From NCBI RefSeq assembly GCF_029542085.1, contig NZ_CP107036.1:5952001-6016000 (forward strand): a stretch of DNA of 64,000 bases, given 5' to 3'. This document shows, in pieces, positions 1 to 64,000 of this stretch. This stretch comes from Sphingobacterium sp. ML3W. Lineage in GTDB: Bacteria > Bacteroidota > Bacteroidia > Sphingobacteriales > Sphingobacteriaceae. A model generated the notes under the pieces. The model saw nothing but the letters and a program-made list of their open reading frames with translations. It made no database searches and was not told where the DNA came from. Each line of letters starts with the position of its first letter. Position 1 is the stretch's first letter. The position numbers were made by a program, and so were the translations under genes.

Positions 1-137
1 CCAAATAGTGTCTGGCCATCGCCAAGGTCTATACCGAGACCAAGAGCTGTACGATAAGGTGTTTGTGCATTTGCCTCTCCATTGATGACAAATAAGAATG
101 TAAAAAGTGTCAGAATAGGTAGAAGTACTTTTTTCAT
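1..137 (-). CDS. Secreted protein, N-terminal part only (cut by window edge)
   Basis: The 5' end of a leftward gene; only the first 45 codons are inside the window. The protein starts MKKVLLPILTLFTFLFVING, a typical Sec signal peptide, with a likely cleavage site after ANA. The mature part begins QTPYRTALGLGIDLGDGQ. The alternating glycine/hydrophobic pattern right after cleavage is common in small outer-membrane beta-barrel proteins of Bacteroidota, but too little is visible to name a family. The start codon is the ATG read from 137 leftward. Secretion is well supported; function is unknown. Confidence 0.7.
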   Translation of the reverse strand, partial: MKKVLLPILTLFTFLFVINGEANAQTPYRTALGLGIDLGDGQTLF

Positions 138-463
138 GATATTTTAAAAAATGTTAGTGTTAAGTTTTCGATTTGAAAACTTTCGCTGTTATAACAAATA
201 CTTTGCCAAGTGGCGGTTTTTCATTGGTTAAAAATGGTTTTTTTTATTAACTATTTTATTATAAGTGAATTATTTTTGTTTTATGCTGCTCTTAATCCTT
301 GATGATAATATTTAGGCTCCTTATTATATTAAAATCGAATTCTTGGGGATTCAACCTAACTTGGTAAAACGATATCCGCTTGAATATTGTTCATTTGATA
401 AATACAGGATTGAAGAACTTATTGGAAACATATTTACGATAGCATAAGCTTAAATATTTTACT
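138..463. other. AT-rich intergenic region between divergent genes
   Basis: This 326-base stretch separates the leftward secreted-protein gene from the rightward small genes. It should hold promoters in both directions. I could not find a convincing TTTG/TAnnTTTG pair on either strand. A TTTG at 394-397 has no good -7 partner at the expected distance. No RNA gene or repeat was seen. Confidence 0.5.
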
Positions 464-664
464 ATGGAACATACTCAAATCAATAGAAAGAAAATAGAGC
501 AATGGTTGGCAGAAGGCTATGATGTCTTGCAGGATGGGAAGCTTTTAAAAGTCGAAGGAGATCTACCGGAGTTCTTGGAGCAATTCGCTGACGAGACCGA
601 GCCGAAGACCTATCTGCTAAAGGAGTTAATTACTTGGCCGGAAGCGGAGCTTAAAAAATTGTAA
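464..664 (+). CDS. Small hypothetical protein (66 aa)
   Basis: Starts MEHTQINRKKIEQWLAEG and is strongly acidic in the middle. It has no signal peptide, no membrane segment and no Cys. Most of the sequence looks helical, for example the EFLEQFADE stretch. It lies 6 bases before the next small gene on the same strand, so the two are probably co-transcribed. I do not recognise a family. A small DNA- or protein-binding accessory role is possible, but nothing in the sequence shows it. Confidence 0.55.
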   Translation: MEHTQINRKKIEQWLAEGYDVLQDGKLLKVEGDLPEFLEQFADETEPKTYLLKELITWPEAELKKL

Positions 665-670
665 AGGAAA

Positions 671-967
671 ATGAAACAAATGAGAATAGCGCAAGAAAAG
701 ATCGTTCCGATCGATTATGAGGCGCCAAAACTGCCCAAAGAAATCAGGGAGTTGCGTCCCGTGGTATTCATTGAAGAAACGTCTTATTGGTGCTTATTAG
801 GGCCAGATCCGCATCAGGGTGTTTTTGGAAATGGTGAATCACCCGCTGAGGCATTGGAAGATTGGTTAGTAAACCTTCGGAAACGGTTAAAGCAGTCGGA
901 TGAAAATGATGAAGTACTAAACTACATCAGAGATAGCCTAAATACTTCTGGTCGAGATGTTTGGTGA
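671..967 (+). CDS. Small protein with a HicB-like pattern (98 aa)
   Basis: Starts MKQMRIAQEKIVPIDYEAPK; a second ATG three codons in could also be the start. The middle part reads PVVFIEETSYWCLLGPDP, then GNGESPAEALEDW and a charged helix. This strand-strand-'G.SPAEAL'-helix order resembles the partial RNase-H fold of HicB-type antitoxins. No HicA-like partner is visible: the 66-residue gene upstream lacks the short HicA double-stranded-RNA-binding pattern. The family assignment is therefore only a resemblance. The gene is probably co-transcribed with its upstream neighbour. Its 3' end lies about 55 bases from the convergent gene that ends at 1023. Confidence 0.5.
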   Translation: MKQMRIAQEKIVPIDYEAPKLPKEIRELRPVVFIEETSYWCLLGPDPHQGVFGNGESPAEALEDWLVNLRKRLKQSDENDEVLNYIRDSLNTSGRDVW

Positions 968-1022
968 TTTCGGGTAGTCGATAATCTCAAAATGATTGAA
1001 GGAAAGTAGGAGCTTATTAGCA

Positions 1023-2282
1023 CTAACAATTATAATAAGCTTCAGGTATTGAGACTTTTTTATGCGTCCAATTTTCCAATGTGATTGCATAAGGATCCAG
1101 TTCGTAGGTATCGGTTTCAAAAATATAGTTATAGCTACCATTGATTAAGTTCGCACGCAGTATGGCATAGCCAGGACCTTTTGCAGGTAGGGCATTCTCA
1201 ATTTCGAAGAAATCAATATCTTCGATATCGTAAATTAAGCTTGTTTTCCTTCCAGCAAAACCAATTTTATTATTTTTCTTGTCCAACCAGATGCCACTTG
1301 ACTTTCCTAGTTGTTGTGTTATGCTTGTGGGAATATTTTTTACAGCAGTATTTTTGCGGGAATCCTCCTTAATGTCCCATTTGTTTTTCAGTGTGACAAG
1401 TTCGGTCACCTCAATGAGTTGATCGTATACTGTGTTTTCCAAAAGAGAAGGATAATCGCGCTGGTTGTAAAAATGGAGCGAGGTGCCGCCATCGTCGTAG
1501 TTGCTCTCATCATCGTAGGTATAACAGATGGAGGAGGAGATGTGATCGCCAAAATCAAAAGATAAATAGCATTGGTCTTCTCTTTCATAGCCATAATCCT
1601 CCACGTCATAGTCTTCATCATCTAACCATAGATCGCGGAGGTCTTTGTAGCTTTTATCTGTATTAGACTCGTCATAAATGGTCGTAAAATATTCTTGAAT
1701 AGGTACATGCGGTGGGATCTCATCGCAGTAAATTTCCAGTTCTTTCAGCCATAGGTTACCAATACGAACCGGGTAATCTATTTTGAAATAGATTGTCCCA
1801 TATTCGCTTGCATATTGGTGTCCAATACCGAGTTTTTCGATGTCGGCATAGCAGATATCCCAAGAAATAAATTGCGTTGGTTGGGTATAAACTTCAAAAC
1901 CAATATGGTCATCTTCAAAGTCACCGGATAGAATATTATAGTTGCGGGTTTGTTGCTGGATCCAGATTTTGGCCTTGCAATCCTGTTTTTGCTTAATGGT
2001 ATGGAAGAATAATGTATCATCAAATCCAAATTGTTCGGACAACTTGGGATAGACCTTCGAAAAACCTTGCGAACTTACGGGAATATAATGCTGATGATCG
2101 TCAAATAGAAATAAGTAGGGATCTCTAGCCAATAATTGAACGTATGCATAGCGCAATTGAGATAAGTTGACCTCTTCTTCGTTACCATGATCAAGGTAGT
2201 GTAAGCGATCGCTATCCAGCCAGATGCGGTCTTTATCATTTTCTTTTGGGAAATTGGAGCTATTCTTAAAAAAATTAAGCAT
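1023..2282 (-). CDS. Hypothetical protein (419 aa), unknown family
   Basis: A long intact gene starting MLNFFKNSSNFPKENDKDRI. It has no signal peptide and no membrane segment, so it is probably cytoplasmic. The sequence is rich in Asp, Tyr and other aromatics and looks mainly beta-stranded. A very acidic stretch (WLDDEDYDVEDYGYERED) lies near residues 218-235. The C-terminal third contains SGIWLDKKNNKIGFAGRK followed by Tyr/Asp-rich strands. I do not recognise the family. It is convergent with the two small genes to its left and divergent from the phosphatase to its right, so it forms its own transcription unit. Confidence 0.6.
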   Translation of the reverse strand: MLNFFKNSSNFPKENDKDRIWLDSDRLHYLDHGNEEEVNLSQLRYAYVQLLARDPYLFLFDDHQHYIPVSSQGFSKVYPKLSEQFGFDDTLFFHTIKQKQDCKAKIWIQQQTRNYNILSGDFEDDHIGFEVYTQPTQFISWDICYADIEKLGIGHQYASEYGTIYFKIDYPVRIGNLWLKELEIYCDEIPPHVPIQEYFTTIYDESNTDKSYKDLRDLWLDDEDYDVEDYGYEREDQCYLSFDFGDHISSSICYTYDDESNYDDGGTSLHFYNQRDYPSLLENTVYDQLIEVTELVTLKNKWDIKEDSRKNTAVKNIPTSITQQLGKSSGIWLDKKNNKIGFAGRKTSLIYDIEDIDFFEIENALPAKGPGYAILRANLINGSYNYIFETDTYELDPYAITLENWTHKKVSIPEAYYNC

Positions 2283-2445
2283 GTCAATTATTATTTTCGA
2301 TACGCTAATTTAAGATTTTAAATTCAGCTAAAACAGAGCCTGTATAATGTATCTGTTTGTATATAATTAGAAACATAAAGAATAAATAAAATTCGCTTAA
2401 CACGTAGTTTCCGGTGGCGCCGTATTTTCACCTAAAAAAATAGAG

Positions 2446-4194
2446 ATGAAAAACAACGAGCAAATCAACCGGAGGAGATTCCTTAAAAATTCATTAATTG
2501 CAGCGGGAGGGGTTTTTATAGCACCGCTTATTGAAAGCTGTTCGGATGACCCCACAGATATTGATAGTGCACCAGACAACCTTAAAAATGGTGGATTTGA
2601 ATCTGGTGTTGCAAGCTTTGATCCCTCGGCAACCGGAATAATCATCTGGACGAGATATTCTGTAGAGACAGATGCTGAAATTACCTGGGAAATAAGTAAA
2701 GAGAATAGCTTTTCAGAGATTCTTCGAAGGGGACAGGTGAAGGCTGATGCTACCAATGATTTTACTTTAGCCATTGATGTTCAGAATATAGCTTCCAATA
2801 CAAAATATTACTATAGATTTTATAATGCCAAGACTAAGGAAGCAAGTGTTGTTGGTGAAACATTGACGCTTCCTGCTAAAACAGATAATGTCAATGAAGT
2901 AAAAATGGCTGTGGTATCTTGCTCTAATTTTCCAGCTGGACTTTTCAACGTATATGGAGCGATTGCAAAATCAGAGGCTGATGTTGTTGTACACCTCGGA
3001 GACTACATTTATGAGTATGCTCCTGGTCAATATGGTACCAATCCTTATACCAATGAACTCGGTAGAGCGCACAAGCCTTCTAAAGAGATCGTAAACCTCG
3101 CAGATTACAGAGAAAGATACAGACAATATAGAAGTGACAAAAATTTGCAGCTTCTTCATCAGAAAAAACCATTTATCTGTGTGTGGGATGATCATGAACT
3201 TGCCGATAATGCATACCGATCTGGCGCTGAAAATCATCAGCCAGAGGAGGGAAGCTTTGATACCCGTAAAATGGCCGCTTTTCAAGCCTATAGTGAATAT
3301 ATTCCCCTAAAGACAGGCAAGGACCAACGTATTTATAGGAGTTTTACCTTTGGTAATCTTATCTCACTCTATATGCTGGATACCCGGATAATCGCACGGG
3401 ATAAACAATTGGATTACACAAACTATATAGATGGAAGCGGAAACTTTAAACAAACACAATTTCAGACTGATCTGCTCAGTAACAATAGAAAGTTGATTGG
3501 CAATGAACAAATGACTTGGTTAGGGACTCAGATTAACGCTGATACGACAACATGGAAAGTATTGGGGCAACAGATCCTGATGACCAAGATGCTGATTCCT
3601 GCGGAACTCTTAATGTTGCTGAACCGAGTGATGACTGAAATAGCACATTTTGGGAATGCTCAGCCATCTACAATGGCTGCACTTTCAGCTGCGATTGGAC
3701 AGTTGGTTATCCTAAAAACGAGATACCTGCAAAAAAATCCTACACTGACACAGCAGGACATTGCAAGAATTACAACGGTTCTGCCCTATAATCTAGATGC
3801 ATGGGATGGCTATTTTATGGAAAGAGAACGTTTGTATTCTATTTTAGCAGGTAAGAAAGTCGTAGTATTGGCTGGCGATACACACAATGCATGGCTGGGA
3901 AAATTGACAGATGCTCAGGGTAGATCTATAGGAACAGAATTGGCCTGTAGTTCGGTCTCGTCACCTGGATTAGAGAGCTACTTGGGAATTACCACAGATA
4001 CTAAAAAAGCAATGGAACTTGCTCAGGCTTTTTCTGTATTAATTGATGACCTAGAATATGCCAATCTTTACAAGAGAGGATATCTACATGTGAAATTTAC
4101 GGCTGCCGCGTCGCATGCAGAATGGAGATTTGTGGATAATGTCATTTCAGATAACTATACCGTTACGACAGAAAAGACGCATACTATTTCCTAG
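2446..4194 (+). CDS. phoD: PhoD-family alkaline phosphatase, Tat-exported
   Basis: A metal-dependent phosphatase/phosphodiesterase of the PhoD family, acting outside the cytoplasmic membrane. Residues 8-15 (NRRRFLKN) form a twin-arginine signal, followed by a hydrophobic stretch and IESCSDD, which could be a Tat lipobox with Cys32. An N-terminal PhoD beta domain (about residues 45-140) is followed by the metallophosphatase core. Visible metal-site motifs are HLGDYIYEY, CVWDDHELADNAY and AGDTHNAWLG. The length of 582 residues fits the family. The gene stands alone between divergent and convergent neighbours. Its likely role is releasing phosphate from organic phosphoesters; the exact substrate cannot be read from the sequence. 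Confidence 0.9.
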   Translation: MKNNEQINRRRFLKNSLIAAGGVFIAPLIESCSDDPTDIDSAPDNLKNGGFESGVASFDPSATGIIIWTRYSVETDAEITWEISKENSFSEILRRGQVKADATNDFTLAIDVQNIASNTKYYYRFYNAKTKEASVVGETLTLPAKTDNVNEVKMAVVSCSNFPAGLFNVYGAIAKSEADVVVHLGDYIYEYAPGQYGTNPYTNELGRAHKPSKEIVNLADYRERYRQYRSDKNLQLLHQKKPFICVWDDHELADNAYRSGAENHQPEEGSFDTRKMAAFQAYSEYIPLKTGKDQRIYRSFTFGNLISLYMLDTRIIARDKQLDYTNYIDGSGNFKQTQFQTDLLSNNRKLIGNEQMTWLGTQINADTTTWKVLGQQILMTKMLIPAELLMLLNRVMTEIAHFGNAQPSTMAALSAAIGQLVILKTRYLQKNPTLTQQDIARITTVLPYNLDAWDGYFMERERLYSILAGKKVVVLAGDTHNAWLGKLTDAQGRSIGTELACSSVSSPGLESYLGITTDTKKAMELAQAFSVLIDDLEYANLYKRGYLHVKFTAAASHAEWRFVDNVISDNYTVTTEKTHTIS

Positions 4195-4287
4195 TAAGAG
4201 CCTCAATAATAAGCAGTCTCAGACACGATAGTTCAACCCCTCAACGAAATGGGCTAAGTGTTTGGAGACTGTCTATATACATGATGT

Positions 4288-4566
4288 TTATTTCGTTTTT
4301 AGCACCACAATACCATGAGGCGGAATACGTAATGTTTTGATGTCGCCCAGTCTCCCCAAATTCTTCTTTATCCAAAGATCACGTACCTTGATATTTGGCG
4401 AAATTTGAAACTTTTTACTGTCCAGATGATAATCCACAGCTTTATCCGATCTGTTCAGCATAGCGATAACGGTATTTCTCCCCCCCTGTAATTGCTTTTT
4501 CCAAAGATCAACCGTACCATTATTTCCCATAAATGTTAAAGGCCGTGTAGAATATCTCATTCTCAC
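4288..4566 (-). pseudogene. C-terminal remnant of a GH27-like alpha-galactosidase
   Basis: About 92 residues that resemble the C-terminal beta-sandwich of GH27 alpha-galactosidases: GTVDLWKKQL, then TVIAMLNRSDKAVDYHLD, VRDLWIKKNLG and PPHGIVVLK. The (beta/alpha)8 catalytic barrel of roughly 300 residues is missing, so this cannot be an active glycosidase. The frame stays open upstream to a stop at 4621-4623. It encodes a short peptide containing AIVGTSALAKPKNEKA, which looks a little like a signal-peptide end and could be an N-terminal relic, but this may be chance. The fragment lies just beyond the SusC/SusD genes on the same strand, where the hydrolase of a polysaccharide-utilisation locus normally sits. 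An internal deletion is the simplest reading. Confidence 0.6.
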
Positions 4567-4661
4567 GGCCTTTTCGTTTTTTGGTTTTGCTAAAGCCGAT
4601 GTACCAACGATGGCACAGATTTAAGTGCAATTCGGATATGATCTACCTGGGAAGGATGATC

Positions 4662-5912
4662 TTAAAACTGTGTTTCAATTTCGGGTATACCAATCCATTG
4701 CCATTTGCGCTGGGTGAAACCTGGACTGACATCACCATCAATTTTAAACCTTCTCAGATCGATGATACGTGTACCACGCCAGGATAAAAATATCCGGCGG
4801 ACAACAACGATGTCATTCAGCGTTAGGGTTGTGGATGGCGTATAATTGGATGCTCCGGAGGCATCATATTTTGAAATAACCGAATTAACAAGTTCCACGG
4901 CATTACCCGGAATCAGTCCGCGAACAATCAATTCGGCACGGATCAATTGCATTTCATCAAAATCGCTAACAAGCAAGGGATCTCTTTCCTTAAACAAGGT
5001 CAGTGACCAATGTCCTTTGACGGCTTTTACAACCGGAATACGGGCTTTGTCAGCTGTTGTTTTTGATGCGGCAACCAAACTTGGATCAACGGCCGCATCT
5101 CTTGAGTTGATATTTAACGCATTAAAGAAACCGTTGCTTACATTTCCTACCGTATTAAGAAAGCTGAAGTTTTCCGTTGCAGTAAACGACTGGTTGATAT
5201 GCTGCACAGCCAGTGCATAATTGCCAGTATGGATTCCCAGCTTTGTCAGTAGGGCGTGAAGCAATCGTTTCTCGGTATCGCTGGCAGCAGGAAGTGCCTG
5301 TTGCCAGTATGTCTGTGCTTTGGTATAGGCTTCCTGATGGCTGACCTCTTTGTGGTCAGCATAGACAGAATGGCTGCTATTGCTGACACTGAAATAATCT
5401 GCCATCAATAACCAGGCATAACCGGCATGTAGCCTTGCATTGACCAAAGCCGCTTGTTTGATCTTGATGCCATCTTCATCCGTTGGATTTAAAGATTCTG
5501 CGTTGGCAATAGCATCTTCGGCACGGGCACGGTAGTTTTGCACATTGGACCATACACTAAAGAGTGAAGTGTTGTCCGGGGTTAATTTATCTTCATCCAA
5601 TTCCTTGTAAAAAGGAGAGTTTGGAACTGCGGTAGGGACTATTTCATCCACAATAGCACCGGAAGCGACCAACAGGTCTGACGCGGATGTTGCACCCGCG
5701 CGCCATACACCGGCGATGACAGGACCATAGACATAAGCACCTTTTTCGATACGGCCAAGCATAGCGATGTTGTTTAGCTGTGATTCATCAATGGTGTTGT
5801 CCGGCAACTTGGTGTCGTTCACCCACTTGTCACAGGAGGAAAGGGAAACTACTGCCATACAGACGAATCCTGCTTTCCAAATATCTTTTATTTTGATAGA
5901 CATAATTATCAT
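4662..5912 (-). CDS. SusD/RagB-family outer-membrane lipoprotein
   Basis: The surface nutrient-binding lipoprotein partner of the SusC channel just upstream. The signal peptide ends in a lipobox (SLSSC, Cys27); a start at the fourth codon (Met4) is also possible. The helical repeats include QAALVNARLHAGYAWLLMADYF, cut here for length, and LTKLGIHTGNYALAVQHIN, typical of the SusD TPR core. At 416 residues it is shorter than most SusD proteins (roughly 450-600), and it ends IPEIETQF soon after a shortened C-terminal region. It starts 2 bases after susC stops, so the two are translated from one mRNA. The substrate is unknown; the GH27 remnant beyond it hints at galactosides. Confidence 0.85.
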   Translation of the reverse strand: MIIMSIKIKDIWKAGFVCMAVVSLSSCDKWVNDTKLPDNTIDESQLNNIAMLGRIEKGAYVYGPVIAGVWRAGATSASDLLVASGAIVDEIVPTAVPNSPFYKELDEDKLTPDNTSLFSVWSNVQNYRARAEDAIANAESLNPTDEDGIKIKQAALVNARLHAGYAWLLMADYFSVSNSSHSVYADHKEVSHQEAYTKAQTYWQQALPAASDTEKRLLHALLTKLGIHTGNYALAVQHINQSFTATENFSFLNTVGNVSNGFFNALNINSRDAAVDPSLVAASKTTADKARIPVVKAVKGHWSLTLFKERDPLLVSDFDEMQLIRAELIVRGLIPGNAVELVNSVISKYDASGASNYTPSTTLTLNDIVVVRRIFLSWRGTRIIDLRRFKIDGDVSPGFTQRKWQWIGIPEIETQF

Positions 5913-5914
5913 TT

Positions 5915-8761
5915 TTAAAAACCAATATTTACACTCATGGCATAGCTACGTGGAGCCGGCACCGCAGTCCAGTCGGATGATAGATAGCTGATGCCACGCG
6001 TACGTTTGCTACCGCCCTGTGAATCTATTTGTGGTTCGATACCTCCATAGTTGGTCGTTAGCCACAGGTTGTTTCCTGTTAATGATAGCACGCAGCTTTT
6101 GAATAGGCCATTGGTTTGTTTCTTGGCCCAGGCACCTAAATCATAGGAGATGGTGACATTGCTCAAACGGATGAAATCGGCTTTCTCAATAAAATTACCA
6201 CGAGGGCCAGCATATTGGGCAAGTTCATTTGCTGTCGCAATATACTCCGGCGTGCCTGGTGTCTGCGTGGCAAGCAGTGCTTTGAGATCCTCGCCTGCCT
6301 TGAAGTTATTCCCTTGGCTGGCAACATTTCTATTGGAGATATTATAGACTTTAGCGCCTTTTGAATAGTTAAACAAAGATTGGATTCGGAGGTTATTGAC
6401 CAATTGAAGATTGAACCCAAATGATCCATTATAGGTAGGGAAAGGTTTACCCAATACCTGTGGTGCGCTTTCTTTAGGCCCTGTATAAACGCCGTTGCTA
6501 TTGAAATTGGCACCTTCGGATACACCTGTATAGAACGAGAATGCTGGGAGTCCCGGACGGATCAGATTGACCGTGTTGATAATGTCATTTCCACCTGAGC
6601 TGATTACTTTATTGGACTGGTGATTGAAAATCACGAAGAGATCCAGACTGTTTTTCTGATTACTGCTGGTAAATACACGGCTGTTATAAGTTACTTCAAT
6701 CCCTTTACCACGAATTTTACCCACATTTTCGGGATAGTCTCCACTCAAACTGGAGGGCCAGCCCAAAGAAGGCAATAATGTGGTATATACAATCGCATCG
6801 CGTGTGTTTTGCATATAGTAGGTAAAGCCCAAACGTTGTTTGAAAAAGCTGATATCAGTACCAATCTCAAACTCACCGGTGCGCTCAGGTTTGATATCAG
6901 GATTGCCTTTACGCAATGGTCTGACCAAGGTGCCAAACGAAGAGTTTTCAATAAGATAAGCCGTTTGCGCATCGTTTGGATAAGGTAAACGACCAGACTC
7001 GCCATAAGCGGCTCTTATCTTCCATTCATCGATCTTACCTTGCATAAATTCAAACGGTTTCACATTGTAGGCAACACTCACTGTGGGGTACCAGATACTG
7101 GCTACATTCCGACCGATCATATTAGATACGTCTCTTCTGACCCCGGTATTGATAAACAACTGATTGTTGTAGCTTAAAAATGCCTCACCATAGATACCAT
7201 GGGTACGTTTTTCGAAATAAGTATCGGTTGTACCTAAAATTTCAGCTGCCGAGGAGATGTTACTAATCCCCGGTACAGCAAAATTACGTACGCTGATACC
7301 GCTGACAGTTTCGGTAGATTTCGTCAACTGTGATAATAGTGCCAGATTCAGCTGCCATTTATCCGCTAGGGCGAAGTTGCGCGACAACTTGACATCCCAG
7401 TTGATATTCTGGTTTTTACGGTCACTGACCTGTTTGGCACCGGTACTGTTTGTGCCCTGTAGGTAACCATAGGGAAGATAGTTCAACCCATCGATCCGAT
7501 TGAGGTCAAGCCCCACAAGACTTTCCAGCTTAATATTAAAAGGAAGCGTATAGTTTAATTTGACACTTCCTGTAAAGCGGTCATTGGAATAACTTTTCTC
7601 AATAGCACGCCAGGTTTCTTCGGAAATAAAAGGCCAGGGCGTCTGATCGCGCATCAGATTCCAGATGGCATCATCACGTCCTGAGGCAGACTGTGGGATG
7701 TTCAGTTTTCCTTTGACATAGCCAGCGGTGAAACCCAGTTTGAAGTTGTCTTTAGTAAAATCGTATCCGGCACGAAAGGTCTGTCTATTGTCTTTGTTGC
7801 CCGGGATAATACCTGAAGTGGTATTGGAGTTGGCCGAAAAGAACACACTGTTTGCCTGATCAAACTGTGCCGATAAATTGGCATAGAACTGATTTTGATG
7901 ACCGCGATCAAAGAAGTTGTTCAGGGCATCGTTGTTGACATATTTTGTGTATTTATTGGCGAGTTCGCTGAAACCGCCGGTATATTTTACATTGACAGCC
8001 ATGCCTTTTTTACCGCTCAGGCCACGTTTGGTCTGGATAATAACGACACCGTTAGCTGCCTCTGCACCATACGAAGCTGCTGCTGCAGGTCCTTTGATCA
8101 CATCGATAGAAGCAATATCGTTCATCGGTAAGTCATTCAGCGCACTCATAGCTTCCTGTGAGGAGTTTACATCAGCAGTATTACTGCTACCGTAACGTAC
8201 CCCATCGATAAAGATCAGGGGATCACGTTCCATACTGAAGGTTGCTGCTGAACGAATATCAAAACGGATGGGCATACCCACTTTTCCATTGGTATTGTAT
8301 ACCTGAGCACCGCTAATTCTTCCGTTTACCAGTTCCGCTAGAGAAGAGGGATTACTTTTAGCGACAATATCTGCAGCATCAATATGATCGACATTGGTAC
8401 CAATTGCCCGTTTGCTCCGTGAATTGGCCAAACTTGCTGTGACTAATACTTCGTCCAGTGCAACTCCCGATTCAAGGTTAATCTCAATTTGCTGTCCGTC
8501 CTGTACTTTTGAAAAATAACGTTCGAAGCTTTTATAACCAACCATTTTAACCCGCAAGGTCTCCCCATTGTGAAGAACAAGATTAAATTTTCCGTTAGCG
8601 TCGGCGACGGTTCCGCTTTGTGGTCGCTCCTTGATGATTATACTCGCTCCCGGTACGATCGTACCCGTGCTCTTGTCATGCACGATACCCTGGATATTTT
8701 GTGCTTGAAGGGCAAAACAGGAAAGCAAAGTGATGCTCAAAAAAGTAAAAAATTGATACAT
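5915..8761 (-). CDS. SusC/RagA-family TonB-dependent outer-membrane transporter
   Basis: A TonB-dependent channel that imports large nutrients together with SusD. The order is signal peptide (ends about residue 20, LQAQ), carboxypeptidase-D-like plug extension (IQGIVHDKSTGTIVPGASI), a TonB-box-like DEVLVTAS, the plug (AELVNGRISGAQVYN, FIDGVRYG, IDVIKGPAAAASYGAEAANG) and the 22-strand barrel ending in NIGF. At 948 residues it is on the small side for SusC. It has no STN domain, so it is not expected to signal to a FecR protein. It is the first gene of a leftward operon with susD and is preceded by a good Bacteroidota promoter at 8823-8853. Confidence 0.93.
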   Translation of the reverse strand: MYQFFTFLSITLLSCFALQAQNIQGIVHDKSTGTIVPGASIIIKERPQSGTVADANGKFNLVLHNGETLRVKMVGYKSFERYFSKVQDGQQIEINLESGVALDEVLVTASLANSRSKRAIGTNVDHIDAADIVAKSNPSSLAELVNGRISGAQVYNTNGKVGMPIRFDIRSAATFSMERDPLIFIDGVRYGSSNTADVNSSQEAMSALNDLPMNDIASIDVIKGPAAAASYGAEAANGVVIIQTKRGLSGKKGMAVNVKYTGGFSELANKYTKYVNNDALNNFFDRGHQNQFYANLSAQFDQANSVFFSANSNTTSGIIPGNKDNRQTFRAGYDFTKDNFKLGFTAGYVKGKLNIPQSASGRDDAIWNLMRDQTPWPFISEETWRAIEKSYSNDRFTGSVKLNYTLPFNIKLESLVGLDLNRIDGLNYLPYGYLQGTNSTGAKQVSDRKNQNINWDVKLSRNFALADKWQLNLALLSQLTKSTETVSGISVRNFAVPGISNISSAAEILGTTDTYFEKRTHGIYGEAFLSYNNQLFINTGVRRDVSNMIGRNVASIWYPTVSVAYNVKPFEFMQGKIDEWKIRAAYGESGRLPYPNDAQTAYLIENSSFGTLVRPLRKGNPDIKPERTGEFEIGTDISFFKQRLGFTYYMQNTRDAIVYTTLLPSLGWPSSLSGDYPENVGKIRGKGIEVTYNSRVFTSSNQKNSLDLFVIFNHQSNKVISSGGNDIINTVNLIRPGLPAFSFYTGVSEGANFNSNGVYTGPKESAPQVLGKPFPTYNGSFGFNLQLVNNLRIQSLFNYSKGAKVYNISNRNVASQGNNFKAGEDLKALLATQTPGTPEYIATANELAQYAGPRGNFIEKADFIRLSNVTISYDLGAWAKKQTNGLFKSCVLSLTGNNLWLTTNYGGIEPQIDSQGGSKRTRGISYLSSDWTAVPAPRSYAMSVNIGF

Positions 8762-8822
8762 ATGATTTTTATAGACTGTTTTTCTTTATTTAGTTTTGAT
8801 CTAAATAAGGTAAAATTTTGCG

Positions 8823-8853
8823 CAAAGGTAATCATATCCTAAGAATTGACAAA
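8823..8853 (-). promoter_or_regulatory. Promoter for the leftward susC/susD operon
   Basis: Read on the minus strand, a -33 TTTG (8850-8853) and a -7 TACCTTTG (8823-8830) are separated by 19 bases. This matches the Bacteroidota housekeeping promoter (TTTG, 19-21 bases, TAnnTTTG). Transcription should begin near 8816, leaving a leader of about 55 bases before the ATG at 8761. Confidence 0.75.
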
Positions 8854-9221
8854 TTGGTTTTTAACTTTTTTTAACAAAAGAGACCAAGTTAATTCCTTCA
8901 TTGGGAATGAATTATTCAAGTAATAATAAGTAGTTTTTGATTAACAAGTATACTTAAATCAAGTCTTAATAGGCTTAATGTTTAAAGACAAGCTGAACCC
9001 ACACTTCGTGTTACTCTACCGCTTAAATAAAAAATCTACTTAATTAGTAGTCTTTGTTGTGATTTTACTATTTTTGCTGAACTGTTATCAGATTACATAT
9101 TAGAGGAAGTAATGCGTGTGAGGCGTTTACAATAATAAAAAGTTACATAAGATATTTATAAAGAATTAAAATAGTCAGGGATGCTTTTCGAGGAATTGCG
9201 GTTTTCACATCGTGCGATCTT

Positions 9222-9253
9222 TTTGGATACAAAAATTCTAAAAACTATCTTTG
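9222..9253 (+). promoter_or_regulatory. Promoter for the ECF sigma factor gene
   Basis: A -33 TTTG at 9222-9225 and a -7 TATCTTTG at 9246-9253 are separated by 20 bases, a full match to the Bacteroidota housekeeping promoter. The predicted start is near 9260, only about 10 bases from the ATG at 9270. The sigma gene is therefore probably read by the primary sigma factor rather than by itself. Confidence 0.75.
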
Positions 9254-9269
9254 TCCAAATCAATACATC

Positions 9270-9836
9270 ATGCCTAAGTTGGAAAGTTTGAGTGATGAGG
9301 AACTACTCCTTTTGGTTTCCAAGAACCAAGACGGGGCATTTCATATGCTGTATGAAAGATATAAAGCAGCTCTGCTCGTTTACGCGATCAAACGGGTCGG
9401 CGAAGAAGCTGGTGAAGATCTGGTACAGGATGTGTTTATTCGCACCTGGAACAACAGGTACTCCATCGACTACCAAAATGATTTTAAGGCTTATCTTTTT
9501 ACGGCACTCCGACGTCGTATTATAGATTATTTTGCAAAGGAAAATAACGCACAGGGTTATTTGGAGGATCTTAGATCCTATGCCAGTGAATTCGCATTTG
9601 ACGAGGCTGATGCGCATATCCGCGCGCAGTCCTTTCGTGATTCCATCTTCGCTGTACTTCATAGCTATGGTCCGCAATATCAAGCGGTTCTAAAATTGCG
9701 CTTGCAAGGTTATTCCAATCCCGAAATAGCAGTTATGCTAGGGCTTTCTGAAAAGACTGTACGCAATCAATATTCATCTACTTTAAAAATCATACGCTCT
9801 AATTTTTCGTCTTTTTTACTTTTTTTATTTTTTTGA
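9270..9836 (+). CDS. ECF RNA polymerase sigma factor (FecI-like)
   Basis: An extracytoplasmic-function sigma-70 factor of 188 residues. Region 2 is visible at about residues 22-90, including EDLVQDVFIRTW and the DYFAKENNAQ linker. Region 4 with its helix-turn-helix lies near residues 125-175 (YSNPEIAVMLGLSEKTVRNQ). The tail is unusually hydrophobic and aromatic (SSFLLFLFF). It is followed 69 bases later by a FecR gene and then by a SusC with an STN domain. This order is the known sigma/anti-sigma/transducer set that turns on an importer when its substrate docks outside. Confidence 0.92.
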   Translation: MPKLESLSDEELLLLVSKNQDGAFHMLYERYKAALLVYAIKRVGEEAGEDLVQDVFIRTWNNRYSIDYQNDFKAYLFTALRRRIIDYFAKENNAQGYLEDLRSYASEFAFDEADAHIRAQSFRDSIFAVLHSYGPQYQAVLKLRLQGYSNPEIAVMLGLSEKTVRNQYSSTLKIIRSNFSSFLLFLFF

Positions 9837-9905
9837 GGGACAATCGTCTGGGAGCGCCGTTTACCTTAGTATAGCTGCATTAGAGCTGAACTAACAATTA
9901 TTACT

Positions 9906-11024
9906 ATGAAGATCGACGATTCACTTTTCGCAAAGTATCAAGCTGGGGAATGTTCTACGGAGGAAATAGCTTTGGTTGAGCGTTGGTTGGATCAGTTGGA
10001 TCGTTTTCCTGAACCACAGGATCGAAAGATGTTAATGCTTTTGGAAAATCTGGACAACAAAATGCCTTTTATCAAAAAACGCAAAAAACAATCCAGATGG
10101 AAGTGGCTGGCTGCTGCAAGTATCCTTATTTTGTTGTCAACAACGGTCTCTATATATTGGAGCAAACGGGCTGCTCATTTCCAGTATGCAAACATTGAAG
10201 ATATCAAGGCACCTATAAAATCCAATGCCATTGTCGTACTGGAAAATAATACGGAATACGACTTGGATAAGTTAAAACGTAATGACACCTTAAATGCCGG
10301 CGGCTACCGCATCGTGCGGACGAATGACGATCAGATTATCTATTTAACTGATCCTGCCCAGAAATCAAAAATCGTGTACAATACAATTCGTACGAAAACA
10401 GGCGGGACGGCCCATGTACAACTCGCCGACGGCACTAAAGTCTGGCTAAATACCAATAGTGAACTGCGATATCCGATTTGTTTTACAGGTGATATTCGAG
10501 AGGTAGCGTTACGGGGTGAGGGTTATTTTGAAGTTGCCAAACAAGAGCGAACGGGTAGAAGAGTTCCATTTTTTGTACGTGGTAATAAGCAGACAATCCA
10601 AGTATTGGGAACGAAATTCAATGCGGATTTTACAATTAACAATGAAACGGCATTGCTTGAAGGTGCAGTGGCTTTCTCCAATCAGGGATCAAGTTTGGAA
10701 CAGCGCAGAAAGGACCAGTTTTCCGTACGAATCAGGCCTAATCAGGTATACGATGGAAAGAAGATTATCGAGGCCAGTGATATTACCCGTTATATCGACT
10801 GGAAAGAGGGGTATTTTGATCTGAACGACCTGAATGTAGAGCAGCTGTCCCGAAAATTAAGCGCCTGGTATGGGGTGGAGATCAAGGTAGACAATAGTTT
10901 GGCACAAGTACAGCTTTTCGGACGTGTGCGACGTGACAAAAGTCTTAAAGAGGTGTTGGACCTGATGGGACAGGTACGTCCTATGAACTATACTATGAAA
11001 AATAATTACATATACATCAAATAG
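9906..11024 (+). CDS. FecR-family anti-sigma factor
   Basis: A single-pass inner-membrane regulator of 372 residues. The cytoplasmic N-terminus (SLFAKYQAGECSTEEIALVE) should bind the ECF sigma factor. A membrane helix lies at about residues 64-82. The periplasmic FecR domain covers about residues 155-260 (TGGTAHVQLADGTKVWLNTN, ALRGEGYFEVA), and a DUF4974 domain forms the C-terminus (LSRKLSAWYGVEIKVDN). It should receive the signal from the STN domain of the SusC encoded 30 bases downstream and release or activate the sigma factor. Confidence 0.92.
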   Translation: MKIDDSLFAKYQAGECSTEEIALVERWLDQLDRFPEPQDRKMLMLLENLDNKMPFIKKRKKQSRWKWLAAASILILLSTTVSIYWSKRAAHFQYANIEDIKAPIKSNAIVVLENNTEYDLDKLKRNDTLNAGGYRIVRTNDDQIIYLTDPAQKSKIVYNTIRTKTGGTAHVQLADGTKVWLNTNSELRYPICFTGDIREVALRGEGYFEVAKQERTGRRVPFFVRGNKQTIQVLGTKFNADFTINNETALLEGAVAFSNQGSSLEQRRKDQFSVRIRPNQVYDGKKIIEASDITRYIDWKEGYFDLNDLNVEQLSRKLSAWYGVEIKVDNSLAQVQLFGRVRRDKSLKEVLDLMGQVRPMNYTMKNNYIYIK

Positions 11025-11054
11025 AGGAACGACGAACTAACAAAAACTAACCTT

Positions 11055-14000
11055 ATGAAAATGAAAGTTTACCATTTTGAAAAAAGAATGGCGGCTACCG
11101 GTTTGCCCAAAGATGTCGGTAAATGTTTGTCGAGATTGATGCTGAGCGGATTACTTTTATCGGGCTTTGTGGGGACGGCCGTGGCGCAGCGTATTACACT
11201 CAAAGAAAGCAAAAGCTCCATGTATTCGGTCCTAGAGAAGATCCGGAAACAGGCGAATGTAGATCTGATCGGTGATTTGGCCTCACTTAAAGGCAGTAAG
11301 CCGATCAGTATTCAGGTGAAAGACAAAGATATCGAGCAGGTGTTACGGGAAATTGCTGCAGGGCAGGATGTCGATTTAATTTTTCGCAACAATACCATTT
11401 TGGTACGTAGGAAAGAATCATTGCCAAATAAAACAAACAATGACCAGTACGGCAAACACAGACATCAAGCAACAGAACAGCGTCAGATACGGGTAGAAGG
11501 GCGTGTACGGGATGCGGGGGGGAAGCCTTTGGCCGGGGTCTCCATTAAAATTTTGGGAGGTACGCGTAATGGTGTTTTATCTGGAGAAAATGGCCAGTTT
11601 TATGTTGTTGTCAATGAACCGCTGGAACTGATATTTTCGATGATAGGCTATGAAACTCAGCAGGTCAAAGTAGCATCGGGTGCGCCGCTACAAGTGATTA
11701 TGCGTCAGGTCGAGAATAAAATTGATGAAACGGTAGTGACGGGATACACGCGGGTGCGCCGCGATAATTTTACAGGAGCGGCGACGATGGTGACCCGACA
11801 GGAACTGGAAAAGTTCAATTCCACAAACATCTTTACGGTACTGCAGGCTTTGGATCCTTCTTTTAAGGTAGACGAACGGGTAAATGCGGGTTCCAATCCC
11901 AACGTGATGCCACAGATTAATATTCGGGGGGTCTCCAGTGTAGGGGAATATGCCGTCAATGCACCATTGATTATCATGGATGGTTTTGAAGTGCCGATTA
12001 CTACTTTGTACGACATTGATGTTAACCGCATTGAAACAATTTCCATTTTAAAGGATGCGAGTTCCACGAGTTTGTATGGCTCCCGTGGTGGGAATGGGGT
12101 GGTTGTTATTGAAACCAGATTGCCCAAAGACGGTAAATTTACCGTGACTTATGATATGAAACCATCAGTGTCCATGGTCGACCTTTCGGATTATAACCTC
12201 ATGAATGCCGCGGAGAAACTGCAGTATGAAAAGCTGGCGGATTTATATACATCAAAAAGCGGCGATGCAGCATGGGACCTGATTCAGCAGGAGCATTATA
12301 ATAATCTACTGACCAAACGTGAACAGGACGTGTTGGGCGGAGTGAATACCTATTGGTTGAAGCAGCCGGTGCGAAATACACTCTCCATCAATCATAGCCT
12401 GCGGATGGAAGGCGGGGGAAATGGCGTGCGTTATAGCCTTGAAGGTGGTTATTTTGATAACAAAGGCGTTATGAAAGAGTCGGGGAGAACACGTGGAAAT
12501 GCGGGTTTTACGCTGATTTATCGGATACCAAATGTCATTACGTTCCGCAATGTGGCTACTTATCTTTATACGAAAGCATACGATAGTCCGTACGGGAATT
12601 TCGATACCTACACCAAACTCAATCCCTATGAGAAAATTTATGATGAGCAGGGAAAGTACAACATCCGCTTTGGGGAACTGGGGCGGTGGTATAGTTGGGG
12701 GGAAACAATGTTTAACCCGCTCTATAACGCGGGGCTTGGTTTCCGCAGTGATCAAGTAAGCCAAACCTTGCAGAACAATATGTCTATTGAATGGTTTGCG
12801 TTGCCCAAATTGATTGTGAGGGCTTCTGGGACTATTGTCAGGATAAGCGCCGATATAGACAAGTATAAATCACCATTTCATACGGATTACACCAATATTA
12901 CAGATGCTAATCTGAAAGGTGCCTATACTTTTGGAAACCAGAATTTCACCAAATACGAAGGAAAAGTAGATCTGCAATATTCCAATAAATTCGGCAAACA
13001 TCAATTGGTGGCCAATGCCGTCGCTGAGATTCGAAAGCAGAATACCGTCGGAAATCTGAATACAGTGACAGGCTATGTGGATGATCGTTTTATGACGCCG
13101 CAAATGGCTTTGCAATATGCGACCGGGTCACTGCCTGAGTCAACGTCGTTGCCTGTGCGGTCTGTCGGATTTTTGGGTTCCTTGTTCTATACATACGACA
13201 ATAAATATAATGTCAGTGGTACACTGCGTTCAGATGGTGCCTCGATCTATGGCAGTCAAAATCGTTTTGGAACTTTTTGGAGCGCAGGATTTTCCTATAA
13301 TATGCATAACGAGGAATGGTTTAAAAATGATTTTTTGACAAGATTACGCTGGTATCTGAATGCGGGTACCTCGAGTACAGTCAGTGATTTTAATGTAGGC
13401 ATGGTGAGCACATCGTACAACTTTTTGTCGGGTCGTAATTATTACAATCAATATGCCGCAATCTATAGCGGTCAGGGAAATCCGGCAGTTCGTTGGCCTG
13501 AACAGCAGCAAAGGAGCGTAGGGGCGGAATTTGGCATCAAAGGTGATTTTCTGAAAATTGATGTTTCATTTTATGACCGGGTTACCAACCGGATGATTTC
13601 CACGGTCAACGTGGCCCCTTCTTTCGGGTTCTATCAGAATAAATTTTTTCAGAACCTCGGAAAGGTACAGAACAAAGGTTTTGAGGTCATGGCCAACATG
13701 CGGCTACTCAGTAATCCTGCAAAAGATTTTAGCTGGTACCTTTCGCTCGGCGCTGTACAGAATAGGAGTAAATTGAAAGAAATATCCAACGAACTGCGCA
13801 CACTTAATGAGTCGTTGGTCAAGAAAGACGGCAAAGGAAACGTCATACAGCCGTCGCAATATTATCAGCAAGGACAGTCCCTCGGCGTTATCCGTGCGGT
13901 ACCTTCCCTAGGGATAGATCCGGCCAATGGACGTGAATTGTACCGGGATCGGAATGGTAATGTTACCTATGTTTGGGATGCCAATAATCAACAGGTCGTT

Positions 14001-14462
14001 GGTAATACCGAGGCAACCTTATACGGTAATGTTGGTACTTCGGTCAACTTCAAAGGACTATCAGTGCAAATTATTGGTAACTATTCCTTAGGCGGGGATA
14101 TTTACAATCAGACACTGATGGATAAGATCGAAAATAATATCGCTTATCAAAATGCGGACCGCCGTGTATTGGAAGAACGATGGAAACAGCCTGGTGATCT
14201 GACGAAATACAAGGCTATTGGTGATCAGTCTTTTACACAGCCTTCCAGCCGTTTTATACAGACGGAGTCTTACCTCCGGTTTTCGACGATCAATATCAAT
14301 TATTCATTCAGTAATGAAATCCTCAAGCGGTATAAGTTGGAGAGGCTAAGGCTGAACTTCTCCATGAACGATATGTTTCGCTGGAGCACGGTACGCATGG
14401 AACGGGGTATAAGCTATCCCTATGCCCGTGAATTTAATTTTGGTGTAATGGTTCAATTTTAA
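11055..14462 (+). CDS. SusC-family TonB-dependent transducer with STN domain
   Basis: A 1135-residue outer-membrane importer and signal transducer. After a long signal peptide (cleavage near residue 45, TAVAQ), the STN domain covers about residues 47-120 (YSVLEKIRKQANVDLIGDLA, then IEQVLREIAAGQDV). A carboxypeptidase-D-like domain follows (RVEGRVRDAGGKPLAGVSIK), then a TonB-box-like DETVVTGYTRV, the plug (IETISILKDASSTSLYGSRG) and the barrel ending in MVQF. The STN domain and the upstream sigma/FecR genes show that it reports substrate binding to FecR. The susD stop-start spacing is 3 bases. The substrate is not evident; accessory genes downstream point away from simple glycans. Confidence 0.94.
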   Translation: MKMKVYHFEKRMAATGLPKDVGKCLSRLMLSGLLLSGFVGTAVAQRITLKESKSSMYSVLEKIRKQANVDLIGDLASLKGSKPISIQVKDKDIEQVLREIAAGQDVDLIFRNNTILVRRKESLPNKTNNDQYGKHRHQATEQRQIRVEGRVRDAGGKPLAGVSIKILGGTRNGVLSGENGQFYVVVNEPLELIFSMIGYETQQVKVASGAPLQVIMRQVENKIDETVVTGYTRVRRDNFTGAATMVTRQELEKFNSTNIFTVLQALDPSFKVDERVNAGSNPNVMPQINIRGVSSVGEYAVNAPLIIMDGFEVPITTLYDIDVNRIETISILKDASSTSLYGSRGGNGVVVIETRLPKDGKFTVTYDMKPSVSMVDLSDYNLMNAAEKLQYEKLADLYTSKSGDAAWDLIQQEHYNNLLTKREQDVLGGVNTYWLKQPVRNTLSINHSLRMEGGGNGVRYSLEGGYFDNKGVMKESGRTRGNAGFTLIYRIPNVITFRNVATYLYTKAYDSPYGNFDTYTKLNPYEKIYDEQGKYNIRFGELGRWYSWGETMFNPLYNAGLGFRSDQVSQTLQNNMSIEWFALPKLIVRASGTIVRISADIDKYKSPFHTDYTNITDANLKGAYTFGNQNFTKYEGKVDLQYSNKFGKHQLVANAVAEIRKQNTVGNLNTVTGYVDDRFMTPQMALQYATGSLPESTSLPVRSVGFLGSLFYTYDNKYNVSGTLRSDGASIYGSQNRFGTFWSAGFSYNMHNEEWFKNDFLTRLRWYLNAGTSSTVSDFNVGMVSTSYNFLSGRNYYNQYAAIYSGQGNPAVRWPEQQQRSVGAEFGIKGDFLKIDVSFYDRVTNRMISTVNVAPSFGFYQNKFFQNLGKVQNKGFEVMANMRLLSNPAKDFSWYLSLGAVQNRSKLKEISNELRTLNESLVKKDGKGNVIQPSQYYQQGQSLGVIRAVPSLGIDPANGRELYRDRNGNVTYVWDANNQQVVGNTEATLYGNVGTSVNFKGLSVQIIGNYSLGGDIYNQTLMDKIENNIAYQNADRRVLEERWKQPGDLTKYKAIGDQSFTQPSSRFIQTESYLRFSTININYSFSNEILKRYKLERLRLNFSMNDMFRWSTVRMERGISYPYAREFNFGVMVQF

Positions 14463-14465
14463 AGT

Positions 14466-15953
14466 ATGAAAAAGTTACTAATTGCCATCGTGATGCTCGG
14501 CATATTGTCAAGCTGCGAAAAGTTCTTAAATGTAAACCCTACGGATAAGGCCTATGAAGAAGATCTGCTCACTGATCGTTCAGGTTTCAATGCGGCGCTG
14601 GCGGGTGTATACGAAACATTAAATACGGATACGCTGTATGGTCGGGAGATGAAATATGGTTTTATGGAAAGTCTGGTGGGATCATATAATGTGACCAATT
14701 CGGCCCATAAATATTATCGACCCTTTCGTTATGAGTATAATTACGATGAGCCCAAGAAAATGATCGATAACATCTGGGCGAGATTTTATCAGTGTATCAA
14801 TCAGACGAATATTATTCTGGGAAATGTAGACCGTATAAAAAATGACAGCTACTACAACCTCGTGCGTGGTGAGGCTATTGGACTGCGGGCCTTCTGTCAT
14901 TTTCAGCTGTTAAAATTGTTTGGACCATCCATTCCGAGTGAAGGGGTTGAGGCGAAAGCGATTCCTTATCGGACTGCGGTCGTCTATTCGGCTACTAAAT
15001 TTTCTTCCGCAGCAGAGGTGATCGCTTTATTGGAAAAAGATCTGTCCGAGGCCCGTGCTTTACTGGATAAAGATCCTATTCGGTCAAATGCGCGTGATGC
15101 CAATTTAAACCAATTTGCCTATGAGCAATACAATAGTCTGATTGATTACAGGGGGATCCGAATGAATTATTACGCTATTGTTGCGTTACAGTCCATGGTG
15201 GCACAGTGGAAAGGTGATCTGGTCAGCGCCGGAAAATATGCGGAAGAGATTATTACTGAACTGAAGACAACACAAAGTATTCGAATGGCACTCTCTGGTG
15301 AAATTGGATCTGTAGGAAATACACGTATGCCCATGGAAAATATTTTTGCCTTGTTCTCCAGTAGGTTAGGTGCGAAGGTGAGCACTGTTTTTGCTCAGGC
15401 GGACGCGACAACAACAAGCTCAACTTCACCGCTTTTATTTCCCAACTATACTTGGTTGCGAACAAATCTCTACAATAGTACAGTCCATGGCTCATTGAAC
15501 GATGCACGTCTCGCAGGCTGGTTTGTACAACCCAATACATCCTATCCCTGGAAGTTGTCCAAGTACCTATTTGATCAGACTAAGCTGCCTTCAGATGCGA
15601 ATTACAGACCTTTGTATGAAAGCAAAGTAATCGGCTTACATACAATCTATATGATCGCCGCTGAAAACTATGCTTCAACTAGCCCAGCCAAAGCAATGGA
15701 ATATCTAAACCTTGTTCGTAACACAAGAAATATTACCACGGATCTTGCACTGAGCGCGGATATGACCACACAAAAGATTAGGGATCTATTGTTTGACGAA
15801 ATGCGTAAGGAAAATATTGGCGAGGGATATTTATTTACAGAGTATAAACGTCTCTTTCGGCCGATAGATCGAGCCACATTGGTGCAGCCTAAAAATGAAA
15901 TTTTCAGACTACCGATCCCAGCGGATGAATTGTTGTATAATCCTCAAAATTAA
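14466..15953 (+). CDS. SusD/RagB-family outer-membrane lipoprotein
   Basis: Surface nutrient-binding lipoprotein of 495 residues. The lipobox is LSSC (Cys17). SusD features include FLNVNPTDKAYEEDL, the helix RGEAIGLRAFCHFQLLKLFG and the C-terminal EMRKENIGEGYLFTEYKRLF, ending in RLPIPADELLYNPQN, the usual SusD end. It begins 3 bases after susC stops. It should form the lid of the SusC channel encoded just upstream. Confidence 0.92.
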   Translation: MKKLLIAIVMLGILSSCEKFLNVNPTDKAYEEDLLTDRSGFNAALAGVYETLNTDTLYGREMKYGFMESLVGSYNVTNSAHKYYRPFRYEYNYDEPKKMIDNIWARFYQCINQTNIILGNVDRIKNDSYYNLVRGEAIGLRAFCHFQLLKLFGPSIPSEGVEAKAIPYRTAVVYSATKFSSAAEVIALLEKDLSEARALLDKDPIRSNARDANLNQFAYEQYNSLIDYRGIRMNYYAIVALQSMVAQWKGDLVSAGKYAEEIITELKTTQSIRMALSGEIGSVGNTRMPMENIFALFSSRLGAKVSTVFAQADATTTSSTSPLLFPNYTWLRTNLYNSTVHGSLNDARLAGWFVQPNTSYPWKLSKYLFDQTKLPSDANYRPLYESKVIGLHTIYMIAAENYASTSPAKAMEYLNLVRNTRNITTDLALSADMTTQKIRDLLFDEMRKENIGEGYLFTEYKRLFRPIDRATLVQPKNEIFRLPIPADELLYNPQN

Positions 15954-15958
15954 TCAAG

Positions 15959-16729
15959 ATGAAAAGATATATTTTGCTTTTTTGTGCTACTGTGATCTTG
16001 AGTGCATGTAACAAAAATGACAACATGCTTCAGTTTGATGCTAAGCAGAGCTATATTTATTTTGCCTATCCAAATGCCAATACCCGGGCGGCAGAAAAAT
16101 ACATTGACAGTATTTATTATGGTTTTGCGCTGGATGCCGATCTGCAGCGTAAGGAAAAAACAATTGCGGTGCCTATTGCTGTGGGCGGGGAGTCAAGCTC
16201 CAATAACCGTACCTATGCTTACATCGTGGAAGACTCTTCCAGCTATGAACCCAATACGGTGAAATTCTCTTCCCCAGTGATTAATGCAAATAACTTTGTG
16301 GATACACTGTTTATCACATTCCAGCGCTCCATTAAGATGAAGACCAAACCTACAGTACTCTATTTGCGGTTGGCGGGAAATAATGAATTTGTTCCGGGTA
16401 ACCTGTACAATCAGAAAATAAAAGTTGTCGTTGATGACATTCTGAATGAGCCTAAATGGTGGAATACCTGGAAGAATTATTTCGGACCCTATCAAAAAGA
16501 AATATTTCAGCAATGGATGCAGATCTACTATCTCGGAGCGGATCCATCACCAGACCTTACTACGGCAGCACCGGGACCAATATATTATTGGAACAATATG
16601 CCTACCTCGGCTTATGCCAGTTGGTATCCAGTGACATTTAACTATATCCAGGTGCTCAAGCAGTATTTTATCGACCATCAGGTTTATCCGGATGGCGATA
16701 TTACGAAAGAACGAATTCAATTACCTTAA
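15959..16729 (+). CDS. DUF4843-type lipoprotein
   Basis: A 256-residue lipoprotein with lipobox LSAC (Cys17). The body starts NKNDNMLQFDAKQSYIYFAY and continues with beta-rich sequence (YGFALDADLQRKEKTIAVPI, SYEPNTVKFS) typical of DUF4843 proteins. That family is regularly found behind SusC/SusD genes. A WWNTWKNYFGPYQKEIFQQW stretch lies near residues 166-185. The start is 5 bases after the susD stop, so the gene belongs to the same operon. Its role is inferred only as a surface or periplasmic substrate-binding accessory. Confidence 0.75.
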   Translation: MKRYILLFCATVILSACNKNDNMLQFDAKQSYIYFAYPNANTRAAEKYIDSIYYGFALDADLQRKEKTIAVPIAVGGESSSNNRTYAYIVEDSSSYEPNTVKFSSPVINANNFVDTLFITFQRSIKMKTKPTVLYLRLAGNNEFVPGNLYNQKIKVVVDDILNEPKWWNTWKNYFGPYQKEIFQQWMQIYYLGADPSPDLTTAAPGPIYYWNNMPTSAYASWYPVTFNYIQVLKQYFIDHQVYPDGDITKERIQLP

Positions 16730-16740
16730 CGCTCAAGCAG

Positions 16741-18210
16741 ATGAACTTAAAAAATCTAACCTATATTCTATTCCTGGCGATTCTTCTATTTGAAGGCTGC
16801 TCCAAGGATTTGGGCAATTATGATTACAAAGATGTGAACACCATTGCGATCGCCGGTTTATTGGATAATAGTCATCCTACGGGACGGATCTATGAAGTTC
16901 CTTTTAACGATACCGTTCGATTGAATCCTACGGTCTCGGGCTCATTATCAGGCAATGATACCAGTGCACTGATTTTTGAATGGAAGGTAGATTCCGTAAC
17001 GGTGAGCAAGACGAAAAATCTTTTCTATGTAGCGAACAAACGCTATGGGAAGATTTCAGCCGAGTTTCATGTCACAGATAAATCAACGGGTACCACAACA
17101 AGCTACAATTGCTTTTTGAATATTGTGAACCCCTATAAATGGGGCTACTATGTTTTGACACAGAATAAAGCGAAAGATGCTTCGCTCTATTGCCTATCCA
17201 GTATTACTAAAAAATCCTCGTTTGATCAGGTCCTATTGTCCAAATTGGATAAGTTGGGAAAAAATCCTTTGTCCATCAGCGGAACGAAAAAATACGGTGC
17301 CTCGTCTTCGGATTTCTATAATGTATTGACTATTGGTATTCAGGATGCAGTCAATCCCGTGGTGGTCATTGATTCCCGCGAGTTTGTTCCCACTTTATTG
17401 TACAATTCGTCAAGTTATGTGGGGGGTGGGGATTTTGTGTTCCGCCCCACTCAGGTACAGACGGATCTATATAATGAGGTGGTCTACGCGGTCAATAAAG
17501 GTAAATTCCATGTGTTAAGGAAAGGTACAATCGCGCTTCCGGCATTTATCAATGATCCCACGGATTATAAAATAGCTCCAAATGGGGTTGCTACACCGCT
17601 TGGGAACGGCAGTTATTTTATGAGTATATACGACGAAAATAATAAAAGAGTGCGTGTATGGGATAATGGGGTGACCGGGAATGAATATGCTTATGTAAAT
17701 GACTATAAGGAAATCGCGGGTCAGGAATTGATGAACGGGAAAACATTCCTGGCCTGTAGCTATGCCAACATCCCGTCGATCAACCATATTTATCTCTTCA
17801 GACAGGATAATCAATTGTATTCCTATCGTTTGGATTATGGTGCGGATTATAAACCAAAAGCTTTCAGTCAGTTGGGAACTGCCGCAGTGCCCACATCCAG
17901 TCAAATCGGTTATGTTTATTTTGACGGGCGTACAAGCCGATGGTATATGGCGGCGGGCAAGACGATTTATATGGCCTCTTACCTGGGTGTAGAATTCCAA
18001 AAATATGTGCAACTGCCATCGGATGCAAGTGGGAATATCGTCAAGTTTAAGATCCTGGATGGGAAATTAATGATTGCTACAAACGATCCAGCTGCTGATA
18101 AACCTGGCTCGATCTACATCTACAATGCCAATACCATGGTATTGGAACAGGCTCACAAGCATGTTATTGATGAAATCGTCGATCTGCATTTAGGCATACT
18201 GGTAGAATAA
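16741..18210 (+). CDS. PKD-like family lipoprotein
   Basis: A 489-residue lipoprotein with lipobox FEGC (Cys20). The N-terminal part, starting NYDYKDVN, contains an Ig/PKD-like domain (about residues 30-130: RLNPTVSG, FEWKVDSV). A larger beta-rich domain follows (about residues 135-489), with repeated 'W..YVLTQ' and 'GTYF.S.YD'-like strands that could form a beta-propeller. Such PKD-like lipoproteins commonly accompany DUF4843 and SusC/SusD genes. It begins 11 bases after the previous gene. The ligand is unknown. Confidence 0.72.
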   Translation: MNLKNLTYILFLAILLFEGCSKDLGNYDYKDVNTIAIAGLLDNSHPTGRIYEVPFNDTVRLNPTVSGSLSGNDTSALIFEWKVDSVTVSKTKNLFYVANKRYGKISAEFHVTDKSTGTTTSYNCFLNIVNPYKWGYYVLTQNKAKDASLYCLSSITKKSSFDQVLLSKLDKLGKNPLSISGTKKYGASSSDFYNVLTIGIQDAVNPVVVIDSREFVPTLLYNSSSYVGGGDFVFRPTQVQTDLYNEVVYAVNKGKFHVLRKGTIALPAFINDPTDYKIAPNGVATPLGNGSYFMSIYDENNKRVRVWDNGVTGNEYAYVNDYKEIAGQELMNGKTFLACSYANIPSINHIYLFRQDNQLYSYRLDYGADYKPKAFSQLGTAAVPTSSQIGYVYFDGRTSRWYMAAGKTIYMASYLGVEFQKYVQLPSDASGNIVKFKILDGKLMIATNDPAADKPGSIYIYNANTMVLEQAHKHVIDEIVDLHLGILVE

Positions 18211-18243
18211 TGAGTTAAAGGGCAAAATATAAGTCCCTATATA

Positions 18244-19746
18244 ATGGATAAAAAACAAATAAATCAAAAAAATATGAACATAAAGTTAATAACAATGGCG
18301 ATTCCCCTGTTGCTTTTGGGAAGTCAAGCTACTTTCGGACAACTGGCAGCAAAAAAGGGGATTACGCAGGACGAACTGTACAAACATCTGAATGAATTAT
18401 TCCAAAAGAATACAGAGGAGTCGAAAGCAGAGGTTTTGAAAGAGGCCGATTTTTTAGCGAAATCGAAACAGGAAGAAGACCAGCTGCTCGCTGGACGAAT
18501 CTATACTGGCCTGGAAAAAAATGATAAGGCAGAAGCCATAAAAAAAGGCATCAACAAAAAATTTCCCAAAGGAATAACGGCCCGAAACGAAGCCTTTGGC
18601 AAGCTGTTTGAAAAAAATGAACTGACAGCTGCGCAAGCAGAGGCGGAGTATATTCGTTTAAGCAAGCAATTTCCCGAAAGCAGTTACGATGAGAAAAACA
18701 GGGGAGTATACGGATTTGCCATGGGGACCGTCGCTCAGCAGTATGCAAAGGAGAAAAACCTTGATAAGGTGAACAGTTACTTAGATCAGCTGAAATCCAC
18801 ATCCAATTATACAAATGCTGTTTTCGCCATTGGCCGAGAGTTAAACCAGCAAAAGGAATATGCCTTCGCGCAAAAAACACTGGAACCAGTTTATCTTAAT
18901 CTCAGCCAACAAAAAACTGAAGGTCAAAAAGGAAATACAGGACGGCAATATCTGGGTGGTATTAGTCTACAATATGCGGAGGCCTTGTTAGGCAATCAAC
19001 AAGTGGACAGAGCGCTGGAGATATTGGCGAAAGTGCAGCGAGAATTACCATCGGAAACGGCGGCCATAGCTTATGCCAAAGCTTTGGCCGCGAAAGGAAG
19101 GTCTTTAGATGCTTTTCAGCTCCTGGAGACCGAAGTTATTAAGAATGGAAAAGAACCTGAATTAATGGCCGAATTGCTGCCCTTGTATAGCAAATTGAAC
19201 AATAGCCTATCGGATACGACTACTTATCTTAGAGACTTAAACGGGCGCATTGATGAAATGCTGGTTTCAAAATTGAAATCTGAGATGGTCAAAAAAGAGG
19301 CCGCACAATTCTCACTTGTAGATCGTTCTGGTAAAGAAGTTTCCTTGGCAAGTATGAAAGGTAAGGTTGTAGTACTTGATTTCTGGGCAACCTGGTGTGG
19401 TCCTTGCAAAATGTCCTTTCCTGGAATGCAAGCTGCGGTAGACAAATATGCAAATGATCCTGATGTAGCCTTTTTATTTATCAACACATGGCAGAAAGAG
19501 GAGAACTATAAAGAGTTGGTCAATAATTTTATCAGCGAAAATAAATATAGTTTCCATGTTTTATTTGATGAAATGAAAGAGCGGGATAAGTCTGTTGTTA
19601 CCACATATGGCGTCAAAGGTATCCCTACTAAGGTTATTATCGATAAAGACGGTTTCATCCGTTTTCAATCTTCGGGTGGAGGAGCTGACGTGGAAAAAAT
19701 TGTTCATGAAATCTCAACGAAGATCGAACTCGCAAGAAAGGGATAA
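18244..19746 (+). CDS. Secreted TPR/thioredoxin-domain protein (TlpA-like)
   Basis: A 500-residue exported protein. The signal peptide ends near residue 32 (ATFGQ); an internal ATG at 18274 would shorten its N-terminus and is an equally good start. Residues 40-340 look like helical TPR-type repeats (Ala/Lys/Glu-rich pairs). A C-terminal thioredoxin-fold domain starts near residue 355 and carries WCGPC (Cys385, Cys388). The cis-proline is in GVKGIPTKVIID. It probably acts as a periplasmic thiol-disulfide reductase. It is the last gene of the ECF/FecR/SusCD operon and is followed by a terminator. Confidence 0.85.
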   Translation: MDKKQINQKNMNIKLITMAIPLLLLGSQATFGQLAAKKGITQDELYKHLNELFQKNTEESKAEVLKEADFLAKSKQEEDQLLAGRIYTGLEKNDKAEAIKKGINKKFPKGITARNEAFGKLFEKNELTAAQAEAEYIRLSKQFPESSYDEKNRGVYGFAMGTVAQQYAKEKNLDKVNSYLDQLKSTSNYTNAVFAIGRELNQQKEYAFAQKTLEPVYLNLSQQKTEGQKGNTGRQYLGGISLQYAEALLGNQQVDRALEILAKVQRELPSETAAIAYAKALAAKGRSLDAFQLLETEVIKNGKEPELMAELLPLYSKLNNSLSDTTTYLRDLNGRIDEMLVSKLKSEMVKKEAAQFSLVDRSGKEVSLASMKGKVVVLDFWATWCGPCKMSFPGMQAAVDKYANDPDVAFLFINTWQKEENYKELVNNFISENKYSFHVLFDEMKERDKSVVTTYGVKGIPTKVIIDKDGFIRFQSSGGGADVEKIVHEISTKIELARKG

Positions 19747-19795
19747 TTGCTCCAAGACAATAGCATAAATCTACGATAAAAGCGTAAATCTAATG

Positions 19796-19840
19796 AAATC
19801 CGTAGCTTTCTTCTTCAATAGATGGCTGCGGATTTTTTTT
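19796..19840 (+). terminator. Rho-independent terminator after the thioredoxin gene
   Basis: An 11-base stem (19796-19806 with 19825-19835, one G-U pair) is followed by a run of T ending at 19840. It closes the seven-gene operon that starts at 9270. Confidence 0.75.
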
Positions 19841-19871
19841 AGAAAGGTGTCTTATTTGAGAGTAACCTGAT

Positions 19872-20813
19872 TTATTGCACAAATTTGGAAGTTATTCCTC
19901 TTTTTTTGATATAGAAATTTAATGCCCGTCCAGCCTCCTTTGGCTGGTCGGTACTCAGGATATCTGCACCACGTTCAATAAAACTGGCATACAGTTGAAA
20001 TCCTTTCTTAGCGGCTTGTTTGTCAAGGTTACCTTGGGTGCCCAGGATACACATAATCCCATGATCATGCAATACTTTGGTCAGCTGTGGATCGGCTTCA
20101 CGTGTGCCCACGAAGGCTAACAGCTTATTGTCAGGGATATCTTTTTCGTTGAGGCGGGCGAGGTCATCGAGGTTCTTCACAGAAGCGGATATCATTAGAT
20201 CCCCGGCTAGGTTATGCACTTTGCCAGCCTGACCAGCACTATAAGTGATGATAACAACACTGGATTCGGCACGTTGCTGACGGATGACATTGATCACCGA
20301 TTCGTAGGGAACATCATTTTTTATGTCTAGCGTAAAAATGACCTTTCCTTTTCCCCAAGCGAGTGCTTCGTCAAGTGTGGGGATCTTGTAAGGTGTTATT
20401 TTCTTGTTGTTGTCTACCAAACGCAGTTTTTTGAGCTCGGCTAATGTGCGTTCACTGACAGATCCACGGCCTGTGGTGGTGCGGTTGAGCGTATTGTCAT
20501 GCATGAGTACCAGTGCAGAATCTTTGCTCAATCGAACATCACACTCCACGATAACGGGTTGTAGACCGGCATTGTAAGCAAAGGTCTCTAATGCATTTTC
20601 TGGATAACCGGAAGTGGGGCCACCACGATGCAGGCTGACTAATGGATAACGATTATCATCATAAGTCAGAAATTGATAGAGATCTTCTACGGTCGTCAGC
20701 TGAATGCGCTTGCCCACAGGTAAGCCTTCGGTATCACCGCTGTGTCGAAAACAGCTGCTGACAAGTAGTATACAGCTCAAGAGTGAAAAAAAGAAGTATG
20801 GGCGTATGCTCAT
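19872..20813 (-). CDS. Glycerophosphodiester phosphodiesterase-family lipoprotein
   Basis: A 313-residue exported GDPD-type enzyme that would cleave glycerophosphodiesters to glycerol-3-phosphate and an alcohol. The lipobox is VSSC (Cys21). Catalytic-site motifs are LHRGGP, PENALETF, ECDVRLSKD and MHDNTLNRTT. The TIM-barrel continues with FTLDIKND and ends ILSTDQPKEAGRAL. It is the last gene of a leftward operon, 17 bases after shikimate kinase. The substrate headgroup cannot be deduced. Confidence 0.88.
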   Translation of the reverse strand: MSIRPYFFFSLLSCILLVSSCFRHSGDTEGLPVGKRIQLTTVEDLYQFLTYDDNRYPLVSLHRGGPTSGYPENALETFAYNAGLQPVIVECDVRLSKDSALVLMHDNTLNRTTTGRGSVSERTLAELKKLRLVDNNKKITPYKIPTLDEALAWGKGKVIFTLDIKNDVPYESVINVIRQQRAESSVVIITYSAGQAGKVHNLAGDLMISASVKNLDDLARLNEKDIPDNKLLAFVGTREADPQLTKVLHDHGIMCILGTQGNLDKQAAKKGFQLYASFIERGADILSTDQPKEAGRALNFYIKKRGITSKFVQ

Positions 20814-20830
20814 TATTAACTATTGTACGA

Positions 20831-21346
20831 TTAGGTATTATGCTGATTGATCAGGGCAACTAAAGTCTCTACTGTTGTGTTGAGCTGATCTATTGTCAAA
20901 TGGGCTTGGTTGTAGTAGGGCTCGCGTTCTGTTAATTTCTCTTCGATAAAAACCCGTAGTTCTTCCGGTGATTTGCCGATTAGAATAGGTCTTTTGTGTA
21001 ATTTTGATTGCGACAGACGATCAAATAAGGCTTTGGGGCTCATTTGCAGATATACCGCATAGCCATTGGCTTTGATCCAATCCATGTTGTCAAAAAAACA
21101 TGGAGCGCCACCACCCGTGGATATCACGGCATAGTTGTCTGCAAATTTACGGATCTGCTCACGCTCAAGTTCTCGAAAGGCTGCTTCACCATGTTCGCCG
21201 AAATATTCGGTAATGCTCATGCCGATCTGCTTCACGATTTCTTCGTCAGTGTCGATAAAAGGTAAATCTAATTTGTTGGCCAACTTTTTTCCCAGTGTGG
21301 TCTTTCCACTGCCCATATAGCCAATCAAAAATATAGGTTTAGGCAT
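20831..21346 (-). CDS. aroK: Shikimate kinase
   Basis: Phosphorylates shikimate at the 3-hydroxyl with ATP in the chorismate pathway, in the cytoplasm. The Walker A motif is GYMGSGKTT (residues 9-17). The shikimate-binding DTDEEI and FRELEREQ helix, the ISTGGGAP loop and the lid region with RPILIG follow in order. The length of 171 residues is normal. It sits 6 bases after the DoxX-type gene in a leftward operon. The neighbouring genes are not aromatic-pathway genes. Confidence 0.95.
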   Translation of the reverse strand: MPKPIFLIGYMGSGKTTLGKKLANKLDLPFIDTDEEIVKQIGMSITEYFGEHGEAAFRELEREQIRKFADNYAVISTGGGAPCFFDNMDWIKANGYAVYLQMSPKALFDRLSQSKLHKRPILIGKSPEELRVFIEEKLTEREPYYNQAHLTIDQLNTTVETLVALINQHNT

Positions 21347-21352
21347 ATTATT

Positions 21353-22537
21353 CTATTTGTCCTTACTTAAAAAATTGTCTTCAATCGTTTTTGCATCCGG
21401 GAAATTATTGTAATGCCATTTGCCTATTACATTTCCACCTTTTAATAAGATCACCCCCGGATTGGCTCTAACCATGCTTTTTAATGGAATTAAATCCGCA
21501 TAGTATATTTCAGCAATCAATTGCATCTTGTCACTCAGGTATTGTGCATCTTTGGATGCAGAGGCAGTCAGTAGGACAACACGAAGACCATTGTAATCTT
21601 TGGTCATCTGTGTCACTGTCTGATTGATTCTCTGGAGAGCATCTATATTTGTAGACGAAAGATCCTTCGCGACGATGATAACATTATAATAGGGGTTGGC
21701 GATGATCTCCTGTGTATGATCAGCACCGTCGGCGTCTGTGATCAATAAGTCGGGAATAGGAATATCATATCCTTTTTTGACAAGTCTACTTTCCGGCTCG
21801 CCAATGATTTCCCATGATTCGTCCTCCCATAGCTTATCCGCCATATAGATTTTGTCATTGACTTTCTTGGTCTCACCTGTCTTTTTGTTTTTCATGGTAT
21901 AGAGCTGCTCAAAGACATCAGCTTCTTTTCCCTCTGGAAGAACCATCAGCGAAGGGAGGTTATTACCAATTTTATAGGGTAAGAAATCTATAAAAGGAAG
22001 ATAGTTGACCGTATATACTCCGATACCCAAGGAAACAACAGCTGTAATTAATGTGACGACAAATTGATTGCCGGAACCTTTGATAATAGGCCGGATCTGT
22101 TTGCGATAAAAAAAGATGATCAGAATCAAGACCAATAACACCAGATCTTTGGAAAAAGATTGCCAAGGGGTCAGTGGAATGGCGTCGCCGAAACATCCAC
22201 AGGAGGTGACAACTTCGAAAAACGCGGAATAAAATGTCAAAAAGGTGAAAAATAGGATCAATAACAGCAATCCCCAAGCCACTAAATTGGCATAGACACC
22301 AAACAACAATAGGGCACCTAAAAGGATTTCAAAACCACAGATCACTACAGCAATAGCGGTCGCGTATTCATTGAACGCAGTCAAGTGGAATACCTCAAAA
22401 TATTCCTGCAGTTTATAGCCGAAACCAGTAGGGTCATTGGCTTTGATAAATCCAGAGAAAATAAAAAGAAGTCCAGTGAAAATGCGGCAAAAACCTAAAA
22501 GGTAATTTGTCTTTGTTGTCTGTTGTGCTGCTGTCAT
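21353..22537 (-). CDS. DoxX/MauE-type membrane protein with thioredoxin-like C-terminal domain
   Basis: A 394-residue inner-membrane protein. The N-terminal half has four DoxX-like helices (starting LGFCRIFTGLLFIFSGFIKA), with a conserved FEVVTSCGCFGDAIPL motif between helices near residues 108-123, and a further helix near residue 165. The C-terminal half (about residues 260-394) resembles a thioredoxin fold but lacks CxxC; it ends with VILLKGGNVIGKWHY. In Bacteroidota such BT_3928-type proteins often sit beside DUF1599 genes, as here (7-base gap). A redox or quinone-linked role is inferred from DoxX/MauE relatives. Confidence 0.8.
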   Translation of the reverse strand: MTAAQQTTKTNYLLGFCRIFTGLLFIFSGFIKANDPTGFGYKLQEYFEVFHLTAFNEYATAIAVVICGFEILLGALLLFGVYANLVAWGLLLLILFFTFLTFYSAFFEVVTSCGCFGDAIPLTPWQSFSKDLVLLVLILIIFFYRKQIRPIIKGSGNQFVVTLITAVVSLGIGVYTVNYLPFIDFLPYKIGNNLPSLMVLPEGKEADVFEQLYTMKNKKTGETKKVNDKIYMADKLWEDESWEIIGEPESRLVKKGYDIPIPDLLITDADGADHTQEIIANPYYNVIIVAKDLSSTNIDALQRINQTVTQMTKDYNGLRVVLLTASASKDAQYLSDKMQLIAEIYYADLIPLKSMVRANPGVILLKGGNVIGKWHYNNFPDAKTIEDNFLSKDK

Positions 22538-22544
22538 TATCCGA

Positions 22545-23087
22545 TTATTGTTGTGCTAGTCCTAATTTAATTAACGCAAAAACTGCGTAGTTGAGCATAT
22601 CCTGGTAATTGGCGTGAATGCCTTCGGATACAATTGTTTGGCCATCATTGTCCTCGATCTGTTTAACCCGATGAATTTTCATTAGGATCAAATCTGTCAT
22701 TGAAGAAACACGCATATCACGCCAAGCCTCACCGTAATCATGATTTTTGGCCAGCATGAGGTCTCTGGTTTCCGTTACTTTTTCGGTATATTTTTGATTG
22801 ACAAAGGTGGGATCAAGGTTTTCCTCCCCATCTTCACCCAGATCAATCTGGATCATAGCCATAATACAATAATTAATAATACCGATGTATTCGTCCACGA
22901 CACCCTCTCCAACCTTGGATACTTTTTTGACCTCGAGCGTACGTATGCGTTGTGCCTTGATATAAATCTGATCGGTAATGGAAGACAGACGCATGATCCG
23001 CCATGCTGTGCCATAATCTTTTGTTTTTTTTATAAATAAATCTTGACAGTGCTTGATCACACTGTTATATTCCTGAATAGTATCCAT
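22545..23087 (-). CDS. DUF1599 protein with an internal duplication
   Basis: A 180-residue cytoplasmic protein made of two similar halves. Both contain the pattern KDYGTAWR-MR-SS-TDLI-K--R (KTKDYGTAWRIMRLSSITDQ and KNHDYGEAWRDMRVSSMTDL), with D/E-rich helices between. This is the DUF1599 / nucleotide-modification-associated domain. I chose the ATG at 23087 (MDTIQEYN). The longer frame starts at 23135, which lies within the -7 box (23133-23140), so that start would be upstream of the transcript. It is the first gene of the operon with DoxX, aroK and GDPD. The biochemical role is unknown. Confidence 0.8.
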   Translation of the reverse strand: MDTIQEYNSVIKHCQDLFIKKTKDYGTAWRIMRLSSITDQIYIKAQRIRTLEVKKVSKVGEGVVDEYIGIINYCIMAMIQIDLGEDGEENLDPTFVNQKYTEKVTETRDLMLAKNHDYGEAWRDMRVSSMTDLILMKIHRVKQIEDNDGQTIVSEGIHANYQDMLNYAVFALIKLGLAQQ

Positions 23088-23132
23088 ATCGCTTTTGAAA
23101 AGAACTTGATTAAACAAGTCGAGATTATAGGA

Positions 23133-23140
23133 CAAATATA
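23133..23140 (-). promoter_or_regulatory. -7 box of the DUF1599 operon promoter
   Basis: On the minus strand this reads TATATTTG, a match to TAnnTTTG. The only TTTG upstream (23166-23169) is 25 bases away, more than the usual 19-21, so the -33 element is weak or absent. The box decides the start codon of the DUF1599 gene in favour of 23087. Confidence 0.45.
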
Positions 23141-23317
23141 ATTAGAAAATAGTACTTCTGATGGTCAAATGAATGTACAATTTGCGTTATTTTGCTGAAA
23201 TTTAAATAAATATTTGAGAATTTTCGGCCATTAAAGGTTTTAAAACTAACTTTATTTTAATTTGATATTATGCGCAGAGTTGATTGCCAACTTTGAATAG
23301 CAAGAAAATAGAAATTC

Positions 23318-24115
23318 ATGAATTTTCAACAACCTATTATTCGCGAGGTAGAGATTACCCGATATGTTCAGCCATTTCGGGAAGGTGGATCTTTGCCGGC
23401 GCTAGTCGATGCTGATGATGGCTTTAGTTATGTCATCAAATTTAGAGGAGCAGGACAAGGGCGGAAGGCACTGATTGCTGAACTGATCGGTGGTGAACTA
23501 GCCAGACTGTTAAAATTAAGAGTGCCTGAAATCGTCTTTGCACATCTGGATGAATCTTTTGGGCGCTCAGAACCAGATGAAGAAATACAAGATCTACTCA
23601 AATTTAGTGTGGGAAAAAACCTTGGGCTCCATTTTCTGAGTGGGGCGATTACTTTTGATGCCAATGTTGATGTGATCGGTGCGGAAGAGGCTTCGAAGAT
23701 TGTGTGGCTGGATGCCTTGTTGATGAATGTTGACCGCACAGTCCGGAATACCAATATGTTGATCTGGCACAAAGAACTGTGGTTGATCGACCATGGCGCG
23801 TCCTTGTATTTTCACCACAGCTGGGACAATTGGGAAGAACAATCGGTCAAACCTTTTGTGCAGATTAAAGATCATGTATTGTTAAAAAATGCGACCATTG
23901 TCGAAAAAATAGATGCTGAATTTAGCCCTATTTTTACGGAGGAAGTTTTTCGTAAGATATTGGCCGTTGTGCCAGACGAATGGTTGGTTGATTCCGAACG
24001 TGAATTGTCAGCGGCGGATGCGAGAGAAGTGTACGTTTCATTCTTGAAACAACGTGTGGCGAGTTCGTCAATTTTTGTAAAACAGATAGAAGATGCCAGA
24101 AAGAACCTTATATGA
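23318..24115 (+). CDS. HipA-like kinase-fold protein
   Basis: A 265-residue cytoplasmic protein related to the HipA kinase family but lacking the N-terminal HipA subdomain. Visible kinase-like parts are SYVIKFRGAGQGRKALIAEL (nucleotide-binding Lys region, residues 36-55), LDALLMNVDRTVRNTNM (catalytic Asp and Asn) and LWLIDHGASLYF (metal-binding Asp in place of DFG). It overlaps the downstream DUF3037 gene by 23 bases, so the two are translationally coupled. No HipB-like helix-turn-helix partner is present. Protein phosphorylation is inferred from the family; the target is unknown. Confidence 0.8.
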   Translation: MNFQQPIIREVEITRYVQPFREGGSLPALVDADDGFSYVIKFRGAGQGRKALIAELIGGELARLLKLRVPEIVFAHLDESFGRSEPDEEIQDLLKFSVGKNLGLHFLSGAITFDANVDVIGAEEASKIVWLDALLMNVDRTVRNTNMLIWHKELWLIDHGASLYFHHSWDNWEEQSVKPFVQIKDHVLLKNATIVEKIDAEFSPIFTEEVFRKILAVVPDEWLVDSERELSAADAREVYVSFLKQRVASSSIFVKQIEDARKNLI

Positions 24116-24476
24116 ATATGCTGTGGTACGACTGGTGCCGCGTGTAGAGCGTGAGGAATTTATCAATGTTGGTATTGCGCTCTACTGTCGTAAATATCGC
24201 TTTGCCAAGATGGTCTATGCCATTGACGAGCAAAAAGTGCGTGCGCTCTGTCCTAAAATTGAATTGGAACTAATCGAAAATCACTTGTCTTCCTTTCAAC
24301 GGATCTGTAATGGCGATAAAGATGCCGGAAAACTAGCAGCACTGGATATCACGGAGCGTTTTCGTTGGCTTACAGCTAAACGGAGCACGGTCATCCAGTG
24401 TTCGGCTTCACATCCCGGACTCTGTGAAGATCCCGAAGCAACATTGCAAAATCTGTTTGAGCGCCTGGTGCTTTAG
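24093..24476 (+). CDS. DUF3037 protein, partner of the HipA-like kinase
   Basis: A 127-residue protein with the DUF3037 opening YEYAVVRLVPRVEREEFINV, followed by GIALYCR and a helical C-terminal part. Its start codon lies inside the end of the HipA-like gene (overlap 24093-24115). DUF3037 genes are found next to short HipA-like kinases in many bacteria, so the pair is probably a functional unit. The biochemical function of DUF3037 is not known to me. No signal peptide or membrane segment. Confidence 0.8.
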   Translation: MPERTLYEYAVVRLVPRVEREEFINVGIALYCRKYRFAKMVYAIDEQKVRALCPKIELELIENHLSSFQRICNGDKDAGKLAALDITERFRWLTAKRSTVIQCSASHPGLCEDPEATLQNLFERLVL

Positions 24477-24606
24477 TAGACATTGTCAGGCCGCCAAATG
24501 GAACTTGTGCCAAAAAGATGAAAAATGCTTGTTGCAACGATGTCTTAGGTAATAAGTTTGGGGCGGGGCTGGAACTCAAATAGAAAGAAAAAAATGATTT
24601 AATCGT

Positions 24607-24627
24607 AGCCTTATTGGTAATAAGGCT
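24607..24627. promoter_or_regulatory. Palindrome ahead of the cysteine operon (candidate operator)
   Basis: A perfect 9-base inverted repeat, AGCCTTATT-GGT-AATAAGGCT. It ends 21 bases before the -7 box at 24649-24656, so it covers the place where a -33 element would be. No T-run follows, and the upstream gene ended 130 bases earlier, so a terminator is less likely than a protein-binding site. Confidence 0.5.
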
Positions 24628-24648
24628 TAATCTATCAATATTGTATAG

Positions 24649-24656
24649 TATATTTG
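24649..24656 (+). promoter_or_regulatory. -7 box of the cysE-cysM promoter
   Basis: TATATTTG matches the Bacteroidota -7 consensus and lies 21 bases before the ATG at 24678. No TTTG is found at the usual -33 distance; the palindrome occupies that position, which suggests an activator- or repressor-controlled promoter. Confidence 0.5.
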
Positions 24657-24677
24657 TTTTAATATTTACTTTTGAAG

Positions 24678-25487
24678 ATGCATGATTTTTATCAACATAT
24701 CTATGAGCAGCAATTAGCTGTTTTAGAAATGCCTTCCAATAAGAAGATCTGCGGCTGGGCAACCAAAATTTTGGATGTGCTTTTTCCGGAGCGAAATTCT
24801 GGCGAAATGAAATCGGTAGAAGATGTAAAACTTGCTTTTGAACAATTTGAACTGGAGTTGGAACAGCTTCTGAGCAAGTCAAAAGCCTGTGGTCATTGCA
24901 ACCATGCACAAGTGGCCCATCAGTTTTTTGAACGTATTCCGGCGCTCTACGAGTTGATGTGTTGGGATGCTAATGCGTTGATGGATGGAGATCCGGCTGC
25001 GCAGAATAAGCGTGAGGTTGTACGCACCTATCCCGGTTTTTTTGCGATTTGTATTTTCAGGATGGCAAATGAGCTTCACCGGCTAGGTGTGCCTCTGATT
25101 CCAAGGATATTGACTGAACATGCCCATTCCAAGACAGGTATTGATATTCATCCGGGGGCGACCATTGGTCATCATCTTCACATAGATCATGGTACAGGAT
25201 TAGTCATCGGAGAGACTTGTACGATCGGTAATTACGTTAAACTCTATCAAGGTGTTACGTTGGGCGCCTTGAGTGTGGACAAGGTCTTTTCGAATGTCAA
25301 ACGCCATCCAACGATCGAGGACCATGTCATCATCTATTCCGGAGCGACTATTTTGGGTGGTGAGACGCGTATAGGTCATCATTCGGTTATTGGTGGTAAT
25401 GTTTGGCTGACGAGTTCGGTCGAACCTTATACTACAGTATACCACCAGGCGACTGCAAAATTTATAGATTCAAAACCAATCATATAG
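24678..25487 (+). CDS. cysE: Serine O-acetyltransferase
   Basis: Transfers acetyl from acetyl-CoA to L-serine, giving O-acetylserine for cysteine synthesis in the cytoplasm. The N-terminal helical domain (about residues 1-125) is followed by a left-handed beta-helix: TGIDIHPGATIGHHLHIDHG, then GTGLVIGETCTIGNYVKLYQ and GVTLGALS. The catalytic His of HIDHGTG is present. I used the ATG at 24678; an upstream TTG at 24672 is unlikely. The long N-terminal domain (269 residues in total) is like the EpsC/SrpH type. It is followed 8 bases later by cysteine synthase, so substrate and product are made by one operon. Confidence 0.93.
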   Translation: MHDFYQHIYEQQLAVLEMPSNKKICGWATKILDVLFPERNSGEMKSVEDVKLAFEQFELELEQLLSKSKACGHCNHAQVAHQFFERIPALYELMCWDANALMDGDPAAQNKREVVRTYPGFFAICIFRMANELHRLGVPLIPRILTEHAHSKTGIDIHPGATIGHHLHIDHGTGLVIGETCTIGNYVKLYQGVTLGALSVDKVFSNVKRHPTIEDHVIIYSGATILGGETRIGHHSVIGGNVWLTSSVEPYTTVYHQATAKFIDSKPII

Positions 25488-25495
25488 ATACATTT

Positions 25496-26368
25496 ATGGG
25501 AAATATTATAGATACCATAGGCAATACACCCCTGGTGGAGATCACCCAATTTCATGCGAATCCCAGGGTACGGATCTTTGCAAAGATGGAGGGGAATAAT
25601 CCTGCCGGCTCAGTCAAAGATCGCGCGGCGTTAAATATGATACGCTCGGCGATGGAGCGTGGTGAAATTTCGAAGGAAAGCAAGCTTATTGAAGCGACAA
25701 GTGGCAATACAGGCATAGCCCTGGCAATGATTGCCGGAATATATGGTTTAAGTTTGGAACTAGTTATGCCCGCATCGTCTACCCGCGAGCGAACGTTGAC
25801 CATGGAGGCTTATGGCGCGAAGGTTACGCTCTTAGAATCTATGGAAATATGTCGTGACTATGCAGAGGAGAAAGCGTTGAAAGAAGGCTATTATATCTTA
25901 AACCAATTTGCCAATCCGGATAACTATAAAGCCCATATCAAAACAACCGGGCCAGAAATATGGCGCGATACGGATGGGAAAATTACCCATTTTGTGAGTG
26001 CAATGGGGACAACGGGAACGATTATGGGGAATTCCATTTACCTTAAGGAGAAAAATCCAGAGATACAGATCGTCGGTTGTCAACCTACACCCGAGTCATC
26101 TATACCCGGAATCAGACGCTGGCCAGAAGCCTATCTGCCAAAGATATTTGATCCGAGCCGTGTGGATCGTGTGATTGATATTTCACAACAGGAAGCCACC
26201 GAATTGGCGCGCGAACTGGTGAAACGCGAAGGGGTATTTGCAGGTATGAGTACAGGCGGAGCATTTGCTGGCGCGCTGAAAATTGCTAGCGAAATTGAGG
26301 AAGGTATCATTGTCTTTATCGCATGCGATAGGGGCGACCGTTACTTAAGCTCAGACCTTTTTGGTTAG
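25496..26368 (+). CDS. cysM: Cysteine synthase B
   Basis: A PLP enzyme that makes cysteine from O-acetylserine and sulfide (or thiosulfate in CysM types). From the ATG at 25496 the protein starts MGNIIDTIGNTPLVEIT and has 290 residues. The PLP lysine is K41 (NPAGSVKDRAA). The TSGNTGIAL substrate loop, the GTTGTIMG phosphate loop and GIRRWPEAYLPKIFD, typical of CysM rather than CysK, are visible. The frame is open further upstream to 25403, but that overlaps cysE and gives no family-like residues. It is co-transcribed with cysE and closed by a strong terminator. Confidence 0.94.
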   Translation: MGNIIDTIGNTPLVEITQFHANPRVRIFAKMEGNNPAGSVKDRAALNMIRSAMERGEISKESKLIEATSGNTGIALAMIAGIYGLSLELVMPASSTRERTLTMEAYGAKVTLLESMEICRDYAEEKALKEGYYILNQFANPDNYKAHIKTTGPEIWRDTDGKITHFVSAMGTTGTIMGNSIYLKEKNPEIQIVGCQPTPESSIPGIRRWPEAYLPKIFDPSRVDRVIDISQQEATELARELVKREGVFAGMSTGGAFAGALKIASEIEEGIIVFIACDRGDRYLSSDLFG

Positions 26369-26407
26369 TCTAAGCCAAGTCAAATAGACTCGTAATATAA
26401 ACTATAG

Positions 26408-26457
26408 AGCCTGTCTTTGTTATACTTGGTTTTAGTATAACAAAGACAGGCTTTTTG
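26408..26457. terminator. Perfect 19-base-pair terminator hairpin after cysM
   Basis: Stem 26408-26426 pairs perfectly with 26434-26452 around a 7-base loop, followed by TTTTTG. It lies between convergent genes (cysM ending at 26368, the VOC gene ending at 26568). On the minus strand it is not followed by a long T-run, so it serves mainly the plus strand. Confidence 0.85.
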
Positions 26458-26567
26458 TAATAAAGACTACCTTCTTTATTGCAATTTTCTTATCGAATCT
26501 GACTGACCTACGTCTATCAACACTCACTTTAGCGACAAGATCTGCTTTTATATACAAACTTTCGGTG

Positions 26568-26927
26568 CTATACCCCCTCTCCAAACGTCAACAGGTTATT
26601 GTCGGGATCCAGAATCGAAAACTCACGTTGTCCCCAGGGTTTGGTCTCCAGTTTACCATTGGGATGGATCGCAATATTTTTTTCTAAAAATGATTGATAA
26701 AGTTGTTCAATAGCATCGGTACGGATATAGACCATACCATAGTTTTCTTCAGGAGGTAAATCTTTAAATTCAAAAAAATGGATTTCAATCTGATCTTTTT
26801 TGACCATCAGGTAACCTTCGTAATCTTCGGTTCCACATAGAATAAAACCAAGATGACCGATGTAAAAGTCGCTTGTGATAACTTTATCACGCATGGGTAA
26901 TTTGGGATGTATTGCAGTTAGTCTCAT
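26568..26927 (-). CDS. VOC-family (glyoxalase/bleomycin-resistance-like) protein
   Basis: A 119-residue cytoplasmic protein with the vicinal-oxygen-chelate fold. It starts with the strand MRLTAIHPKLPMRD, then FYIGHLGFILCGTEDYEGYL. The second half contains EIHFFEFKDLPPEENYGMVY and ends PWGQREFSILDPDNNLLTFG, the usual 'reFxixDPdGN' end. The DPD-N motif is intact. Bleomycin-binding relatives dimerise, but drug resistance should not be assumed. It stands alone on the minus strand. Confidence 0.85.
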   Translation of the reverse strand: MRLTAIHPKLPMRDKVITSDFYIGHLGFILCGTEDYEGYLMVKKDQIEIHFFEFKDLPPEENYGMVYIRTDAIEQLYQSFLEKNIAIHPNGKLETKPWGQREFSILDPDNNLLTFGEGV

Positions 26928-27247
26928 CGTTTATTTATTTTATTTGAATCTTATTGAAATATAGTGATTTATCCTTGTTCTTTATAACGCATATTCCTGT
27001 TGTTTTTCCAGTACGATACCCATACTTAAATAAGGATTGATCTTTATTCTTCATATTTGATCCACATATTCTTTAAGCAAATACCGCTGAAGCATTTGAT
27101 CCGGATATCTATGCAATCTACAATTACAGGTTGAACTCTTCTGCAATAGTTTATTATGTATAATGTATGGTTATGACTTATTAGTTTTTGTAGTTTTATT
27201 GATAAATAAAAGTTATTCAATTTTGTACCAGATCAAAACAGAAAATC
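26928..27247. other. Intergenic region between divergent genes
   Basis: A 320-base AT-rich stretch between the VOC gene and the YeiH-type gene. It must hold promoters for both. The best rightward -7 candidate is CAATTTTG at 27218-27225, one base from consensus, without a TTTG at proper spacing. No hairpin, repeat or reading frame of note was found. Confidence 0.45.
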
Positions 27248-28222
27248 ATGTACAAAAAAGTGACTCCCATCATGCGATACAAGCATATACTCAACAAAAA
27301 GATTACTATTCGGGAAATCATCTTTATCCTCTTGCTTATTTTATGTCTGACACCAGTCGTATCAGCTCCTTTGGCGCTGCTGCTAGGGATTATTGTTGCC
27401 CAATGGATCGGGCACCCCTTTTTGGCTGTTAATCACAAAGCCACACAAATTCTTTTACAGCTTTCTGTTGTTGGTTTGGGATTCGGTATGCATATTGACT
27501 CCGCTATTCAGACAGGCAAAGACGGTTTTTTACTGACCGTTATTTCTATTATTGGGACATTGTCCCTGGGGTATATATTGGGAAAATTATTAAAACTGGA
27601 AAAATTGACAGCTTATCTCATCACCGTAGGAACGGCCATCTGCGGCGGGAGTGCAATTGCGGCGGTTTCGCCCACAGTCAAAGCCAATGAAAAACAGATC
27701 AGTGTCGCTCTGGGTACCATTTTTGTCTTGAATGCGATAGCCTTGTTTGTATTCCCGGTTATCGGTCGTTTCCTGGATCTCTCACAGACACAATTTGGAC
27801 TATGGTGTGCAGTTGCGATACAGGATACGAGTTCTGTGGTAGGTGCGGCAAGTAAATACGGCGCAGAGGCCCTCCAGGTAGCAACGACTGTTAAATTAAC
27901 GCGGGCGCTATGGATTATTCCTATTTCTTTGCTGAGTGCGCTTGCTTTTAATACCAAGGGAACACGGATTAAAATTCCTTATTTTATCGGATTATTTATA
28001 CTGGCTATCATCTTGAATAGTTATGTTCCATTTTTCCAAGGGATAGGAACTTATGTAGTTCATATCTCCAAAGTTGGCCTTACATTGACGCTCTTTTTAA
28101 TCGGAGCTAGTCTTTCAAGAGATGTGTTACTGTCGGTAGGTTATAAAGCGATTCTACAAGGGCTGTTATTGTGGTTGTGCCTTGCAATCCCTGTGTTACT
28201 CTATATTTATTTCTGTCTATAA
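27248..28222 (+). CDS. YeiH-family (putative sulfate exporter family, UPF0324) membrane protein
   Basis: A 324-residue inner-membrane protein with about ten hydrophobic helices, beginning IREIIFILLLILCLTPVVSA. Family-typical glycine-rich stretches are present: VGLGFGMHIDSAIQTGKDG, TVGTAICGGSAIAAVSPTVK and CAVAIQDTSSVVGAASKYG. The GTAICGGSAI motif is the strongest family mark. These proteins are called putative sulfate exporters by homology, but transport has been shown for few of them. It lies near the cysteine operon but is not part of it. Confidence 0.88.
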   Translation: MYKKVTPIMRYKHILNKKITIREIIFILLLILCLTPVVSAPLALLLGIIVAQWIGHPFLAVNHKATQILLQLSVVGLGFGMHIDSAIQTGKDGFLLTVISIIGTLSLGYILGKLLKLEKLTAYLITVGTAICGGSAIAAVSPTVKANEKQISVALGTIFVLNAIALFVFPVIGRFLDLSQTQFGLWCAVAIQDTSSVVGAASKYGAEALQVATTVKLTRALWIIPISLLSALAFNTKGTRIKIPYFIGLFILAIILNSYVPFFQGIGTYVVHISKVGLTLTLFLIGASLSRDVLLSVGYKAILQGLLLWLCLAIPVLLYIYFCL

Positions 28223-28272
28223 AAAAACGTGCTGTATCAAATAGCAATAGTGGCCTACTGTTGCTAGGGGAG

Positions 28273-28734
28273 TTAGGGGTGATATTTCAGTAAAACCATA
28301 TCTCTTAACAATTGACCGTTTTCATAGATAGGCTGTTCGTAATTGTCTATAAAAAAATTCGCACGGACACCATATTGAACAAATCCATTACGTTCATAAA
28401 ATCGGATCTGATCTAAGCCGCAATCCGCAGTGCCAACAATCAGATTGGGATATTGTACACGATAAGTCTCCTGGATATATTGTAATATTTCGCTCCCAAG
28501 TCCTTTGTTCTGATGTGAAGCAGCGACGGCAATATTTTTGATCTCCAGCGTCTCGCTGTCGATGGGATATAAGCAAAATACCGCAATGGGCTGTTGCTGT
28601 TCGTGGACAACAAAGACATTGGAATCAAAAAGGTACTTATTGATTGCGGCGACAGTCTCGTCGGCTAGAAGCAACAAATCATAAGGATAGTCCTTATGAT
28701 TTGTGATCTGTTTTATTTCGAATTCAGCTAACAT
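28273..28734 (-). CDS. GNAT-family N-acetyltransferase
   Basis: A 153-residue acetyltransferase of the GNAT fold. The acetyl-CoA-binding motif A is AVAASHQNKGLGSEILQYIQ (residues 90-109), preceded by the strand LEIKNI and followed by IRFYERNGFVQYGVR, the usual motif B. The N-terminal part binds the acceptor, which cannot be predicted. It is convergent with the YeiH-type gene; a 10-base G-U-containing hairpin (28242-28266) without T-run lies between them. The MaoC gene lies 48 bases upstream on the same strand. Confidence 0.88.
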   Translation of the reverse strand: MLAEFEIKQITNHKDYPYDLLLLADETVAAINKYLFDSNVFVVHEQQQPIAVFCLYPIDSETLEIKNIAVAASHQNKGLGSEILQYIQETYRVQYPNLIVGTADCGLDQIRFYERNGFVQYGVRANFFIDNYEQPIYENGQLLRDMVLLKYHP

Positions 28735-28782
28735 GTAAATAGCCTTTTTGAAGTTGTTAAAATGAATCCTATTCGGATTGGT

Positions 28783-29241
28783 TTAATTGAAGTGGTATAA
28801 AAAGATAACATCCCCAACATAAGCAGGTTTGACACTATCCTTAATTTTTAAAGTCGCTTCAATGGTTACTTTGATCACTCCCCTGAGATTGGCAACCGAT
28901 TTAACATGGGTATGTAATTGTACTTCATTATCGACCAGGACCGGTTGTGCAAAACGTAGATTTTCGATGCCATAATTGATTTCCATTTTGACATTCCTTA
29001 CTTCTGCAATCTGCTTCCACAGATAAGGAATAAGGGATAAGGTCAGATAGCCATGTGCAATGGTCGATTTAAATGGACTCTCTGTTTTGGCTTTTTCGCT
29101 ATCGAGATGGATCCACTGATGATCTAAGGTTGCATCGGCAAACAGGTTAATCTGTTTTTGGTCGATTGTATGCCATTGAGATTCGCCTAATGACTTTCCT
29201 TCAAAGGCTTTGTACTCTTCATAATTGTTAATTATTGTCAT
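28783..29241 (-). CDS. MaoC-family hotdog dehydratase
   Basis: A 152-residue hotdog-fold protein resembling MaoC/R-specific enoyl-CoA hydratases. The hydratase-2 type motif is FADATLDHQWIHLDSEKAK (catalytic Asp and His), followed by STIAHGYLTLSLIPYLW. It would hydrate trans-2-enoyl-CoA thioesters in the cytoplasm. No beta-oxidation gene is nearby. It starts at 29241, well separated from the SRPBCC gene to its right, and may be co-transcribed with the acetyltransferase gene downstream. Confidence 0.88.
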   Translation of the reverse strand: MTIINNYEEYKAFEGKSLGESQWHTIDQKQINLFADATLDHQWIHLDSEKAKTESPFKSTIAHGYLTLSLIPYLWKQIAEVRNVKMEINYGIENLRFAQPVLVDNEVQLHTHVKSVANLRGVIKVTIEATLKIKDSVKPAYVGDVIFLYHFN

Positions 29242-29426
29242 ATGTTATGTCTTTATCGCTTTTTGTTGGAATTTGCTCCGTAGGTTACATACAGGAATAT
29301 CAAATTTTGGCTAAAGATAACCATTGTCGTTAGCAATCCAAGTATGTCTGTTATAATATGTGTACTATTTTAACGGATTGTTTTCAGCTAAATATGCTGC
29401 AATTACCGCATTTAAAGGATGTGTCT

Positions 29427-29852
29427 CTATGATGAGGTACCATATGTCTTTTCTACATAAGCTTTGAAATTGTCTAGAATGGCTTGCCATCCCTGACGTT
29501 GCATCTCTACAGGGTTTTCGAATTCAGCATCAAAAATAACGGTAATCTCAGTCGTGGATTTTTTCGAGTTGAAATTTATGGTGACCTGACGGCCATCAGG
29601 CATAGTATAGGCTATTTTTTTGAAAGGTTCAAGTGCTGTATAGGTTCCTATAAAGTCAAAGCCCATGGAGCCGTCTTTCGCCTCCATCCGATTTTTGAAT
29701 TTTCCCCCAATACGTAAATCATTGATTGCACCTGTACAATGCCAGTCATCAGAAGCTTGATTCCATTGCATAATATCTTCTGCTGAGGTATATGCATTCC
29801 AGATGATCTCCACACGCACATCAATATGCGCTTGTATTTTTATCTGCTCCAT
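29427..29852 (-). CDS. SRPBCC/AHSA1-domain protein
   Basis: A 141-residue protein of the START/Bet v 1-like fold. It starts MEQIKIQAHIDVRVEIIWNA; typical motifs are WHCTGAINDLRIGGKFKNRM, GTYTALEPFKKIAYTM and the C-terminal helix QRQGWQAILDNFKAYVE. The W-N-A-D order matches the AHSA1-type subfamily. Such proteins bind hydrophobic ligands or act as co-chaperone-like domains; the role here is unknown. It is a single-gene unit. Confidence 0.88.
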   Translation of the reverse strand: MEQIKIQAHIDVRVEIIWNAYTSAEDIMQWNQASDDWHCTGAINDLRIGGKFKNRMEAKDGSMGFDFIGTYTALEPFKKIAYTMPDGRQVTINFNSKKSTTEITVIFDAEFENPVEMQRQGWQAILDNFKAYVEKTYGTSS

Positions 29853-30083
29853 ATTACGTTAATAATTTTTTCTAATGTAATTACAGTTTCCTTAATAATA
29901 ACAGGAAAATTTATCTTTTGTTATGTCCCTTGTAAGATAATTATTCATATTCTCCTAAATAGATTATTAAGGGATGTCAGCTTGGTGGGTTGTTCTTGGG
30001 GAAAGACAATTTTGCGTTAAGAGGCTGGGAATTCGTGGGCTTTTTGTTAACTTTATGAATGTGAATACTTAAACCAATTTATT

Positions 30084-30890
30084 ATGTCTCCGAAACTCCT
30101 CATTATATTCTTTTTATTGATTTCTTCGAACAGGATCCTTGCACAAAAATACCGCAATATAGCAGATATCAGTTATTGTAAAAATACCGATACCGATGCG
30201 TATAAAAAGGAACGATGCAAGCTGGATCTTTATATTCCGACCGACCGAAAAGATTTTTCCACGATTGTTTGGTTTCATGGTGGTGGATTGGAAGGGGGAA
30301 ACAAATTTATTCCATTGGAGCTTAAAGAGAAAGGCGTGGCTGTGGTCGCGGTTAATTATCGGTTGAGCCCTAAGGAGGAAGCACCGGGTTATATTGACGA
30401 TGCCGCAGAAGCTGTTGCCTGGGCATTCTCCCATATTGCTTCCTATGGTGGCGATCCGACAAAAATCTATGTGTCAGGGCACTCCGCTGGGGGGTATCTC
30501 GCTTTAATGGTGGGACTGGATAGCAGCTATCTACACAAATACGGTGTCGATGCGAATCGGATAAAAGGCCTGGCGCCCATCAGTGGTCAGACCAATACAC
30601 ATTACACCATTAAAAAGGAACAGGGACAGTCCATGGTCATCCCACAAATCGATCGCTATGCGCCAATAACCTTTGCTCGGAAGGATGCGCCACCTATTGT
30701 ATTGATCACAGGTGATGCGCGATTGGAGCTGCCCGCGCGATATGAAGAGAATGCGCATCTTGCAGCAATATTAAAGCAGGTTGGTCATGCAAAAACCTCT
30801 TTATACCAATTACAGGGCTTTGATCATGGGGCCGTCTATGCACCAGGCTGCTTGCTGCTGCTTAACTGGATCAAGGAATTGGAAAAATGA
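30084..30890 (+). CDS. Secreted alpha/beta-hydrolase (carbohydrate-esterase-like)
   Basis: A 268-residue exported esterase. The signal peptide ends near residue 20 (NRILAQK). The oxyanion-hole motif HGGGLEGG, the nucleophile elbow VSGHSAGGYLA (Ser134), an acid near LITGDARLELPAR and the His in FDHGAVY form a complete catalytic triad. The pattern fits the BD-FAE/acetyl-esterase group of alpha/beta-hydrolases. The substrate may be an acylated sugar or small ester. It is a lone gene; no glycoside hydrolase lies beside it. Confidence 0.85.
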   Translation: MSPKLLIIFFLLISSNRILAQKYRNIADISYCKNTDTDAYKKERCKLDLYIPTDRKDFSTIVWFHGGGLEGGNKFIPLELKEKGVAVVAVNYRLSPKEEAPGYIDDAAEAVAWAFSHIASYGGDPTKIYVSGHSAGGYLALMVGLDSSYLHKYGVDANRIKGLAPISGQTNTHYTIKKEQGQSMVIPQIDRYAPITFARKDAPPIVLITGDARLELPARYEENAHLAAILKQVGHAKTSLYQLQGFDHGAVYAPGCLLLLNWIKELEK

Positions 30891-31093
30891 AACTAGACCT
30901 TTACAAAAATAGAGCAATAGCGTTAAGGCATGAACTGACTGAATTCCCAGTCAAAAATTTTATAAAATAAAGTGAAAATATTACAACAACGGTTTGGGAA
31001 ATAGTAACGATCTTTATCCCGTTATATATACATACAGGGGTGTTTCCTGTAAATTAAGGTATCATAGCGTAAACAATATAAATTGCAATCCGT

Positions 31094-31546
31094 ATGTGGG
31101 CAAAAGTCAACATCTTGTTGGTCATCTGTATTTTGGGGCTATTTTTAGCACCAAGTCTGGGTTTTGCCTGCCATTTAGCACCCGAAAAACCGAAGCAGGA
31201 GGAGAAATCCTGTTGTACGGAAAAAGGTGCAGATGTAAAGGATAGCGATCAAGATCCAAAGCATACTGACAAAGCGCAAGATGTGAGGGATACCGATACG
31301 AAAGATTGCTGTAAAGATAAAAAGCAGGATTCAGGAACTTCAAGTGATCACGGCGATGACTGTGGTAAACACTGTGCCGAAAAATCATGTCGTACTTCTA
31401 TGCAATGTAATCCGATGATCTCTTTTTCTGAAGTAGATCTTATTTTGCCATCAGATACAGATCATCTCAAATTGTATACGTTGTACAAGCAACCTTTTTG
31501 CTCGGATGCTTATTTTTCGATCTGGCAGCCTCCCAAAATAGCCTAA
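31094..31546 (+). CDS. Cys/His-rich secreted protein, probably metal-binding
   Basis: A 150-residue exported protein. The N-terminal hydrophobic stretch (VNILLVICILGLFLA) is a signal peptide or anchor. After it come ten cysteines, including two CC pairs and DCGKHCAEKSCR, set in an extremely charged Lys/Asp-rich linker. The C-terminal third (residues 105-150) is more hydrophobic and ends IWQPPKIA. I know no named family. The cysteine spacing suggests soft-metal binding. It lies 317 bases before the copper operon on the same strand, so a periplasmic copper-chelating role is a reasonable guess, not shown. Confidence 0.6.
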   Translation: MWAKVNILLVICILGLFLAPSLGFACHLAPEKPKQEEKSCCTEKGADVKDSDQDPKHTDKAQDVRDTDTKDCCKDKKQDSGTSSDHGDDCGKHCAEKSCRTSMQCNPMISFSEVDLILPSDTDHLKLYTLYKQPFCSDAYFSIWQPPKIA

Positions 31547-31863
31547 TCATCGATGGTAGCCCATGCTACGTCTTTTTGGATCGCCATCGGCGTTCAAAAC
31601 CCCTTTTATTGCGTGAAATGAAAACACCCATTGGATAACATGATCTAGTGATGGTCTACAGTTTTTAGTGATGAATAGCTGGCTGCTGACGAAGTTTTTA
31701 TTATCATTTATTTAAAATTTATTCGTTATAAAATATGCTTATTTGAAAAGTATAAATACGAATCAAATTTTAGGGGGATATCCTATAGTTATTAAAATAT
31801 AAACCGAGTGTAACGAGTTCATTGAGACCAATGAAAACAAACACTATCAATAAATATTTATAG
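31547..31863. other. Leader/promoter region of the copper operon
   Basis: A 317-base AT-rich stretch that should carry the promoter of the five-gene operon starting at 31864. A TTTG at 31743-31746 has no full -7 box at the usual distance. A GGATATCC palindrome lies near 31776. No regulator gene is encoded nearby, so copper sensing must come from elsewhere. Confidence 0.4.
31556..31577 (+). terminator. Weak terminator-like hairpin after the Cys-rich gene
   Basis: A 5-base stem (31556-31560 with 31565-31569) with possible extra outer pairs is followed by GTCTTTTT. It is short, so termination here may be partial. Confidence 0.3.
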
Positions 31864-32757
31864 ATGAAATCCATTTCAATAATTGGCTTAGTAACCCTAG
31901 TATTACTGACCAATAGCACTATACAGGCACAGATCAAAAATGCGAAAACAGCAACTGTAAAAGTTTTCGGAAATACCCCCGCGGCAAAAACTGTCATCGA
32001 GCAGGAAGGCAGGGCCGGAAAGACCGCCCAAGTAGACTGGAATCAGGAAACTAAAATCGCGACGATCACTTATGATGCTTCAAAAACAAGCGAATATGAG
32101 GTTTTAAAACGTATTGCCTTAGCAGGATTTGACAGTGAGAAGTTTCTGGCACCTGACGATGCTTATGCCAAATTGCCCAAAGCAGATCAATACACAAGAA
32201 CATTAAAACCTGTTTCAAAATCGCAGACTGCAACAACTATAGAACATGGGGGACAACTTCAGTCAGGGCAAACAAACCATTCAGCTCATCAAAATACTAC
32301 AGCTGCTGTTGCGGTAACCGGAAAAGTTACACAATTGACAAATGTGGTCGATCAATACTTTGCTTTAAAAGATGCGCTGGTCAAGACAGATGCCCAGGCA
32401 GCAGCGACCAAGGCCGCTGCATTGCAGGAAGCGATCAAGGCCGTGGATATGAATAAGCTTGTATCCGCTGAACATACTGTCTGGATGAAGGTGATGAACA
32501 ATTTGACTGCTGATGCTGCAACCATTGCGAAGAGTAAGGATCTGACCAAACAACGTGTGGCATTTGCCTCGCTTTCGACGAAGCTTTATGAACTGGTCAA
32601 AGTGGGGTCTTTCGGAAGTCCTGTCTACTATCAACATTGTCCGATGTTTAACGAGGGGAAAGGTGCAAATTGGTTGAGCAAGGAAAAGGCCGTTAAAAAT
32701 CCATTCTACGGATCGCAAATGATTACTTGTGGAAGTACAGTTGAAACGCTTAATTAA
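31864..32757 (+). CDS. HMA-like plus DUF3347 exported protein
   Basis: A 297-residue exported protein. After a signal peptide (cleavage near QAQ, residue 21), an HMA-like ferredoxin fold (about residues 25-100) is seen. It lacks the CxxC pair normally used to bind copper: KTATVKVFGNTPAAKTVIEQ stands where CxxC would be. A low-complexity His/Gln/Thr linker (HGGQLQSGQTNHSAHQNTT) follows. The C-terminal DUF3347 domain (about residues 165-297) contains VDQYFALKDALVKTD and YYQHCPMFNEGKGANWLS. DUF3347 occurs at the end of CusB-type efflux proteins. It is the first gene of the operon 31864-36625. Confidence 0.82.
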   Translation: MKSISIIGLVTLVLLTNSTIQAQIKNAKTATVKVFGNTPAAKTVIEQEGRAGKTAQVDWNQETKIATITYDASKTSEYEVLKRIALAGFDSEKFLAPDDAYAKLPKADQYTRTLKPVSKSQTATTIEHGGQLQSGQTNHSAHQNTTAAVAVTGKVTQLTNVVDQYFALKDALVKTDAQAAATKAAALQEAIKAVDMNKLVSAEHTVWMKVMNNLTADAATIAKSKDLTKQRVAFASLSTKLYELVKVGSFGSPVYYQHCPMFNEGKGANWLSKEKAVKNPFYGSQMITCGSTVETLN

Positions 32758-32769
32758 ATAGCAAGCCCA

Positions 32770-33201
32770 ATGAAATATTTAGTTGCTATTATAGCGGTGT
32801 TTGTCCTCATATTGACGGCATGCACCAATCCACAAAGCAATTCAAAAGCAGCGCTTACGAGTTCAGAAAGGGATACAACGAGGTATGTGGCGGCTGCTGC
32901 AAAGCAGTACAAAAAAGGAGATCTCGTACCTACTGAAGAGGTATGTATGGTCAACGATGCTTTTATGGCCAAGAAACAACTGCTGGTCAAACATGAGGGC
33001 AAGGCTTATTATGGCTGCTGTGAAATGTGTAAGGAACGAATCCCTAAAGAAGCCGCTGTTCGTGTTGCTATTGATCCCTGGTCCAAGAAAGAGGTTGATA
33101 AGGCCAATGCAGCTATTGCCATAACGGGTGATCAGGGTGAGGTTTCTTATTTTGAAAACGAAGAAAATTATCGGAAATACGTCGAAAATATAAACCAATA
33201 A
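32770..33201 (+). CDS. TRASH/YHS-like metal-binding lipoprotein
   Basis: A 143-residue lipoprotein with lipobox LTAC (Cys18). Residues 58-80 or so contain EEVCMVNDAFMAKKQLLVK, and YYGCCEMCKERIPKEAA follows. The spaced cysteines (CMV, then CCEMC) resemble TRASH/MlpB-type metal-binding sites. The C-terminal part is charged. It lies 12 bases after the first DUF3347 gene and 11 bases before the second. It probably passes or senses copper in the periplasm; this is inferred from the motif and neighbours. Confidence 0.75.
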   Translation: MKYLVAIIAVFVLILTACTNPQSNSKAALTSSERDTTRYVAAAAKQYKKGDLVPTEEVCMVNDAFMAKKQLLVKHEGKAYYGCCEMCKERIPKEAAVRVAIDPWSKKEVDKANAAIAITGDQGEVSYFENEENYRKYVENINQ

Positions 33202-33212
33202 ATAGACTTAAA

Positions 33213-33869
33213 ATGAAAAGAATGATACTGATTGTAGTTGCAGCAATGACACTTGCAGCTTGCAACAACTCAAAATCGAATCATACACATGCCGCAGATA
33301 CGGCAAAGGAAGCAGAGGAGACGGGGGCTGCTATAGATAAAGCGAAAGAGGATACAGCTGGGATAGCAGATACAATAGCAAAAGCCGAGGTTACTGAAAC
33401 TGCTGCTAAGACAAAGGCCGATGCTCCAGTCGCAAAAGACAGGTCTCTTGATGAGGTCTACAGTGCTTACTTTGAATTAAAAGATGCGCTGGCGAGAGAT
33501 AATGGACAGACGGCGCAGCAGGCTGCAAAAAAGATGAAGGCTGTGGTTGCGAAGATCGATGCCGCCAAGCTGGAGACCGCTACTGCTGCTGCCTGGAAAC
33601 AGTATCAACGGAAATTGGCCTTTGATACAGAACATATCGCGGGGATTGATGAAAATGGACATCAACGTGAGCACTTCGTGACGCTATCCAAAAATATGTA
33701 CGCATTGCTAAAAGTAGTGCGGCCGGATGCTCCGATCTATTACCAGCATTGCCCGATGTATAATGAGGGTAAAGGTGCGCATTGGTTGAGCAAACAAAAG
33801 GCAATCGACAATCCTTATCTGGGTAAATCAATGCCTACCTGTGGATCTACTGTAGAGACTATTCAATAG
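33213..33869 (+). CDS. DUF3347 lipoprotein
   Basis: A 218-residue lipoprotein with lipobox LAAC (Cys16). A long Ala/Lys/Glu-rich linker (residues 20-85, predicted helical or unstructured) leads to a DUF3347 domain with SAYFELKDALARDNGQ and YYQHCPMYNEGKGAHWLSKQ. It is closely similar at its C-terminal end to the DUF3347 of the first operon gene (same HCPM-NEGKGA-WLS, TCGSTVET endings). The two probably arose by duplication. The His-Cys-Pro-Met cluster is a plausible copper ligand set. Confidence 0.82.
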   Translation: MKRMILIVVAAMTLAACNNSKSNHTHAADTAKEAEETGAAIDKAKEDTAGIADTIAKAEVTETAAKTKADAPVAKDRSLDEVYSAYFELKDALARDNGQTAQQAAKKMKAVVAKIDAAKLETATAAAWKQYQRKLAFDTEHIAGIDENGHQREHFVTLSKNMYALLKVVRPDAPIYYQHCPMYNEGKGAHWLSKQKAIDNPYLGKSMPTCGSTVETIQ

Positions 33870-33870
33870 A

Positions 33871-34338
33871 GTGATGGAAAAGTTGTTTGAAGGATTTCCC
33901 AACTTGCATCCTTTGGTGGTTCATTTCCCTATAGTGCTGCTGCTTTTAGCCTTACTCAGTCAGGTGGTGGCCGTATGCTATAGTCGATATCGGCTGGAGC
34001 TAAATATCTTGACTTTTATTCTGTTGTTTTTGGGAACAATAGGGGCTTTTGCAGCAATTCAGACAGCATCCCATATTTCGGGGGATGCCGATGAAGAAGT
34101 CTTTGCCGTTTTTGATATCCACCAACGTTATGCCTGGATCAGCTTCTGGCTGGCGGGGATAACCACCGTTGTACGTTTGGTAGCACTGCGATGGAGTAAA
34201 GTCATCTGGACAAACTATTTGATCGTGGTTTTGTTGATAAGTTTGTCTGTGACACTATTTATCACAGGACACCATGGCGCACGGCTGGTCTATCAGTATG
34301 GTGTGGGACCTAAAAATAATGGAGTTTTAATGAAGTAA
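33871..34338 (+). CDS. DUF2231-type integral membrane protein
   Basis: A 155-residue inner-membrane protein with four hydrophobic helices. It begins MMEKLFEGFPNLHPLVVHFP, the typical DUF2231 opening (LHPLVVHFPI), followed by VLLLLALLSQVVAV. Helices near residues 48-66, 85-105 and 115-135 follow; HHGARLVYQYG lies near the end. The start follows the previous stop by one base. In copper clusters of Bacteroidota such proteins are common; they may carry a heme or copper, but that is not shown here. Confidence 0.82.
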   Translation: MMEKLFEGFPNLHPLVVHFPIVLLLLALLSQVVAVCYSRYRLELNILTFILLFLGTIGAFAAIQTASHISGDADEEVFAVFDIHQRYAWISFWLAGITTVVRLVALRWSKVIWTNYLIVVLLISLSVTLFITGHHGARLVYQYGVGPKNNGVLMK

Positions 34339-34342
34339 TCGC

Positions 34343-36625
34343 ATGAAAATGAGTAATAAGAGAAATATATTAATAATTGTTTTACTATTGATGACCCAGG
34401 CCGCAGTATTTGCACAGAAGGTGGTGCGTCACGAACTGTATGTTCGGGATACCATTGTGAATTATGCAGGCAAAGCAAAACGGGCCATTTCCGTAAATGG
34501 GCAGATTCCTATGCCGACGTTGACATTTACCGAAGGAGATACAGCAGAAATTGTGGTTCACAATGAACTGAAAGAAAGTACATCACTGCACTGGCATGGT
34601 ATCTTTCTTCCGAACAAAGAGGATGGTGTACCGCATCTGACGCAGGAGCCGATTAAGCCGAACTCGACTTATACCTATCGTTTCCCAATTATTCAACATG
34701 GAACTCACTGGTATCATTCGCACTCAGGCTTGCAGGAACAGATCGGTATGTACGGCAGCCTTATTTTGAACAAACGTGCGGATGATAAGACTTTTCGCAA
34801 AGGAATAGATGATTTACCTACCATTCCGTTAATCATAAGTGAATGGACAAATTACAATCCGGATAATATCCAGCGGATGTTACATACGGGAAATGACTGG
34901 GCCGCCATTAAAAAAGGGGCTACCCAATCTTATGCGGAGGCGATCAAAGAGGGCAAGTTTGGAACGAAAATCACCAATGAATGGAAGCGTCAGCTCGCCA
35001 TGGATGTCAGTGATGTGTATTACGACAAGATACTGTTGAACGGTGCTCATTCTACGGATTTAAAAGAGGTGGATGGGAAAAAATTGAAAGCGGGAGATAA
35101 GGTACGTTTACGGATTTCCAATGGTGGTGCTTCATCTTATTTTTGGCTACGCTATGCGGGTGGGAAAATTACCGTGGTTGCTAATGACGGTAATGATGTG
35201 CTACCTGTGGAAGTGGATAGGCTGATGATCGCTGTATCGGAGACCTACGATGTGGTCGTGACGATTCCGAATGAAGGAACAGCCTACGAGTTTATGGCGA
35301 CAACGGAGGATCGGACGCAATCGGCAAGTTATTTTGTTGGTAATGGCATCAAGCAATTGATTTCTCCACTCCCTCGTCTCAAATATTTTGAGGGAATGAA
35401 GATGATGAATGACATGATGAAGATGGACGGTAATCTGAATGATATGGGCATGAATATGAGCCTGAATCAGATGGATATGAATGTCGTCATGTATTCTGAA
35501 ATCACCGGAGATGGAAAGAAAAAGGAAGATCACAGCAAGCATAGTGGTATGGATAACGGGAAGATGAAGGCCGATGAGGATCCAAACCGTTACAATGCGA
35601 ATGCACTGGCTGATATCGTCACATTGAATTATGCGATGCTGGAATCTCCCCATGAGACCGAATTGCCGAAGAACGCTCCTGTGCGGGATCTTAAATTTAC
35701 CCTTACAGGAAATATGAGCCGCTATGTGTGGAGCATGGATAATAAAATTCTTTCGGAGACCGATAAGATTCCGGTGAAGAAAGGGGAAGTGCTACGGATT
35801 ACTATCTACAACAACTCAATGATGCGCCACCCGATTCATTTACATGGCTTTGACTTTAGACTGCTGAATGGCAAAGGAGCAAAAGCTCCATTGAAAAATG
35901 TGGTCGATATCATGCCAATGGAAACAGATACCATTGAGTTTTTGGCAAATGAAGAAGGTGATTGGTTTTTTCATTGCCATATTTTATACCATATGATGGC
36001 CGGAATGAACCGGGTGTTTGCTGTGGATGACTATAAAAATCCATATCTACCCGATAAAGCCAAAGCATATAAGGAGCTGCAACATGAAAGCAATATGACA
36101 CATTTTATGGCGCAGAATGATTTTGCGACCAACGGAAATGATGGCCAGGCGATGTTCCAGAATGCACGCTGGCAACTGGGATCGGAATGGCGATTGGGGT
36201 ACAACGACATGCATGGTTACGAGGTGGAGACACACTTGGGACGATTTTTCGGAAAGATGCAGTGGTTTATGCCTTTTGTAGGTTTTGATTACCGTTACCG
36301 CCGAATGGGCGACGATGAACATGAAAAGAATATCTTCGGTCAGGCAAATAAAAAAGATAGCCGCAAAGCGGTGAGTCTGGGTTTTATGTATACGCTACCG
36401 ATGCTGGTGAATTTTCAGGCCGAAGTGTATCATGACGGTATTGTCCGATTGCAAATGATGCGGGAGGATATCCCGATTTCACGAAGAATACGTGGCGATT
36501 TTATGGTCAACTCGGATCTTGAGTATATGGCCGGACTGAATTATATCATCACGAAGAATATGGCCTTCAGAACACATTACGATAGTGATATGGGAATTGG
36601 TGTGGGACTATCGTTGAATTATTAA
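34343..36625 (+). CDS. copA: CopA-type multicopper oxidase with C-terminal outer-membrane-barrel-like extension
   Basis: A 760-residue exported multicopper oxidase, likely oxidising Cu(I) to less toxic Cu(II). The signal peptide ends near AVFAQ (residue 24). Copper ligands are HWHGIF (near residue 82), HWYHSHSG (near 121), HPIHLHGFDF (near 496) and HCHILYHMMAGM (near 543). A Met-rich copper-binding insert (MNDMMKMDGNLNDMGMNMS) starts near residue 353. After residue 575 a roughly 185-residue beta-rich region (AKAYKELQHESNM, then alternating aromatic strands such as GFDYRYRRM) ends in LSLNY, like an outer-membrane beta-barrel (CopB-like). A second ATG at 34349 could be the start. Last gene of the operon. 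Confidence 0.88.
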   Translation: MKMSNKRNILIIVLLLMTQAAVFAQKVVRHELYVRDTIVNYAGKAKRAISVNGQIPMPTLTFTEGDTAEIVVHNELKESTSLHWHGIFLPNKEDGVPHLTQEPIKPNSTYTYRFPIIQHGTHWYHSHSGLQEQIGMYGSLILNKRADDKTFRKGIDDLPTIPLIISEWTNYNPDNIQRMLHTGNDWAAIKKGATQSYAEAIKEGKFGTKITNEWKRQLAMDVSDVYYDKILLNGAHSTDLKEVDGKKLKAGDKVRLRISNGGASSYFWLRYAGGKITVVANDGNDVLPVEVDRLMIAVSETYDVVVTIPNEGTAYEFMATTEDRTQSASYFVGNGIKQLISPLPRLKYFEGMKMMNDMMKMDGNLNDMGMNMSLNQMDMNVVMYSEITGDGKKKEDHSKHSGMDNGKMKADEDPNRYNANALADIVTLNYAMLESPHETELPKNAPVRDLKFTLTGNMSRYVWSMDNKILSETDKIPVKKGEVLRITIYNNSMMRHPIHLHGFDFRLLNGKGAKAPLKNVVDIMPMETDTIEFLANEEGDWFFHCHILYHMMAGMNRVFAVDDYKNPYLPDKAKAYKELQHESNMTHFMAQNDFATNGNDGQAMFQNARWQLGSEWRLGYNDMHGYEVETHLGRFFGKMQWFMPFVGFDYRYRRMGDDEHEKNIFGQANKKDSRKAVSLGFMYTLPMLVNFQAEVYHDGIVRLQMMREDIPISRRIRGDFMVNSDLEYMAGLNYIITKNMAFRTHYDSDMGIGVGLSLNY

Positions 36626-36750
36626 CGAACGGAATTTCTTAATGCGGTGTGCAAATAATCTCACCCATGGATTTTATTTTTCTCTGTTACGGGTTAATAA
36701 GGGGCAGGTTGGGACTATTTCCTTAAATAATATAGATCTGATTGTTAAAT

Positions 36751-36838
36751 TATTCGGATTTTACACGGACTTTATACGCTTTTATCCGAATGAGATCCGT
36801 ATGAGGTCCGGATAATGTCCCTATTAGTTCGCTATTAA
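36751..36838. repeat. Eight-unit 11-base periodic repeat array
   Basis: Eight degenerate 11-base units run without a gap: TATTCGGATTT, TACACGGACTT, TATACGCTTTT, ATCCGAATGAG, ATCCGTATGAG, GTCCGGATAAT, GTCCCTATTAG, TTCGCTATTAA. Units 1-3 are related to units 4-8 in the opposite orientation (CGGA versus TCCG), so the array is roughly symmetric around 36784. The 11-base period is close to one turn of DNA. It lies in a convergent gap and encodes nothing. Confidence 0.65.
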
Positions 36839-36928
36839 TATACTTGTTGATATGAATTTGTAGGCCCTTTGTTTTCTGGAAATCCCATGTTTTTAAGCAG
36901 ATTTTCTCTATCGTGGACAGCACAAAAG

Positions 36929-36962
36929 AAAGCGCCAGAAATCGTTAAATTTCTGGCGCTTT
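36929..36962. terminator. Strong bidirectional terminator
   Basis: A 12-base perfect stem (36931-36942 with 36949-36960, sequence AGCGCCAGAAAT) around a 6-base loop, with flanking A/T pairs. A T-run follows on the plus strand (TTTTTT) and a shorter one on the minus strand. It serves fabH (ending at 37005, leftward) and any read-through from the copper operon. Confidence 0.9.
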
Positions 36963-37004
36963 TTTATATTTTCCGGTTCTTTTAACAGACCAGGTTTTGA
37001 TCGT

Positions 37005-38003
37005 TTAAATCATCCATTTAAATAGACTCGCTCCCCAAGAGAATCCTGCCCCAAAAGCAGTCAGCATCACTAAGTCACCGGTATTTAGTTTTTTAATGTT
37101 CTGCCAGATACACAAAGGGATCGTCGCTGCAATGGTATTACCTAGATATTCGATATTACTAAGTGCCCTATCTTCAGGAATATTGAGGCTACGACCAACT
37201 GCGTCGATGATACGTTGATTGGCTTGATGTGGAATTAACCAGTTGATATCTTCAATCTGTAAGTTATTGCGCTGTAAAACGGTATTGCAGGCATCACTCA
37301 TCGATTGAACAGCGTGTTTGAAGACTGTTTTACCATCTTGTTTGAGAAAACGGTTGTCATTTATTGGAAGGCTGCTGTCGATCGGGTAGAGGGAACCTCC
37401 GGCTTCGATCTTCAAAAATTCACGTCCAGCACCATTGCTACGCAAGTAGGCATCCATAACGCCACCTTCAATTGAAGGTTCGAGCCAAATTACGCCAGCG
37501 CCATCTCCGAATAGAATATTAGTGGAACGATCTTTTAGATCGACATAGGTACTGATGTTATCTGCACCGACAACAAGCACATTTTTGTAACGTTGTGTCT
37601 CCACAAGCGACGAAGCCATATCCAAAGCATAGAGGAAACCTGAACAAGCGGCATTGACATCAAATGCCCATACATTGGTCAGTCCTAATTTTTCGAGAAT
37701 AATATTAGCCGTTGCTGGCATGGGCATATCTGGTGTAGATGTTGCTACGATAAGCGCATCTACTTCCCGCAAATCTTTATTATATTGTTTTGCTAAATCC
37801 TGAATGGCTTTGACGGCCATGTCCGATGTGGCAAGATTTTCATCCAATATCCTTCGCTCTTTAATTCCCGTACGTTTGATAATCCATTCATCGGAGGTCT
37901 CGCAAAACTGCTCTAAATCGGTGTTGGATCTTCTGTTTGGTGGGATATATCCACCAACCCCAGTTATTGCTGCATACGGCCTGCTCGGTATTCTTTCAGT
38001 CAT
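37005..38003 (-). CDS. fabH: 3-oxoacyl-ACP synthase III
   Basis: A 332-residue condensing enzyme that joins acetyl-CoA (or branched acyl-CoA) to malonyl-ACP to start fatty acid synthesis. Starts MTERIPSRPYAAITGVGGYI. The nucleophile is C120 in FDVNAACSGFLYA; IPHQANQRI carries the catalytic His, and GNTIAATIPL the Asn. It is alone; no acpP, plsX or fabD gene is adjacent, so this may be an additional FabH copy rather than the one in the main fatty-acid cluster. It is closed by the terminator at 36929-36962. Confidence 0.92.
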   Translation of the reverse strand: MTERIPSRPYAAITGVGGYIPPNRRSNTDLEQFCETSDEWIIKRTGIKERRILDENLATSDMAVKAIQDLAKQYNKDLREVDALIVATSTPDMPMPATANIILEKLGLTNVWAFDVNAACSGFLYALDMASSLVETQRYKNVLVVGADNISTYVDLKDRSTNILFGDGAGVIWLEPSIEGGVMDAYLRSNGAGREFLKIEAGGSLYPIDSSLPINDNRFLKQDGKTVFKHAVQSMSDACNTVLQRNNLQIEDINWLIPHQANQRIIDAVGRSLNIPEDRALSNIEYLGNTIAATIPLCIWQNIKKLNTGDLVMLTAFGAGFSWGASLFKWMI

Positions 38004-38308
38004 AAAATAATGTACTCTTTTCTCTCTTTTTCTACAGCCAAATCTTACAAATTAGTCAAGTTGTGATTTTGCGCCGTAAAACTACGGTTAATTTGTACAA
38101 CTAAACGCTGAAAAGATAGGTTTTTGACAAAATAATTACGTTTTTGAATAAAATTAACCGTTTTTAACTTTTATCCTATACTATTCTTTTAATCGGTCTT
38201 GATCAGGCGAAATTATATGCTGTTGGCAGTGTATTTGTCGAAATTTTAATCTTTTCTGTCTTTTCAAAAGGTCAAAACGGTCTAGTAATTTTTGGCGTAT
38301 TAGAGCAC
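38004..38308. other. Intergenic region upstream of fabH
   Basis: A 305-base AT-rich gap between the end of the leftward MocR gene and the start of leftward fabH. It should contain the fabH promoter, but I found no clear TAnnTTTG on the minus strand. No hairpin with a T-run is seen after the MocR stop. No gene or repeat was found. Confidence 0.5.
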
Positions 38309-39748
38309 TTATTCGGAAATCCGTGCAAATTTGAGCAGCTCTGCCAGGGTCCTGATTCCCTCTTCGATCAGCTCTTCGGAAATGGACCCATAGCCTAGGC
38401 GCAAGCCGTCGTAACTATTGTCTTTATGATAGTTATCGGGATGTGGAATATGGATTGATTTTTCTTTCAGTTTTTTGAAGAGCAATGTCCAGTCTACTTG
38501 ATGTTTGAAAGCAAGCCAGACCGCTAATCCACCTTGGGGACAATGGTAACTTACATGCTCTGCTAAATGGAGATCTAGTTGCTTGATCATAAAGTCACGC
38601 TTGCTTCGATAATAGTTGGTTGCTTTGCGTATATGTCTTCTTACTGTGCCGTCCTGAATAAGTTCCAAAACAGCCTGCTCCATAATATTATCGCCTTGTA
38701 TATCGATGAGGTAACGTAGTTGGGCAATAGCTTGCAATAAATGTTCATTTTTGCTGACAAGATAGCCTATACGAAGTGCAGGAGCTACGACTTTGCTCAA
38801 TGTTCCGATGTAGATCGAATGTTGTAATTCGGCAGCCGAAGCCAGTGGATGGTATGGTGTGTGGTCGAAATGAAATTCGTAGTCATAGTCATCCTCAATA
38901 ATCGTGAATCCATATTCATTGGATAATTGGATCAGCTCTGACCTGCGGGCGGGGCTTAACGTAGCCGTTGTTGGATATTGTCGGTGCGGTGTAATGTAAA
39001 GAGCTTTGATATTTTTTTTATCCTTTAGATGGGATATCATTTCTTCGACAATGATACCCTCAATATCAACAGGGATTTGTATAAGTTTTGATCCGGTATG
39101 CTCGAATATCTTCCAGGCAGAGTGGTAGCCGGGAGACTCAACGAAAATATAGTCATCCTTTTCCAGTAGACATTGAGCAATAAGATACATAGCCATTTGG
39201 CTTCCTCTACTGATACATAAGTTGTCCAAGGTGATATTCATATTGCGTTCCAGGTTGAGCATGTCGGCGATGGCTTGCCTAAAATCAATATGTCCCCTTG
39301 GGTCGGCGTAGCCCATCATCTTCCAACGGGCACTCCGTTTGAAAATCTGTCGATAGGCGCGTCCGAGCTGGTCGATCGGAGCAATCTTGCTGTCTGGATT
39401 ACCATCATCAAAGATAATGCGCAATGGTGCCTGAAGAGTCGATACGGCTATACTTTGGGTGGAACTTTCAGCTTTGGAAAGCAACGGCGGAAGCTGCTGG
39501 GCCACAAAAATCCCACGACGCTGTTGGCTCACGACCCATCCTTCGCTCAGGAGCTGTTGGATAGCTTCAACAACCGTATTACGGTTTAGCTTCAACTGTG
39601 TGGCAAGCACTCTACTGCTCGGTAAGGCAGTACCACGGGCTAGTCTGCCCGACTGTATATCAGCGGCAATACTATCGGCTAGTTGTAAATAAATCGCTTT
39701 TGTGGAAGATCGGTCTATCTCCATTGTCAAATTCCAGGGTCTGAGCAT
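38309..39748 (-). CDS. MocR/PdxR-type GntR-family transcriptional regulator
   Basis: A 479-residue PLP-binding transcription factor. The N-terminal GntR winged helix covers about residues 10-75 (AIYLQLADSIAADIQSGR, LKLNRNTVVEAIQQLLSEG). The aminotransferase-like class I domain follows (residues 105-470), with the PLP lysine in YIGTLSKVVAPALRIGYL. Start MLRPWNLTMEID is typical of this group; the second Met is less likely. It is divergent from a class-III aminotransferase gene 218 bases away, which is the usual arrangement for a MocR regulator and its target. Confidence 0.9.
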   Translation of the reverse strand: MLRPWNLTMEIDRSSTKAIYLQLADSIAADIQSGRLARGTALPSSRVLATQLKLNRNTVVEAIQQLLSEGWVVSQQRRGIFVAQQLPPLLSKAESSTQSIAVSTLQAPLRIIFDDGNPDSKIAPIDQLGRAYRQIFKRSARWKMMGYADPRGHIDFRQAIADMLNLERNMNITLDNLCISRGSQMAMYLIAQCLLEKDDYIFVESPGYHSAWKIFEHTGSKLIQIPVDIEGIIVEEMISHLKDKKNIKALYITPHRQYPTTATLSPARRSELIQLSNEYGFTIIEDDYDYEFHFDHTPYHPLASAAELQHSIYIGTLSKVVAPALRIGYLVSKNEHLLQAIAQLRYLIDIQGDNIMEQAVLELIQDGTVRRHIRKATNYYRSKRDFMIKQLDLHLAEHVSYHCPQGGLAVWLAFKHQVDWTLLFKKLKEKSIHIPHPDNYHKDNSYDGLRLGYGSISEELIEEGIRTLAELLKFARISE

Positions 39749-39774
39749 GGGTCAATTTTATTGGGTAATCCACC

Positions 39775-39804
39775 CAAAGATACAATTGTTCTTTTGGATT
39801 GAAA
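39775..39804 (-). promoter_or_regulatory. Probable promoter of the mocR-type gene
   Basis: On the minus strand a perfect -7 TATCTTTG (39775-39782) lies 27 bases before the start codon. The -33 position has TTTC (39801-39804) at a spacing of 18 bases, one base and one step short of consensus. This is a fair promoter for the regulator, in the gap shared with the aminotransferase. Confidence 0.5.
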
Positions 39805-39966
39805 CCCTTTACGATGATTCGATTAGATTTGCTTTCCGGGTATTGGGTTTGAGATGAGTGGTTTACTTCTACCGATGGTAGCTGGACTATTTGCTTTAAA
39901 TTGATCCTGGACTACCTGTAAGGCAGTATTTTATCCGATTTTTGGGTTTAACTAAATCTCGACCAT

Positions 39967-41136
39967 TTGATGAAACCATTTCCTGTATTTGAAAAATTAG
40001 ATATCCAGATTGAACGTGCGGCTGGCTGTTTCGTATATGACCATCAGCAAGAGGCCTATTTGGATATGTATGGCGGACATGCTGTTGTCGCTGTGGGACA
40101 TACACATCCGCATGTTGTCAATAGCACCTTGCAGCAACTGAACAACATTGGCTTCTATTCGAATACGATATTTAATGATTTGCAGCATCAACTGGCGCAT
40201 CAATTGGGCCTGATGAGCGGATACACCGACTATGCGGTGTTTTTTTCGAATTCTGGTGCCGAAGCAAATGAAAATGCCCTGAAGCTAGCCTCGTTTTTCA
40301 CTGGTAGAAAACGGGTGCTATCGTTATCTAATGCCTTTCATGGCAGAACCTCTGGTGCCGTATCAGCGACTGATAACACAAAGCTCCAAGCTGCTGTAAA
40401 TGACAATAGTCATTACTTTTTCAGCCCCTTCAATGAGTTGTCCAGTTTGAGAAAACAGCTCGAAACCGAGGCATATTGTGCAGTGATTATGGAACCGATC
40501 CAAGGAGTAGGCGGAATTCAGGTAGCAACAGATGAATTTCTACAGGAAGTCAGAGCGATCTGTACAAACACAGGTACATTGCTTATTCTCGATGAAATCC
40601 AATCGGGATATGGCCGCACCGGAAAGTTTTTTGCGCACCAGCATGCCGGAATAAAGGGAGATCTGATTACCGTGGCGAAGGGAATAGCCAACGGTTTCCC
40701 CATGGCTGCGACTATTATTTCTCCTGCTGTCAATCCACACATGGGGCAATTGGGGACGACTTTTGGTGGTAATCATCTGGCCTGCGCTACTGCAATAGCG
40801 GTATTGGAGGTTATCCGCGATGAAAAGCTGATTGATAATGCGGCGCAGGTAGGTGGTTTTTTAATGCGTGAATTGAAGGATATCGCTGCTGTGGCTGAGG
40901 TTAGGGGTAAAGGGTTGATGATCGGTGTAGAGTTTGATGCCGATATACAACAACTGCGACAGGAGCTGCTATTTGACGAGAAGATCTTTACTGGGTATGC
41001 CGGTGCTTATACATTAAGGCTGCTGCCACCGTTAAGCTTTACAATGGAACATGCACAGATTTTTTTAAGGAGCTTAAAGAAATTGCTTGAAAAAAATAGC
41101 CGTTATTTCCAAAACCGTTCTTATCACATGGGATAG
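39967..41136 (+). CDS. Class-III PLP aminotransferase (acetylornithine/ornithine type)
   Basis: A 389-residue PLP enzyme of the acetylornithine/GABA/ornithine aminotransferase family. Motifs include SNSGAEANENALKLA, LLILDEIQSGYGRTGKFFA and the PLP lysine K238 in LITVAKGIANGFPMAA. The glycine-rich GTTFGGNHLACATAIAVL follows. It lies divergent to a MocR-type regulator and is not in an arginine operon, so it may serve a catabolic or specialised route rather than arginine synthesis. Which amine donor it uses cannot be told from the sequence. Confidence 0.85.
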   Translation: MMKPFPVFEKLDIQIERAAGCFVYDHQQEAYLDMYGGHAVVAVGHTHPHVVNSTLQQLNNIGFYSNTIFNDLQHQLAHQLGLMSGYTDYAVFFSNSGAEANENALKLASFFTGRKRVLSLSNAFHGRTSGAVSATDNTKLQAAVNDNSHYFFSPFNELSSLRKQLETEAYCAVIMEPIQGVGGIQVATDEFLQEVRAICTNTGTLLILDEIQSGYGRTGKFFAHQHAGIKGDLITVAKGIANGFPMAATIISPAVNPHMGQLGTTFGGNHLACATAIAVLEVIRDEKLIDNAAQVGGFLMRELKDIAAVAEVRGKGLMIGVEFDADIQQLRQELLFDEKIFTGYAGAYTLRLLPPLSFTMEHAQIFLRSLKKLLEKNSRYFQNRSYHMG

Positions 41137-41363
41137 TTAATGAAGAACTGTATACTGTAGCCTTTTATGCGAATAAAGGAAATTGCCTATCAGTTGTAAT
41201 TCGTGAAGAACTGCATGTCGCATTCCAGGTCGGTATTCTATTAATGAATCGTGTCTGAGGGGATATTTTTTGAATGAGTGAGTTTAGCTTTTTTCTTGTA
41301 TTAATGACGTCAAAAAAGTAATTTCACAACAGATACTTTAATTAGATAGATACACGGAAACAG

Positions 41364-41780
41364 ATGTCGACAATTACAAAGGGTTTACCAACAGCCGGAT
41401 TGATTAGTATAGCGGACAACAAAATATTACTGGCCTATAGTAATAATAAAAAAGCTTGGTACCTGCCAGGTGGTAAAATAGATGCGGGGGAGGATTCTTT
41501 ACAATCACTCCGTCGTGAGATTTCAGAGGAATTGAACATAGATCTTGACCCCCAAAAGATTTCGTACTATTGCCATATTACTGCTCCAGCCTATGGTATG
41601 ATCCCTGAGGTGATCATGGAGCAGGATTGTTTTCTATATCCACTTACGGAAACGATACAACCAAGTAACGAAATAGGAGAAGTGAAGTACTTCTCCCATG
41701 AAGATTATTTACGCGAACCTATTCAGGTTATCGGTGTGTTGCATGTTTTTGATAGGTTGAAAACAGATGGCCTGATTTAA
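41364..41780 (+). CDS. Nudix hydrolase
   Basis: A 138-residue pyrophosphohydrolase of the Nudix family. The Nudix box is complete: GGKIDAGEDSLQSLRREISE followed by ELNID, with the metal-binding REISEE glutamates. It starts MSTITKGLPTAGLISIADNK. The substrate (for example a nucleoside diphosphate derivative) cannot be predicted. It is a lone gene, convergent with the next one. The region 41137-41363 ahead of it contains a TGACGTCA palindrome near 41306 and no clear promoter. Confidence 0.9.
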   Translation: MSTITKGLPTAGLISIADNKILLAYSNNKKAWYLPGGKIDAGEDSLQSLRREISEELNIDLDPQKISYYCHITAPAYGMIPEVIMEQDCFLYPLTETIQPSNEIGEVKYFSHEDYLREPIQVIGVLHVFDRLKTDGLI

Positions 41781-41800
41781 GTTAAAGGTCATAACTATGC

Positions 41801-42334
41801 TTAAATACCATAGCCCTCATTGGCACAATTGATTGTTTTGGTATTTTGTATTGGATCTATCTTTCCAGTCTTGGTATTCAATCGCCAAGCTTTGAGGATC
41901 TTGTTGAAATATTCTTTGTCCTCCTCGACAACGCTAATAGCAACGATTTCGCTGTCAAATTTGTTGCCTATCCTACAGTTGCAAAGGCTAAGTTGTTCGT
42001 TGGCTTTGAGCTTACGAATATTGATTGTATCCAAGATCTTATATTTCACCTGGCCCTTTCCATTCTCCTTGTCATCAAGCAGTTCATTTAAAATACAGAT
42101 CCCGTTTTTATCGCTGGTATAATATCCCGCAGCAAAGCGATAGTCACCACTTGCACTTTTGTTTGCGTCTATTACTGCACCTGATGCATGGGCATAGCTG
42201 GCCAATCCCGGAATTTCATTAATCTCCCGAAATATTTTTCCATATAATGGATTTTTCTGATTTTGAACCGTGTTAAAACTTGACCAACTGCAGATGGCCA
42301 ATAATGCAAATAGTATACTTGTTAAATAACGCAT
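41801..42334 (-). CDS. Secreted hypothetical protein (177 aa)
   Basis: An exported protein with signal peptide MRYLTSILFALLAICSWSSF. The body includes NPLYGKIFREINEIPGLASY, a YHA/SGAVID-like segment, CILNELLDDKENGKGQVKY and LSLCNCRIGNKFDSEIVAI. The CNC pair and a Cys near the end (TINCANEGYGI) suggest one or two disulfides. I do not recognise the family. It is convergent with the Nudix gene (20-base gap); the leftward lipoprotein ending at 42433 lies 98 bases upstream and could share a transcript. Confidence 0.6.
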   Translation of the reverse strand: MRYLTSILFALLAICSWSSFNTVQNQKNPLYGKIFREINEIPGLASYAHASGAVIDANKSASGDYRFAAGYYTSDKNGICILNELLDDKENGKGQVKYKILDTINIRKLKANEQLSLCNCRIGNKFDSEIVAISVVEEDKEYFNKILKAWRLNTKTGKIDPIQNTKTINCANEGYGI

Positions 42335-42432
42335 AGCTTCGATTGATTTAATTACAGTATTAAAGATAATAAATCTCGTTACATTCTTAAATTACGATAT
42401 TTATATTTTGCTCATCAACCTGTTAAGATGGA

Positions 42433-43677
42433 CTATTCATACTTGGAAAAATCTACGGCAAATATACAGCGATTGACTTGACTGCCATTCTGTGCCCCGG
42501 CATTGGGTTCAAATTCGGTCAGACTCCAGAGATAACCATAAGTTGCTTCATAATATAGGGATTCGGCACCATAGGGCCATCTGTAACGGACGGTGTCATC
42601 TGCGCCATCGCTGTAGCGTGCCAATCTTGCATTGGATCCGTAGGAATTGCTCGGAGATCCTGTGCAGGATAGCCATGTCCGGTTTCCTTTTCGGAATACC
42701 CCTTGGATTCCATGTGCATGATTATCAGTAAATAGGCTGTTTTTTGGTGTGACTGTAACAATCCCTGAATTTTGGAGCTTACCATCCGCATCAATGGGAA
42801 AGCCAAAAACTTGGGGTACGATTGCGGCATCAGCGCTGCCGGCATAGTATTGCCCAGTCCAAAATTGGGTTCCTTCATCATTGACTTGAATAGTTGAAAA
42901 GGGACTGGCATTATTGATCTTTTGATATCCTATTTGTGGTAGTATATACCGATAGTTGAATGCATATAAATTGCCATTGGCATCTTTTCCGCATTTTTCA
43001 CTGGTATTATCACCCGTGTTGACTTCAATAATTTTATCAAGATCGAACACCCTGACGCCCAGATTTGTGCTACTCAGGTATATTTTCCCTTTGAAGTAGG
43101 CGATTCCACCGGCATGTACTTTAAGTGGAGCATAAGTGCCATATTGTGTATGGCTTGTCGTTCCGCTAGGAATATCGGGTTGAACCAGAAGGATATGGCG
43201 GTAGGTCAGATAGGTACTCGAACTTGGGCTAATGTCGATCAGGGTAATGCGGGAACCTTTGTGCTCAGCATTATTCCGAGCATACCAGCTGACCAAAAGA
43301 TAACGGACTCCATCTTTTGTGAATCCGGCAATCCCTTGTGGCCGCCAGATGGATGTGGTTTCATCGTCACTATTCCACCGGATGCCCCGAACCCGATTTT
43401 CTTCGGGAATATTGAACCCATATACCTCGGTGTAAGCACTCCCACCAATGGCCTGACGGTTTTTGTTTACCTGGGAAGGATTTAGAAAACTGAATCCTGA
43501 ATTGATATAGGTACTGGTATTGACATAATTGTTGACACTGACAGCTGCAGCAGTTGTGCTCGCTTTAAGTTTCGAAGTTGTTTCAGTTTGTATGGGCGCT
43601 GGAGCTATTTCATTTTTCTGACAGCCGCTTGTCACTGCAAGCATAAAAATCAATCCAAGTGTTTGTCTTTGAACCAT
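42433..43677 (-). CDS. Beta-propeller-like lipoprotein, unknown function
   Basis: A 414-residue lipoprotein with lipobox VTSGC (Cys19). A Thr/Ala/Lys-rich linker (residues 25-50) precedes a beta-rich domain. Recognisable repeats are PQGIAGFTKDGVRYLLVSWY, SRITLIDISPSSSTYLTYRH, KVHAGGIAYFKGKIYLSSTN and GVRVFDLDKII. These resemble secreted proteins of unknown function that I recall from Streptomyces, where the 'VLLVSWY..R.. .. HAGGI..YG..L' pattern is shared; that similarity needs a search. It sits leftward of a hairpin at 43860-43913 and is not in an obvious operon. The function is unknown. Confidence 0.65.
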   Translation of the reverse strand: MVQRQTLGLIFMLAVTSGCQKNEIAPAPIQTETTSKLKASTTAAAVSVNNYVNTSTYINSGFSFLNPSQVNKNRQAIGGSAYTEVYGFNIPEENRVRGIRWNSDDETTSIWRPQGIAGFTKDGVRYLLVSWYARNNAEHKGSRITLIDISPSSSTYLTYRHILLVQPDIPSGTTSHTQYGTYAPLKVHAGGIAYFKGKIYLSSTNLGVRVFDLDKIIEVNTGDNTSEKCGKDANGNLYAFNYRYILPQIGYQKINNASPFSTIQVNDEGTQFWTGQYYAGSADAAIVPQVFGFPIDADGKLQNSGIVTVTPKNSLFTDNHAHGIQGVFRKGNRTWLSCTGSPSNSYGSNARLARYSDGADDTVRYRWPYGAESLYYEATYGYLWSLTEFEPNAGAQNGSQVNRCIFAVDFSKYE

Positions 43678-43859
43678 CGTTGTAGGTTTATGTAATCGTA
43701 TACAATCCGAATAGCAAATAGTTTGTATGCTAATTGCGAAACTAAATGATTCAACTATTATTTGGATAAACGTAATATTAAATCTGTATTACGTTTGTTG
43801 TCTTTTTGTTTATAGTCTTTATTTTATGAGCCTTAGTGTTCCAACCTTCTGTAAATGCG

Positions 43860-43913
43860 TAGCCCCCTATCACTGATATTATTTCATTAAACAAGATCAG
43901 TGATAGGGGGCTA
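43860..43913. terminator. Perfect 18-base-pair hairpin after the AsmA-like gene
   Basis: 43860-43877 pairs perfectly with 43896-43913 around an 18-base loop. It begins 19 bases after the stop of the leftward AsmA-like gene. There is no T-run on the minus side, so it may act as an mRNA-stabilising structure or an atypical terminator. Confidence 0.55.
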
Positions 43914-43932
43914 TATTTATCCGAAGCGCAAC

Positions 43933-46900
43933 TTATTTTGAAGCCTCTGTTTTTTCTTTTTGGGATTCTTTGTATACTTTGCTATCCTCATCGTCCATGT
44001 CCATATCGAGGTCCTCCTCTTTGTATTTTCCCATTTTAAGTTGAAAATTATCGGCAGTACCGGTGATGCGCATCGGTATTCCGAAGATTCCAAATGGAGG
44101 CAGTCCAAGTCTGAACCCTAGATTCATCCGTCCATCTAATGTAACCTGGCCTTCAAATCGTGGTCTGAATCCCATCATCTTCATTTTGGTACGCTCGATG
44201 GTCATGACATTGTTCTTGATATGGGATTTGATGACGACTTTTTTCACTTCGCCGTCTTTCAGTTTTTCTTTTGAGGTGGATTCGCTGATGCCATTCAGTA
44301 ATTTGAATCCCCTGAATTTAATCTGGTTCAATGTCAGGCTACCCTCACCGACTATGGAGGGCATGACAGGCTGCATATTACCATTTAATAAACCGCCTAA
44401 TTTATAATCCAGTGATACAAGGCCATGTGCGTTTTTGGCGGCAGTGACCATCTCTCTGAACATTGGAATTTCTTTATAGGCACGTTGAATATCAAAGCTG
44501 TCCGCTTTTACAGCATAGTCGAATGTGGCTCTACGGGGATTTATTGGTCTATAACTTCCATTCATAGCTGCTTTTAATCCTGCGAGTTCAAATGTGGTGC
44601 TGTGGAGCTCCAGTTTACCTTCTTTGAAACGTAGATCTCCTTTGAAATCTTTGATGTTCATATTGTTGTAAGAAACATTGTTGACTAAGCCCAGTACCTG
44701 TACATCCAGATTTTTGGGCAAAAGGACTACACCAGACTCAGAAGAAGAGGGTGCTGCGGAAGGATTATCCGCAAAAACCATGAAATCGTCTACAGTGATT
44801 TTTTTACTATTGAGCGTGAACTGTCCTTGTAAAGCTGCATTGTTATTCGTTAGGTAGTTAATAATATTATTCATGTAACCTTTTATGGAGATCGAATTTC
44901 TACCATAGTTGACCAGGAATCTGTCAAAGTTCATTTTCTCCTGATGGAAACTAAAGTCACCACTCTTGATCGCAATAGGTTGAGGGAGTAGATCTGTCTG
45001 TACCTGGATCTTGCCGATGTTGATGCGTCCACTATTGTGGAGTCTGGCATAACGGCCACTTGTCGCATCGCTCTGGAGACCTTTGAGACTGAAATCTGTA
45101 TGGATAAAACCATCGACGTTGGTTCCGTCCAAAGCAAAAAACTTATAGATAGGACCAAGGCTGAGTTTTCCTTTGGACTGAATATTATAGTTGATGTTAT
45201 TGAAATTGCGCAGATCTGCATTCAGGAAAAATGGTTCCCCGGCGAAGGTAAATGAAACGGGGAGTATCTTGACGCTCAAATCACGTAAAGATCCTTTCTC
45301 GCTATTTACGAATGCTTCAATATGTATATTTTCCATGGGAATAGGATACTCCTTGGATTTGATAAACCCATCTTTCATCACAATGGAGGTATTGGTCTCT
45401 GGAAAAATATTCCGTTTGAGATCAACATAACCTTTTGCATTGAGGTTTACATCGATCAGCCCTGCCAGTTCGATATCTTTGATCGGGTAGAAGCTTTTGA
45501 TATCGGCCAAATTGAATAAGGCTTTGAGATCAGACTGTACCGCAATTTTGTTGAAATCTGTTATCGAAACATAACCTTTAATATAGTTGCTGAGTGCTTG
45601 AATCGAGATATCGTGAATAGAAATGGACGCACTTTTCATTTTTCCATCCGGATCTTTTGCTTCAAGACGATAAGCGATCTTTTCAAGTCCTTTTGGGAGA
45701 TCAGCTAGTTTGAAATGGCCGTCTGTTAGGGTGTTTTTAATATCAAATGTCGGTATGGAAGCAATATATTCCTCTTCGCGTTTTTGAAGTCCGACCTTGC
45801 GTGTTGCTTTGGCATAGGTTCCGTCGATCTTTGCGTCAAGATTCCATCGTCCGCCCAAAGTGAAACCCGGGAATTGTAAGGAAGAATAGAGTATGCCCAG
45901 GTCGAGGTCGCTTTTCATGTCAGCATGTACAGTCACAGGGTGCAGTCCTGCGATTTGTCCTTTTGCGTTGAAGTAACCTGATGCGACTTTAAAGTCAAAT
46001 TGTTTCAGGTCAATCCGGAGCGAGTCGGGATTTAATGCCGGAAGATCAATCTTTAATTTTGCGTTCCAGTCAGTCAATGGATTATTGGATTGTTTATAGG
46101 CCATATATCCGTTGTTGATGGTCAATCCCAGGGATAAATCGGGCATCTCATTATTGTCAACAATATAGTCACCAACTAAATTCACAAATACTTCGGAAGT
46201 GCCCTTAACCGATAGATCTTTTATCCATGATGCATAACTATTGGGAACCAGTGACAACAATTCACTCAGGGTACTCTCCTGGGATTTTAACTTGAAGTCC
46301 AGGTGGTAACCGTGCGATATAAAGGATAATAAGCCCCGGAATCTTACTGGTAGTTGGTTAATCTTGATATCATTTCGTTCGAAGATAAATGATAAGTTAT
46401 CGGTGTTGATACGCGTCAATAAGTTGGCATCAATTGATTTTTTGTCGACATAGAGTTCATTGTCAAAAGAAAAAGAAAAAGCGGCAATCTTGGCTCTGGT
46501 ATTCAAATCAAAGATATTCGACATCAGATCACCTTTACCCTCGTAGTCCAGATCTTTTGCATCAATCCACAGTGGAATAGATTGGTCTTCGTAATGCAGA
46601 TTGGTCTTTTCAAATTTAATCAGCTGAAAGGCCAGTGCACTGCTCTCGGAATTATCTTTTGCCTTCGTGGAATCTGTTGGTGTAGACTTGTATATGTTGT
46701 AGTTGGCGTTACCTAAGGAATCAACCAAAATATTGATCTTCCCCTGGTTAATGATAAACTTGTCAATAATGATTTTTGATTTGAGCAAGCTCATGAGGTC
46801 AATTCCAAAGCTTACTTGTTTGGCGGCAAGCAAGGTGTCTTTTTTGAATGGCTCAGAGCCCTTTAACAACACGTCATCCATCGACGCTGTCAATAGTGGG

Positions 46901-47103
46901 AATTGATCAAAGAAGGTCAATCTGACCTTTGTATAGTTGAGTTCCCCATTGATATGCTCGTTTGCCAACGACTTAACTTTGTCGTTTACTTCTTTTTCGA
47001 AGATGTAGGGAATGGATAATATACAAAGAATGAATAGTGCTATGAAGCTTACTAACCCGATAGAGATTCGTTTGGCAAGCTTTAGAAATGTTGCTTTTGA
47101 CAC
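43933..47103 (-). CDS. AsmA-family protein (large)
   Basis: A 1056-residue AsmA-like protein. One N-terminal membrane helix (LVSFIALFILCILSIPYIF) is followed by a long beta-rich chain (AsmA N- and C-terminal domains) of the kind that can form a groove for lipid movement between membranes. The C-terminal part contains FDYAVKADSFDIQRAYKE and LNQIKFRGFKLLNGIS, typical of AsmA_2 regions. The last residues are very charged (Glu/Asp/Lys). It probably sits in the inner membrane facing the periplasm. It is divergent from the histidine kinase, with about 180 bases between start codons. Confidence 0.85.
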   Translation of the reverse strand: MSKATFLKLAKRISIGLVSFIALFILCILSIPYIFEKEVNDKVKSLANEHINGELNYTKVRLTFFDQFPLLTASMDDVLLKGSEPFKKDTLLAAKQVSFGIDLMSLLKSKIIIDKFIINQGKINILVDSLGNANYNIYKSTPTDSTKAKDNSESSALAFQLIKFEKTNLHYEDQSIPLWIDAKDLDYEGKGDLMSNIFDLNTRAKIAAFSFSFDNELYVDKKSIDANLLTRINTDNLSFIFERNDIKINQLPVRFRGLLSFISHGYHLDFKLKSQESTLSELLSLVPNSYASWIKDLSVKGTSEVFVNLVGDYIVDNNEMPDLSLGLTINNGYMAYKQSNNPLTDWNAKLKIDLPALNPDSLRIDLKQFDFKVASGYFNAKGQIAGLHPVTVHADMKSDLDLGILYSSLQFPGFTLGGRWNLDAKIDGTYAKATRKVGLQKREEEYIASIPTFDIKNTLTDGHFKLADLPKGLEKIAYRLEAKDPDGKMKSASISIHDISIQALSNYIKGYVSITDFNKIAVQSDLKALFNLADIKSFYPIKDIELAGLIDVNLNAKGYVDLKRNIFPETNTSIVMKDGFIKSKEYPIPMENIHIEAFVNSEKGSLRDLSVKILPVSFTFAGEPFFLNADLRNFNNINYNIQSKGKLSLGPIYKFFALDGTNVDGFIHTDFSLKGLQSDATSGRYARLHNSGRINIGKIQVQTDLLPQPIAIKSGDFSFHQEKMNFDRFLVNYGRNSISIKGYMNNIINYLTNNNAALQGQFTLNSKKITVDDFMVFADNPSAAPSSSESGVVLLPKNLDVQVLGLVNNVSYNNMNIKDFKGDLRFKEGKLELHSTTFELAGLKAAMNGSYRPINPRRATFDYAVKADSFDIQRAYKEIPMFREMVTAAKNAHGLVSLDYKLGGLLNGNMQPVMPSIVGEGSLTLNQIKFRGFKLLNGISESTSKEKLKDGEVKKVVIKSHIKNNVMTIERTKMKMMGFRPRFEGQVTLDGRMNLGFRLGLPPFGIFGIPMRITGTADNFQLKMGKYKEEDLDMDMDDEDSKVYKESQKEKTEASK

Positions 47104-47244
47104 AGTGTTGTTTTTTTGTGGCTACAAAAGTCCGAAAATTATTGCTAAAGTCCATTGATAGACTGATTTATTTTGATACTACTAAAGAAATATGTGATTT
47201 TTTATTGACAAATGAGTGGGCAAAGTCCTTTCTTATCAGGTAGT

Positions 47245-47277
47245 TTTGTATTGCTCGAAAATTTTCCTGTATTTTTG
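47245..47277 (+). promoter_or_regulatory. Promoter of the histidine kinase gene
   Basis: A -33 TTTG at 47245-47248 and a -7 TATTTTTG at 47270-47277 are 21 bases apart. The transcript should start near 47284, so the longer reading frame from GTG 47216 cannot be the translated one. Confidence 0.6.
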
Positions 47278-47281
47278 CAGG

Positions 47282-48631
47282 GTGAATTTTCGATTTAAAA
47301 ATGCGGAACAGAAAAACAGTACCATCCTCATTTTCTGTTTGCTTTTGTTGCTGTTGATAGGTGGGGGGCTGCTCGGTATTATCCACCATAAAATAGATCG
47401 ACTGAATAAAAGAATATTGGTAGATTTTGCCGATGAAAACATGTTGCTGGTGAATAAGCAGCTGGAATTGTTACAACAGGAGCTATACACGTCTGAGAAA
47501 AGATTGGTTGATGCCGTACCATCAGGGGATATCCGTCGCGATTCCTTACTTATCCTCATTCCGGCTAGTCACTTGGACCGTGTCGATAATAGGATGTGGA
47601 TACTGCTTAAAACGCGTACAATACAACATCGTTTATACCATGTCTATGTCGATATTGAAAAATTAAATGCTTATTTCGCCAATCTCTATTTTGGAAGAAG
47701 GGCTTATTTTGAAATATATAGTGATAAGGGGATCTGCATTGTTTCACCTGAAAATCGAAAATGGGGGCGCCCGAAGGATAGTGATATTATTACACAGGGC
47801 AAGATCGTCAAGTCAGATTACCTAAAGCTGGATGTGATGGTTACTTCCTACCCCTGTTCCATTATTTTTGTGGGTGGTGAAATTCGGGTAAGCGTCTTGT
47901 TATTGACTATTGAGGAGGAAGTCCAGGAGGTGATGACCTATAGTATTTTACTTGGTGTTGGTTTGATGCTTGTAGCAATAGCACTTATCTATTTTAATGT
48001 GTTGGAGCGGCGCAAAATTCAGCAGCTCAAATTAATGGCTTTACAGCAGGAAAATGAATATACGCAGATGCGTCTAGTTCAATTGCGGCAACAGATCAAT
48101 CCACATTTTTTGTTCAACACGTTTGGTTCACTTCAATATCTCATCGGTAAAGATAATGATCTGGCCAAGTCATTCGTTGGCAAGATGACAAAGGTCTATC
48201 GTAAAATGCTGCGTACGGACGAGTCGGACTGGTCTTCGCTACAAGAGGAACTGGAACTGGCAAAAGCTTATTTCTTTTTGCAGCAGGTGCGTTTTGGAAT
48301 AGCGTTGAAGGATATGGAGATCTCCATTCCAATGGATGTGATGGGAGCGAAGCTACCACGTCTGGCCCTGCAGATGCTGGTTGAAAATGCGATCAAACAT
48401 ACACGGATTTCGACGGAAAATCCACTTCAGATCCATATTGTTTATCTATCGGATGCCAATATCATCAAAGTAAGCAACAATTGGCAGGCACGACAGGGGA
48501 CGGAGGTGGAAGGTGAAGGATATGGGCTTAACTACTTGGTATCTATGTATGCCCACTATACGTTGGATGGCTTTGACTTTGGAACAGAAGAAGGATATTT
48601 TTTTGTCAACTTACCCTTGTTGGATCGTTAA
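47282..48631 (+). CDS. LytS-type sensor histidine kinase
   Basis: A membrane histidine kinase of the HisKA_7TM-less LytS/YehU group (His_kinase + HATPase). I placed the start at GTG 47282, just after the promoter's -7 box; the frame is also open from GTG 47216. The order is a TM helix (LIFCLLLLLLIGGGLLGII), an extracytoplasmic sensor of about 160 residues, a second TM (ILLGVGLMLVAIALIYF), the phosphoacceptor NPHFLFN (His near residue 275) and the ATP-binding LALQMLVENAIKHTR. The likely partner is the LytTR regulator at 56335, beyond the protease/SusCD genes. Confidence 0.85.
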   Translation: MNFRFKNAEQKNSTILIFCLLLLLLIGGGLLGIIHHKIDRLNKRILVDFADENMLLVNKQLELLQQELYTSEKRLVDAVPSGDIRRDSLLILIPASHLDRVDNRMWILLKTRTIQHRLYHVYVDIEKLNAYFANLYFGRRAYFEIYSDKGICIVSPENRKWGRPKDSDIITQGKIVKSDYLKLDVMVTSYPCSIIFVGGEIRVSVLLLTIEEEVQEVMTYSILLGVGLMLVAIALIYFNVLERRKIQQLKLMALQQENEYTQMRLVQLRQQINPHFLFNTFGSLQYLIGKDNDLAKSFVGKMTKVYRKMLRTDESDWSSLQEELELAKAYFFLQQVRFGIALKDMEISIPMDVMGAKLPRLALQMLVENAIKHTRISTENPLQIHIVYLSDANIIKVSNNWQARQGTEVEGEGYGLNYLVSMYAHYTLDGFDFGTEEGYFFVNLPLLDR

Positions 48632-48656
48632 AATAGCATAGGGACAAGTCTGTTAA

Positions 48657-48690
48657 GCACGTGTTCATAGTTTCGATGCACGTGTTCATA
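48657..48690 (+). repeat. Direct repeat GCACGTGTTCATA, 21-base pitch
   Basis: Two identical 13-base copies (48657-48669 and 48678-48690) start exactly 21 bases apart, two helical turns. Paired direct repeats at that pitch are the known layout of LytTR-domain operators. The GTTCAT part agrees with the GTTnRK half of the AgrA-type site; the first bases do not. A LytTR regulator is encoded at 56335. Confidence 0.6.
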
Positions 48691-48863
48691 CGTTAGAAAT
48701 GCGGGCTCGTCCCTTTCGGGGTGATTCTGTACAATATTTTTAACAAATTTGGCTCCTGATCTAGGAATTTAATTGCAAGATTAACCTAATCTTATTCGGA
48801 TGAAATGATCTTCAGCTCAATAGCGCTTGACAAGAGACCTATCATGAGTAGATGATCGCTTCG

Positions 48864-48918
48864 ATGCCATTGAAAAACACACGGGGTGCAACAAATGCAT
48901 GTATGCTATTGAAAAACA
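48864..48918 (+). repeat. Direct repeat ATGCYATTGAAAAACA, 39-base pitch
   Basis: Two 16-base copies differing at one base (48864-48879 and 48903-48918) lie just ahead of the metalloprotease start at 48942. Their function is unknown; they fall in the probable 5' leader or promoter-proximal region. Confidence 0.5.
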
Positions 48919-48941
48919 GCACTCAAAAATAATTATTCTAA

Positions 48942-51545
48942 ATGAACAACACTTATACCAAGCTAGCCCTTAGCCTCTTGTTTTCAGCAGGCCTCATGCA
49001 ATCTTGTTCTGTATTGCAAACTGTAGGTTTACGAAAAAAAGAGACTGTTACCTCTGCGAAAGATTCTACCGCCAAGAAAGATACGACGATTGCCTATGAC
49101 AAACTGTTTAAAGACGCGCGCGTAGATAGCGGCATGTTTGGTGTGATCCGAAAGGAAAATAGTTATTACTTTGAAATTCCATTGAAAAAAATGGGACAGG
49201 ACATTCTCCTGATCCAAAAATTGTCTTCCGTTCCTTTGGCGCTGAATGAGGCTGGTGTAAATAAGGGAATGAACTATGAAAATAAAGTCATTCGATTTAC
49301 CCTGCGCAAAGAGAAGAAAGAAGTATGGGTTTCGGAGATTAAACCTCAGGTAGAAGTGCCTAAAGCTGATGCGATTGCCGCATCAGTCTACGATAATTAT
49401 CGTCCTTCTTACATCGAATCGTTTAAAGTCGAGAGTTATTCAAAAGACTCAAGTGCTGTGGTGATCAAAGTCAATAAAGTGTTTGACGGATCGGAAAAGA
49501 GCTTTACAGATGTTTTCACCTCTTTGGGTTTAGGTACTTCTCCTAAAACCAGTATATCCGCGATCGAAGAAATTAAATCGTATTCCAATAATATTGTTGT
49601 GAAGTCGGTGTTGTCAACAAAAGTAACGGAAGGAAATGAATCGGTGCCGGTTTCATTAGAGGTTACAAGTAACCTTTATGAGCTGCCTGAAACGCCTATG
49701 GTGGCGCGTTTTGCGGATCCCCGTATTGGCTTTTTTACATCGCCACGTTGGTACTTTAACGACAAACAACAGGAACTGGATAAAAAAAATCTGGTTAACC
49801 GTTGGCGACTGGAACCGAAAGATGAGGACAAAGCTCGTTACCTGAAAGGTGAATTGGTAGAACCGAAGAAACCTATTGTTTTTTATCTGGATCCGGCCAC
49901 GCCAAAACAATGGCGACAAGCCATCATCGATGGGGTTCATGACTGGCAGGAAGCATTTGAGGTAGCAGGTTTTAAAAACGCGATTTTGGCAAAACAACAA
50001 CCGGATAGTATCAAATTTGATCCAGATGATGCAAATGTATCTTCTATTGTATACGCTGCGTCAGCGCAGGCCAATGCAATGGGACCATCTGTAGTGGATC
50101 CTCGCTCCGGAGAAATTTTGGAGGCGGATGTTATCTGGTGGCATAACGTGATGACGATCCTAAATAGCTGGATGCGGATACAAACAGGTATCGTGGATAC
50201 TTCAGTGCGATCGAATGTATTCTCGGACGAAAAAATGGCCCATGCTATTCGTTTTGTTTCTTCGCATGAGATTGGACATACTTTGGGTCTGATGCACAAT
50301 ATGGGTTCGTCGGCAAGTTTTCCGGTAGATTCACTCCGTAGCAAAAGCTTTACCGCAAAAATGGGCGGTACGGCACCATCGATCATGGATTATGCGCGCT
50401 TCAACTACGTGGCGCAACCTGAAGATGGTGTTGAACAGATTACACCCGTGATCGGAACCTATGACAAATATGCTATTGGATGGGCTTACCGCTGGTACGG
50501 CAAGCCGCAGCCTTGGGATGAAATACCTTTGTTGCGGAAAGAAATTGATGCCCATGTACATGACCCGATTTATCATTACGGTGAACAACAAGATTCCAAA
50601 AATATTGTGGACCCAAGGGCACAATCCGAAGATCTGGGTGATGATGCAATGAAAGCTGGTGAATATGGGATGAAAAATTTGCGTCGCATGATGCCGAATA
50701 TCATCAACTGGACCACAAATACGGGGGATGACTATTATCGTGCCGGTAAATTATACATGGGTGTCGTTGGTCAATGGTATGCTTACGCTGACCATGTGCT
50801 CAATAATATTGGTGGTATTTATCTTGAAAATGCTGTTTTGGGCGACCAAAAAAATGCATATAGCCCAGTACCCAAAGAGAAACAGGTAGCTGCGCTGGAA
50901 TATTTAAAGAAAAATGTGTTTTATATGCCGGAGTGGTTATTTGTTCCGGAACTGATGGCGAAAACTTTCCCTTTAAGAGATTCACCTATGGGACCGTTTG
51001 AATATGCACCTTATAATCTACAGCGCGAATTTCAATATGCCATGCTCTACAAATTGGTCAACGATGAGCGTCTATTGCGTATGGTCGAAATGGAGAACCT
51101 CTTTGGCGACAAGAAGGCCTGGAGTGCACCTGCATTTTTGGCATCGGTACGCAAAGAGATTTTTGCAAAAACGCTCAGTGGACAGGCGTTGGATCTTAAA
51201 ACACGCATGTTGCAACAGAATTACGTGGATGTACTGATGGTTTCTACGAATAAGTCCATGGAAAAATTAAATGCCAAGAAATTAGCAGGTGTCGAACAAT
51301 TGATCGAAGGAACTCAGCCTAATTTGTGCTTGCATCCGCATCATACAGCTTCTGCTCAAACGGGTTTACGTAATGTACATGTAACGGGAATGATCCGTAC
51401 ATCGGATATGCTGACGTATAAACGTGCTGAATTGTATGAGATATACCAATTGTTGAAACAGAAACAACGGACTGGAGACGCCACAACAAAAGCACACTAT
51501 ATGGATCTGCAATTGCGTATTGCAAATACCCTAGAATTGAACTAA
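48942..51545 (+). CDS. Zinc-dependent metalloprotease lipoprotein (DUF5117/DUF4953 type)
   Basis: An 867-residue outer-surface or periplasmic lipoprotein protease. The lipobox is MQSC (Cys22). The N-terminal DUF5117/5118-like part is followed by a metzincin-like zinc site, HEIGHTLGLMHN (H442, E443, H446, H452), and a downstream Met-turn candidate in APSIMDYARFNY. A DUF4953-type region follows. It begins the operon with the third SusC/SusD pair (34-base gap to susC), which suggests the imported substrate is a peptide or protein. Such proteases accompany SusC/SusD pairs in many Bacteroidota. Confidence 0.88.
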   Translation: MNNTYTKLALSLLFSAGLMQSCSVLQTVGLRKKETVTSAKDSTAKKDTTIAYDKLFKDARVDSGMFGVIRKENSYYFEIPLKKMGQDILLIQKLSSVPLALNEAGVNKGMNYENKVIRFTLRKEKKEVWVSEIKPQVEVPKADAIAASVYDNYRPSYIESFKVESYSKDSSAVVIKVNKVFDGSEKSFTDVFTSLGLGTSPKTSISAIEEIKSYSNNIVVKSVLSTKVTEGNESVPVSLEVTSNLYELPETPMVARFADPRIGFFTSPRWYFNDKQQELDKKNLVNRWRLEPKDEDKARYLKGELVEPKKPIVFYLDPATPKQWRQAIIDGVHDWQEAFEVAGFKNAILAKQQPDSIKFDPDDANVSSIVYAASAQANAMGPSVVDPRSGEILEADVIWWHNVMTILNSWMRIQTGIVDTSVRSNVFSDEKMAHAIRFVSSHEIGHTLGLMHNMGSSASFPVDSLRSKSFTAKMGGTAPSIMDYARFNYVAQPEDGVEQITPVIGTYDKYAIGWAYRWYGKPQPWDEIPLLRKEIDAHVHDPIYHYGEQQDSKNIVDPRAQSEDLGDDAMKAGEYGMKNLRRMMPNIINWTTNTGDDYYRAGKLYMGVVGQWYAYADHVLNNIGGIYLENAVLGDQKNAYSPVPKEKQVAALEYLKKNVFYMPEWLFVPELMAKTFPLRDSPMGPFEYAPYNLQREFQYAMLYKLVNDERLLRMVEMENLFGDKKAWSAPAFLASVRKEIFAKTLSGQALDLKTRMLQQNYVDVLMVSTNKSMEKLNAKKLAGVEQLIEGTQPNLCLHPHHTASAQTGLRNVHVTGMIRTSDMLTYKRAELYEIYQLLKQKQRTGDATTKAHYMDLQLRIANTLELN

Positions 51546-51579
51546 TATATTAACATCTATTATATCAACATCTACCAAA

Positions 51580-54500
51580 ATGAATAAGTTTTTAATACCG
51601 CTGACCTTCATGTGTGTGCAGATGGCACATGCACAGGAATCCAAGGAGCTGAAAGGAAAGGTACTGGATGCGGTCACATTAAAGCCAGTCGTGGGGGCGA
51701 CGGTTGTAGTCGAAAGTTCGGCAGTAGCCGAAGACATCGGTGTACCCAATCAGGTGCAACAGTCTGCATTGGGTTCATTAACTGATGCATCAGGCGAATT
51801 TCGCCTAAAAATTCCGGGAAACTTAAAATACGTAACCATTAGTTATGTGGGATACCAACGTATTCAAGTACCGGTATTTCAGGATCACAAGACGATTTTG
51901 CTGCAACCGAGTGGTGAATCACTGGATGAAGTAATCGTAACAGGGTATACCGACATCAAAAAACGTAAAAATACAACAGCATATAATAAAATTAATGTCG
52001 CTGACATCAAGCAGACAGGTGTTGCATCTATTGATGAAATGCTGGCGGGGCAGGTGGCTGGTCTACAGTTGAGTAATTTTAACGGTGGCCCCAATAGTGC
52101 TCCGCAGATCCGTATCCGCGGTACGGTATCACTCAATGGTACACAGGATCCATTGTGGGTTATTGATGGATTACCCATAGAAGGGACAGAATTGCCGAAT
52201 CGAATTGATAAGGATAACCTGAATAGTCTGAATAATCTTCCGATCGCAGGAATCAATCCCGATGATATTGCAGATATCACCGTATTAAAAGATGCAGCAG
52301 CAACTTCGATTTATGGTGCACGTGCTGCAAATGGTGTCATCGTTATTACAACAAAACGTGGTAAACCCGGACCGGCAAAATTGCAGGTCTCAGCGAATAC
52401 CTTTGTGACGGAACGCCCTGATTTTAGTCATCTCAACCTGATGAATGCCAATGAGAAAGTAGACTTTGAGCTGCTGATGGCTAACCGGACCGATTTAAAT
52501 TACCGGACGGACAAGGGAGCGGTGATGCGTATCCTGGACAAAGCAAACGCACTGGATGCTTATCGCTCCGGTGGATTAGCTGCTTTATCGCCAGAGATAC
52601 AGCAATCCATCAATCAATTGCGTTTACAGCAAACGGACTGGGGAAAAGAACTTTATCGGCAGGCCCTAAACCAACAGTATTCAGCATCAATCTCCGGGGG
52701 AAATGATGGGCATCGTTACTACTTGTCAAGTGGATTTTACGATGAGAAAGGAGCAACAAAAGGAACGGATCTACGTCGTTATTCATTGACGCTAAATAAT
52801 GATTTCAATATCAATGACCGGTTTAAAGCGGGAATCAATCTATTGGGGTCAGTTTCAAATAGACAGAATCCGATCCAGGATGATGACGCATTTACCAATC
52901 CAAGTAACTATATGCGCTTGGTCAATCCTTATTTGACCGTACGTGACCAATCGGGTAAGTATAATTATGATCCGGATATCGAAGGCTATGAAAAAGATAC
53001 TTATATTCCTTTTAACGCCGTAGAAGAACGGGAAAATACCAGATATGCATTAACAAACAAAGCTTTAAAGGCCATTGGTTACCTGGAGTATACCATTATT
53101 CCGCAATTGTCTTTACGCAGCGAATTTGGCTTGCAGTTTGACGAAAATAGCACGGAAAGATTTGCCGATCAGGAAAGCTATAATACCCGTAAATTGCGCG
53201 CTGCAACAAGGTATTATGATTCGACAACGAAAACGTACAAATACTTTTTGCCAACAGGAGGTAAGATCGAAAATACAAACAACAGTGTCTTCCAATACAA
53301 CTGGAAAACTTACCTCAAGTACGCTAAAACCTGGAATGATAAGCATGAGCTGGAACTGATGGGCGGAACAGAACTGCGTCGCAGTACAAATAAAATGACC
53401 GCGACCAAAGGTTTTGGATATAATCCGGCAACGTTGACAACACAGAATATTGTTTTTCCGAACAGCAACTATCAGGATGACGCTAGATTTGTGCAATATA
53501 AAAAAGGATTGATCGAAAACTCCTACGCCTCCTTCTACGGGAATGCGACCTATACATTTGACCGCAAGTACAATGTGTACGGTAGCATACGTTATGATGG
53601 GTCCAATATGTTCGGGGTAGATCCGAAGTATCGTTTCTTGCCGATCTGGTCTTTGTCTGGATCATGGAATGTGCTGGAGGAGGAATTCATCAAGGGAAAA
53701 ACAGTCTTGTCTGATCTCCGTGTGCGTGCCTCGTATGGTATTCAGGGGAATGTGGATCGCAATACCTATCCGTTTATTGTTGGAAAGTACGAAAATTCGA
53801 CTATACTTCCAGGTTATCCTGAAGGCTCAGTTGTGGTTGATATGCCTGCAAATGATAAATTACGCTGGGAACGCACAAAATCTTATAATGCGGGGATTGA
53901 CTTAGGTCTATGGAAAAATCGACTGAATATCACGGTTGATTACTACAATAGAACAAGCACAGACCTTATTGCAAATAGCGCATTACCTATGGAAAATGGC
54001 TTCCAGGACGTTCAGGTCAACTGGGCTTCAGCGCGAAATCAGGGAGTGGAGTTGACGATCTCGAGCCGTCAGATTCAGACCGAAAAATTCTCCTGGTCGA
54101 CGGATTTTAATATTGCACACAATAATAATAAATTATTGAAGGTCATGAATAATCCCAAAGCCTATGCGCCAGATACACAGGAAGGCCGTCCGATCAATGG
54201 GCTATATGTACTGGAAACGGCGGGATTGGATAAAGACGGTGTGATGCAGTTCAGAAATCAGGATGGATCAGTTTCGAGCTTTGAAGAATTTTACGGCTTA
54301 TATGATCCTTGGGCAGATTTCTTGCCAGGATATATGTCTCAAACAGACATGACAGCTGCCACCTATCGTTCCAAATTTAAATATTTGGGCAGCAAGGATC
54401 CGAAGTTTATTGGTGGTATGACCAACCGTTTCCGGTATGCGAATTTTGATCTGGCAATTTCAGCTGTGTTCAATTTAGAGCGTTGGGTAAGCCGTACACC

Positions 54501-54918
54501 GACTTATAATCCAGCTAAAGTAGATCGTGGGCAAAATTATACGAAGGATCTGTTGGCGGCCCTACAGGGCAAAGCTGCGTTGCCGGCATTGGGAAGTATC
54601 AGTTCGGAATTAAATGAGCGTTGGATGGCCTATGGCTGGATGGAAAGCAATGACCCAATCAATTCATTTAATCAGTATGATATCTGGGCCAAGAAAATGA
54701 GTTATGTCCGTATTAATAGCATTCGTTTAGGTTATACGCTCCCGGCAGCGGTGAGTAAAAAAATTGGCGCAAGTAATTTGCGTTTCAACGTTGAAGGACG
54801 CAACCTATTTGTTTTCGGCGCGAATTACGAAGGATACTTTGACCCGGAGACCTACGGCGGCTATTATGCACAACCAATCAGCAAATCTTTTGCCTTTGGT
54901 CTTTCAGCAAGTTTTTAA
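51580..54918 (+). CDS. SusC/RagA-family TonB-dependent transporter
   Basis: A 1112-residue outer-membrane importer. A short signal peptide ends HAQ (residue 19). The carboxypeptidase-D-like domain (ELKGKVLDAVTLKPVVGATV) contains an insert of about 25 residues before the SLTDASGEFRLKIPG part. The TonB-box-like LDEVIVTGYTDIKKRKN, the plug (PLWVIDGLPIEG, ITVLKDAAATSIYGARAANG) and the barrel ending in SASF follow. It has no STN domain, in agreement with control by the flanking two-component system rather than by FecR. It is co-transcribed with the protease and susD. Confidence 0.94.
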   Translation: MNKFLIPLTFMCVQMAHAQESKELKGKVLDAVTLKPVVGATVVVESSAVAEDIGVPNQVQQSALGSLTDASGEFRLKIPGNLKYVTISYVGYQRIQVPVFQDHKTILLQPSGESLDEVIVTGYTDIKKRKNTTAYNKINVADIKQTGVASIDEMLAGQVAGLQLSNFNGGPNSAPQIRIRGTVSLNGTQDPLWVIDGLPIEGTELPNRIDKDNLNSLNNLPIAGINPDDIADITVLKDAAATSIYGARAANGVIVITTKRGKPGPAKLQVSANTFVTERPDFSHLNLMNANEKVDFELLMANRTDLNYRTDKGAVMRILDKANALDAYRSGGLAALSPEIQQSINQLRLQQTDWGKELYRQALNQQYSASISGGNDGHRYYLSSGFYDEKGATKGTDLRRYSLTLNNDFNINDRFKAGINLLGSVSNRQNPIQDDDAFTNPSNYMRLVNPYLTVRDQSGKYNYDPDIEGYEKDTYIPFNAVEERENTRYALTNKALKAIGYLEYTIIPQLSLRSEFGLQFDENSTERFADQESYNTRKLRAATRYYDSTTKTYKYFLPTGGKIENTNNSVFQYNWKTYLKYAKTWNDKHELELMGGTELRRSTNKMTATKGFGYNPATLTTQNIVFPNSNYQDDARFVQYKKGLIENSYASFYGNATYTFDRKYNVYGSIRYDGSNMFGVDPKYRFLPIWSLSGSWNVLEEEFIKGKTVLSDLRVRASYGIQGNVDRNTYPFIVGKYENSTILPGYPEGSVVVDMPANDKLRWERTKSYNAGIDLGLWKNRLNITVDYYNRTSTDLIANSALPMENGFQDVQVNWASARNQGVELTISSRQIQTEKFSWSTDFNIAHNNNKLLKVMNNPKAYAPDTQEGRPINGLYVLETAGLDKDGVMQFRNQDGSVSSFEEFYGLYDPWADFLPGYMSQTDMTAATYRSKFKYLGSKDPKFIGGMTNRFRYANFDLAISAVFNLERWVSRTPTYNPAKVDRGQNYTKDLLAALQGKAALPALGSISSELNERWMAYGWMESNDPINSFNQYDIWAKKMSYVRINSIRLGYTLPAAVSKKIGASNLRFNVEGRNLFVFGANYEGYFDPETYGGYYAQPISKSFAFGLSASF

Positions 54919-54938
54919 TTCTTTTAATTGACTATAAC

Positions 54939-56258
54939 ATGAGAAAAATAATTTATTTTGGAATGATCATGACTGCTAGTGCATTGACATCCTGCAATAA
55001 ATATTTAGATATAAAACCTGTAGGTACTGTGATCCCAGCTTCGGAAAGTGATTTTAGAGGCTTAATGACAAGCAGCTATACTGGTTTCCCTGCCCATAAA
55101 TCTTATCTGTCCTTACGTACGGATGAATTACTTCTGGACGAAAGTTCGACCGATGCGGCGAGGACCAAAGATATCTACCTGTGGAATGACCAGAATCCCG
55201 ATCCAACAACTACCGCGTATCCTTATCTGGCTTTTTACAAGAGTATTTTTTATACCAATCAGATCATCAGTACCATCGATGAGAAATTGACAAGCAACGC
55301 AACGGTGGATCAGATTAAAGGGGAAGCCTATCTCATGCGCGCTTATGCACATTTTGAACTGTTAAATCTCTATAGCGAGGTCTATGCCGCAAGCAATGTG
55401 GGGCTCCGTGGTGTTCCGTTGTCCACGAAAATTGATCTGGAACAACGGTTTGTTCCTGCAACCCTAGGTGAATCGTATGCGCAGGTGTTATCAGATATGG
55501 AAAAGGGAACGGCACTGCTTACGGTAGAGGATCAGGCCAAGGGTGTCAATTACCGCTTTAGCAAACGTGGTGCTTACGCGATGGAATCGCGTCTCCATTT
55601 GTATCGTGGCGAATGGCAAGTGGCAGCTGAAGCTGCTCAAAAAGCGTTGGCGATAAATAATAAATTAGTTGACCTAAACGCTACAGGAAGTAAGTTGCCG
55701 AATGATTTTGAATCAGAAGAGACGATTATGGCGCTGGAGAAAGTATCCATTCCAGAAGTACGTTCAAGTTCATTTATTTCGCCCGCTTTATTATCGTCTT
55801 ATTCAGAAGGTGATTTGAGAAAGGGTCGTTACTTCCAAAAAAGGGGTGCTGACTATGTTTCCCTTAAAGGTGGAGAAAACCGTTTCAACGTGAGCTTCAG
55901 AAATGCAGATCTTTATCTGACCGTGGCTGAATGTTATGCTCGTCTGGGCAATACAGCGGAAGCTTTAAAATATCTGACCGCACTAAAGAAAAACAGGTTT
56001 ACGGTCGATGCTTACGCCAAAGAAACCAAAGCTGACGCGAGTTTGTCCAAAGAACAATTGCTGGATGCAGTGTTGCTTGAACGCAAACGTGAACTTGCGC
56101 TGGAGGGTTTACGTTGGTATGATTTAAAGCGTACGACAAGACCAGCCATAACACATACTAGTTTTGGGAGAACAATGACTTTGCAGCAAAACGATCCGCG
56201 GTATGTGATCCGTTATCCACAGGAAGCGATCAATAATAACCCCGATCTATTGAAATAA
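54939..56258 (+). CDS. SusD/RagB-family lipoprotein
   Basis: A 439-residue surface lipoprotein with lipobox LTSC (Cys19). Typical features are CNKYLDIKPVGTVIPAS, IKGEAYLMRAYAHFELLNLY and the C-terminal LLERKRELALEGLRWYDLKR, ending RYPQEAINNNPDLLK. It lies 20 bases after susC. With the protease and SusC it should form a peptide-uptake unit (inferred). A terminator follows at 56288. Confidence 0.93.
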   Translation: MRKIIYFGMIMTASALTSCNKYLDIKPVGTVIPASESDFRGLMTSSYTGFPAHKSYLSLRTDELLLDESSTDAARTKDIYLWNDQNPDPTTTAYPYLAFYKSIFYTNQIISTIDEKLTSNATVDQIKGEAYLMRAYAHFELLNLYSEVYAASNVGLRGVPLSTKIDLEQRFVPATLGESYAQVLSDMEKGTALLTVEDQAKGVNYRFSKRGAYAMESRLHLYRGEWQVAAEAAQKALAINNKLVDLNATGSKLPNDFESEETIMALEKVSIPEVRSSSFISPALLSSYSEGDLRKGRYFQKRGADYVSLKGGENRFNVSFRNADLYLTVAECYARLGNTAEALKYLTALKKNRFTVDAYAKETKADASLSKEQLLDAVLLERKRELALEGLRWYDLKRTTRPAITHTSFGRTMTLQQNDPRYVIRYPQEAINNNPDLLK

Positions 56259-56287
56259 GGTCAATTTTTTTTAATCCTTTATATATT

Positions 56288-56320
56288 AATCCATTTTCTT
56301 TCTTAGGAAATGGATTTTTT
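56288..56320 (+). terminator. Terminator between susD and the response regulator gene
   Basis: A 9-base stem (56288-56296 with 56308-56316) is followed by TTTT. The regulator gene starts only 15 bases later, so either the hairpin is leaky or the regulator has its own promoter upstream in the susD end. Confidence 0.65.
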
Positions 56321-56334
56321 ATTACATTCAACCC

Positions 56335-57060
56335 ATGGGATGGAATATATTGATTGTCGAAGACGAAGATTGGGCTTTTGTAGGCTTAAAGGAGATGTTG
56401 ACAGACCTTTATGGGGACAGCACATTGACCTTTACCAATGCAAAGGAGATTCAAGAAGCGGTGAAGGCCATCAATAAACATCATTTTGACCTGATTTTTA
56501 TGGATATCCATCTGATGGATGGACTGAGTTTCGAAATATTTAAGCAGGTGTCTATTGATGTACCACTTATTTTTACGACGGCTTACGAACAATATGCCTT
56601 GGAAGCTTTCCAGAATCAAGGTTATGCCTATCTGTTAAAACCTTTCGATAGCGAAGAGTTGGCACAAGCCATGAAACGTATCGAGCCGCTGTTGCCCAAA
56701 ACAGAGTTGCGTCTAAAGCAGCGCTTTCTGGTGAAGTATGGCAACTTCTTAAAGTCCTTGGCGATTACTGATATTGCCTACTTTATGGCAGAAGATAAAG
56801 AACTGTATGCGGTGGAAAAAGAGTCAGGTGTAGCCTATATTATTGAAGATAGTCTTATCCACTTGGTGACTCAGGTAGATCCATTCGTTTTTTTTCAAAT
56901 TAATCGGAAATTTCTTATTCGTGTTGATTCCATTCAGTCTATGTTAAAAATAAGTCGGAATAGAATTAAATTGGAACTAATTCCCCAAACTCCAAAGGGG
57001 ATTGATGTTATAGTTAGCGAAGAGCGTTCTCCAAATTTTCAGCGTTGGCTGGATCAATAG
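56335..57060 (+). CDS. LytTR-type response regulator
   Basis: A 241-residue regulator. The receiver domain (residues 1-120) has the phosphoacceptor D57 in DLIFMDIHLMDG, the acidic pair in IVEDEDW and the conserved Lys in LLKPFDSEEL. The LytTR DNA-binding domain covers about residues 135-240 (FLVKYGNFLKSLAITDIAYF, QINRKFLIRVDSIQSML). The nearest sensor is the LytS-type kinase at 47282. LytTR proteins bind paired direct repeats; the 21-base-pitch repeat at 48657 is the prime candidate site. Confidence 0.92.
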   Translation: MGWNILIVEDEDWAFVGLKEMLTDLYGDSTLTFTNAKEIQEAVKAINKHHFDLIFMDIHLMDGLSFEIFKQVSIDVPLIFTTAYEQYALEAFQNQGYAYLLKPFDSEELAQAMKRIEPLLPKTELRLKQRFLVKYGNFLKSLAITDIAYFMAEDKELYAVEKESGVAYIIEDSLIHLVTQVDPFVFFQINRKFLIRVDSIQSMLKISRNRIKLELIPQTPKGIDVIVSEERSPNFQRWLDQ

Positions 57061-57322
57061 CTGTTTGTTAGCTTGCTTACTATCAACTTATTGTCATGAG
57101 TTGTTTTTGTAATTGGTTGATTTTCATTAATTTATTTTTTTATAAAAATGTATAGTAAATTAGTATAGATTGTATTATATTTGCGATCTAATAAAATCTA
57201 TCAATTTAGTAGATTTTTAAACACGGTAAGTTTTACCACCTTTTTTGGTAAAATAATTACATTTAATTTATTTATTTTCTATATATTTATTATACTTAAC
57301 TCATTTATTAAATATCCTTCAT
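57061..57322. other. AT-rich promoter region ahead of the fourth susC
   Basis: A 262-base, very AT-rich gap. A perfect -7 TATATTTG lies at 57176-57183 but no TTTG stands 19-21 bases before it. The leader would be about 135 bases long. A 63-codon frame here has no protein-like features. The lack of a -33 element suggests an activated promoter. Confidence 0.5.
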
Positions 57323-60300
57323 ATGCACTCAACATTCAAATACATTCCTATTGTAGCATTAGCGCTGTCTAGTGCCAGTATGAATAAACTGTATGCACAG
57401 CAACGTTCCATTCAGGGGAAAGTGACCGATGCCAATACCGGGCAGGTACTTCCTGGCGTTAGTGTGCGGGTATCTGATCAAAATAAATCGACGCTGACTA
57501 ACGCTAACGGGGAGTTTACGATCAGTATCACAGGTAAAGATGACCCGTTCCTGGAGTTTTCTTTTATAGGCTACGAATCGCAACAACTGAGAGCCACGGG
57601 AAGTACAATCTCTTTGGCTTTGAAACCATCAAGTACAGATTTGGAAGAGGTGGTCGTAGTGGCGTATGGTACTTCTAAACGTACAAATATCACGGGGTCA
57701 GTAAGTACGGTCAGCAGTAAAGCAATAGAGAATAGACAGGTGTCAAGTATTTCGAAAGCGTTAGAGGGGCAAGTTCCGGGGTTGCAATCTGTTGCTTCAT
57801 CTGGTCAGCCCGGAACAGATGCAACAATACGTATTCGTGGGATTGGTTCTATTAATGCATCAAGTTCACCACTGATTGTTTTGGATGGTAATCCTTACGC
57901 AGGGGATATCAATTCTATTAATCCGAACGATATTCAGTCCATATCGGTACTAAAGGATGCCGCTTCCAGTGCGCTTTATGGATCCAGAGGAGCGAATGGT
58001 GTAATTATTATTACAACCAAATCTGGTAAAACATCAGGTGATACAAAGATCAACCTCAATTTTACACAGGGTTATTCAGGTCGTGCTGTTAAGGATTATG
58101 AACAAGTAACGACAGACGAATACTTCCAGTTGTATTGGGAGGCATTGCGTAATAAAAATTTAAGCAATGGCTTGAATGCTGCGCAGGCTGCTACGAATGC
58201 AAGCAGGACTTTGCTGGTTGATTTGAAGAAAAATCCTTATGGTAGCCAATTTCCACAACCAGTGGGTGTGGATGGTAAGCTGGTTTCAGGTGCTAAAACC
58301 TTATGGGATGATCCCTGGAAAGATGTGTTGCAGCGAACTGGTGTACGTACACAAGGGGATTTGAGCTTTAGTGGTGGAAGTGAAAAAAGTACCTATTATA
58401 TTTCGGGCGGATATCTTAATGATCAGGGCATGGCTATTGAATCGGGATTTAAACGATATAATTTGCGGGCGAATATCGATAGTAAAGTCAAGTCCTGGCT
58501 AAACGCCGGTGTTAATGTTGGCGGAAGTAGTACATTTCAAAAATATCCACAATCAGAAGATAGCAATACCGCTAATATCATTAATTTTTCACGGTTGGTT
58601 CCCTCTTTTTATCCCTATTATGAACGTAATGATGATGGATCTTATGTAGAGGAAAATGGGAAAAGAGTGTATGATTTTGGTGCGTATAGACCAAGTGCGG
58701 CTTCTCCCCGTAATAATTTAGCGGCAACTTTGCCCTTGGATAAAAATGATATTCGTAGAGAGAATATTTCGGCACGCGCGTATTTGGAAGCTTTGCTGAC
58801 AACGAATCTGAAACTGAAATCTACATACAGTCTTGATTATATCAATTCCAATACGCATGACTATGAGAACCCTCTCTTGGGATTTAGCGCTGAAACCTTT
58901 GGTACAGTAGCACGGTCGAGTGTACGGACAGTGGGACAGACATGGAATAATATATTAACTTATGAAAAGCAATTTGGCTTGCATCATCTTAATGTATTAG
59001 CTGGGCAGGAATACTATGCTTTTAATAGTAGCAATATCAGTGGTAACCGGAGTTATTTTGTATTGCCGGGATTCTACGAACCGGTTGCTGCGTCGCAGCT
59101 TGATGGTTTTACAGGTTCGAGTGTTGATTATAAACTATTGAGCTTTCTGGGGCGCTTAGAATATAATTACGACAATAAATATTATTTCTCCGGATCATTA
59201 CGGACAGATGGGTCATCCCGATTTAGCCCAGATAAACGCTGGGGAACATTTTGGTCCGTTGGTGGCTCTTGGAAATTGAAACAGGAAGATTTCTTAAAGG
59301 ATAACAGTGTGCTTAGTCAGCTGACACTTCGGGCGAGTTATGGTGGCCAAGGAAATGATAATCTGGGAACTTATTTTGCGTACCAGGGGCTGTATACGAT
59401 TGCCAATAGTCTTGGGAAAGGCGGTACATATACTGGTAGATTGGCTACTCCAGATTTAAAATGGGAAACTAATCTGAATTTAAATGTGGGTGTGGACGTT
59501 TCGGCTTTCCAGGACCGCGTCTCGTTAACAGTGGAGTATTTTGATAGAAGAAGTAAAGATTTGTTATTTACAATGCCAATGGCAGCATCTACCGGTTATA
59601 TTGGTTATGATGCAAATATAGGAGCAGTGAAAAATACAGGTATCGACGTGGATATCCGTACTGTTCCTGTTAAAAATGATAATTTTAAATGGAATTTGGA
59701 TATCAATTTCTCCCATTACAAAAACAAAATAACCTCTCTTCCTGATAATACCAAATCAATTATAAGTGGAACAAAAATTCTACGCGTTGGGGGCAGTGTA
59801 TTTGATTTTTATATGCCAGAATGGGCAGGTGTGAATCCGGAAAATGGTTTGCCGCAGTGGTATATTGCTGATAAAGATGGAAATAATACGGGGCAGAAAA
59901 CTTCCAAGTATAGTGATGCAGGTAGCTTTGTCGCAGGTAGTTCGCTTCCGGATCTTGTAGGCGGGGTGCAGAATAGTTTTACTTATAAGAATTTTGACCT
60001 GTCCGCGTTGCTTAGCTTTAGCCTTGGAGGACAAATACTGGATAATGATTATATTCAATTGATGCACAATGGTAATAATGTCGGTCGCGCCTGGTCAAAG
60101 GAGATATTGAACCGTTGGACACCTGAGAATACGCAGACAGATGTGCCTAAACTAACAACAGATGTCACTAACTGGACTTCGGCGTCTACACGCTTTTTGT
60201 ATAGTGGAACCTATGCGCGGATTAAAAATGTGAGCTTGGGCTACAGTCTTCCTTCGACTTTATTGCAGCGTATCCATATCGATAAAATACGCGTTTTTGC

Positions 60301-60430
60301 TACAGCTGAGAATCTATTGACATTTTATGGACACAAGGGTATGGACCCTGAGCAGACAGTAAATGGTACGACATATTTCCGTTATCCGGCAATGCGTACA
60401 ATTTCAGGTGGTGTACAGCTTGTGTTTTAA
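57323..60430 (+). CDS. SusC/RagA-family TonB-dependent transporter
   Basis: A 1035-residue outer-membrane importer. The signal peptide ends near LYAQQ (residue 26). The carboxypeptidase-D-like domain (SIQGKVTDANTGQVLPGVSV), TonB-box-like LEEVVVVAYGTSKRTN, the plug (ISVLKDAASSALYGSRGANG) and the barrel ending in LVF are in the usual order. It has no STN domain and no sigma/FecR pair nearby. Its gene starts 262 bases after the LytTR regulator. The next gene encodes its SusD partner; no enzyme gene follows, so its substrate is open. Confidence 0.94.
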   Translation: MHSTFKYIPIVALALSSASMNKLYAQQRSIQGKVTDANTGQVLPGVSVRVSDQNKSTLTNANGEFTISITGKDDPFLEFSFIGYESQQLRATGSTISLALKPSSTDLEEVVVVAYGTSKRTNITGSVSTVSSKAIENRQVSSISKALEGQVPGLQSVASSGQPGTDATIRIRGIGSINASSSPLIVLDGNPYAGDINSINPNDIQSISVLKDAASSALYGSRGANGVIIITTKSGKTSGDTKINLNFTQGYSGRAVKDYEQVTTDEYFQLYWEALRNKNLSNGLNAAQAATNASRTLLVDLKKNPYGSQFPQPVGVDGKLVSGAKTLWDDPWKDVLQRTGVRTQGDLSFSGGSEKSTYYISGGYLNDQGMAIESGFKRYNLRANIDSKVKSWLNAGVNVGGSSTFQKYPQSEDSNTANIINFSRLVPSFYPYYERNDDGSYVEENGKRVYDFGAYRPSAASPRNNLAATLPLDKNDIRRENISARAYLEALLTTNLKLKSTYSLDYINSNTHDYENPLLGFSAETFGTVARSSVRTVGQTWNNILTYEKQFGLHHLNVLAGQEYYAFNSSNISGNRSYFVLPGFYEPVAASQLDGFTGSSVDYKLLSFLGRLEYNYDNKYYFSGSLRTDGSSRFSPDKRWGTFWSVGGSWKLKQEDFLKDNSVLSQLTLRASYGGQGNDNLGTYFAYQGLYTIANSLGKGGTYTGRLATPDLKWETNLNLNVGVDVSAFQDRVSLTVEYFDRRSKDLLFTMPMAASTGYIGYDANIGAVKNTGIDVDIRTVPVKNDNFKWNLDINFSHYKNKITSLPDNTKSIISGTKILRVGGSVFDFYMPEWAGVNPENGLPQWYIADKDGNNTGQKTSKYSDAGSFVAGSSLPDLVGGVQNSFTYKNFDLSALLSFSLGGQILDNDYIQLMHNGNNVGRAWSKEILNRWTPENTQTDVPKLTTDVTNWTSASTRFLYSGTYARIKNVSLGYSLPSTLLQRIHIDKIRVFATAENLLTFYGHKGMDPEQTVNGTTYFRYPAMRTISGGVQLVF

Positions 60431-60460
60431 ATCAGTCGAATATTTAAAGTAAATAATAAT

Positions 60461-61954
60461 ATGAAAATTACGAAAATAAAACTTATTTATATTCTTTTAG
60501 GGCTTTCCTCCGTCACTACTTCCTGTAAGGATAAACTAGATACTGTCCCTACGACATCAGTGACAGAAGAACAGATTTATAAAGATACACGTGGTGTTGC
60601 AACGGTTGTAAATGGTACCTGGAAATATTTAAATGATACCTATTTTACCTTTGCAAATCCAGGTTATACATCTGTAATGCGTACAAGTGATGCCATGGGA
60701 AGCGATGTGGCAGTGACAACCAAATACGGTTATCGCGACGCCTATGGTTTTACAGAGTTAGATAACCGCCGGTCTTACCGGGTATCATCTTTTTGGACCT
60801 TATTTTATAAAGTAATTGATAATACCAATAATGTAATCGCGAAAGTGGATGGGGTAACTGGCGATATCGCGGATAAAAACTTTCTGAAAGGACAGGCAAA
60901 AGCATTGCGTGCATTTATTTATCTTAATCTGGCTTCATTCTATCAATTTAGCTATTTAAAAGACAAGAATGCGAAGGCTGTCCCGATTTATATCGAACCT
61001 AGCACCCTGCAAACGAAAGGTAAACCAAGAGCTAGTTTAGAGGAGTTGTACCAGCTTATTGTGAAAGATCTAAAAGATAGCGAAGTTTTATTGGCATCGG
61101 CAACTAAAGTGGAAAAATATCAGATTAGTATAGATGTTGTTTATGGTCTTCTCGCCAGGACATATCTACAGATCGGGGAATGGAAATTAGCTGCCGAATA
61201 TGCAACTAAAGCGGGAGCTGCGCATAATCTAATGAGCGCTTCGGATTATCAGGCTGGGTTTAATGACGCACAAAATTCAGAATGGCTCTGGGGACATCTG
61301 CAAACTACTGAGCAGAATACAGCTAGTTATACGTTTCATTATATAGATGTTTCTTCTTCAGCCTCTTATTATTATAGTTTTATGGCTGATCCATATTTTA
61401 AGGATCTATTTGATAAAGATGATGTCCGCTATGCCTTGTTTGAATGGGATGGTTTAAAAGGCCGTGAAGGATTTTTGCGCTACAAGAAGTTTAAAATGAA
61501 GACGAATCAAATAGGGGATATTGTGTATATGCGTTCGGCTGAAATGTTGCTGATTGCAGCAGAGGCTTATGCACGTGCAGGTGAGGTTGATAAAGCAGTA
61601 GCTGCGCTGAATAAATTGCGAAAGGCACGTAACGCCAAGTTATTTGAAGGGAGAGATGGTGCAACACTAATTGCAGAAATTCTAGTAGAACGTAGAAAAG
61701 AGCTTTGGGGCGAGGGGTTTGCATTATCTGATATTATTCGTACCCAAGGTAAGGTTACACGAAAGGCTTTTTTAAATGATAAAGGAGAACCGATACAGGT
61801 GCAGGTTGTTGACGAAGAAGGGAAAACAAAATTGGTCGATGGACAAGGCCATCGGGTGATCAAATTCTCTGACGGTTCTAACTTTGTGAATAATAGTCCA
61901 TATTATCTATTTGCTATTCCCAATACAGAATACGAACAGAATCCAAATTTGTAA
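60461..61954 (+). CDS. SusD/RagB-family lipoprotein
   Basis: A 497-residue surface lipoprotein with lipobox TTSC (Cys22). SusD features are LDTVPTTSVTEEQIY, KGQAKALRAFIYLNLASFYQ and the C-terminal ILVERRKELWGEGFALSDII, ending AIPNTEYEQNPNL. It lies 30 bases after susC. No glycoside hydrolase or protease gene follows; a strong terminator ends the unit. Confidence 0.93.
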   Translation: MKITKIKLIYILLGLSSVTTSCKDKLDTVPTTSVTEEQIYKDTRGVATVVNGTWKYLNDTYFTFANPGYTSVMRTSDAMGSDVAVTTKYGYRDAYGFTELDNRRSYRVSSFWTLFYKVIDNTNNVIAKVDGVTGDIADKNFLKGQAKALRAFIYLNLASFYQFSYLKDKNAKAVPIYIEPSTLQTKGKPRASLEELYQLIVKDLKDSEVLLASATKVEKYQISIDVVYGLLARTYLQIGEWKLAAEYATKAGAAHNLMSASDYQAGFNDAQNSEWLWGHLQTTEQNTASYTFHYIDVSSSASYYYSFMADPYFKDLFDKDDVRYALFEWDGLKGREGFLRYKKFKMKTNQIGDIVYMRSAEMLLIAAEAYARAGEVDKAVAALNKLRKARNAKLFEGRDGATLIAEILVERRKELWGEGFALSDIIRTQGKVTRKAFLNDKGEPIQVQVVDEEGKTKLVDGQGHRVIKFSDGSNFVNNSPYYLFAIPNTEYEQNPNL

Positions 61955-61974
61955 GAAGTTAACTCATTGTTGGA

Positions 61975-62026
61975 TTATTCATAAAAAAACAGGCATATAA
62001 AGATATGCCTGTTTTTTTATGAATAA
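61975..62026. terminator. Perfect 24-base-pair terminator hairpin after susD
   Basis: 61975-61998 pairs perfectly with 62003-62026 around the 4-base loop AAAG. The outer part of the stem is A/T-rich and gives a T-run on both strands, so it can terminate both the rightward susD transcript and the leftward PepSY transcript. Confidence 0.9.
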
Positions 62027-62101
62027 ATTTCGGAGTATCTATTTGGAGCCGTTATAGAAGCGTTTTGTTCTTTTACAAATAGTAAAGTCCTTTGTGCTTA
62101 C

Positions 62102-62192
62102 TTTTCCACATTATGTTAATAACTGTGTTAATAACATGTTTAGGATAAAAGATGCTGTTATTAACAGTACTTATTAACATTATGTTGATAAC
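62102..62192. repeat. Cluster of DnaA-box-like 9-mers
   Basis: TTTTCCACA (62102-62110, one base from the DnaA box TTATCCACA) is followed by GTTAATAAC at 62115-62123 and 62127-62135, its reverse complement GTTATTAAC at 62157-62165, CTTATTAAC at 62170-62178 and GTTGATAAC at 62184-62192. The last three overlap the 3' end of the PepSY gene. Within the last box, TGTTGATAA is one base from the reverse DnaA box TGTGGATAA. The role is unknown. Confidence 0.5.
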
Positions 62193-63342
62193 CCTTCTTT
62201 TTCTTTGCCTTCTTGCTTTTGTTCACCCAGATAATATAACCTGTGATTGGCAGGGAAGCACAAAAAAGACTGGCGATAAAAGCAATAATCTTTGTTCCAA
62301 AGCCACCAATACTGCCGGTGTGGATGTCATAATTGAGCGATCCAAGTTTATCTCCAAACCGTAAGTTGTCACCGGTTTTGATTTGTTTTAAACTGGCCTC
62401 TTTTCTGTCAAAATATAGCCAGTTAAAGACACCGCTTCGTTTTTCGTACCTTCTGATTTGAATATCGACTTCTTGCTCTGTTTCTTTTTTCAACCGGATG
62501 GAAAGCATTTCGGCCTGCGGATAATTTTTGAGACTATAGTGCAGTGCATTGTCCTGAAATTTTTCATAAGCCAAGGGGATTGGTGTTGGGACCAGTAGAG
62601 CTGTAGATGCCGCTTCCTGTTGAAAAAGATTAAATGTAGCGATATAGGTCTTTTTGAATCCCGGAAATGCAAATGCCAAACCTGTAATCGCAAAAGCCAG
62701 TGCAATAAAAAGGCTATAGAAGCCAATCACATTGTGCAGATCGTGATTTAACCGTTTCCATTTAACCTTCGTGTCTATCCAAAAGCTCCTGCGGAGATTT
62801 TTTCCCTTCCATTGTTTCGGCCACCACAATACGATCCCGCTCAATAGAATGACAATAAATAGGGCCGTAGACCAACTGACTAAGGCATGACCATATTTTT
62901 TCCCCAGCAACAAATTGAGATGGAGTTGTAATACCAGTTGAAAAAATTCTGTCTTTGTGTTTTCAACCTGTTGCACCTTACCGGTATAAGGATTAATGAA
63001 CACCCTTTTATAATAGCGAAAGTAATTCCAATGGCCAAAGGCTGTCTCATCTGTTTTCATGGCACGAAATACCCAGGTTCGATCTTTTGCTGGATAGAGG
63101 TCTACACGAGAGATTTTCTGCCCGTTTTCCAGGTTACTTTGCGCATTGTTTAGTAAGGTGCTTAAAGGGAGTGGATCTAAGGAGCTGTCAACAGGCGCTA
63201 TAAAATACTTTTCGGGATAAGCCCATAGTTTGAGCTCATCCTGAAAGGTATATATACATCCTGTTATACTTAAAATGAGTACAATGACACCGGTGATTAT
63301 CCCGAGCCATTTATGTAGCCAAAGTATGCTCGACTTGATCAT
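62161..63342 (-). CDS. PepSY-associated transmembrane protein
   Basis: A 393-residue inner-membrane protein of the PepSY_TM family, common beside siderophore receptors and sometimes involved in iron release. It starts MIKSSILWLHKWLGIITGVI. TM helices are LGIITGVIVLILSITGCIYT, the region LFIVILLSGIVLWWPKQWKG, FYSLFIALAFAITGLAFAFP and FGTKIIAFIASLFCASLPIT. Periplasmic PepSY-like segments lie between. Its start codon directly follows the stop of the upstream TonB receptor gene (TAG then ATG), so the two are co-translated. The C-terminal tail is Lys-rich. Confidence 0.88.
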   Translation of the reverse strand: MIKSSILWLHKWLGIITGVIVLILSITGCIYTFQDELKLWAYPEKYFIAPVDSSLDPLPLSTLLNNAQSNLENGQKISRVDLYPAKDRTWVFRAMKTDETAFGHWNYFRYYKRVFINPYTGKVQQVENTKTEFFQLVLQLHLNLLLGKKYGHALVSWSTALFIVILLSGIVLWWPKQWKGKNLRRSFWIDTKVKWKRLNHDLHNVIGFYSLFIALAFAITGLAFAFPGFKKTYIATFNLFQQEAASTALLVPTPIPLAYEKFQDNALHYSLKNYPQAEMLSIRLKKETEQEVDIQIRRYEKRSGVFNWLYFDRKEASLKQIKTGDNLRFGDKLGSLNYDIHTGSIGGFGTKIIAFIASLFCASLPITGYIIWVNKSKKAKKKKGYQHNVNKYC

Positions 63343-64000
63343 CTAAAATTTGTAATTGATATTAAAGGAAGCCATCATTCCCTGACCTCTTACATATTCC
63401 TCATTTAGTGCACGGTATTGACTTACAACCGGATAGTAGTTCTTATTGAAAAGATTTTCGACGCCTAGTCCCAATGACCATTGTTTGTTGATCTGATAAT
63501 TGCCATTCAAGTTAAAAAGATCTACTGGTCTAACAGGTCCCTCGCTATTTTTATAAACACCTTTTTCGTTAGGCAGGAAACGATCGCGCGTGCCCGTATG
63601 CACCCAGAATAATTGAAAGGTCAATGGTTTGATCGGCGTATAATAGATATATCCCGTCGCTTTGATTGGAGCGATACGTGAGCCATTGAGGTAGGATTTC
63701 GTGCCGTCTTCTTTTTTCGATTTTCCCTCGACATATGCATAAGTTCCTCCTACAGTCAGTTGCGGGCTAATATTTGCACTGAGGGCTATTTCATATCCAT
63801 AGACATCTTCTGGTAGGCGTTGCGGCATTAGGTAACCACCAATGTCGACCAGTTCTACCCCCATTTTTGAAGTACTATAATAGTAGGAGCCAGATAATTG
63901 GAAAATACTGTAGTTGCTAGAAAACCCTATTTCATAGTTATTGGTGATGATGGGATCTGTTTTTAGACTATCCAGGTCGTTGTCGGTTGCCCTGCGGACA
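63343..64000 (-). CDS. TonB-dependent siderophore-type receptor, C-terminal part (cut by window edge)
   Basis: The last 218 residues of an outer-membrane receptor; the frame stays open to the window edge. Barrel strands such as NNYEIGFSSNYSIFQLSGSY and QLTVGGTYAYVEGKSKKEDG are followed by the typical end LGVENLFNKNYYPVVSQYRA and terminal Phe. The NLFNKNYYP motif is common in ferric-siderophore and catecholate receptors. The downstream PepSY gene supports iron uptake. The plug and TonB box lie outside the window. Confidence 0.9.
   Translation of the reverse strand, partial: VRRATDNDLDSLKTDPIITNNYEIGFSSNYSIFQLSGSYYYSTSKMGVELVDIGGYLMPQRLPEDVYGYEIALSANISPQLTVGGTYAYVEGKSKKEDGTKSYLNGSRIAPIKATGYIYYTPIKPLTFQLFWVHTGTRDRFLPNEKGVYKNSEGPVRPVDLFNLNGNYQINKQWSLGLGVENLFNKNYYPVVSQYRALNEEYVRGQGMMASFNINYKF

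Follow-up and report, generated by a model that had tools for sequence, protein, structure and literature searches.

What is the function of a 13-bp sequence that occurs twice in the gap between a sensor kinase gene and a protease gene of Sphingobacterium sp. ML3W? We addressed this question in a 64,000-nt stretch of the chromosome (contig NZ_CP107036.1, positions 5,952,001 to 6,016,000), hereafter the window, and in related genomes of the Bacteroidota. The genes of the locus lie on the + strand. Upstream of the repeats is a gene for a LytS-type sensor histidine kinase (47216..48631; PF06580, E 2.4e-20), in which the HFLFN H-box and the N-box are visible and the start codon is uncertain. The first gene 3' of the repeats encodes a zinc metalloprotease with DUF5117, DUF5118 and Met-zincin (48942..51545). 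It is followed by genes for a SusC/RagA-family TonB-linked outer-membrane transporter (51580..54918), a SusD/RagB-family lipoprotein (54939..56258) and a LytTR response regulator (56335..57060), and these four genes apparently form an operon. The regulator (P0005), the presumed binder of the repeats, combines a PF00072 receiver with a PF04397 LytTR domain (E 2.8e-11). Its structural model (mean pLDDT 76.9) matched the folds of full-length ComE and a Bacillus LytTR domain (3d6w, 4cbv), with a TM-score of 0.86 on the target for the Bacillus domain. Another SusC/SusD pair lies 3' of the regulator gene (57323-61954 of the window) and is found in the same place in many, not all, relatives. As judged from the sequence comparisons described below, the repeats are very probably the operator of the locus's own LytTR regulator, which would activate the protease/SusCD operon and thereby itself.

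The 13-mer GCACGTGTTCATA is present on the + strand at 48657-48669 and 48678-48690, 21 bp apart from start to start. An earlier note on this DNA had described such a pair in the kinase-protease gap, and we recovered it exactly at 48657 and 48678. The note's remark that the window holds no other copy agreed with our search, which found none elsewhere in the window at up to 2 mismatches. No other exact direct repeat of at least 13 nt has a pitch of 13-60 in the window, and the 34-bp arrangement of the pair is single in the 6.55-Mb genome. Since 20 dinucleotide-shuffled windows yielded one such repeat in total, the pair taken alone is about a 1-in-20 event; this doubt is removed by its conservation in relatives. 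The pair is real, but the note had missed a diverged third unit, GCGGGCTCGT, and the array consists of three units with a pitch of 21. At this locus, in the window and in the relatives, the units are 10 nt long, are separated by 11-nt spacers and read RCGNGTTCAT or NNTTCACTCC. Units 1 (48659..48668) and 2 (48680..48689) both read ACGTGTTCAT and lie within the two 13-mers; unit 3 occupies 48701..48710. Among the aligned close relatives, 8 of the 10 columns of unit 2 are invariant. Unit 3 has drifted while retaining RCG and TC, and its CTCGT variant (ATCGT in one) is common to the close clade; two near-perfect units with a diverged third are thus the state in the window's clade. The third unit has remained intact in relatives of the S. 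multivorum type (e.g. GCGCGTTCAT, ACGTGTTCAT), and three good pitch-21 units are present in the gap of relatives with 70-73% identical kinases (e.g. ACGTGTTCAT, ACGCGTTCAT, GCGCGTTCAT). When the window was scanned with a profile that was built with its own units included, the array's two pairs scored 32.1 and 31.5 and the next best match 9.4.

The order kinase-gap-protease-SusC-SusD-LytTR is kept in Sphingobacterium, other Sphingobacteriaceae, Flavobacterium- and Chryseobacterium-like genomes and two Marinifilum-type genomes, and the locus with its pitch-21 repeat spans several orders of Bacteroidota. Nearly everywhere, the gap retains 21-bp direct repeats with a TTCA(C/T) core, though the identity of the regulator drops to 34%. 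Of the 36 Sphingobacterium loci with kinase, protease, SusC and SusD (the window counted in), 35 had two or more core matches 21 bp apart; L073 of this genus has a single clear unit. Pitch-21 repeats were also present in all 13 loci, from six genera, that were located via SusD in other Sphingobacteriaceae genera, where the five-gene order is kept, and in 11/11 loci of the Flavobacterium/Chryseobacterium type (units such as CATTCACTCC-N11-CACTCACTCC). These loci are related by descent, and the counts do not represent independent events. A separate search of named genomes identified further loci, in Chryseobacterium, Algoriella, Myroides, Marinifilum and Ancylomarina, that share this gene order and the repeats.

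The preference for this pitch was evaluated against shuffled sequences. Among offsets 12-39, the mean best self-match of the gap over 10 nt peaked at offset 21 in both clades compared, reaching 9.68 of 10 in the close clade (shuffles 5.94, sd 0.20) and 8.06 in the distant Sphingobacterium (shuffles 5.87, sd 0.22). A unit profile was trained on Sphingobacterium alone and then applied to other genera and Flavobacteriia. At pitch 21, it scored 16.2 in the other Sphingobacteriaceae genera (shuffles -5.35, sd 1.04) and 8.1 in the 11 Flavobacteriia loci (shuffles -8.0, sd 1.3), and other pitches scored below pitch 21. The mean major-base frequency was 0.95, 0.95 and 0.83 in the three units, 0.70 and 0.75 in the 11-bp spacers and 0.57 in the upstream flank, and the units remained more conserved than the spacers and flank even with near-identical sequences collapsed. 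Since the repeat is kept at 21 bp before the same genes across orders, we consider it real and very likely functional. A tandem array of 21-bp units, CGGATTCATTCCGAAGGGCTA, was observed in another genus of the family (G190:C1:706380-706556); its period is divisible by three, so it is probably a coding repeat.

Several loci serve as natural controls. The repeat is absent from L247 and L248, two protease-SusC-SusD loci with no kinase or regulator nearby. In the Flavobacteriia locus L246, where the protease is absent and the regulator precedes the kinase, TTTCACTCC...GTTCACTCT are found at pitch 21 between kinase and SusC; this rearranged locus (genome G522) occupies 5978-7390 in locus orientation. 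In the genome of ML3W, the unit-pair pattern at up to 2 mismatches occurred at this locus only, the sole additional match being units 2-3 of the window, and at 3 mismatches the counts did not exceed those of the reversed-pattern control. A genome-wide regulon was rejected on these grounds. The TTCACTCC pair was likewise rejected as a phylum-wide LytTR box: exact pairs occurred in 8/385 genomes, and in five of these the pair belonged to this locus, suggesting that the operator is mostly dedicated. The relaxed pattern CGNNTTCAY-N12-CGNNTTCAY was too loose, with off-locus matches as frequent as in the control. Across 80 LytTR loci of named genomes, there were 20 TTCAYTCC-like pairs with a pitch of 21, compared with 1-5 for every other pitch between 14 and 30, and most pitch-21 pairs with near-perfect units were located in the kinase-protease gap. 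Comparable pairs in promoter-like positions among other LytTR loci were found only in L099 and L112, indicating that the operator follows the kinase/protease/SusCD system. The TTCACTC(C/T) pairs of these two (at 10753 in L099 and 2752 in L112) have a pitch of 21 and belong to LytTR kinase/regulator loci with different neighbour genes. The putative site appears to be dedicated to a single protease operon.

LytTR operators typically comprise two 9-11-nt repeats with an 11-13-nt spacer and have no common consensus (PMC4847170). The 10-nt units and 11-nt spacers of this array fall within these ranges, and a linked regulator with a LytTR domain is indicated by PF04397, the fold match and co-occurrence. 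Compared by pitch and TTCA(T/C)TCC core, the nearest known operator is that of E. coli YpdB, closer than that of AgrA. In the yhjX promoter, YpdB binds GGCATTTCAT-N11-GGCATTTCAT in a sequential and cooperative manner (PMC4847170). The two arrangements have in common 10-nt direct repeats, a pitch of 21 and a TTCAT core, and the YpdB A site continues TTCATTCC, as the TTCACTCC units do in the relatives of this locus. Both systems also couple a LytS-type kinase and a LytTR regulator to a transport target. They differ in the 5' half of the unit, which is RCGNG here and GGCAT in YpdB, the GGCA half of the YpdB-type site being without a match. Furthermore, three units are present in the window's clade, and the target here is a protease and a SusC/SusD importer, with the regulator gene inside the apparent target operon.

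The similarity to S. aureus AgrA and S. pneumoniae ComE lies in paired direct repeats about two helical turns apart, upstream of a promoter; full-length ComE is also among the fold matches of the regulator model. However, the AgrA unit is ACAGTTAAG, which has little beyond GTT in common with the units of this locus, and no peptide pheromone gene was seen. By profile, BtsR of the E. coli BtsS/BtsR system is among the closest named regulators (NF008677, 65.8 bits, E 3.7e-18), although the match is far under the equivalog cut-off of 246 bits, and its target gene and unit sequence are different. The earlier note had proposed a candidate LytTR operator of the AgrA/ComE type and, as a check, a motif search at this position in related genomes. 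The search found the repeat kept in the three groups of loci counted above, and the regulator at 56335 has both the LytTR domain and the fold, which supports the operator claim. Regarding the type, the paired direct repeats at two-turn pitch stand, but the units share the GTT core only and YpdB is the nearer relative.

In Bacteroidota, the -7 consensus is TAnnTTTG, and a sigma-70-type promoter scan is uninformative in this phylum. A block 3' of the array (TACAATATTTTTAACAAATTTGGC; TGTACAATATTTTTAACAAATTTGG at 48728..48752, + strand) is nearly invariant in the loci of 19 close relatives and is a putative promoter. It contains two candidate -7 elements, TATTTTTA (48735-48742) and CAAATTTG (48744-48751), each with 5/6 matches to the consensus, which lie 29 and 38 nt past the core of the last unit. 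In Flavobacteriia, a 5/6 or 6/6 match lies 38-39 nt past the last core in 11/11 loci. If the -7 element at 38 nt is the right one, the promoter-proximal units would be centred at about -50 and -71 and the pair at about -60. The repeats of AgrA are centred near -60 (PMC4227749), and with this choice of the -7 element the same position of the array would favour activation. The presumed leader has some further features. AAGATTAACCTAATCTT (48777-48793) is a 7-bp inverted repeat with a 3-nt spacer; several relatives retain it as GATTAGCCTAATC, and the similar ATTAACCTAAACTTAAC is located near the protease start in Flavobacteriia. In addition, ATGCCATTGAAAAACA (48864-48879) and ATGCTATTGAAAAACA (48903-48918) are 39 bp apart, and the close relatives in the alignment retain GAAAAACA of the first copy.

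We also considered a LytTR operator that either represses transcription or serves mainly another of the genome's LytTR regulators, and regard this as unlikely. Many LytS-type kinases are encoded in the genome (17 scored matches), and LytTR sites lack a single consensus, so which LytTR protein binds is not provable by sequence alone. Against another regulator, the repeats track the locus, are missing without its kinase and regulator and stay when the regulator moves, and the genome has no second site. The sequence by itself would be compatible with either sign of regulation; the units lie upstream of the conserved promoter-like block and not across it, however, which speaks against repression.

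It is very improbable that the element acts as RNA, namely as a hairpin or terminator with which the kinase transcript would end. Such a structure is visible in the window, where CGGGCTCGTCCC around unit 3 is able to pair with the 5' flank GGGACAAGTCTG and the CACGTG cores allow the two 13-mers to pair with each other, but it was rejected for not being conserved in relatives. The single-sequence folds differ among the 19 close relatives, conservation is lowest in the flank, and the consensus fold retains only a weak 7-bp stem (-4.1). No compensatory changes were seen across relatives, no terminator-like site or Rfam match was found, and the folding z was only -1.4. A chance repeat or a duplicated fragment without function is a negligible prospect: an exact repeat of this size did arise in one of the 20 shuffled windows, but even where the DNA is otherwise diverged, the pitch and core are kept between genera and outside the family.

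The reading that we favour is that of an operator for the locus's own LytTR regulator; direct binding, activation, the signal, operon-length transcription and autoregulation are the inferred parts of it. The signal sensed by the LytS-type kinase would be extracellular and would probably consist of peptides or of something else that the locus produces; the kinase would then phosphorylate the LytTR regulator. The phosphorylated regulator would bind adjacent 21-bp-spaced units, which share one side of the helix and lie immediately 5' of the promoter, and recruit RNA polymerase to the protease-SusC-SusD-regulator operon. Since the regulator gene is in the activated operon, the regulator would also amplify its own synthesis by positive autoregulation.

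LytTR kinase/regulator pairs are common in Bacteroidota. In the open-licence literature, we found no paper mapping a LytTR operator in this phylum, and searches with the motif string returned only unrelated papers. The array would be an operator of a known kind and a sharply defined, broadly conserved LytTR example in a phylum for which none was found described. More tentatively, and as a possibility rather than an expectation, it may represent a widespread and dedicated LytTR circuit of Bacteroidota in which the kinase senses the products of the metalloprotease that the locus exports and the regulator, on a two- or three-unit phased array, drives the protease, SusCD and itself. Such a self-amplifying loop of degrading, sensing and importing would stand apart from the known control of SusCD genes by SusR, hybrid two-component systems and ECF sigma factors. 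With its readable consensus, its single target and loci that have naturally lost the repeat as controls, the array is a precise candidate operator that can be tested. It also provides a conserved, apparently unstudied protease-SusCD locus with a regulator and a likely regulatory logic.
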